The notes beneath the pieces are model-generated. The model saw nothing but the letters and a program-made list of their open reading frames with translations, ran no database searches and was not told the DNA's origin. Of a stretch of DNA of 32,444 nt, positions 1-32,444 are shown piece by piece. This stretch comes from Lujinxingiaceae bacterium. Lineage in GTDB: Bacteria > Myxococcota_A > Bradymonadia > Bradymonadales > Bradymonadaceae. Both the position numbers and the translations under genes were made by a program. Location of the stretch: assembly GCA_013697635.1 (NCBI GenBank), contig JACCWM010000052.1, forward strand, positions 1-32,444. Direction: 5' to 3'. How positions within the stretch are numbered: position 1 is the first letter of the stretch; each line of letters starts with the position of its first letter.

Positions 1-133
1 GCGTCCGCGATTGGTCGCGAGCGTAACACGAATCTTGCACCGTCTTGGTATCGGCCCTCACACCCAGATACAGCGCGAGCGAACATGGAGTTGAATCGGT
101 CAAAATCCCTGTGGTCGAGTACTAGGCCCAGCC
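1..133. other. Left flank of the CRISPR array, no gene recognised
   Basis: I see no convincing gene, degenerate repeat or AT-rich leader here. The first perfect CRISPR repeat starts at 134. The 29 bases one period to the left (73-101) do not resemble the repeat, so the array really starts or ends at 134. If the array is transcribed on the minus strand, as the repeat orientation suggests, this is the leader-distal (trailer) side. Confidence 0.5.
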
Positions 134-1011
134 CGGCTCATCCCCGCCTACGCGGGGAACACCTCGTCTCGCTGTACACTTTCTTACTCGCGTTCGGCTC
201 ATCCCCGCCTACGCGGGGAACACCCCGTAAATGGGGATTTCCTGACTCTCAATCGCGGCTCATCCCCGCCTACGCGGGGAACACGGTGCTCGCCGGTTAC
301 TGCCGGTTTGGCCACTCGGCTCATCCCCGCCTACGCGGGGAACACCGTTACGCCTCACGTCGTCGGCGCCTGCGGATCGGCTCATCCCCGCCTACGCGGG
401 GAACACGCTCCGGCAAGTCGTCGCTGTTCGACGGCATCCGGCTCATCCCCGCCTACGCGGGGAACACAATGGGCACGCCTGCGCGGCGGGGCAGCGATCC
501 GGCTCATCCCCGCCTACGCGGGGAACACAGGGAATTCCCAAACTCCCTATATCCTATTCACGGCTCATCCCCGCCTACGCGGGGAACACCCACAAGGCGC
601 CCAAGGGCCGCTCGTCGAAGCCGGCTCATCCCCGCCTACGCGGGGAACACCTAAAGCCTTGCACAGGCGAAACCTGGCCGACCGGCTCATCCCCGCCTAC
701 GCGGGGAACACTGGCTATACCAAGTTGGCAAAACAAGTAGCAGCGGCTCATCCCCGCCTACGCGGGGAACACTTCTTCCTCGCTGCGCGTAGCAGTGTGT
801 AAGCCGGCTCATCCCCGCCTACGCGGGGAACACGTTAATGTCCTCTTGAATATTACCTTGGCGAGCGGCTCATCCCCGCCTACGCGGGGAACACGTTACA
901 ATGGCGCGAAGCGCTTGTTTGAACGACGGCTCATCCCCGCCTACGCGGGGAACACTTTTCCGTGCAGCATGGCTGGCGTGGGCGGCGCGGCTCATCCCCG
1001 CCTACGCGGGG
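134..1011 (-). CRISPR. Type I-E CRISPR array, 15 repeats (last one truncated), 14 spacers
   Basis: A 29-nt repeat recurs with an exact 61-nt period at 134, 195, 256, 317, 378, 439, 500, 561, 622, 683, 744, 805, 866, 927 and 988, separated by 32-nt spacers. On the minus strand the repeat starts GTGTTCCCCGCG and ends GGGGATGAGCCG. It can form a CCCCGC/GCGGGG stem with a GTAG loop. Repeat length, spacer length and sequence match the E. coli-like type I-E class (E. coli repeat starts GAGTTCCCCGCG), which sets the crRNA sense to the minus strand with an ATGAGCCG 5' handle. Fourteen repeats look identical. The fifteenth (988-1011) keeps only its first 24 bases on the plus strand and then runs into an insertion sequence. 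In the inferred orientation this truncated copy is the leader-proximal one, so leader and newest spacers appear lost. No cas gene is in the window. Open frames across the array are translations of the repeats, not genes. Confidence 0.97.
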
Positions 1012-1030
1012 CCCACTTGATGCGGATCAA
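1011..1030 (+). repeat. Left terminal inverted repeat of the IS
   Basis: GCCCACTTGATGCGGATCAA mirrors the right end at 3321-3340 with two mismatches. Its inner 14 bases (TTGATGCGGATCAA) are themselves nearly palindromic, so each IS end can fold or bind a dimer. Just inside, 1032-1047 is a perfect 6-bp stem (TAAACA/TGTTTA) that includes the transposase stop codon. Confidence 0.9.
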
Positions 1031-1044
1031 ATAAACATCTTTGT

Positions 1045-3153
1045 TTACGAGGCCTTACGCGTCAATAGAGTGTGGAGACCTGGGCGGGCCTCAATGGTAA
1101 CCTCAATCGTCGCCTCGGACGGCAGGGCATTCCATTGCAGGCGCTGTGGCCAGGTCTGGCGGCGATTTTGGCGGCGGGCTGCTGTCGGTGCAAAGTGATC
1201 GTAGAGTGCGACGCGTTGGCCGGGCACCGTGAGCGCTAGCCCGATGACGCTGTCCTCACAAGCCTCACGAAACCGGCGGCGCAAAACGGCCGGCAGTAGC
1301 GCCGGTGCCATGCGCCTGAATTGGCCGGTGGGCGACAACGGGGCGGTTGGCGCAAACAGGCGTGCCGGCCCAAAACGTGCGTCCGCTCTCGAAACAGGCT
1401 CGCCTTGGAGTGCAGCCTCGACCTCGGCAAGCCCAAAGGGTATGGACATGTAAATTTCCTTGCGAAAATTTGGCAGGGTGGACGTGCTGCATTGCGCGCG
1501 CATTGCGCACAGACCACAGCTCGCTTTCGGCGCGCGAAAGCGAATCTCGGCGTGGCCGTCCTCGCCAGCGAGCCTGTGCAGTCTCAGGGCAAATCCTGCG
1601 CCACAAATCGGACGCCTCAGATCGAAGGCCCAATGCGGATCATCTCCCAGGTGTTTGTGTTGGTTGATGATGGCGGCGATCGCTTGGACAGCCAAATTAT
1701 GTTCGGCCTTGGTGGCATCGGGCTCGGATGAATGCGCCAAGACTTCTTCGTGCACAACGCTTGAGGGCCTGGGCCCGAAGATCTCGACGAAGCTTTTGGT
1801 GGTGCTCTCGCGAGGCGTGAGCTGGCGGCCCGAATCGCCCAATGTCTCAACCATCTTCGCGCCCATCAGCGTCTGCGTGTTCCACAGCCACAAGGCGATG
1901 GCCTCGCTTAGCATCTGGCCGGCCAGGTTGTAGCTGAAAACGCGACTGATATGGAGCTCGTTGTCGCATTGCGCATAGCGGTTCTCCTGACCACAGCGCG
2001 CATAATACTCGGTGACGAGCTCGCTTGCCGGCCAAGCGCTCGCGTCTAACGACGTGGCAAAGATCTCGTATTGGACGCCGTCGATGAAGCGGCCGGCGCC
2101 GCTCTTTTTACCATCGCTTGGCACGAAGGCGCTGACGACAAGGCGAACTTGCGCGCCGTTGTCGAGGGTGTAGCTGCCCAGCTCAAGGGCCCAACGCCTG
2201 GGACCCGAGCCCGAGTCTTCGACGCGCTCCCAGCGTCCGCAAGCCATCGCGCGCTTGGCATCAAACTCCTCAAGCACCTCGTAGCAGGCCAGGCGGCCGA
2301 TAAAGGGCACCCCAAATTCCAGCGCTGCTTTGGCCTGTTGAAAGCCGCCGCTGACGCCGTCGCAACAGAACAGACAACGCTCGAGCGCGATCGCGTGGGT
2401 CGTGGCAAAGCAGCGCACCGCGCCGAGCGCTGCGTGCAGATCTTCTTTGAAGTCGCCATTTCCCGCGCCCACACGCACCATCAAAAATTGCCCCGTGCCG
2501 GCGTGCTGGAGCATAGAGCGCGTAATCTGAAGCTCGCCGCGTTTGCGCCCCGGATAGCCAGGCTCGGCAAAGCCTAGGCTGCGACGTGTAGGCTCCTCAC
2601 CCTTGACGCCCTCCTGATCCTGATCCTGATCCTGATCCTGATCCTGTTCGGGCAGCGCGCGCTCACGCAGCACCGTCACGCGTGGATCGAAGTGAAAGAC
2701 GTGCAAGGCTTGGCCTTCGCAATCACGCGTGGTTACCGACTCATGCTCGAGTAAGAGATGGTCTTTGATCGAATCTTGGATCAGCCAATCGCAAAACGCC
2801 ACGACCTGTTCGAATTCGAGCGCTTGCAGCGCGCGTGAAATTGAGGATTGCGTGGGAAAACGACGCCGTCCAACGGCCGCCGCCAACAAGGGTCTCCACG
2901 GTGCGATGCGCCGACTGAAAGCGTGAAGGCTGCCGTAAAGTTTGATGGAACAGAAGAAGGCGAGCAGAAAGACGAAGATGTCGACGCCCTGATAACCCTT
3001 GGAGCGCGGGATACGAAGACGCGTGGCCACCTCGCCTAAAATCGTGCTGCTCAGCAGCTGGGTGACGATGACGACATATTGCCCCAAGGCATCGGGCAGC
3101 GGACTTTGACCGGCATCGGTAATCTTGGTGACAATGGAGCGCAGCTTTGCCAT
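1045..3153 (-). CDS. DDE-type IS transposase (IS4/IS1380-like), 702 aa
   Basis: This gene fills the element and would catalyse cut-and-paste or related transposition through an RNase H-like DDE fold. Candidate acidic residues are the Asp in FDPRVTV, the Asp in FCCDGVSGG and the Glu in YYARCGQENRY; the last resembles the Y-x2-R-x3-E motif of IS4-like transposases. An N-terminal hydrophobic stretch (IFVFLLAFFCSIKLYG) and a C-terminal Cys-containing motif (CGLCAMRAQC), possibly metal-binding, are also visible. At 702 aa it is long for IS4 relatives (commonly 350-550 aa). Part of the extra length is a DQDQ repeat encoded by a hexanucleotide microsatellite. The frame is intact from ATG to TAA, so the element may be active. 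Exact IS family was not determined; IS1380, IS701 or an unclassified group are possible. Transcription points toward the CRISPR array. Confidence 0.85.
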   Translation of the reverse strand: MAKLRSIVTKITDAGQSPLPDALGQYVVIVTQLLSSTILGEVATRLRIPRSKGYQGVDIFVFLLAFFCSIKLYGSLHAFSRRIAPWRPLLAAAVGRRRFPTQSSISRALQALEFEQVVAFCDWLIQDSIKDHLLLEHESVTTRDCEGQALHVFHFDPRVTVLRERALPEQDQDQDQDQDQEGVKGEEPTRRSLGFAEPGYPGRKRGELQITRSMLQHAGTGQFLMVRVGAGNGDFKEDLHAALGAVRCFATTHAIALERCLFCCDGVSGGFQQAKAALEFGVPFIGRLACYEVLEEFDAKRAMACGRWERVEDSGSGPRRWALELGSYTLDNGAQVRLVVSAFVPSDGKKSGAGRFIDGVQYEIFATSLDASAWPASELVTEYYARCGQENRYAQCDNELHISRVFSYNLAGQMLSEAIALWLWNTQTLMGAKMVETLGDSGRQLTPRESTTKSFVEIFGPRPSSVVHEEVLAHSSEPDATKAEHNLAVQAIAAIINQHKHLGDDPHWAFDLRRPICGAGFALRLHRLAGEDGHAEIRFRAPKASCGLCAMRAQCSTSTLPNFRKEIYMSIPFGLAEVEAALQGEPVSRADARFGPARLFAPTAPLSPTGQFRRMAPALLPAVLRRRFREACEDSVIGLALTVPGQRVALYDHFAPTAARRQNRRQTWPQRLQWNALPSEATIEVTIEARPGLHTLLTRKAS
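2613..2648. repeat. Hexanucleotide microsatellite (CCTGAT)n in the transposase
   Basis: Five perfect CCTGAT units (2613-2642) and a sixth imperfect one (CCTGTT) encode a run of alternating Asp-Gln in the transposase. Because the unit is 6 nt, changes in copy number would alter the length of the acidic linker without a frameshift. Confidence 0.93.
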
Positions 3154-3162
3154 ATTTGCCTC

Positions 3163-3232
3163 GGGTGTAGTGGAAACACCTTCTTCAAGAGGTGTCTCGG
3201 TAAGTGTGATGACCTACCTTTTCACTACACCC
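3163..3232. promoter_or_regulatory. Nested inverted repeats upstream of the transposase
   Basis: GGGTGTAGTGGAAA (3163-3176) and TTTTCACTACACCC (3219-3232) are inverted copies with one mismatch. Between them, ACACCT...AGGTGT forms a second short hairpin. The structure lies 10-79 bases upstream of the transposase ATG at 3153, inside the IS. It could be a transcript hairpin limiting transposase translation or blocking impinging transcription, or a protein-binding dyad. The structure is seen directly; the role is inferred. Confidence 0.6.
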
Positions 3233-3357
3233 AAACCTCGCCCAAGACGATCCCCACCAACGAACCACGTCGCAACCCTCCACACTTCCCAATCAAGCCA
3301 TTGAAAACAATGCGTTTTCATTGATGCGGATCAAGTGGGCTTCGGGTGGGGAGGGGT

Positions 3358-4539
3358 TTAGCTGCCGAGCATCGCGACGGTGGTGTCGAAGCTGCTCAGA
3401 TCGACGTCGAGGAGCAGGGCGCGTTGGATGCGGTCGAGGCGCTCGGCCTCGGTGGCGTCGAGGCCGGCGTTGTCGGGGCGCTGGGGGAGAAAGCGGATCT
3501 TGAAGCGCTCGGCCAGGATGCGGGCGGCGGCGCGGGTGGTTTCGGCCTCGACGCCGTAGCGGGTGGTCAGCTCGGTGGCCGGGGTGGGGATGCGCCAGTG
3601 CAGGCGCTCGACGAGCCAATGGATCGAGGCGGCGAGGGTGTTGGGGGTGAGAAAGACGTCGAAGCGCTCGTGGCGCGCGCGCGCCCACAAGGACTGGGCG
3701 GACTCGAGCAGCTGGTAGCTGCGCTCGCGCAGGCCGAGCTCGCGCACGAGGATGTGCAGGGCGTTGGGCAGGTTGGTGGGAGCCAGGCCCGTGTGCTCGA
3801 GCAGGCGGCGGTCATGCTCGCCATAGACCAGATCGATGTTGGCGCGAAGCCGGGCGTTGATCGCGCGGGTGCGCTTGCGCAGCGCCTGCTCGCCGGCGGG
3901 ATCGCCGAGCAGGGCGTTTCGAAGCAGTTGGCCGACGCTGGGCGTGGTGCGAACGACCATCGCGCTGGTCGCGCTGGCCAATGCGGCGATCAGGCCGTCG
4001 AGGATGTCGAGCGTCTCCATCCACATGCCCTCTTGTTCGTAGAGGCGAGCAAGCGCGTCGAGGATCCAGGGGTTTCCTAGATCGCGATCGAGGGCGCCGA
4101 GCATCATGGCGTGGGCCATCTCGGTGAGGCCCAGGCGTTGCACGCTCAGCGCGGCGCTGCGCATGAACTCGGCGCGGTCGTGGGGGCTGGCGGCCAGATG
4201 GATCGCCTCGAAGAAATACAGCGTCGCCTGCCAATCGTTGTGTGAGCTCTGGCAGTGGCCGAGCGCATAGGCGATGTAGGGCTCGCGCGGCGAGAGACGG
4301 TTGGCCTCGGCGAGCGCGGCGCGCGCGCGCGCCACATCCTCGCTGATCAAGTACAAGATGCCCAGATAGCTGTGGCAGTAGAGGCGCGTGGCCTCGTCCT
4401 CGGTGCTGGCCTGCAGGCGGTGCAGATAACCGATCGCCTGCTCGCTTTCGCCTGTGGAAACCAGGGCTTCGACGCGCTCGCGCAGCCAGGTGGCCGAGTC
4501 GATGACGTTGAGCGAAGGAGGAGCGATGAGCCTGGACAT
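3358..4539 (-). CDS. TPR-repeat protein with a C-terminal TFIIB/cyclin-box-like segment, 393 aa
   Basis: The function is not known. Residues from about 15 to 210 are helical and TPR-like (for example the stretches around LYCHSYLGILYLISEDV, PYIAYALGHC and PWILDALARLYEQEG), which suggests a protein-protein interaction scaffold. The C-terminal third contains a segment with P-x-TLAASIHWLVERL followed by TELTTRYGVEAETTRAAARI. Its spacing resembles the last helices of a TFIIB-type cyclin box ('P-x-TLAAA-IY-A-R ... t-x-x-ela-x-x-xGV-x-x-x-TI'). No signal peptide is seen, so it is probably cytoplasmic. It is divergent from recN across a 213-bp gap, and its stop lies 17 bp from the IS right end. The cyclin-box idea rests on pattern only; a generic helix-turn-helix is the main alternative. 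Confidence 0.7.
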   Translation of the reverse strand: MSRLIAPPSLNVIDSATWLRERVEALVSTGESEQAIGYLHRLQASTEDEATRLYCHSYLGILYLISEDVARARAALAEANRLSPREPYIAYALGHCQSSHNDWQATLYFFEAIHLAASPHDRAEFMRSAALSVQRLGLTEMAHAMMLGALDRDLGNPWILDALARLYEQEGMWMETLDILDGLIAALASATSAMVVRTTPSVGQLLRNALLGDPAGEQALRKRTRAINARLRANIDLVYGEHDRRLLEHTGLAPTNLPNALHILVRELGLRERSYQLLESAQSLWARARHERFDVFLTPNTLAASIHWLVERLHWRIPTPATELTTRYGVEAETTRAAARILAERFKIRFLPQRPDNAGLDATEAERLDRIQRALLLDVDLSSFDTTVAMLGS

Positions 4540-4752
4540 GGTTTGTAAGCCTGGGATGCCGACAAAACGGACCGTGGTGGATTAGATCATTCTTTGCCGC
4601 CTGTTGTTGAATCCGAGACAGATGTGGTTTATTTCCTGGCTTCATGGGAGGCTGCTCGCCCGGAGCACGCCCAGCAAGGCCCAAAGCCGCATCAAGACGC
4701 AGTAAGACCCGAGTTCGACGTCTAGACTCGATCCCAGAGATCCGCCGCCTAT

Positions 4753-6474
4753 ATGCTTACGCATCTGATCATCCGAAACTTTGCCATCATCGAGCACCTC
4801 GAGATCCCGTTTCGTGACGGCTTCACCGTGCTTTCCGGCGAGACGGGCGCCGGCAAGTCGATCATCATCGACGCGCTCAACCTGATCTTAGGCGGGCGCG
4901 CCTCGACCGACGTGATTCGCACCGACGAGGACGAGGCCGTCGTCGAGGGCATCTTCGAGCCGCGCGCCGAGACCTGCGCTCGCATCGCCACGATCCTCGA
5001 GGCCCAGGGCATCGAGGCCGGCGCGCAGCTGATCGTGCGCCGCATCGTCAGCCGCGGCGGGCGCAACAAGATTTTTGTCAACGGCAGCCTGACCACCGCC
5101 GCGATGCTAGCCCAGATCACGCGCGGCCTGGTCGACATCAGCGGCCAGCACGAGCACTACAGCCTGATGCAGGCCGACGAGCACGTCGACATCCTCGACA
5201 CCTTCGCCAGCCTGGGCGAGGCCCGCCAGTCGATGAAGCTCGCCAACGACGAGCTCGCCGGGCTTCGCCGCGAGCTGCGCGAGATCGCCCAAAACGTGCG
5301 CGAGCGCCTGCACCGCATCGATTTCTTGCGCTTCCAGCTCACCGAACTCGACGAGGCCAAGCTCAAGGCCGGCGAGGAGGAGACGCTCACCAAAGAGGTC
5401 GACCGCCTCAAGAACGCCGGGAAGATCGAGGACGCCGTCGCCCGCGCCCTCGACTTGTGCTACGAGCGCGACGGGTCGGCCGCCGAGCAGTTGGCCGAGG
5501 CCTGCACTGCCCTGGAGCGTGTCGCCCCGTTCCACGACGCGCTCGAGACGCTCTCCACGCGCCTCTCCGAGGTGCGCATCCAGGCCGAGGAGCTGGCCCA
5601 CGAGCTTCGCGCCTTCCACAGCGATCTCGACGCCGACCCGGCAACGATCGATCGCCACATCGAGCGCCTCGAGCTGATCAAGCGCCTGCGCCGCAAACAC
5701 GGCGGCGAGGTCGAGGACATCATCGCGGCCACCGAGGAGATGCGCGAGGAGTTGAGCCGACTGGAGAACGCCGAGGAGCGCGGCCAGGAGCTCGAAAAGG
5801 CCCTGCACGCAGCCCACAAACGGGCCTACGAGCTCGCCCGCACCTTGAGCCAGGCCCGGCGCAAGGCCGCCACCAACCTGCAAGCGCGCATCGAGGCCGA
5901 GCTCACCGAGCTCAACATGGCCCGCACGCGCTTCGTCGTAAACTTTGAGCCCAAAGACCTGCCCCCGGCCAAGCTCGCCGCAAAAGACGACGGCCTCGAC
6001 GAGCCGTCCTTTCGCCTCTCGGCCAGCGGCCTCGACGTCATCGAGTTTTTGCTCGCCGCCAACCCCGGCGAGACCCCCAAGCCGCTCTCCAAGATCGCCA
6101 GCGGCGGCGAGCTCTCGCGCATCATGCTCGCGATCAAGTCGGTGCTGATCGAGCGCGACGCCGTCGATACCTACGTCTTTGACGAGGTCGACGCCGGCAT
6201 CGGCGGCTCGACGGCCGACGTCGTCGCCCACAAGATCAAGGGCACCGCGCGCGGCCACCAGGTGCTCTGCATCACGCATCTGGCGCAGATCGCCTCGCGC
6301 AGCGACCACCACTATCTGGTCGAAAAATTGCTCACCAAAGAGCGCACCCAATCGACGATTCGCCCCCTGAGCGAGGACGAGCGCGTCGAAGAGATCGCCC
6401 GCATGCTGGGCGGCGCGCGGGTAACGGCGACGACGCGCGACGCCGCCCGCGAGCTGTTGGGCGACCGGGCCTAA
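4753..6474 (+). CDS. recN: DNA repair ATPase RecN, 573 aa
   Basis: RecN is an SMC-like ATPase that acts at double-strand breaks with RecA and is usually DNA-damage-induced. The N-terminus (LTHLIIRNFAIIEHLEI) is typical of the family. Walker A is GETGAGKS at residues 29-36. A long charged coiled-coil-rich middle (about 160-370) follows. The ABC signature ASGGELSRIML has its Ser at residue 450, and Walker B is VFDEVDAGIGG with Asp477-Glu478. Length fits the family (E. coli 553 aa). The ATG at 4753 directly precedes the conserved N-terminus; no strong Shine-Dalgarno site precedes it. No obvious SOS box was recognised in the 213-bp divergent upstream region. A hairpin-rich repeat block follows the stop codon and may act as terminator. 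Confidence 0.97.
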   Translation: MLTHLIIRNFAIIEHLEIPFRDGFTVLSGETGAGKSIIIDALNLILGGRASTDVIRTDEDEAVVEGIFEPRAETCARIATILEAQGIEAGAQLIVRRIVSRGGRNKIFVNGSLTTAAMLAQITRGLVDISGQHEHYSLMQADEHVDILDTFASLGEARQSMKLANDELAGLRRELREIAQNVRERLHRIDFLRFQLTELDEAKLKAGEEETLTKEVDRLKNAGKIEDAVARALDLCYERDGSAAEQLAEACTALERVAPFHDALETLSTRLSEVRIQAEELAHELRAFHSDLDADPATIDRHIERLELIKRLRRKHGGEVEDIIAATEEMREELSRLENAEERGQELEKALHAAHKRAYELARTLSQARRKAATNLQARIEAELTELNMARTRFVVNFEPKDLPPAKLAAKDDGLDEPSFRLSASGLDVIEFLLAANPGETPKPLSKIASGGELSRIMLAIKSVLIERDAVDTYVFDEVDAGIGGSTADVVAHKIKGTARGHQVLCITHLAQIASRSDHHYLVEKLLTKERTQSTIRPLSEDERVEEIARMLGGARVTATTRDAARELLGDRA

Positions 6475-6475
6475 G

Positions 6476-6590
6476 GGTGGGGAGGTGGCGCTTTAGCGCC
6501 GGAGGGGGCTTTTTGCGCATTGCCCCTCCCCACCTGGTGGGGAGGGGGCGCTTTAGCGCCGGTGGGGCCGTTTGCGTGGCGCCCTGCACC
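6476..6590. repeat. REP-like tandem palindromic repeats between recN and abgT
   Basis: A block starting GGTGGGGAGG and containing the hairpin GGCGCTTTAGCGCC occurs at 6476 and again at 6536, a 60-base period. The hairpins are at 6487-6500 and 6547-6560. Between them CCCCTCCCCACC and GGTGGGGAGGGG form a 12-bp stem. The block sits between two convergent genes and could terminate both transcripts. Related short copies lie at 3345-3356 (GGTGGGGAGGGG) and 16670-16682 (GGGGAGGTGGCGC), also next to gene ends, so this looks like a dispersed REP-type family. Confidence 0.8.
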
Positions 6591-6603
6591 GAGTCGGATC
6601 ACA

Positions 6604-8163
6604 CTACATCGGGTAGGTCGTGCTCACGCCCGGTCCCAGCGGGATGCCGGTGAGCATCCAGACGATCAGCATGATCACCCAGAAAAACCCGAAGGCCACC
6701 GAGTAGGGCAGCATCGTCGACAAGATCGTGCCGATGCCGATGTCTTTTACGTAGCGCTGGGCGAAGACGATGATGATCGGCAGATAGGGCATGAGCGGGG
6801 TGATGATGTTGGTGATCGAGTCGCCGACGCGATAGGCGGCCTGGACGACCTCGGGGCTAAAGCCCATCATCATGAGCATCGGGACAAAGATCGGGGCCAT
6901 GAAGGCCCACTTGGCGCTGGCGCTGCCTACAAAGATGTTCATCAGGGCGCTGACGGCCAAGAAAGCGATGAGCAGCGGGATGCCGGTCAGGCCGATGTTC
7001 TTGAGCAGATCGGCGCCGTGAACGGCGCTCACGGCGCCGAGATTGGTCCAGTTGAAGTAGGCGACGAACTGACCGGCGACAAAGGCCAGCACGATGTAGG
7101 CGCCCATGGTGCCCATCGAGTCGCTGGCCATCGCGGCGACGTCGCGGTCGTTTTTGACCAGGCCGACGAGCACGCCGTAGACAATGCCGGGCATGATGAA
7201 GAGCAAGGTGATCAGCACCTCGATCGACTCGAAAAACGAGTGCAGGCTCTCGATCGGCGGGTCTTCGGGCTTGATCGCGTCGCGAAGCGGCGAGCTCTCG
7301 ATGAAGCCAAGCAAAAAGATGCCCAGGCCGACGAGGCTTGCCACGCCCATCGCGATGAAGAAGGCCTTGCGCTCCCTGGCGGTGGGCTCTTCGGGAGGCT
7401 CGATCTCGACGCTGGCTTGGCTGGGATCCCACTTGCCGAGCATCGGCTCGACGATGCGCGTGGTGACGAGCGTGCCGACGATCGTTATCAGTACGGTGCT
7501 CGCAACCAAAAAGTAGTAGTTGGCCGTGGCGTTGACGACGTAGCTCGGGTCGATGCTCTGGGCGGCCTGGCCGGTCAGGCGCGCGAGCATGGGATCGAGG
7601 CCGGTGATCAACAGGTTGGCGCTGAAGCCGCCGGAGACGCCGGCATAGGCCGCCGCAAGGCCTGCGATCGGGTGGCGGCCAAGTCCGGCAAAAAGCATCG
7701 CGCCAAGCGGCGTGAGCACGATATAGCCGGCATCGGCGACCATCGAGCTCATGACGCTGGCAAAGACCAGCGTGGCCGTGATCAAACTCGGCGGCACGGA
7801 GCCAACCAGGATGCGAAGGCCCATCGTGATGAAGCCTGTGCGCTCGGCGACGCCGATGCCGATCATGACCGTGAGCACGGGGCCAAGCGGCGCAAAGCCC
7901 GTGAAGTTGTCGATCGCCTTGAGAAACATCCAGCGGATGCCATCCCAGCTCAAGAGGCTCTGCACCGTCTTGAGTTCGACGGCGCCGCTTCGCTGCATGA
8001 CCTCGGCGCTCGCCCCAGAGAAGACCGCCGAGACCACGACCACGAGCGCGGCCATGATCACAAAGAGCGTGAGTGGATCGGGCAACTTGTTGCCGATGTC
8101 GGCCACGCGCTCGAGCTTGCGTACGATGAAACTCTTCTTTTCGGCAGCAGCGGTGTCGGTCAT
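6604..8163 (-). CDS. abgT: AbgT family transporter, 519 aa
   Basis: This is an inner-membrane transporter of the AbgT family. E. coli AbgT takes up p-aminobenzoyl-glutamate, whereas relatives such as MtrF have been described as sulfonamide/drug exporters, so direction and substrate cannot be set from sequence. The cytosolic N-terminus VERVADIGNKLPDP-like motif (here LERVADIGNKLPDPLTLF) is a family hallmark, as are MSSMVADAGYIVLTPL and AGVSGGFSANLLITGLDP. Around ten hydrophobic segments are visible, and length matches the family (about 510 aa). The gene lies 64 bp downstream of an M23 peptidase on the same strand, possibly one transcript. It ends opposite recN at the REP-like block. Confidence 0.94.
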   Translation of the reverse strand: MTDTAAAEKKSFIVRKLERVADIGNKLPDPLTLFVIMAALVVVVSAVFSGASAEVMQRSGAVELKTVQSLLSWDGIRWMFLKAIDNFTGFAPLGPVLTVMIGIGVAERTGFITMGLRILVGSVPPSLITATLVFASVMSSMVADAGYIVLTPLGAMLFAGLGRHPIAGLAAAYAGVSGGFSANLLITGLDPMLARLTGQAAQSIDPSYVVNATANYYFLVASTVLITIVGTLVTTRIVEPMLGKWDPSQASVEIEPPEEPTARERKAFFIAMGVASLVGLGIFLLGFIESSPLRDAIKPEDPPIESLHSFFESIEVLITLLFIMPGIVYGVLVGLVKNDRDVAAMASDSMGTMGAYIVLAFVAGQFVAYFNWTNLGAVSAVHGADLLKNIGLTGIPLLIAFLAVSALMNIFVGSASAKWAFMAPIFVPMLMMMGFSPEVVQAAYRVGDSITNIITPLMPYLPIIIVFAQRYVKDIGIGTILSTMLPYSVAFGFFWVIMLIVWMLTGIPLGPGVSTTYPM

Positions 8164-8227
8164 GTCGGTCGGCTCGCGAGATCGTTTGAAAAGGCCAATG
8201 TGAAGCAGCGGTTCACCGGTCTATCAG

Positions 8228-9667
8228 CTATTCGCCCGCAAGTTCAATAGGCGCGGGCTTGGTGCCTTCGAGGGCTTCTTCGAGGCGCTGTCGATAGGGA
8301 TTGACGATGCCCTGGGTGAAACGATCGAGCTCGGCGCCCTTGAGCGGGTCGCCGCGCATGGCGTCGACCTTGAGCGGATCGACGTACTTCGAGTTCTTCT
8401 TCATGCCAAAGTGCAGATGGGGCCCCGTCGAGCGCCCGGTCGTGCCGACCTTGCCGATCAGCTGTCCGCGGGTGACGCGCTTGCCGGCGGTGATGCCCTT
8501 GGTGATCTCGGAGAGATGGGCGTAATAGGTCTCAAAGCCGCCGGAGTGGCGCACGGCGACGAGCTTGCCGTTGGCGCCCTTCCAGCCGGAGAAGGTGATC
8601 ACGCCGTCGGCGACGCTTTGCACGGGCGTGCCGGTGGGCGCGCCGTAGTCGACGCCCTGGTGGTCGCGCACGCTTCCGAGCACGGGGTGGACGCGCCGGC
8701 CAAAGCGGCTGGTGATGCGCGTAACCGGCAGCGGGCTGCGCAAAAACTGGCGCGCCAGGTTCTCGCCCTTGAGGTCATAGTAGCCGCGCTCGCCCTTGCT
8801 CTCGTTGTGAAATGCGTAGTGCGTGCCGGTCGGACCGACGTACTTGGCAGCGAGCAGGCGCCCGTAGCGCAAGAACTTGCCGTCGAGGTATTTTTTCTCG
8901 AAGACCAGGGCAAACTGGTCGCCCTCGCGCGTCTCGGTGTTGAAGTCGATCGTGAAAGCAAAGATCTCCATGAAGCGAAAGGCCAGCCCGCCTTGCTCGC
9001 CTGTGGCTTCGAGCGCCTGCCAGAAGGTGTTGTTGATCGCGCCGCCGATCACCTCGATGCGCGCCTCGACCTTGACCTCGTCTTTTTTGCAGGTGTACTG
9101 CCCATTCTCGTCGCGCGTGGTCACAAAGACGTCTTCCGGCGAGCTCTGGTAGCGAAAGCGCGTGATCGTGCCGTCGGCTGCGACCTCGGCCACCCAGCTA
9201 TCGCCGGGGCGGCTGCGACGAAAGTTGAACTCCTTGCCCGTGGCCGTGACCACGTTGTGAATCGCCGCCTGCGAGATGTTTCGCGCCTGCAGGGCCAAAA
9301 ACACCGACTCGTTCTTCTCCAGTACACCGGCCACAACGACCGGCGAGCCCTCCTGCCAGGTCGCGCTCAAGGCCTGCGCGCTGACGACAGGCTCGCTCTC
9401 GACGCTCGACTCGACCACCTCTTCGACGACCTGATCTGCTGCGATGTGCATGGCCTCGGAGACCACGAGCATGGCCTCCTGGTAGGCGCCGTCGAGCTCG
9501 GAGTGCACGGTGAAGTCGGCCTCGGAGAAGGCGAACCAATAGACGCCGTAGGCCGCGCCACACAGTACGAGAAGGGCCAGCCACTTGCGATAAGGGCTTG
9601 GTCGTCGATAGCGGTACTTGCGCTGGTTTCGCAGCAAGTCGCCCATCGGCACTGAACTTCGCATCAT
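8228..9667 (-). CDS. M23 family (MepM-like) peptidoglycan endopeptidase, 479 aa
   Basis: This is a LytM-fold zinc endopeptidase expected to cut peptide cross-links in the cell wall from the periplasm. A short cytosolic N-terminus is followed by one membrane anchor (LALLVLCGAAYGVYWFAF). A substrate-mimicking middle region (about 130-300) of the MepM/OapA type comes next. The C-terminal M23 domain starts near TSRFGRRVHPVLG. Zinc-site residues are His336 and Asp340 (HQGVD) and His417/His419 (HLH). The frame is open further upstream to 9898, but I prefer the ATG at 9667 (or 9664). It follows a GAGAG ribosome-binding site and puts the membrane anchor near the N-terminus, and it avoids overlap with the divergent gene at 9862. 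Probably co-transcribed with abgT. Confidence 0.93.
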   Translation of the reverse strand: MMRSSVPMGDLLRNQRKYRYRRPSPYRKWLALLVLCGAAYGVYWFAFSEADFTVHSELDGAYQEAMLVVSEAMHIAADQVVEEVVESSVESEPVVSAQALSATWQEGSPVVVAGVLEKNESVFLALQARNISQAAIHNVVTATGKEFNFRRSRPGDSWVAEVAADGTITRFRYQSSPEDVFVTTRDENGQYTCKKDEVKVEARIEVIGGAINNTFWQALEATGEQGGLAFRFMEIFAFTIDFNTETREGDQFALVFEKKYLDGKFLRYGRLLAAKYVGPTGTHYAFHNESKGERGYYDLKGENLARQFLRSPLPVTRITSRFGRRVHPVLGSVRDHQGVDYGAPTGTPVQSVADGVITFSGWKGANGKLVAVRHSGGFETYYAHLSEITKGITAGKRVTRGQLIGKVGTTGRSTGPHLHFGMKKNSKYVDPLKVDAMRGDPLKGAELDRFTQGIVNPYRQRLEEALEGTKPAPIELAGE

Positions 9668-9861
9668 GTAAAACTCTCGTGAAATAGCGAGCTTCCATGC
9701 TCTGGGTGCTACCATCACCGGCAAATGGGCCCAGGTCAAGAATTGCGGACTCCCGCAGTCCCGCCAGCAAAGCCTGAGATCGCGTGGTGAAAAATTGACA
9801 AATTGGGCTGTAATCGTGGTAAATCTCCCGGTGACACTTCTGTCCACGAGGCCTCCAACAC

Positions 9862-12555
9862 GTGACACGCCGTAAAATCGTCCTTGCATGCGTCGCACTG
9901 TTGTTGGGCGCAGCCGCCGTCGCCTTGCCTCTGCTCGTCAAGCAGACCGCGGAGCGTAAGCTGCCGGCCTATTTGGCCTCGGCCGGCATCGACGCGCGCT
10001 GGCAGACCATGTCGATTGGCTGGGGCGATCGGGTCACGCTCAGTGAGGTCGTCGTCGAGGACAGCGACCACGGCCTCAATCTGAGCATCGAGCGCCTGGT
10101 CGTTCGCATCGCGCTTCGCAGCATTTTTTCGGACACGCCACGCATTCAAGGGGTGAGCCTCGATGGGGTCATCGTCGAGCTCGATCTGGCCCGCAGGTCA
10201 GCCGCAGCGCTCGAAGAGGCGCCGGCCGACGCCGTCGATGGCGCTCAACCCCGCGCGGGCGGCTCGGGTCGCCTCGCACGCCTGCTCGAACACCTGCCCG
10301 ATATCGACGCGCGCGAGGTCAACATTCGGCTTCGACGAGGCGAACAGCAGCTTGCAACCATCGAGGTGCCCGCCGCAAAGCTGGAGTCGGCAGGCGCGCA
10401 TTGGCGCTTTGACGCCGCCGGCGAGCTGACCTTGGCCGCGCTGGCGCGCTTTGAGAACTTTGCGCCCAAGGTGAGCTGGCATGCGGTGGGCGCGCTCGAT
10501 CCGCTGGCGCGCTCGCTCGAAGCACACGTCTCCGGCCCCGAGCTCACCGATCCGCTGATCGATTGGGTGGTGCCCGGCCTGGGCGCCGTCTCGCTTGACG
10601 CCATCGCTCTCGAGGTGCGCACCTCGGGCGCGATCAGGCTCGATGTCCAGCAGTTCCAGACCCAGCTTCCGGCGGTCGAAGAGCCGACGATCGAGCTCAG
10701 CGTCGCCAGCGCCAGGGCAGTCTTTGAGCCCGGCCGCGGCCTTCGCCTCGACGTCGTAGATCCGCGCCTTGCCGTCGTACCGGGCGAGCTTGCGACACTT
10801 CGTCAGACCTTCGGTCTCTTGCGCGGGCTCGATGCCAGCGCCGACGACGACGCCGATGACGACGCGCCCACGAGCGCAAAGCCTTCGCTTCGAAAGCGCC
10901 TGCTGGCGGCAGCCTGGCAAGCCGAGCTCGGTGTTCGCGGGGCGACCTTCGGCGTCAAGATCCGCCACGACAACGCGCCGTCCCAAGAGATCACGGTGGT
11001 GGAGTCGCTCGATCTGGCGGCATCCCATGGCCGTGTCAAGGCGCGCGGACGCTCGGCCGGCGGTGCGATCTATGCCGAGGCGGCCTTTATGCCCGACCAG
11101 CTCTTGCCCCACTTCGCCTCGCTCCAGGCACGCGACGTGCGCATCGAGGAGCTGCCGGGCATGGGCGCGGGGCGCGCGGCGCCAAGCCGCGGAATTCATG
11201 GCAGCCTGGGCGGCGTGCTCGACATCAACGTGGCGCTCTACACGCCGCTTTTGGGCCCGACGAGCCGTTTTTCGATCGAGCCGGTGTATCTGGGTGGCGC
11301 GATAAGCTGGCGCGATGGGCGCATCGACATCTCCGGGCTCTCAGCCGAGCCGCTCACGGGCATCGAGCTTGGCCTCGACATGCACCTGCTCTGGCAGCCG
11401 ATCTTTGGCCGTCTCACGCTCACCAACAGCGAGGTGCGCTCCGGCCCGCTCGCTGTCAAGCTCGACGCCCAGCTCGCCGATTGGCCGCTTGCGCCGGTCG
11501 TCTCCTTGGATGCCCGCATCGACGAGAGCCCCTGCCAGGATCTGGTACGCGCGCTGCCCAAACAACTGCTTGGCCCCTACCACAGAGTCGAATTCGAGGG
11601 CGTGGTCGCCCCGCGCCTGCGCGTGCGCCTGCCGCTCAACCAGCCGCGCGGCCTGAGCGTTCGCCTCGAGGGCTTCGACGAGATGCCCTGCTCGGTAACC
11701 GCGCTCAAGGTCGGCCGCGATCACTGGCCCGACGTCACCTTTGGCACCGCCAAAGCCCGCGTGCCCAAATTGGTCGACATCTTCGCCCTCGACGACGATG
11801 ACGCCCCGGCAAGGCCGTCGAGCGCCGCGCCCGAACCCCACGATCTCAATGAGCCGCTCAGCGCTGCACAACGCGCCGTGATCTTGAGCGGCGTCGAGTG
11901 GCTCAACTATCCCTTCATCAAGCGGGTCACCGAAGGCGTCAGCGAGGAGGCCGAGGTCGATGTTGGCCCGGGCACAAGCTCCTACATTCCAATCGGCGAG
12001 CTGCCGGCCTATGTCGGCGCAACGATGTACCTGACCGAAGAGATGATGTTTTATACTAATCGGGGCGTGAGCTTCTCGCTTGTGCAAAAGGCCTTGCGAC
12101 TCAATCTGGAGAAGGAGCGCTACGTCTACGGTGGCTCGACGGTCACCCAGCAGCTCGTCAAGAACCTGTTTTTGACCCGCCAAAAGACGCTCGACCGCAA
12201 GGTGCAAGAGGCGCTGATCTCGTGGCGCATCGATGAGGCTGTCAGCAAGAGGCGCGTGCTCGAGCTCTACCTCAACTGCATCGAGTTCGCGCCCGATGTC
12301 TACGGAATTGGGCCGGCGGCCCGCTTCTACTTCAACAAGGACGCCCGCCAGCTCACCCCGCTCGAGGCCGTCTTTTTGGCCACGCTCAAGCCGTCACCAT
12401 GGGTGGGGCCGCGGTTTATGCGGCGCAAGCGCACGCCCGAGGGCGGCTGGTGGGGCAATCGCCTGGAGGAGATCTTCGATCGCCTCGTCGAGCGCAAATA
12501 CCTGACGCGCGAGGAGGCCGACGCCCAGCGGCCCTACGTTGTGGTCTGGGAGTAG
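9862..12555 (+). CDS. AsmA-like protein fused to a GT51 peptidoglycan glycosyltransferase, 897 aa
   Basis: The protein starts at GTG 9862 with a membrane anchor (IVLACVALLLGAAAVALPLLV). A long AsmA/DUF748-like beta-rich region follows (about 30-620). A glycosyltransferase 51 domain occupies about 715-880 and would polymerise lipid II into glycan strands on the periplasmic face. GT51 motifs are GGSTVTQQLVKNLFL, RKVQEALISWRI and RVLELYLNCIEF with GIGPAARFYF. The catalytic motif (normally E-D-x2-F-x2-H-x-G) reads EEMMFYTNRG from residue 726. The catalytic Glu726 is kept, but Asp is Glu and His is Asn. No transpeptidase domain follows, so this is a monofunctional enzyme. The gene is divergent from the M23 peptidase, which suggests a cell-wall remodelling locus. 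The start could differ by a few codons. Confidence 0.88.
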   Translation: MTRRKIVLACVALLLGAAAVALPLLVKQTAERKLPAYLASAGIDARWQTMSIGWGDRVTLSEVVVEDSDHGLNLSIERLVVRIALRSIFSDTPRIQGVSLDGVIVELDLARRSAAALEEAPADAVDGAQPRAGGSGRLARLLEHLPDIDAREVNIRLRRGEQQLATIEVPAAKLESAGAHWRFDAAGELTLAALARFENFAPKVSWHAVGALDPLARSLEAHVSGPELTDPLIDWVVPGLGAVSLDAIALEVRTSGAIRLDVQQFQTQLPAVEEPTIELSVASARAVFEPGRGLRLDVVDPRLAVVPGELATLRQTFGLLRGLDASADDDADDDAPTSAKPSLRKRLLAAAWQAELGVRGATFGVKIRHDNAPSQEITVVESLDLAASHGRVKARGRSAGGAIYAEAAFMPDQLLPHFASLQARDVRIEELPGMGAGRAAPSRGIHGSLGGVLDINVALYTPLLGPTSRFSIEPVYLGGAISWRDGRIDISGLSAEPLTGIELGLDMHLLWQPIFGRLTLTNSEVRSGPLAVKLDAQLADWPLAPVVSLDARIDESPCQDLVRALPKQLLGPYHRVEFEGVVAPRLRVRLPLNQPRGLSVRLEGFDEMPCSVTALKVGRDHWPDVTFGTAKARVPKLVDIFALDDDDAPARPSSAAPEPHDLNEPLSAAQRAVILSGVEWLNYPFIKRVTEGVSEEAEVDVGPGTSSYIPIGELPAYVGATMYLTEEMMFYTNRGVSFSLVQKALRLNLEKERYVYGGSTVTQQLVKNLFLTRQKTLDRKVQEALISWRIDEAVSKRRVLELYLNCIEFAPDVYGIGPAARFYFNKDARQLTPLEAVFLATLKPSPWVGPRFMRRKRTPEGGWWGNRLEEIFDRLVERKYLTREEADAQRPYVVVWE

Positions 12556-12582
12556 GTTTTCGTTTTCGTTTTCGGGGCCAGG

Positions 12583-14808
12583 TCAATTGCCGTAGAACAC
12601 CGCGTACTCCCAGGAATCCAGCGTCACCCGAATCTGCCCCTCCGCCACGGTCACCTGACGCGTCGAATTGACGCTGTTCAAGGTCTTGCCCGTCAACTGC
12701 AGGCCGGCCGGGATCGTCACCATCACCTCACGCTGCTCGCCGCCCTTGTTCATCGCCACGATCGCGACGTCTCCGCTGCCCGCATCGCGCGCATAGACAT
12801 AGAAATCGTCATCGATCCAAAGCTCCTGGCGACTGCCATGCCTGAGCGGACGGATCGCCCGGCGCGCCTTGCCCAGCGTGCGAACGCGCTCCAAGAGCTC
12901 GCGCTGATTGGCGTTCCACTCCCAGGGCATCATGCGCCGGTTGTCCGGATCTGGGCCGCCGGCCAGGCCGACCTCGTCGCCGTAATAGATCAGCGGGATG
13001 CCCGGGATCGTGAGCAAAAACGCAAAGCCCATGCTCATGCGGTTGATGATGTTCCACTGGTTGATCTCGTTTTGCGGGCCCTCGCCCATCAGATCGGGCG
13101 TGCCGCCAAAGGGGTGGCCGACGTTTCCTTGCGAGACGCTCACAAAGCGCGGGATATCGTGGTTACCCAGAAACGGCGAGTGCCACTTGAGCGTCGAGTG
13201 GTACTTTTGCTCGCTGAGCGCGGTGCGCGCCTCAAGGTGTTTAAAGCTGCCGTCGCCACCGAACACATGGCGAATCGGGCCGAGCAGCGGGAAGTCGAAC
13301 TGACCGTGCAGCTCGTAGTCGGCCACGTAGTCCATGATCAGATCGTGGCCATCGTCGCCGACATAAGTCTCGCCGACCACATAAAACGGCGTCGCGCCCA
13401 TGGCCTCGAGCTCGTTGAGGCGAAGGCGGATCGTGCGCATGATGATGTGATCCATGTGCTTGGCCGCGTCGATGCGAATGCTGTCGACGTCGAACTTCTT
13501 CATCAGCAAGAGCACGTCGTCGACCACGCGGCGCAAGATGTCATGGTTGCGATAGTTCAGATCCGGCAGATAGGGCGCGAACTGGCAATCGAGCGGGCGG
13601 CCTCCCGGGCCTTCCCAGGCGCAGCCGGCCTCTCCGCAGGTGCACGTCAGCGCGCACCAGTCGGGCCGCTCGTCGCAGTACTGGTGATCCTCGTGCACAT
13701 GGTTCAACACCAGATCGAACATCACGCGCACACCGCGCTTTTGGGCGGCGCGCACCAGCTCGTGCAGGCGCGCATCGCCGTCGGCATCGGCGTCGCCGTA
13801 GCGCGTCTCGGCGCGCAGCGCGTCGACCGTCCAATAGCCGTGATAGCCGGTGTACTTGTTGTTCGGATCCGAGCCCCGGTGGCCGATGTCGGTGTTCTCG
13901 TTGATCGGCGAGAGCCAGAGCAGGTTGACGCCCATCTTGTCGAAATAGCCATCTTCGAGGGCGTCGGTGATCCCCTTGAAGTCGCCGCCCATATAGTTCG
14001 AAATTTGGGGCACATCTTGGACCGGCGGCACCGGCGAGGTGCCATCGGAGTCACGGAATCGATCGGTGAAGATCAGATACATGATCGAGTCCTGCCAGCT
14101 GAATTCAGTGGCCTCCCACCAGAGCGGCAACCACAGCGGGCTGTTCTCGGCCAGCACGCCGTCGGTGTCTGCCGCGCGCGCCTTGATCGTGTACTTGCCA
14201 TGCTCCGGGGCCTGGTAGGAGATCTTCAGCGTGCCCGTGCTCGCCGTCAGCTCCGGCTCGACGCTCACATTGCCCACGGTCACGCGCACCGAGATCGGAT
14301 CGATGAGCTTTCCCGATGCCGCCGATTGAAATTTCAGGGTCGCCGTCACCAGGCCGCTGGCCGAAACCCGCGACTCGACCACCTTCCAAGAGGGCACATT
14401 GCAATTGGGCACGATCAGCGCCCGGTTCTCGAATTGCCCAACCCACTTCGTATACTGATCCGGCGGCGGCTCGCCCTCGTACACGCCATCGACGACGAAC
14501 TTGTAGCCGTAGTGGCCCGGCGACAGCTCGAGCTCGGTGCGCCAGGCGCCTTGATGGCGCTCGAGCGGCGTGGCCGTCTCGTCCCAATCATTGAACTCGC
14601 CGGAGATCGTCACCTTTTGCGCCGACTCACCGCCGTTGAACAAGACGATCGCCTTGCACTCGCGCGTCTCCTGGGGACCGGCATCGACGTTGCCCGCATC
14701 GGGCCCACCGTCGTTGTTGCTCTGCGCCGGAAACTGTGGACAGCCAGCGAGCGTGCTGAGCGCCAAAAGTGCTGACGCGAGCAATGAGAGGGTGCGCAGT
14801 TTGCTCAT
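12583..14808 (-). CDS. GH13 alpha-amylase lipoprotein with N-terminal glycogen-binding-like domain, 741 aa
   Basis: This is a secreted alpha-glucan hydrolase. The signal peptide ends in a lipobox (STLAGC), so the protein is probably anchored to the outer membrane. Next comes a CBM48/AMPK-type module (VTISGEFNDWDE ... GHYGYKFVVDG, about 50-140), an Ig-like segment (about 145-225), and the catalytic barrel. Catalytic residues are Asp447 in SIRIDAAKH, Glu480 in VVGETYVG and Asp551 in LGNHDIPRF. A Cys-rich insert (CDERPDWCALTCTCGEAGC) lies in the barrel. The C-terminus is a beta domain. Its ATG overlaps the stop of the upstream GH13 gene by four bases (ATGA), which indicates translational coupling. 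Endo-alpha-amylase and neopullulanase-type activities cannot be separated from sequence. Confidence 0.95.
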   Translation of the reverse strand: MSKLRTLSLLASALLALSTLAGCPQFPAQSNNDGGPDAGNVDAGPQETRECKAIVLFNGGESAQKVTISGEFNDWDETATPLERHQGAWRTELELSPGHYGYKFVVDGVYEGEPPPDQYTKWVGQFENRALIVPNCNVPSWKVVESRVSASGLVTATLKFQSAASGKLIDPISVRVTVGNVSVEPELTASTGTLKISYQAPEHGKYTIKARAADTDGVLAENSPLWLPLWWEATEFSWQDSIMYLIFTDRFRDSDGTSPVPPVQDVPQISNYMGGDFKGITDALEDGYFDKMGVNLLWLSPINENTDIGHRGSDPNNKYTGYHGYWTVDALRAETRYGDADADGDARLHELVRAAQKRGVRVMFDLVLNHVHEDHQYCDERPDWCALTCTCGEAGCAWEGPGGRPLDCQFAPYLPDLNYRNHDILRRVVDDVLLLMKKFDVDSIRIDAAKHMDHIIMRTIRLRLNELEAMGATPFYVVGETYVGDDGHDLIMDYVADYELHGQFDFPLLGPIRHVFGGDGSFKHLEARTALSEQKYHSTLKWHSPFLGNHDIPRFVSVSQGNVGHPFGGTPDLMGEGPQNEINQWNIINRMSMGFAFLLTIPGIPLIYYGDEVGLAGGPDPDNRRMMPWEWNANQRELLERVRTLGKARRAIRPLRHGSRQELWIDDDFYVYARDAGSGDVAIVAMNKGGEQREVMVTIPAGLQLTGKTLNSVNSTRQVTVAEGQIRVTLDSWEYAVFYGN

Positions 14809-16637
14809 TTTTTCACCAGGATCTTGCCGCTTCGCGGCTTCACGCTCACCGTAACCGTGCCATCAGCCGCCACGACGAACTCTTTGTTCGCATCGTCGTC
14901 CTGAAAGACATTGACCAGAACCGTACCCGGCGCAAAGGAGACGGGCATGCCACCGCCGCCAAGGCTCGTTGCGCTCGTCTCGCTGGTCTTGCTCGCGTGA
15001 GCATTGACCACGACGAGCACCGATTCACCGTTGTACGAGCGCTCGAAGGCCACGATGCCCGCGTCCTGCTCGGTGGCCGTGCGCTCGCTCGTCCAGCGAA
15101 GCTGAAAGTTGCCGCGACGAAGCGGCGCGTACTTTTTGCGCAATTGGTTGAGCTGCTGCACGTGCTTGAAGGTCGTGCCGCTCGTATCAAACTGCGAGGG
15201 CCACATGTCCTCGCGGTTGGCCGGATCGTTGCCGCCCTCAAAATCTTGCTCCGTGCCGTAGTAGATGCACGGAATGCCATCGGCCGTCAGCAGATAGAAC
15301 AGCGCCGCGCGCAGACCTTCGACCTGGTTGAACTCGTAGAGAAAGCGCGCGACGTCGTGGTTGTCCAAAAACGTCACCAGCGCCCTGGTCGGCGCGATTC
15401 CCTGGCCGTTGGCATCGACGATGCCGTTCGGATGCGGCGTCGTGCCGTAGTTGGCCTGGCGCGCGTTGTACAAATCTTCGATCTTCTTGGTCGCGCCGCC
15501 GCGCTTGAACACGTCGTCGAACACCTGGTACTTGTGCGAGAAGTAGAAGACGCTGTCGAGCATGCCGTCCTTGGTATAGTGGCCAAGCAGCGCGTCGTCC
15601 CCATCGAAGATCTCGCCGAACATCAAGAAGTTGTTCTTACCGGCGGCCTTGAGCTCCTTTCGAACGCCCGCGGCAAACACCTTCCAAAACTCGTCCTCGA
15701 CGTGCTTGACCGTGTCGATGCGAAACCCATCGGCGTTGGTCTCCAAAATCCAGTGCGTCCACACCCGGATCATCTCTTGTTGCACCTCGGGCAAGCTCGT
15801 CTTGATGTCCTTCAAGCCGCCGGGAAAGTCCGCCAGCACGACCTGCTCGCGGTGATTCCAGCCCCACGGGGTGACCACCCGGCCCTTGCGGTTGTACCAA
15901 TCATCGTTTTGAAACACCTTGGGCATCGGCGGCACCCGGTTGTCCTCGGGCATATAGACCCAGCGGATCGGCGCAATGCCCGCCTCACCCAGGCTCGTGC
16001 GCGAGTGAATACCTCGCGGATCGAAGTCCGGATCCCACTCGGTGACCCGCACCAGATCCGAGCGCGCGCCCCCGTACTGATCGTAGACCAGCCCGGAGCC
16101 CTCGACGTGCTCGTCGGGACGCCCGTTGAGGTTGATGTCGTAGTAGAAGAGCTGCCCGATGTGATTGACCACCACATCGAAGATCACCTTGATCCCGCGC
16201 TTGTGCGACTCGGCCACCAGCTCGCGAAGCTTGTTCATGTCCCCAAAGTGCGGGTTGGTCGACACAAAATCCTGCGGCCAGTAGCCATGGTAACCCGAGA
16301 TCCCCGCGTCCTGCTCTACGTTCTTGTAGTTGGGCGAGATCCACAGCGCCGTGACACCGAGCTCTTCGATATAGTCGAGCCGGTCGATGATCCCCTGCCA
16401 GTCGCCCCCATGCCATCCCGTCGGCGCCCGCAAGTCCAGGTTGTAATCGTTGTTCTTGTCCCCGTTCTCAAAACGGTCGACCAGGATCTGATAGATGATC
16501 TCGTCGCGCCAGTCCTCGACCTCGGTCGTCATCTTCGGCGGCGCGTTGACCGGCACGTCGAAACACGACGCAACCGACCAACTGGCGAACAACAGCAGGG
16601 CGAGTAAGAGCAGACCAAGTCGCATATGACGCATCAT
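14805..16637 (-). CDS. GH13 alpha-amylase lipoprotein, 610 aa
   Basis: This is a second alpha-glucan hydrolase in the operon. The N-terminus has a hydrophobic signal and lipobox-like VASC, so a lipoprotein is likely. The barrel begins at DEIIYQILVDRFENGD. Catalytic residues are Asp308 in GFRIDTVKH, Glu342 in MFGEIFDG and Asp428 in LDNHDVARF. The calcium/substrate loop GYHGYWPQDF is also present. Unlike its downstream partner it has no N-terminal carbohydrate-binding module. ATG codons at 16637, 16634 and 16625 are all possible starts; 16625 would still leave a complete signal peptide. It lies 54 bp downstream of the porin gene and is coupled to the next GH13 gene, so three genes form one transcript. 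Confidence 0.94.
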   Translation of the reverse strand: MMRHMRLGLLLLALLLFASWSVASCFDVPVNAPPKMTTEVEDWRDEIIYQILVDRFENGDKNNDYNLDLRAPTGWHGGDWQGIIDRLDYIEELGVTALWISPNYKNVEQDAGISGYHGYWPQDFVSTNPHFGDMNKLRELVAESHKRGIKVIFDVVVNHIGQLFYYDINLNGRPDEHVEGSGLVYDQYGGARSDLVRVTEWDPDFDPRGIHSRTSLGEAGIAPIRWVYMPEDNRVPPMPKVFQNDDWYNRKGRVVTPWGWNHREQVVLADFPGGLKDIKTSLPEVQQEMIRVWTHWILETNADGFRIDTVKHVEDEFWKVFAAGVRKELKAAGKNNFLMFGEIFDGDDALLGHYTKDGMLDSVFYFSHKYQVFDDVFKRGGATKKIEDLYNARQANYGTTPHPNGIVDANGQGIAPTRALVTFLDNHDVARFLYEFNQVEGLRAALFYLLTADGIPCIYYGTEQDFEGGNDPANREDMWPSQFDTSGTTFKHVQQLNQLRKKYAPLRRGNFQLRWTSERTATEQDAGIVAFERSYNGESVLVVVNAHASKTSETSATSLGGGGMPVSFAPGTVLVNVFQDDDANKEFVVAADGTVTVSVKPRSGKILVKK

Positions 16638-16691
16638 CAGAGTCCAGTTGTAGCCCGACCCAAAGGGAAGGGGAGGTGGCGCGCTAGCCCA

Positions 16692-18311
16692 TCAATACGA
16701 AGCAGAGTTGAACCACCACTCGACCATCACACCAAGATAGTGCTGCACATCGAGCTCGCGCCGTGGATCTTGGGGCCGATAGCTGCGCTGCGCCGACTCG
16801 TTGAGCATCGACGCCGTGTAGATCAGCCGCAGCTGCGGGCGAGAATACATCGACGGCTCCATTGAAAATGCCTGGATAAACGAGAGCTTGGTTACGGCAG
16901 GCACCTCAAAGCGCGGGCTGGAATACGACTCCGTCTCGGGAAACGGCCCACCGTGCTGGCGAACCTGGTGCGAGATCTCGACGCCTGGATGAATATGGCG
17001 CGTCACATAGGCGTGCACCCGCGCCGCCACGATCGTCTCCCAGTAGTCGCGAAACGTCGATTCGCGCCCGGCCGTCGCAAAATCCTTGAAGTAGGCCCCG
17101 ACCAGCAAGCCCGCCCACGGCGTCTCCAGATTACCCGAAAGCGCCACGAGCAGCTCGCTTGCACCCTGGCTGGTCTCCTCGAGGTTGACGCCGTAAGGAA
17201 TCCCGAACTCCCCGTATGCCGCCAGGTCCGAGGCATAGCGCACGAACAAATTGGCAAACGAGCCCGCAAAAAGCCCTTCGCCTGCTGTCCAGAATCCAAG
17301 CTGCGTGCCGATCAACCACCCGTCGTCCTCGGGTACGGTGCGCTCGTTGACCCCGTCCGCCAGGCGTTGCGTGCCCTCGGGCAGGTGCTGCGACTCCCCG
17401 TAAACGGCCAGCTTGAGCCCGGTTCGCCCCTGGGGCGCAAGCCACAGTTGCTGCTCGGCGCGCCCGGAAACGATGAAGCGTTGCCGATCCAAGAACACCA
17501 CGTCGTCGGCCCCGAACTCGATACCTGGCACCCGCACGACCTGGAGCTGATACGGGTCGACGAGGCGATTGACCCCGGCATGCACCTTGATTTCGGTTCG
17601 CCCAAAATCCTGGCCCATCGCCACGCGCGTGCCACCACCAACGGTATTGAGATTGTCGAGCGGCCAAAAGTCGAGCAGGTAGACGTCGTCTCCGCGGTAC
17701 ATCCGACTGCCACCCCAAAGGCTCACATCGACCAGGCCTCCGGCCCACCCAAGCTCCGCATACAGATTGCGCATCGCCAGCGACTGCTCAAAGCGCCCCG
17801 TGTAGTGAAAGAAATCATCGAGAAAGGCCAGCGTCGCCACGACCTCCGAGTGGAAGGTCGACGTGTTGCGCTCCGGCGTCAAAAAACGCTGCCGAAACTC
17901 CAGCTCCGCGTAGCTGACCTCGTCGATTCGGCTGCCATAGGTCACCACGTTCACCGGGCGCGCCGTCGAACCCTGCAAATCCGTCGCCGCCCGCACGCGC
18001 CCGTAGGAGCCAAAGATGAACTCCGATCGAATCCCCTCGTCGACCACCGCAGCCTCGGCCTCAGCCTCAGCGACCACCGGCCCCGCCGCATCGCGACCCA
18101 GCGGCGGCCTCTCGACCACCACCGGCTCAACAACCACGGCCGCAGGCTCAGGCTGTACAACCGGCGCAGGCTCAGGCTGCTCCGGCTCGGCAGCAACCTC
18201 TTCCACCGGCTCGGCCTCAGCCTCGTTCTCGGCATAAACAAAAGATGGAAGGGCACACACCAGACAGGCGACAAGCAAACAAGAACACAGAGCACTACGC
18301 AAGATCTTCAC
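16692..18311 (-). CDS. LamB/maltoporin-like carbohydrate porin, 539 aa
   Basis: The protein has a clear signal peptide (LVACLVCALPSFVYA) and then a Glu/Pro/Val-rich linker (about 28-75). A beta-barrel follows with aromatic-rich alternating strands and a C-terminal ending MVEWWFNSASY. The segment MRNLYAELGW ... VDVSLWGGSRMYRGDDVYLLDFW closely follows the maltoporin pattern 'a-Y-v-e ... fWaGkRfYqR-D-hi-DfyyW'. The late SRPQLRLIYT resembles LamB's 'SRPe-RvfyT'. It probably admits maltodextrins released by the two amylases encoded just downstream. The acidic Pro-rich linker before the barrel is unusual for LamB and might span the periplasm or contact peptidoglycan. It is first in the operon. Assignment is by motif; a related OprB- or ScrY-like sugar porin is possible. 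Confidence 0.82.
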   Translation of the reverse strand: MKILRSALCSCLLVACLVCALPSFVYAENEAEAEPVEEVAAEPEQPEPAPVVQPEPAAVVVEPVVVERPPLGRDAAGPVVAEAEAEAAVVDEGIRSEFIFGSYGRVRAATDLQGSTARPVNVVTYGSRIDEVSYAELEFRQRFLTPERNTSTFHSEVVATLAFLDDFFHYTGRFEQSLAMRNLYAELGWAGGLVDVSLWGGSRMYRGDDVYLLDFWPLDNLNTVGGGTRVAMGQDFGRTEIKVHAGVNRLVDPYQLQVVRVPGIEFGADDVVFLDRQRFIVSGRAEQQLWLAPQGRTGLKLAVYGESQHLPEGTQRLADGVNERTVPEDDGWLIGTQLGFWTAGEGLFAGSFANLFVRYASDLAAYGEFGIPYGVNLEETSQGASELLVALSGNLETPWAGLLVGAYFKDFATAGRESTFRDYWETIVAARVHAYVTRHIHPGVEISHQVRQHGGPFPETESYSSPRFEVPAVTKLSFIQAFSMEPSMYSRPQLRLIYTASMLNESAQRSYRPQDPRRELDVQHYLGVMVEWWFNSASY

Positions 18312-18422
18312 CGTCTCAAGGTCATTACTGTCCGCTCAGCACCTACAATTGCCAGACACTACCATGGCCCCAAAGCCCAAACCAGCGAAACACAACCCCT
18401 TAGGACCTTTGCGCGCGCTCGC

Positions 18423-19283
18423 TTACGTGAGCCGCACAAAGATCGCTCGAAAAGCCGCCGGACTGATCAAAAACCCGTAGTGCGTCGCGCCGGCAATCTC
18501 CACGTTTTCGGCATGAACATAGGTCGAGTTCTCGGCATGCAGCACGATCGTATCGGCGCCACTCCAAAAGGCCGTCATCTTGGGCGCATCCTGCTCGCCC
18601 CAAAACGTCTGTGCCTCTAGCCGCTGCATGATCTCCGAGCCCGGCCGCAAGGCCAAGGTCAGGTTGGTCGCCGCAAGGCGCGCCAGATGGCTGCCGCTGT
18701 GCGGCGTGCCCAGCGTGATCACGTGCTTCACCATGCTGCGCACACCTGGATCATCCATCGCCAGGCGCGCCACCAAGCCGCCCATGCTATGGCACACCAG
18801 ATCGACGGCGCCTTCTGGATCGAGCCCGTTTTGCTCGATCACCGACTTCAAATAGGCCGCCAGATCGTAGGCCATCCACTCCAAGGTATCAGCTGCACCG
18901 AAATCCACCACATAGCTGCGCGTGCGCCCCCGACTGGCAAAATAGGCCTTCAGTGCCACGAAGTTGCCCGGATGCCCGCCCAGCCCGTGCACGAACACCA
19001 CCGGGCGGTGCCCATCCGCCGCCCTTGCCTGCAAAGGGCGCGGCCGAGGCATCAACATGCTCAAACCGACCAGCGGCAACTGATAAGCGTGCCAGCGCAG
19101 ATCCGGATCGATCGACTTGTAGGTCGAGGCCACACCTTTGCCCACGGCCGCCGCCCCGCGCTTCAAGGCCGAACCCACCCGGGCCGCCTGCGAGGCCACT
19201 GCTTCGTAATTGGCCTCTCGATGCTCGCCAACGTCAGCGCTGGCTGCGTCGATGTCGTCCTCTTTGATCCCGTCGTTCGTCAT
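18423..19283 (-). CDS. Alpha/beta-hydrolase, triacylglycerol lipase/PGAP1-like, 286 aa
   Basis: This is a serine hydrolase of the lipase class. After an acidic, helical N-terminus (about 1-85) the fold starts with VVFVHGLGGHPGNF, the oxyanion-hole motif. The nucleophile is Ser166 in the elbow CHSMGG. The likely acid is the Asp in SGADTIVLHAEN, and the likely catalytic His is in GATHYGFL. The motif TLGTPHSGSHLA is typical of bacterial lipases of the LipA/EstA type. No clear signal peptide is present, so secretion is uncertain. It begins 29 bp after the stop of the PuuD-like gene on the same strand and may be co-transcribed. The substrate is not predictable. Confidence 0.88.
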   Translation of the reverse strand: MTNDGIKEDDIDAASADVGEHREANYEAVASQAARVGSALKRGAAAVGKGVASTYKSIDPDLRWHAYQLPLVGLSMLMPRPRPLQARAADGHRPVVFVHGLGGHPGNFVALKAYFASRGRTRSYVVDFGAADTLEWMAYDLAAYLKSVIEQNGLDPEGAVDLVCHSMGGLVARLAMDDPGVRSMVKHVITLGTPHSGSHLARLAATNLTLALRPGSEIMQRLEAQTFWGEQDAPKMTAFWSGADTIVLHAENSTYVHAENVEIAGATHYGFLISPAAFRAIFVRLT

Positions 19284-19312
19284 TGCTAAGCCGTTTTACC
19301 AACGTGAGCAGA

Positions 19313-20506
19313 TCACTCACCGATATCAGCCCCTTGGCCAACCCAAACCCGCACCAGCCGGCGCTCTTCGTCGGTCATCTGCGTGAGATTGCCGATCGGC
19401 ATGTAGCCGCTGGCAATCGTCTCGGCGAGCTTGGCCGACTGCGCCGCGATCTGGCCCGGCGTCACCAGCAGCACGCCGTTTGGCGGCTGCACAAAGCCTG
19501 GCCAGCTCGGCTCGGCCGCATGACACGGCACGCAGCGCGCATTGATGATCTGGTGCACCTCCACAAACGCCACCGGCTCGCCGCGGATATCGAGCTCATC
19601 GGGCGCCATCATCACGATCAGGGCCACGATCAGCGCCGCACCGGCCGCTGGAAGCCACCACTTGACCTGGCCCTTGTGGCGCAACACAAAGAACTGGCGA
19701 ATCAGCACGCCCGCCAGCATCAAGACCACCAGCACCAGCCAGCCCTGGTCGTGCGCATAGGTGAGCGGATAATGGCTGCTGATCATCGTAAACAGCACGG
19801 GCAGCGTAAAGTAGGTATTGTGCACCGAGCGCTGCTTTCCGATGATCCCGGGCAGCGCATCGACCTCCTGGCCTGCCCGAATCTGCGCGACCATGCGCTT
19901 TTGGCCCGGGATGATGTGAAAAAAGACGTTGGCCGCCATCATCGTGCCGAGCATCGCGCCCATGTGAATGTAGGCCCCGCGCGCCGAAAATACCTGATGC
20001 AACAAAAACGCGCACAGCACCACCAGGCCAAACAGCAGCGCCGCCAGCACGCTGTCGCGGCCTCGAAACGCCCGACACAGCACGTCGTAGATCAGCCAGC
20101 CGCCGGCCAAAAAGCCTATCGAGATCCCGATCGCCGCGGCCTGCGACAGCTCCATGACGCCCGAGTCGATCAGAAAGTTCGTCGCCCCGATCCAGTAGAT
20201 CAACGCCATCAGACCCATACCGGACATCCAGGTCGTATAGGCCGGCCACTTCGACCAATGCAAATCCTCGGTCAGCGGCTCATCGGTGGGGCCGGTCAGA
20301 TACTTCTGGCTGTGATAAAATCCACCGCCGTGCACGCCCCAAAGCTCCCCAAACACCCCGCGCTTCTCATCGCCCGGCTTCTTCGAGGGCTTGAGCGACA
20401 TGTCCAACATCACAAAATAGAACGACGACCCGATCCAGGCGATGCCCACGATGATGTGCAGCCAACGAACCAGTAAATTCGCCCATTCCAGAAGGTACGC
20501 TTCCAT
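19313..20506 (-). CDS. puuD: PuuD-type membrane urate oxidase/hydroxylase with cytochrome c domain, 397 aa
   Basis: PuuD converts urate to 5-hydroxyisourate and passes electrons to the respiratory chain through its own cytochrome c domain. About eight hydrophobic helices occupy residues 10-300, starting LVRWLHIIVGIAWIGSSFYF. The short conserved motif GGGFYH is present. The C-terminal part carries one haem-binding site, CVPCH, with Cys325, Cys328 and His329, and a distal Met candidate in GYMPIGN. The ATG at 20506 fits the family N-terminus (MEAYLLEWANLLVRWLH); a GTG at 20554 would add 16 residues. No other purine-degradation gene is in the window. Confidence 0.92.
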   Translation of the reverse strand: MEAYLLEWANLLVRWLHIIVGIAWIGSSFYFVMLDMSLKPSKKPGDEKRGVFGELWGVHGGGFYHSQKYLTGPTDEPLTEDLHWSKWPAYTTWMSGMGLMALIYWIGATNFLIDSGVMELSQAAAIGISIGFLAGGWLIYDVLCRAFRGRDSVLAALLFGLVVLCAFLLHQVFSARGAYIHMGAMLGTMMAANVFFHIIPGQKRMVAQIRAGQEVDALPGIIGKQRSVHNTYFTLPVLFTMISSHYPLTYAHDQGWLVLVVLMLAGVLIRQFFVLRHKGQVKWWLPAAGAALIVALIVMMAPDELDIRGEPVAFVEVHQIINARCVPCHAAEPSWPGFVQPPNGVLLVTPGQIAAQSAKLAETIASGYMPIGNLTQMTDEERRLVRVWVGQGADIGE

Positions 20507-20704
20507 ATCTACCCACTCAGTCGTCAACTCAGCAGCGCCGACCAAAGCCGGCACGACAAAAAAACTTCGCCCACCATAAAGGTGTCACGATGCCCTGACA
20601 ACCTTGCGGGGGGACGGTGGCGCCCCGGGCTTGCAATCCCTTCGCAACTGTACGACAAATTGGCAAGCCAGCCGTGCCCGATGCCCACAATCCACAAAGC
20701 CGCC

Positions 20705-21658
20705 ATGAATCGATTCGTTTGCTCGACCCTGTTGTTCAGCCTGCTCATCGCCGCGCCCGCACTGGCCTCGGACCACGCGGGCGTGGTCGCCGGGCTGGCC
20801 TTGCAAACCCTGCCGCCCGATGGCGGCTACGGCACGCAACCGCTCCGTGAGGCGGCGCGCTTTGAGGACTTTGGGGAGGAGGGAACAGCGGCGGATCGCC
20901 GCGCGCGGGACTATGCGCTCAGCGAGCGCGTTATCAACCTGCCCTCGGCCACTACCATGGAGCAGGGCACCTGGTTGGCCTCGAGCTTCAACTTCATGGG
21001 CAATCAGCTCGCTTATGCAGGCAGTGACGACGTGCTCTGGGCGCTTGGCGTCGTGCTGCCGGCCTACGGCGATTTCTACACGCTTGGCTCGGCCAAGTGG
21101 GCATTCTTTCGTTCCCAGGATATTGTCGTCTCGCTGATGCCGTTTACGGCCTATCGCTCAGGCTCGGGCTTGCTAAAATCCTCGGATTGGGGCATCGGAG
21201 CGAGCCTGTTGGCCGATCTGGTGGTCACCGAGCGCCTGGTGTTGAACGGCGGTGTGATCGGGCACGCATCGATCTTCAACTCGGCCACCGCTGCACGTGA
21301 CTACAGCGCCTGCGCATCGCGCGCCGACTACTTGCGCGGCGATTGCATCACCACCAGCAGCTTGTCGAGCTTTGCACCGCCCGGCGGCCACTGGCTGGCA
21401 GCCTACGTGGGCACGAGCTATTTCGCGCTGTCCTGGCTGAGCCTGCACACGGAGTTTGTCGCCAGCGCCTTTGCCGGCGATTTCCTCGAAAAGCGGCGCT
21501 TCAGGCGCGGACAGGGCGTCTTTGCCACCCCCTTTGGCGCGGGCTTTGCCGGTGCCGGTGGTGTCGGACTGCACTTTGGCGATTTGAGTTTGCAGATGGC
21601 CATTTACGCCAGCGACTCCACTGCGCTGCCCTCGGTCACCGCGGCCTACAAATTCTAA
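20705..21658 (+). CDS. Predicted outer-membrane beta-barrel protein, 317 aa, unknown function
   Basis: I do not recognise a named family. The start at ATG 20705 gives a classic signal peptide (FVCSTLLFSLLIAAPALA, cleavage before SDHAG). The frame is open to 20582 upstream, but that would bury the signal. The mature part has many short amphipathic segments with Gly/aromatic turns (GTWLASSFNFMGNQLAYAG, GLHFGDLSLQMAIYAS) and ends in a hydrophobic residue pattern with terminal Phe (TAAYKF), a common feature of outer-membrane barrels. It is divergent from the PuuD gene and lies 37 bp before the aminotransferase gene on the same strand. Confidence 0.75.
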   Translation: MNRFVCSTLLFSLLIAAPALASDHAGVVAGLALQTLPPDGGYGTQPLREAARFEDFGEEGTAADRRARDYALSERVINLPSATTMEQGTWLASSFNFMGNQLAYAGSDDVLWALGVVLPAYGDFYTLGSAKWAFFRSQDIVVSLMPFTAYRSGSGLLKSSDWGIGASLLADLVVTERLVLNGGVIGHASIFNSATAARDYSACASRADYLRGDCITTSSLSSFAPPGGHWLAAYVGTSYFALSWLSLHTEFVASAFAGDFLEKRRFRRGQGVFATPFGAGFAGAGGVGLHFGDLSLQMAIYASDSTALPSVTAAYKF

Positions 21659-21695
21659 CGGCGTTCAACCTCCGCTCTTTCAAATCGGATCGCTC

Positions 21696-23102
21696 ATGCA
21701 AGGCAGCTCGCTTCCCATCATCAAGACCGCCATACCCGGCCCACGCTCGGTTGAGCTCGTCGACGAGCTCAGCCGCACCGAGTGCCCCGCGATCACGGCG
21801 CGACGCGCGCGCCGCACGCTCGAGAGCGGCGTTCCCCAGGATCCGATCGTCTGGCACAAGGCCAAAGGCGCAAACGTCGAGGACGTCGACGGCAACGTCT
21901 ACGTCGACCTGACAGCGGCCTTCGCCGTCGCCGGCCTTGGCCACGGCCACCCCCGCGTTCTGGCCGCAGCCCACGCCCAGCTCGACCAGCTCGTGCACGC
22001 CATGGGCGACGTCTATCCAAGCGACCAGAAGATCGCCTTTTGCAAGCGCCTGGCCGAGCTCACGCCCGCAGATCTCCAGCAATCGATCCTCGGGCTCTCC
22101 GGCTCGGACGCCGTCGAAGCCGCCCTAAAGACCGCCGCCATTCACACCGGACGCCCCGGCATCATCGCCTTCTGGGGCGGATACCACGGCCTCTCCTACG
22201 GCGCGCTCGCGGCCACCAGCTACCGCAACAGCTTTCGAAAGCCCTTCATCGCCCAGCTCAACCCCCATGTTCGCCACATCCCCTATCCCGATCTCTACCG
22301 CCCGCCCTTTGGTCTTGCACACAGCGCCACCCCGACCGAGATCTCCAACGCCTGCCTGGCTCACCTGCGCGCCATGCTCAGCTCGCCGGCCACCGGCAGC
22401 GAGGAGATCGGCGCCCTGATCATCGAGCCCATCCAGGGGCGCGGCGGCGAGGTGGTACCACCGTCGGGCTTTTTGGCCGGGCTGCGCGCGCTGTGCGACG
22501 AATTTGGTCTGGTCCTGATCTTCGACGAGATTTTTAGCGGCTTTGGCCGCACCGGAGCGATGTTCGCCTGCGATCACGAGTGCGTCGTGCCCGACATCTT
22601 GTGCGTCGGCAAGGGCATGGCCGGCGGCTTTCCCCTCTCAGCCGCCATCGGAAAACCCCAGATCATGGCCTCCTGGGGCCTCTCGTCGGGCGAGTCGATC
22701 CACACCTCGACCTTCCTCGGAAACCCTTTGGGCTGCGCCATGGCCCTCGCTGTGCTCGACGTGCTCGTCGAAGAGAACTGGCCAAGACGCGTCGCCATCC
22801 TTGGCGACGTCCTGCTCGCACGCCTTCAAAAGCTCCAGAGCCGCTTCCCCGACTTGATTGGCGAGGTCCGCGGCCGCGGCCTCATGCTCGGCATCGATCT
22901 TGTCATCGATCCCGCCACGCGTGCGCCGCATCCCAACCTCGCCATCGAGCTCATGGATCACTGCCGCAGCCGCGGCTACCTCGTCTTGCCCAGCGGAATC
23001 CACGGCAACGTGCTCGCCATCTCACCGCCCTTTGTCATCACCGACGCCCAGCTCGACGGCTTCTTCACCGTCTTGGAAGAGGGGCTCGCCCGCCATCCCT
23101 AG
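21696..23102 (+). CDS. Class III (aspartate aminotransferase family) PLP-dependent aminotransferase, 468 aa
   Basis: This is a fold-type I aminotransferase of the acetylornithine/4-aminobutyrate group, moving an amino group from an omega-amine to a keto acid. The glycine loop GLSGSDAVEAALKTA, the motif FWGGYHGLSYGALA, the acidic pair IFDEIFSGFGRTG and the PLP lysine Lys306 in VGKGMAGGFPLSAA are all visible. TSTFLGNPLGCAMALAVL marks the phosphate-binding segment. Length (468) is a little above GabT (about 430 aa). The substrate cannot be assigned; 4-aminobutyrate, ornithine and diaminobutyrate are all compatible with the motifs. Its stop overlaps the stop of the convergent gene by four bases. 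Confidence 0.92.
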   Translation: MQGSSLPIIKTAIPGPRSVELVDELSRTECPAITARRARRTLESGVPQDPIVWHKAKGANVEDVDGNVYVDLTAAFAVAGLGHGHPRVLAAAHAQLDQLVHAMGDVYPSDQKIAFCKRLAELTPADLQQSILGLSGSDAVEAALKTAAIHTGRPGIIAFWGGYHGLSYGALAATSYRNSFRKPFIAQLNPHVRHIPYPDLYRPPFGLAHSATPTEISNACLAHLRAMLSSPATGSEEIGALIIEPIQGRGGEVVPPSGFLAGLRALCDEFGLVLIFDEIFSGFGRTGAMFACDHECVVPDILCVGKGMAGGFPLSAAIGKPQIMASWGLSSGESIHTSTFLGNPLGCAMALAVLDVLVEENWPRRVAILGDVLLARLQKLQSRFPDLIGEVRGRGLMLGIDLVIDPATRAPHPNLAIELMDHCRSRGYLVLPSGIHGNVLAISPPFVITDAQLDGFFTVLEEGLARHP

Positions 23103-23713
23103 CTGCGCTGAGAAATCTCGCGTGCGATCATCAGCAACGGCGACGCCACGTTGACCGGCAACTCCTCATCGGTCACCGCGACCAGCGCCGGCTCAACAGG
23201 CTCAAAACCGCTCGCCTCGCGTGCCGTGACCTTGGTCTGCACCACGAAGTTGCCCTCTTCGCCGGCGATCACCAGCCAGACGGGCCAGGGGGTGTCCTTC
23301 TTGGATCCGGTCGAAAGAATCTCGGCCGGAACGCTGTTCGCAAAAATCGACACCCTCGGCTTGGAGAGCGCGCGCACGACCTGGCCGTCTTCGCGCCAGA
23401 GGAACTCGTCGTCGCTGAGCACGATCTCGCGCACGACCTCCTGGCGGTAGTGGGTCTGCAGCTTGAAAAACGGCCGCATGAAGTAAAAGAGCACGGTCCA
23501 AGTCGTGATCACGATCAGCGAAAAGACCAGCGCCATCACCGGCTCGTTGACCACGCCCTGGTGGGCGCGAAGGGCGGCAAAAGCGACGACGGCCGCGCCC
23601 CCGGCAAGTCCCATGCGCAAGGGATGCTCGGAGAGCTGTCGAAGCAGCGCGCCGGCCGGGCCGGTGCGCGGCTTCTGCACGATCGTTCGGTAGGAGATGT
23701 GTACGTCGGACAT
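23099..23713 (-). CDS. Hypothetical membrane protein, 204 aa
   Basis: No known family recognised. Two hydrophobic segments (GLAGGAAVVAFAALRA and PVMALVFSLIVITTWTVLFYF) are followed by a soluble C-terminal half of about 110 residues. That half holds a PH-like pattern of beta strands (EIVLSDDEFLWRE, PWPVWLVIAGEEGNFVVQTKV). The ATG at 23713 is preferred because it gives a compact N-terminus. It would be an inner-membrane protein with a cytosolic domain. It is convergent with the aminotransferase gene and divergent from the KAS III gene. Confidence 0.72.
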   Translation of the reverse strand: MSDVHISYRTIVQKPRTGPAGALLRQLSEHPLRMGLAGGAAVVAFAALRAHQGVVNEPVMALVFSLIVITTWTVLFYFMRPFFKLQTHYRQEVVREIVLSDDEFLWREDGQVVRALSKPRVSIFANSVPAEILSTGSKKDTPWPVWLVIAGEEGNFVVQTKVTAREASGFEPVEPALVAVTDEELPVNVASPLLMIAREISQRS

Positions 23714-23882
23714 GGTCTGCCTTGGCTCGAGCGCTCGGGCTCTTGAATGCGCTGGCAGTCCATAGTCCAACGCGCTTGCTGTGGTCAACGCCCGCGACGT
23801 GAAAACGGTCGTGGCTTGCACGCCCTCAACGCGCTATAGTTGTTTTATCTACCCGCACCAATTTTCTCCTTGGCCATTCACC

Positions 23883-24872
23883 ATGCCTAGCATCATCACA
23901 GGAACCGGGCATCATGTGCCCTCGCGCTGCGTCACCAACGACGAGATCGCCGCGCTCGTGGGCTCGTCGAGCGCATGGATCGAGGAGCGAAGCGGCATCT
24001 GCCAGCGCTATTTCGTTGGCGACGGCGAGTCTAATGCGAGTATTGCAGCCGTGGCGGCGCGCCGTGCGCTCGAGGACGCCGGCCTCGAGGCCAGCGATCT
24101 CGACGCGATCGTCTATGCAACCTTGTCGCCGGACATGGCCTTTCCAGGCAGCGGCGTGTTTATGCAGCGCGAGCTGGGCCTGAACAACATCCCCGCGCTC
24201 GACGTTCGCGCCCAGTGCTCGGGTTTCATTTACGCGCTCTCGGTGGCCCACGCCTGGCTCGTCGCCGGCATGTACGAGCGCGTGCTCGTCGTCGGCAGTG
24301 AGGTGCACTCCACGGGCCTGGACCTCTCGCAGGCCGGGCGCGCGGTGGCCGTGCTCTTTGGCGACGGCGCGGGAGCAGTCATCCTGGAGCGCAGCGAAGG
24401 GAAGGGCGCGGGCATCATCGACATTCGCCTGGGCGCTGACGGATCGGGCGCCCATCTGCTTCGCTGCGAGCGGCCCGGCTCGCGCTACTCCCCGAGCATC
24501 GACTATTCCGCCCTCGACGACGGCCTGCATTTCCCACAGATGGAGGGCCGCAGCGTCTTTCGCCGCGCGGTCGAGATGCTCGAGCGCGAGCTCGCGGCCT
24601 TGTTTGCCCGAAACCAGCTTGCGCTCGACGACATTTTGCTCGTACCCCACCAATCCAATCAGCGCATCAACGAGCTCGTCGGCGCGCGCCTTGGCCTTCG
24701 ACCCGACCAGATCGTGCACACCATCGCCTCGTTTGGAAACACGACCGCCGCCAGCATCCCAATGGCCCTCGACATCGCCCGCCGAGACGGCCGCGCCCAG
24801 CCCGGGCGCCTGATCGCCCTGGCGGCCTTTGGCAGCGGCCTGACCTGGGGCACGGCCCTGCTCGAAGTCTAG
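23883..24872 (+). CDS. fabH: 3-oxoacyl-ACP synthase III (KAS III/FabH-like), 329 aa
   Basis: KAS III condenses an acyl-CoA with malonyl-ACP to start fatty-acid synthesis. The catalytic triad is complete: Cys112 in AQCSGF, His256 in PHQSNQRI and Asn286 in GNTTAAS. The N-terminus SIITGTGHHVPSRCVTNDEI is typical. The ATG at 23883 sets Cys112 at the position found in E. coli FabH. No fabD/fabG/acpP neighbours are present, so this may be a secondary or specialised copy, for example for branched-chain starters or another thiolase-fold reaction. The symbol reflects family rather than proven function. Its stop is 4 bp from the stop of the convergent membrane-protein gene. Confidence 0.9.
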   Translation: MPSIITGTGHHVPSRCVTNDEIAALVGSSSAWIEERSGICQRYFVGDGESNASIAAVAARRALEDAGLEASDLDAIVYATLSPDMAFPGSGVFMQRELGLNNIPALDVRAQCSGFIYALSVAHAWLVAGMYERVLVVGSEVHSTGLDLSQAGRAVAVLFGDGAGAVILERSEGKGAGIIDIRLGADGSGAHLLRCERPGSRYSPSIDYSALDDGLHFPQMEGRSVFRRAVEMLERELAALFARNQLALDDILLVPHQSNQRINELVGARLGLRPDQIVHTIASFGNTTAASIPMALDIARRDGRAQPGRLIALAAFGSGLTWGTALLEV

Positions 24873-24876
24873 AGCC

Positions 24877-26652
24877 CTAAAAGCCTACCAGCACCGCCGT
24901 TCCGACCGACACGCCAAGGGCCTTGGCAGCGTGGTTCGACCCATCGACAAGGCAATTGTCGTCGCTGACAAAGCGCTCGCGCGCGCGCGCCACATGCAGC
25001 TCGATCCCGATGGTTCCATCCCATGCGCTCGATTGGCCCTCGCGCACGCGCCGAGTCTCACCTCGAAACGACGCTTCCAACTCCAGGCCGCGCTCAACGT
25101 CCATGCAGCTATCGAGCGCCGGCTCGCAGCCCTGACGAGGCCGCGCCAGCAAGCTGATCCCCAGATCCTGAGGCAGCCCGACGCCCCGCACCAGATGCAG
25201 CGATCCGAGGCCGACGATGCGCTCCTCGACGACCCGCTGCAGCTCGATTCGCAGCGCAAAATAAGGCCGATTCGAGCTCACCGCCGAGCCCTCTTCGCGA
25301 AAGCTCACGCGCGCTTGCTCATTACCGGTCGGCCAAAGCGGCGCCAGGACGGCCTCGGGCGCGCAGACTCGCACGCTCGAGCTTTGCGCGCCAAAGAGCG
25401 ATGCGAGCTGCAACAAACTGCAGCCGTCTTCGCCTTCCTCGAGCGCTTGCACGGTCCACTCACCGCTTGGCGGCCGATCCCAGTCCACACCGGCGTTGCT
25501 CGTCGGTCCAAAACAGCCCTGCGACGCGCCTTCGAGAGGACCCGCACCCGCCGGCCGCTCCCGATGCAGCGGCTCGGAATGCTGTGACCACCAACGATAC
25601 ACCGTCCCCGCCGGCGGACTCGACGCCACCAAAAACTCCTCCTCGCTGCAGTCCTCGGCAAAGTAGCAAGGCCGATTGCGCCACTCATGCAGCGGACCGC
25701 TCGCGCCGGCGTAGTCGGCGTCGAGCACCACGGTCTGCGCATCGGGCATGACGTCGCGCGGTATGTTGACGTCACCCAAGACGTCTTTGTAGGCGAGCTG
25801 ATCGTCCCAGATCACGAACACCTCGCCGGCCTTGTCACTTTGCACGAGCGCCACCTTGCACGTGTGCCCCGAGACACCATCCCGATCGCGGCCGTAGTAC
25901 AGATCGACGGCGATCTCCTGGCCGGACATCATCCGCTCGACCGCCGCATTGCCAAAATGCTCGTCGGCCAGATAAGCCGCCGGATTCTCCCGCACGGCCC
26001 CACAATCGAGTATGAATTCTTCGCGCAAATAGCGAACCCGCAGCACCTGGATCTCGTTTGTGCGGTTGAAAATCGAAACCCGCGCGCTCGCCGTCCACCC
26101 CACATTAGCGCCATCGTGAATCGGCTCGCCCGTCGCCATACACGCGATCGATCCGACGATCACTGCCACACACGCCAGCCGACGCCGCGTCCGCTCACCC
26201 ATCGAAGGCCAGGGCGAGCACATACGCGGATAAAGCACGATCAATCCCAACGCAATCATCGGCAACGCCACCAGATCCGTAGCATCCGGCGTCGTATGAA
26301 ACCCGAACAAGAAACCGCTCGCCACCCCATCCCAAAGCCTTGCCAACCCCGCCGACAGGTTGATCCCCGCAAACACCACCCCCACCGCCACCCCGCAGCC
26401 CACCAGCCCCCTGCGAGAGCGAACCCGCAACAAAGCCGCCAGCAGCACCGGCGCCAAAAAGAGCCCGGCAAAATCGCTCAGCTTCCCCGTCACCAGACCG
26501 GCATACACGCTGTGCTTGAAGAGATGATCGTTGAGCACGAGCAGCGCCAGCGCACCCAGCCAGGCCGGATGCAACAAAGCCCGCAACGGCTCGATACGAG
26601 GCGCGGCGGGCTCTGTGAAATAATTCTCGCGGGCGTGTGAAATCTTGGTCAT
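24877..26652 (-). CDS. Hypothetical membrane protein with NDHLFK/GKLSDFAGLF N-terminus, 591 aa
   Basis: The function is unknown. Residues 25-180 contain about five hydrophobic helices with the conserved-looking motif LNDHLFKHSVYAGLVTGKLSDFAGLFLAP. I associate this motif with uncharacterised Myxococcota-type proteins. The rest (about 185-591) is predicted extracytoplasmic, with scattered Cys residues (CYFAEDC, GCFGPTS, RQGCEPALDSC) that could form disulfides. The last 17 residues are again mildly hydrophobic. Its ATG lies 39 bp after the stop of the precursor-peptide gene on the same strand, with no terminator between. It could therefore be transcribed with the RiPP genes, although nothing in its sequence suggests a role in peptide maturation. 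It is clearly more GC-rich than the RiPP genes. Confidence 0.78.
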   Translation of the reverse strand: MTKISHARENYFTEPAAPRIEPLRALLHPAWLGALALLVLNDHLFKHSVYAGLVTGKLSDFAGLFLAPVLLAALLRVRSRRGLVGCGVAVGVVFAGINLSAGLARLWDGVASGFLFGFHTTPDATDLVALPMIALGLIVLYPRMCSPWPSMGERTRRRLACVAVIVGSIACMATGEPIHDGANVGWTASARVSIFNRTNEIQVLRVRYLREEFILDCGAVRENPAAYLADEHFGNAAVERMMSGQEIAVDLYYGRDRDGVSGHTCKVALVQSDKAGEVFVIWDDQLAYKDVLGDVNIPRDVMPDAQTVVLDADYAGASGPLHEWRNRPCYFAEDCSEEEFLVASSPPAGTVYRWWSQHSEPLHRERPAGAGPLEGASQGCFGPTSNAGVDWDRPPSGEWTVQALEEGEDGCSLLQLASLFGAQSSSVRVCAPEAVLAPLWPTGNEQARVSFREEGSAVSSNRPYFALRIELQRVVEERIVGLGSLHLVRGVGLPQDLGISLLARPRQGCEPALDSCMDVERGLELEASFRGETRRVREGQSSAWDGTIGIELHVARARERFVSDDNCLVDGSNHAAKALGVSVGTAVLVGF

Positions 26653-26691
26653 GGGGCCAGTTTGTGCCTTAACCGCTTGTGCATTTTCTGG

Positions 26692-26880
26692 TCAGTCGTC
26701 GTCCGAAGGGATTTGGCGAAGAAAGTCTCCGCCACTTCCATAGCCACCGGCGATGATCTGTGAAAGTTTCCCATGGTGACAAAGCACGGGTTTTTGATAC
26801 GGCAGCCTCATGATTGTCCGAGTTTCTTTTACGTCTTTGGTAGCAATGTTGTTGTTCACATGAGCAACTTTGGCATTCAT
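26692..26880 (-). CDS. Putative lasso-type RiPP precursor peptide, 62 aa
   Basis: The peptide has a leader with Y-x2-P-x-L-x3-G (YQKPVLCHHGKL, about residues 28-39). This is the motif used by lasso leaders to bind the RRE protein. A Gly-rich C-terminus follows: GGYGSGGDFLRQIPSDDD. If the core starts at the first Gly, Asp8 could form an 8-residue macrolactam ring with Gly1, with tail FLRQIPSDDD. Starting at the second Gly gives a 7-residue ring. The usual Thr at position -2 of the leader is Ile (or Ala with the second choice), a real deviation. ATG 26880 is chosen because GAGGA lies 5 bases upstream; ATG 26811 (39 aa) lacks a good site. The cyclase gene ends 174 bp upstream on the same strand. 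Confidence 0.75.
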   Translation of the reverse strand: MNAKVAHVNNNIATKDVKETRTIMRLPYQKPVLCHHGKLSQIIAGGYGSGGDFLRQIPSDDD

Positions 26881-26956
26881 TTGCTTCCTCATACTGCATA
26901 TTGGGGCCCAGGCATAATAGTTCAGCATAATGCTTTGGCCGAGGTTCACGCCGCTC

Positions 26957-26984
26957 AGTGTAACAGATCCAACTCCATTGACAA
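26957..26984 (-). promoter_or_regulatory. Candidate sigma-70-type promoter for the precursor gene
   Basis: On the minus strand TTGTCA (26984-26979) and TACACT (26962-26957) are spaced by 16 bases, close to TTGACA and TATAAT. This would start a transcript near 26950 with a leader of about 70 nt before the ATG at 26880. It would let the precursor be made in excess of the cyclase, as is common in RiPP loci. The match is by eye only. Confidence 0.4.
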
Positions 26985-27054
26985 GTGGACTGCTTCAGCC
27001 GATGCCGCTGGTTGCGGCCTTCCGACAAGTGCCGAACCCCCCTATAAATTTGTG

Positions 27055-28884
27055 TTATAGGGAAACCCATTGCTCGGCGGCGACCGTATTCCAGATATCG
27101 ATGGAGCCAACGAACCATTTGTTCTGAGTGCGGTTCGTGGCCTGGCAATACTTGCGGTAAGCCGATCGAAAAGCCGCCGGTTGGATGACCCCGGCTGCAG
27201 CGAGCCTACCCCCAGCGACCAGATTCTCAACGCGATGAATCTCTCGATCCCCAAGTCCACGTTCGATCAGAGCGTCGAAGCCACCAAATTTGCGATGACT
27301 GAGCACCGAATCGGGGAGAACTCCGCGGAGCAAGGATCTCAACAATCCCTTCTGGCGACCATTTAAGAACAAGTTTTCGGGAGGAATACGCAGACAGATC
27401 TCCCAGAGCTGCGCATCAAGAAATGGATAAACCGTCCGCAAGTTCGATGCACGCGCGATTTGTGCGCTGGCCCGGCATGCTAACTCCCATTGCCATCCCC
27501 GCAAGACCTCGAGCCGAGCACAACCCCAGTCTTGATATGAGAGGTAGGTGCTTGGGTTGCGTGCAAAGTACTCCTTGTCGCCTATCCACCGGCCCGGCTG
27601 AGTCCAAATGGCATGGCTAGAAGTGCCGTTGGGCCGATTCAGCCCGCAGACGTCCCGTATTCGGTGGACCGGCTCGATCAGGCCGTTTTTCTCAAGTACT
27701 ACGATCCCTCCTTGTCGAAGCGCCGTTCGAAGGCCTTTTTTCTTGGCGAGCCAATGCAATCCAATCCCGGGTCGATTATGGATCATTCTTCGCTCCCATA
27801 AAGTCCGAGGGCAGCAAAAGAGGTCGTCGCCTCCATGGCCATTGATCAGGGTTGTTTCACCGAGGAATTCTCGAGTCCATCGTTGGAACGCGATCAAACA
27901 CTGCATATGTGCAATCGGCGTCGGACCTTCTTCCCATCGCGAATCGGTGGTCACATCTCGACCGTTCAGCGGCCAATGCTCGCCGATTGGAAATCGATGG
28001 ACGCGAAGTGGAAGACTTGCTTCCAATTCGTCGATTGCCTGGCTCTCGTCACAACGCGGCAGGTCCGGGGCCACCATGGAAGCTGCGGCAATGACCGCTC
28101 GGCTATGAGGCGACCCCAATTTGCTCAGCAATCCAGCAAGAGTCGCTGAATCGACGCCGCCACTGAGCTGAACGGTGTGCGGTTGCGTCGAGACCCTCTG
28201 TAAAATGTGGGTCAGTCGGCCCACGATCTTTTCCGAAACATCGACGTCTGCTTCGTCATAGGAAGTGTCGGGTTGCCAATAGTAGCTCTTTGTCTGGGCG
28301 AGCTCCGCAGTCCAGGACACCTCCTCGCCAGGACGAATGCGATGAAGACCCTTCACAAAGTCGTCGGTATCACAATCGGAACTCCGCGACATGAAGGCAA
28401 CCAGACGCCTTGGATTGACCTCAGAACGTTCTTCCCGCAGCCGGCACAGCCAATGGGAATCGGTCGAAACCAAAACCTGTGTTTGCGTTCGGGCGAAAAA
28501 CAGTGGAACTAACCCTAATTTATCTCGAAACGCGAAAAGCCTACGACGCTTGGGATCCCATACGATGCCGGCGAGGATCCCATCACACCGCTGCAGGGCT
28601 TGAGTGCCCCAGCGTTGCCATGCTGCGGCCAATGTCTCAGCTACGTTCTTGCCACAAGGCTCGCCAAGTTGCTGAGCCACAACGGAAGGGTTATTCCATT
28701 GGCCAACCCAGGCCACATGAAGGGAGCCGTTTCGGAAAATTCCACCGTCTCGGGGTTCTGTCGCTGAACAAAAGGCCATGCGCAACACACAGCCTCCCAG
28801 CTCGACCGCGATTTCGGTGGTGTCGAGCGTTGCGTGAGATAGCGGGCTGGTTTTGTGCCCCAACGCTGCGATAAAGTCTGCCAA
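27055..28884 (-). CDS. Asparagine-synthetase-like lasso peptide cyclase (McjC-like), 609 aa
   Basis: Lasso cyclases adenylate an Asp/Glu side chain in the core and close the lactam with the N-terminal amine. The N-terminal part (about 40-190) resembles the glutaminase domain (RDKLGLVPLFFARTQTQVLVSTDSHWLC). It lacks the catalytic N-terminal Cys, so ammonia release from glutamine is unlikely. The synthetase domain has the pyrophosphate loop SGGVDS at 241-246, NGHGGDDLFC, and the late motifs YPFLDAQLWEICLRIPPE and GRQKGLLRSLLRGVLP. The start is taken as TTG 28884, 5 codons after an in-frame stop; no ATG is available before the domain. Base composition is lower in GC than flanking genes. A beta-lactam synthetase-like or other amide-forming RiPP enzyme is the main alternative. 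Confidence 0.83.
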   Translation of the reverse strand: MADFIAALGHKTSPLSHATLDTTEIAVELGGCVLRMAFCSATEPRDGGIFRNGSLHVAWVGQWNNPSVVAQQLGEPCGKNVAETLAAAWQRWGTQALQRCDGILAGIVWDPKRRRLFAFRDKLGLVPLFFARTQTQVLVSTDSHWLCRLREERSEVNPRRLVAFMSRSSDCDTDDFVKGLHRIRPGEEVSWTAELAQTKSYYWQPDTSYDEADVDVSEKIVGRLTHILQRVSTQPHTVQLSGGVDSATLAGLLSKLGSPHSRAVIAAASMVAPDLPRCDESQAIDELEASLPLRVHRFPIGEHWPLNGRDVTTDSRWEEGPTPIAHMQCLIAFQRWTREFLGETTLINGHGGDDLFCCPRTLWERRMIHNRPGIGLHWLAKKKGLRTALRQGGIVVLEKNGLIEPVHRIRDVCGLNRPNGTSSHAIWTQPGRWIGDKEYFARNPSTYLSYQDWGCARLEVLRGWQWELACRASAQIARASNLRTVYPFLDAQLWEICLRIPPENLFLNGRQKGLLRSLLRGVLPDSVLSHRKFGGFDALIERGLGDREIHRVENLVAGGRLAAAGVIQPAAFRSAYRKYCQATNRTQNKWFVGSIDIWNTVAAEQWVSL

Positions 28885-29063
28885 GTTCTTTGCTCGTCAA
28901 TGTGACATAGACCACGTGATTGGGCGAGTTCGCTTGTCAAAGCCCGACTCTGCTCAGCGCCCTGAAGCCAATCCACTATAGACTAAATTCTCTGTGTCTG
29001 TTATTCCCGGTACTTGGCCTGCAAGTATGAGGGTTCGTAATTTCTTAGAAGGTACAAAGCATA
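28885..29063. promoter_or_regulatory. Divergent intergenic region between cyclase and FG-GAP lipoprotein genes
   Basis: The 179-bp gap must hold promoters for both directions. On the minus strand a TATAGT at about 28980-28975 could be a -10 box for the cyclase transcript, with no convincing -35. On the plus strand AGAAGG (29047-29052) lies 11 bases before ATG 29064. No operator or riboswitch was recognised, and no RRE or protease gene fits here. Confidence 0.35.
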
Positions 29064-32000
29064 ATGTTCAGTCCTATGAAGTCACGGTGGGCCCACAGTG
29101 CCCTGTGTTTGTTGCTTCTCGTCTTGGCCGTCGGTTGTTCGTCGGAGGTCAAGCCACCAGTCTCCGACCAGAGTCCAGCGTCCCAGCAAGGCTTTGATGA
29201 AGATAACCATCATACGCCCCAGCATGCCGCGCCTCCAAATGGAAAGCTCGAAAGGGCGGATTGGCATCGCTCCTTCGATCGACGAAACGGGTATTCAAGC
29301 GCCACGGTTTTGGCTCTCGGAAATGTGAAAATCGCCGATTCGGGCTCGCTCAAAATTGCCCCGACGCCAGCCTTTGATTCCGAAGGGCGCGAAGTATCGC
29401 CTTCATGGCAGTATGAAACCCACCTTGCCAGTGTCTGGCGAGGGGATAATCAATTCGAGTTTTCCGACGCCGCGATCGAACGCGATATTGAGGGGTCGCG
29501 TCACACCTCACGTTATACGCGTGGTGTTGAAGTGCTTTATGACCATGTGTCAAACGGCCTAAAACAATCGATCGTCCTGGCCGAAAAACCGGTGGGAGCA
29601 GGGCAATTACGTATTCGTTTCGACGTCATCGGGGATATCTCATTGGAGATGGTGGACGACGGCGAGCGCATCAACGTGATTCATGCGAACGAGGTCATTT
29701 TCGCATGGACGGAGTTATTCGTACATGATTCAGCACACGAGCCTTTGGCCGCGTCAATGCGTGTTGACGGCCAATCGATCGTTTTCGATGTCGACGATGC
29801 TCGCGCAAGCTATCCCATCACCATCGATCCGCTGGCCAGCGACCCGAGCTTGGGCGACATTTCTGGCGACGGTTCGGGTGCTCGGTTCGGGATTCGGGTT
29901 TCAAGCGCCGGCGACGTCAACGGAGACGGCTTTGACGACATTATTGTTGGCGAAAGTCGCTATTCAGTCGGCCTGGATCAGCGAGGCCGAGCCTTGATCT
30001 TTTTGGGTTCCGAGTCCGGCATTTCCAGTACCGCGGCTTGGACGACGATTGGAGCCACGTTCCAAGAACTGCTGGGCACGGCTTTGGACACGGCGGGAGA
30101 CCTCAGCGGAAACGGGTGTGATGACATCCTCGTTGGAAGCCCTTCATGGTGGGGACCATCGGCGGCGTCAAGTGATTTTGCTCGAGGACGTGTGCAACTC
30201 TTTTCATTCAATGAGTGCGGCCTGCCTGGAGACACGCTGACTACAGTTTCGGTGTTTGAGGCAAGAGGCGAGATTGGCGGCAATAACTTTGGGCGCGCAG
30301 TGGCCAATGCCGGAGACTTCAATTGCGACGGCACTCCAGATATTCTGATCGGAGCCTTCGGCCACTCAGCAGGGGCGGGCAAGATCTACGTCTACTTTGG
30401 AGCCACGGGCACAAATCCCTTCTTAAATCCTCCGTGGACGTTTTCTTCTCCCAATACGGGAGCTCAGTTGGGTTGGGCTGTGGCCGGTGCTGGAAACGTC
30501 AACGGCGCAATGCACGACGACAATGGAACGCTGCGATCATGTGACGACATCCTGGTCGGTGGCCCTGCATTCAATGGAAATCGCGGCATCGTCCATCTGC
30601 TATTAGGAGCAAACCCCACTCCCAGCGCCACGTCCGCGTGGTCAATCTCGGGGGTGGTTGCCGGCGATCGACTGGGCTCAGCGTTAAGTGGCGGAGACGT
30701 CAACGGCGACGGATTCAACGATATCGTCATTGGCGTGCCCCGCCACGCCAACTCACTCGGGCGCGTGAAGGTATACATGGGCACGGATGCCGTCGATGGC
30801 GACGGCAAGCCGGTCTTCAGCGAATTTCGGGACATTGATGGTCCTGCGGTCGAATCCCGGTTCGGAACTGCGCTCAGCGCCAAAGGTGATTTCAATGCTG
30901 ACGGATTTGCCGATGTTGTTGTCGGCGCACCGTTCTTCGACACATCAAAGGGGCGCGTCGACGTCTATCTGGGTTCTCCAAGCGGCCTCACCAACGAGCC
31001 AATATGGACCACGATTTCCAACGTCTCCAATTCAGAGTACGGCTCGAGTCTCGCCGCAGCGGCTGATGTAAACCGGGTTGCTGGCGAGGTCTCTTATAGC
31101 GATCTCGTGGTTGGGGCATACGCCGACAACAATGTTGGACGGATTTATGTCTATCCAGGCCAGCCCAATTGCTACATCGAAGGCGAAAATGATGAGTTTG
31201 CCTTCTACGCCAATGGCGTCGTTAATCCAGAGAGCGAGTGCCAAATTTGCGACGTGACCAGCAGCCGAACGCAGTGGAGCGTGCGAACCAATGGCACCTC
31301 CTGTGGAGGAACGTGTTTTGATGGCCAGTGCAACGACGATGGACTATGCGAGGGCGGACCTGTGGTCTGCTATGATGGATGTCATTTTGGGGACTGCGGT
31401 GAGGCCACTGGATGCACCTTTGATCCTACCAACGATCCGAACGAATGCAGCGCGCCGCCCTGCACGGGCAATGGTGACTGCAGCGATGGCAACGTGTGCA
31501 CTGCCGATATTTGCGACTTGGATACGGAGCGCTGCGTTTTTGACCCCCTTCCGGCCACGGCCTCGTGCACCAGTGACGGAGTGAGTTGCACGGTCAATCA
31601 TTGCGACGGCGCGGGAAGTTGTGTGGCAACGGTGCCGACCGGCTGCTACATCAACAACGCCTGCTACATTGAGGGTGCTCTCAACCCAGACAACAGTTGC
31701 CAGTCTTGTCAGGCAGCATCCGACCCGAGGAATTGGACAAATCGAAGCTCAGGCTTGAGTTGTGATGATGGAGACTATTGCACCGTCAACAATCAATGTG
31801 ACGGTAACGGAACCTGCAGTGCAGGAGTCGCCCGAGTTTGTAGCGTCCCCGAATGTTTCGCCAGCTCTGTTTGTAATTCCGTGGCGCGCTCTTGCCAGCC
31901 TCAAGGCATCCTGGCCAATGCAACCCCATGCGATGAAAGCAACAATTGTACTGAAAGGACATGCCAAAGTGGAACGTGCACCGGTCCCAACGTCGACTGC

Positions 32001-32444
32001 AACGACGGTCTGGCTTGCACGACCAACAACTGCACCCCAGCCACGGGCTGCCAGCCGCCTGTCATCACCGACGGCTGCGTGATCGGCAACGCCTGTTATG
32101 CCAACGGCGCCACCAATTCGGCCAACGATTGTGAGGAGTGCAATACGGCGCTCTCGAACACGGGCTGGTCGGCAAAATCTCCGACGGCGGCATGCGACGA
32201 CGGCAACCTGTGTACCGTCGGCAGCATGTGTTTGAACCGCGTCTGCCTCCCTGGTACGCTCAAGGACTGCTCGGCTGCCGGCGATCAATGCAACACGGGC
32301 ACCTGCAACGCAACCGACGGCTCCTGTGCGCCACAGCCCGCCAATGAGAACGGCGGCTGTGACGACGGCAATCTTTGCACGGTCAACAACGTCTGCCAGG
32401 GCGGCAGTTGCTCGGTCGGCACACTGCGCGACTGCTCGGCGGGC
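29064..32444 (+). CDS. FG-GAP propeller, Cys-rich repeat lipoprotein (partial, runs off the window)
   Basis: The frame is open from ATG 29064 to the last base, giving at least 1127 residues. The signal sequence ends in a lipobox-like AVGC (Cys25), so it is a probable lipoprotein. Residues about 60-270 are an unassigned beta-rich domain. Seven FG-GAP/calcium-binding repeats follow (about 280-700): GDVNGDGFDDIIVG, GDLSGNGCDDILVG, GDFNCDGTPDILIG, a longer irregular fourth, GDVNGDGFNDIVIG, GDFNADGFADVVVG and ADVN...DLVVG. They are consistent with an integrin-like seven-bladed propeller. From Cys703 on, a Cys every 5-15 residues forms repeats such as C-x2-G-x-C-x-D-x-N-x-C, continuing past the window. 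Such proteins are usually surface-exposed adhesins or structural proteins; function is unknown. An alternative start is ATG 29076. Confidence 0.88.
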   Translation, partial: MFSPMKSRWAHSALCLLLLVLAVGCSSEVKPPVSDQSPASQQGFDEDNHHTPQHAAPPNGKLERADWHRSFDRRNGYSSATVLALGNVKIADSGSLKIAPTPAFDSEGREVSPSWQYETHLASVWRGDNQFEFSDAAIERDIEGSRHTSRYTRGVEVLYDHVSNGLKQSIVLAEKPVGAGQLRIRFDVIGDISLEMVDDGERINVIHANEVIFAWTELFVHDSAHEPLAASMRVDGQSIVFDVDDARASYPITIDPLASDPSLGDISGDGSGARFGIRVSSAGDVNGDGFDDIIVGESRYSVGLDQRGRALIFLGSESGISSTAAWTTIGATFQELLGTALDTAGDLSGNGCDDILVGSPSWWGPSAASSDFARGRVQLFSFNECGLPGDTLTTVSVFEARGEIGGNNFGRAVANAGDFNCDGTPDILIGAFGHSAGAGKIYVYFGATGTNPFLNPPWTFSSPNTGAQLGWAVAGAGNVNGAMHDDNGTLRSCDDILVGGPAFNGNRGIVHLLLGANPTPSATSAWSISGVVAGDRLGSALSGGDVNGDGFNDIVIGVPRHANSLGRVKVYMGTDAVDGDGKPVFSEFRDIDGPAVESRFGTALSAKGDFNADGFADVVVGAPFFDTSKGRVDVYLGSPSGLTNEPIWTTISNVSNSEYGSSLAAAADVNRVAGEVSYSDLVVGAYADNNVGRIYVYPGQPNCYIEGENDEFAFYANGVVNPESECQICDVTSSRTQWSVRTNGTSCGGTCFDGQCNDDGLCEGGPVVCYDGCHFGDCGEATGCTFDPTNDPNECSAPPCTGNGDCSDGNVCTADICDLDTERCVFDPLPATASCTSDGVSCTVNHCDGAGSCVATVPTGCYINNACYIEGALNPDNSCQSCQAASDPRNWTNRSSGLSCDDGDYCTVNNQCDGNGTCSAGVARVCSVPECFASSVCNSVARSCQPQGILANATPCDESNNCTERTCQSGTCTGPNVDCNDGLACTTNNCTPATGCQPPVITDGCVIGNACYANGATNSANDCEECNTALSNTGWSAKSPTAACDDGNLCTVGSMCLNRVCLPGTLKDCSAAGDQCNTGTCNATDGSCAPQPANENGGCDDGNLCTVNNVCQGGSCSVGTLRDCSAG

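Follow-up and report, generated by a model that had tools for sequence, protein, structure and literature searches.

A lasso peptide locus of a Lujinxingiaceae bacterium as a probable bsf-type cluster, rearranged and severed by a contig end

The window, i.e. the whole analysed stretch of 32,444 nucleotides, most probably carries a rearranged lasso peptide cluster of the bsf type (Bradymonadales) severed by the contig end, a reading of the sequence to which a probability of about 90% was assigned. The window corresponds to contig C117 in full, and its last position, 32444, lies inside a gene. A previous sequence-only reading had proposed a minimal lasso locus without the RRE protein (B1) and the protease (B2). 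The absence of both from the window was correctly stated, yet the window is a whole contig ending inside a gene. B1 and B2 seemed missing because this contig is broken inside a tandem repeat, and both were found on the contig predicted to continue it, C84. The features of the two contigs are as follows (positions refer to the window unless C84 is named).

21696-24872: syntenic left flank with an aminotransferase gene (plus strand), a DUF gene and a KAS III-like gene
23099-23821, minus strand: DUF gene
23781-24872, plus strand: KAS III-like gene
24877-26652, minus strand: 591-aa gene (W591), conserved neighbour of the lasso locus and left border of the putatively inverted FG-C-A block
26692-26880, minus strand: lasso precursor A, 62 aa, identified by leader and ring motif, precursor profile and alignment
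26692-26694, minus strand: stop codon of precursor A
26695-26748, minus strand: predicted core GGYGSGGDFLRQIPSDDD of precursor A, with a predicted Gly1-Asp8 ring
26749-26880, minus strand: leader of precursor A with YQKPVLCHHG and Ile at -2
27055-28884, minus strand: asparagine-synthetase-like lasso cyclase C, 609 aa, SGGVDS, no N-terminal Cys
29064-32444, plus strand: FG-GAP/Cys-rich lipoprotein gene, 5' part, truncated where the contig ends
32387-32444, plus strand: assembly break, the last 58 nt of C117, 100% identical to array units of C84
C84 1-2016 (G000): 3' part of the FG-GAP/Cys-rich gene; Cys-rich, PKD domains, C-terminal anchor
C84 2045-2458: B1 (RRE), PqqD 4.4e-14, above the curated cut-off
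C84 2316-3425 (ORF): K, HPr-kinase-like, Hpr_kinase_C 5.1e-8
C84 3422-3862: B2, protease, Transglut_core3 1.9e-14, above the curated cut-off
C84 3859-4959: NT, nucleotidyltransferase, NTP_transf_5 5e-31
C84, after NT: rpsL, rpsG and fusA, in that order

The right end of C117 cuts the FG-GAP/Cys-rich gene within a 162-bp tandem repeat, and C84 opens inside a 162-bp tandem array matching this end. At a threshold of at least 87%, the repeat was detected in C84 only. In relatives, single FG-GAP proteins span both gene halves, the window half aligning to their N-terminal and the C84 half to their C-terminal part, and the left-hand genes of the window share one contig with the genes of C84. The fullest case among them was L059, where a single contig carries aminotransferase-DUF-KAS3-W591-FG-C-A-D-B1-K-B2-rpsL-rpsG-fusA, and the arrangements in L045, L054, L055, L074 and L075 were consistent with it. 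The 591-aa protein has no Pfam match; in L054, L059, L067 and L068 it is conserved next to either the cyclase or the FG-GAP gene. No suffix-prefix overlap was found between C117 and C84, C117 ending within repeat units, and the join was placed by synteny and repeat identity. Judged by these and by gene content, C84 is read as the direct continuation of C117.

A genome search for PqqD-like RRE and Transglut_core3 genes, which the sequence-only reading had recommended, located both on C84 in one row with the kinase and nucleotidyltransferase genes. The K protein fell just short of the Pfam cut-off (33.1 vs 33.3), yet its H-G-G-G-K-S-D-D motif was kept; these kinase residues and the catalytic Cys/His of B2 were found by direct reading of C84. 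Two further matches were rejected as lasso genes, i.e. a PqqD match on C15 belonging to a pqqBCDE operon and a Transglut_core3 match on C36 within a 522-aa protein located beside an ABC transporter without lasso genes. A truly minimal or decayed locus, which lost B1 and B2, would account for their absence between 21696 and 32444 and for the missing exporter gene D, but the adjoining contig C84 carries B1, K, B2 and NT in intact form, and C and A of the window are likewise intact with their motifs conserved, so that such a loss was considered very improbable. Nor was a chemistry differing from classical lasso maturation borne out, given B1 and B2 on C84. The removal of this false minimal locus illustrates how one can arise when a contig breaks off within a tandem repeat.

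The ABC exporter gene D, expected between A and B1, is absent from the window/C84 cluster. A genome-wide search for a D-type ortholog revealed generic ABC exporters only, the best of which was rejected as D (32% and 202 bits, whereas true D genes match one another at 39% and 366 bits). No exporter thus accounts for export of the peptide, which was counted against the bsf-type reading. The D gene is reportedly lacking in Microvenator according to the main text of PMC10368454, suggesting that it is not obligatory in clusters of this type.

The 62-aa form of the precursor starts with ATG at 26880, preceded by a Shine-Dalgarno-like GAGGA sequence. It possesses both the YxxPxL leader motif and the Gly1...Asp8 core, the latter compatible with an 8-residue ring. 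The leader/core boundary reads ...SQIIA|GGYG in the alignment (the cleavage being predicted), with Ile rather than Thr at position -2 of the leader. The strict leader and ring motif occurred once in the window and in 0/200 dinucleotide shuffles, which supported the earlier assignment of a 62-aa lasso precursor on the same strand as the cyclase. A precursor profile of 15 rows matched at two places only in the 6.2-Mb genome, the window ORF (1.3e-18) and contig C92. Since the window ORF is itself among the rows, its own score is not independent, whereas the scarcity of other matches is. Tyr and Pro of the leader, Gly1 and Asp8 were kept in 15/15 aligned precursors.

The cyclase described by the sequence-only reading (SGGVDS, no N-terminal Cys) was likewise confirmed, with a match to Asn_synthase PF00733 (4.9e-25) and an N-terminus reading MADF. 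The best NCBIfam model was the lasso cyclase NF033535 (8.6e-35), although the score of 120.4 bits was far under the curated cut-off of 525, a second point counted against the bsf-type reading. This low score, together with the Asn_synthase fold, might indicate an amidotransferase, such as a housekeeping asparagine synthetase, accompanied by a chance small ORF. The protein lacks the N-terminal Cys, however, and scored 108.6 bits with the AsnB equivalog TIGR01536, whose cut-off is 267.1; a separate strong Asn_synthase gene is present on C102, cyclase-precursor pairs recur in relatives and the precursor motif was not seen in shuffles. All of this leaves a housekeeping role with a negligible probability. 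The comparison of related genomes also showed that the order of cyclase before precursor, earlier regarded as less common, is the rule in this lineage.

The second match of the precursor profile corresponded to another cyclase-precursor locus on C92 (L040:6394-8692). Its cyclase is a paralogue of the window cyclase (37% identity) and is followed by a precursor with the core GASAKGVDSAGELDLATYPF, Ser3 and Val at -2, and the pair is situated between smc/P450 and a Ser/Thr-kinase/udk pair. The same smc-side arrangement was identified in L041, L042, L043, L044, L046, L050, L051 and L053. It is present in the isolate Lujinxingia vulgaris TMQ2 and conserved across the family, encompassing Lujinxingia and soda-lake MAGs. 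The smc-side core is conserved as GASxKGVDSxGELD...YP. No B1 or B2 gene was found near the smc-side loci.

In the cyclase tree, the window cyclase was sister to the C92 cyclase with a support of 99/97 (88/92 after removing long rows), and a single clade of the cyclases from the first, rpsL-side locus (locus 1) was rejected (p-AU 0.02). Because of this grouping with the C92 paralogue and not with the locus-1 cyclases, the C-A pair of the window may descend from the second locus. The tree includes long branches, those of the locus-1 cyclases being very long, and the pair is located at locus 1 with its FG-C adjacency retained. The grouping could accordingly be a tree artefact and the pair the original bsf locus-1 pair, merely diverged. 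The window cyclase shows ~30% identity or less to most cyclases other than that of C92, and this together with the support of 88-99% and the p-AU value renders simple divergence rather unlikely. The question concerns the origin of the pair only, as either descent is compatible with the bsf-type explanation.

The near-complete genome under study contains two precursor-cyclase pairs but a single lasso B1/K/B2 set, as does each of the near-complete Lujinxingia-type genomes G013, G016 and G018. With two pairs but one enzyme set per genome, B1, K and B2 probably act in trans, and the simplest and most likely inference from the sequences is that the C92 pair uses the set of the window cluster. The earlier suggestion of B functions provided by genes outside the locus suits C92 better than the window.

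Lasso genes were found at separate loci in other members of the class as well. In genus g2 (L057, L058, L076 and L077), the cyclase lies beside the FG-GAP gene and A-B1-K-B2-NT at another locus. In the sister family f5 (L141-L146, L049, L052 and L166-L177), A with D, C, B1 with K, and B2 occupy four separate places. The contigs that carry them differ and reach 101 kb, and three of the four places have recurring neighbours of their own; G046 still keeps B1, B2 and K together. The f5 precursors retain the leader motif, Gly1, Asp8 and Ile(-2). As the f5 genomes are drafts, some separations could stem from fragmentation, which is disfavoured by the recurring and differing neighbours of the pieces. 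Another apparent split was observed in L071 and L072 (G011 and G008), where the rpsL locus carries D-B1-K-B2 with no precursor or cyclase adjoining in the visible flank.

These data somewhat favour a genomically dispersed lasso biosynthesis in this class, with one RRE/kinase/protease set for two precursor-cyclase pairs whose loci are unlinked and vertically inherited, and with the sister-family pathway distributed over four loci. The strongly conserved, GA(S/T)xKGVDS-like smc-side core with Ser3 would suggest a conserved physiological peptide over a variable antibiotic, one that plays a part in how these predatory bacteria live. Cluster-based mining would call lasso systems with such unclustered core enzymes incomplete. 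The window locus belongs to a known kind of cluster that has been rearranged and was split in the assembly; greater novelty lies in the multi-locus organisation with shared enzymes. Maturation by a protease encoded elsewhere is known for lanthipeptides (PMC8960859), whereas here a whole RRE/kinase/protease set probably serves two unlinked lasso-type pairs. A literature search covering main texts found no precedent for split lasso pathways, and the second C-A locus (Lujinxingia L046, L050 and L051) is unmentioned in the main text of PMC10368454.

The closest known system is bsf of Bradymonas sediminis FA350, described in the main text of PMC10368454; the BsfA encoded by L045 was identical to the published one. 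The window/C84 cluster and bsf share the families C, A, B1, K, B2 and N, the flanking FG-GAP gene and rpsL-rpsG-fusA, and the YxxPxL leader with Ile(-2) and Gly1-Asp8. They differ in that FG-C-A is inverted in the window, so that the FG-GAP gene parts C-A from B1-K-B2-N, in the lack of D, in core Tyr3 in place of Ser3 and in a cyclase less close to bsfC than to that of the unlinked second locus. The Bradymonadales clusters pcy, mmv, llb, lss and lvt are alike in kind, some also without D or N (main text of PMC10368454).

The true gene order would be A< C< FG-GAP> (gap) B1> K> B2> NT> rpsL> rpsG> fusA>, derived by a putative inversion of the ancestral FG-C-A block and loss of the transporter D. 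B1 is predicted to bind the YxxPxL leader and B2, a Cys protease, to cut past Ile-Ala, before Gly1, after which C would close the Gly1-Asp8 ring with ATP around the tail FLRQIPSDDD, giving the putative product. According to the main text of PMC10368454, BsfB1, BsfB2 and BsfK were assayed in vitro, BsfB1 assisted both kinase and protease, and BsfB2 cleaved one residue past Ile(-2); the bsf cluster was silent and its mature product never detected. BsfK phosphorylated the core Ser3 of BsfA and did not phosphorylate BsfA S3Y (PMC10368454, main text). Since residue 3 of the window core is Tyr, not the Ser3 or Thr3 expected for phosphorylation by K, this precursor may be no substrate of the cluster kinase. 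Phosphorylation of residue 3 is a tailoring feature and no defining trait of a lasso peptide.

The FG-GAP gene was presumed unrelated to the bsf cluster in the main text of PMC10368454. The protein may be part of the lasso system as a receptor, immunity factor or anchor. This giant FG-GAP/Cys-rich/PKD gene (29064-32444 plus L005:1-2016) was the divergent neighbour of the cyclase in 12/14 of the non-smc cyclase loci seen, and it adjoined the cyclase even where the B genes had moved away.
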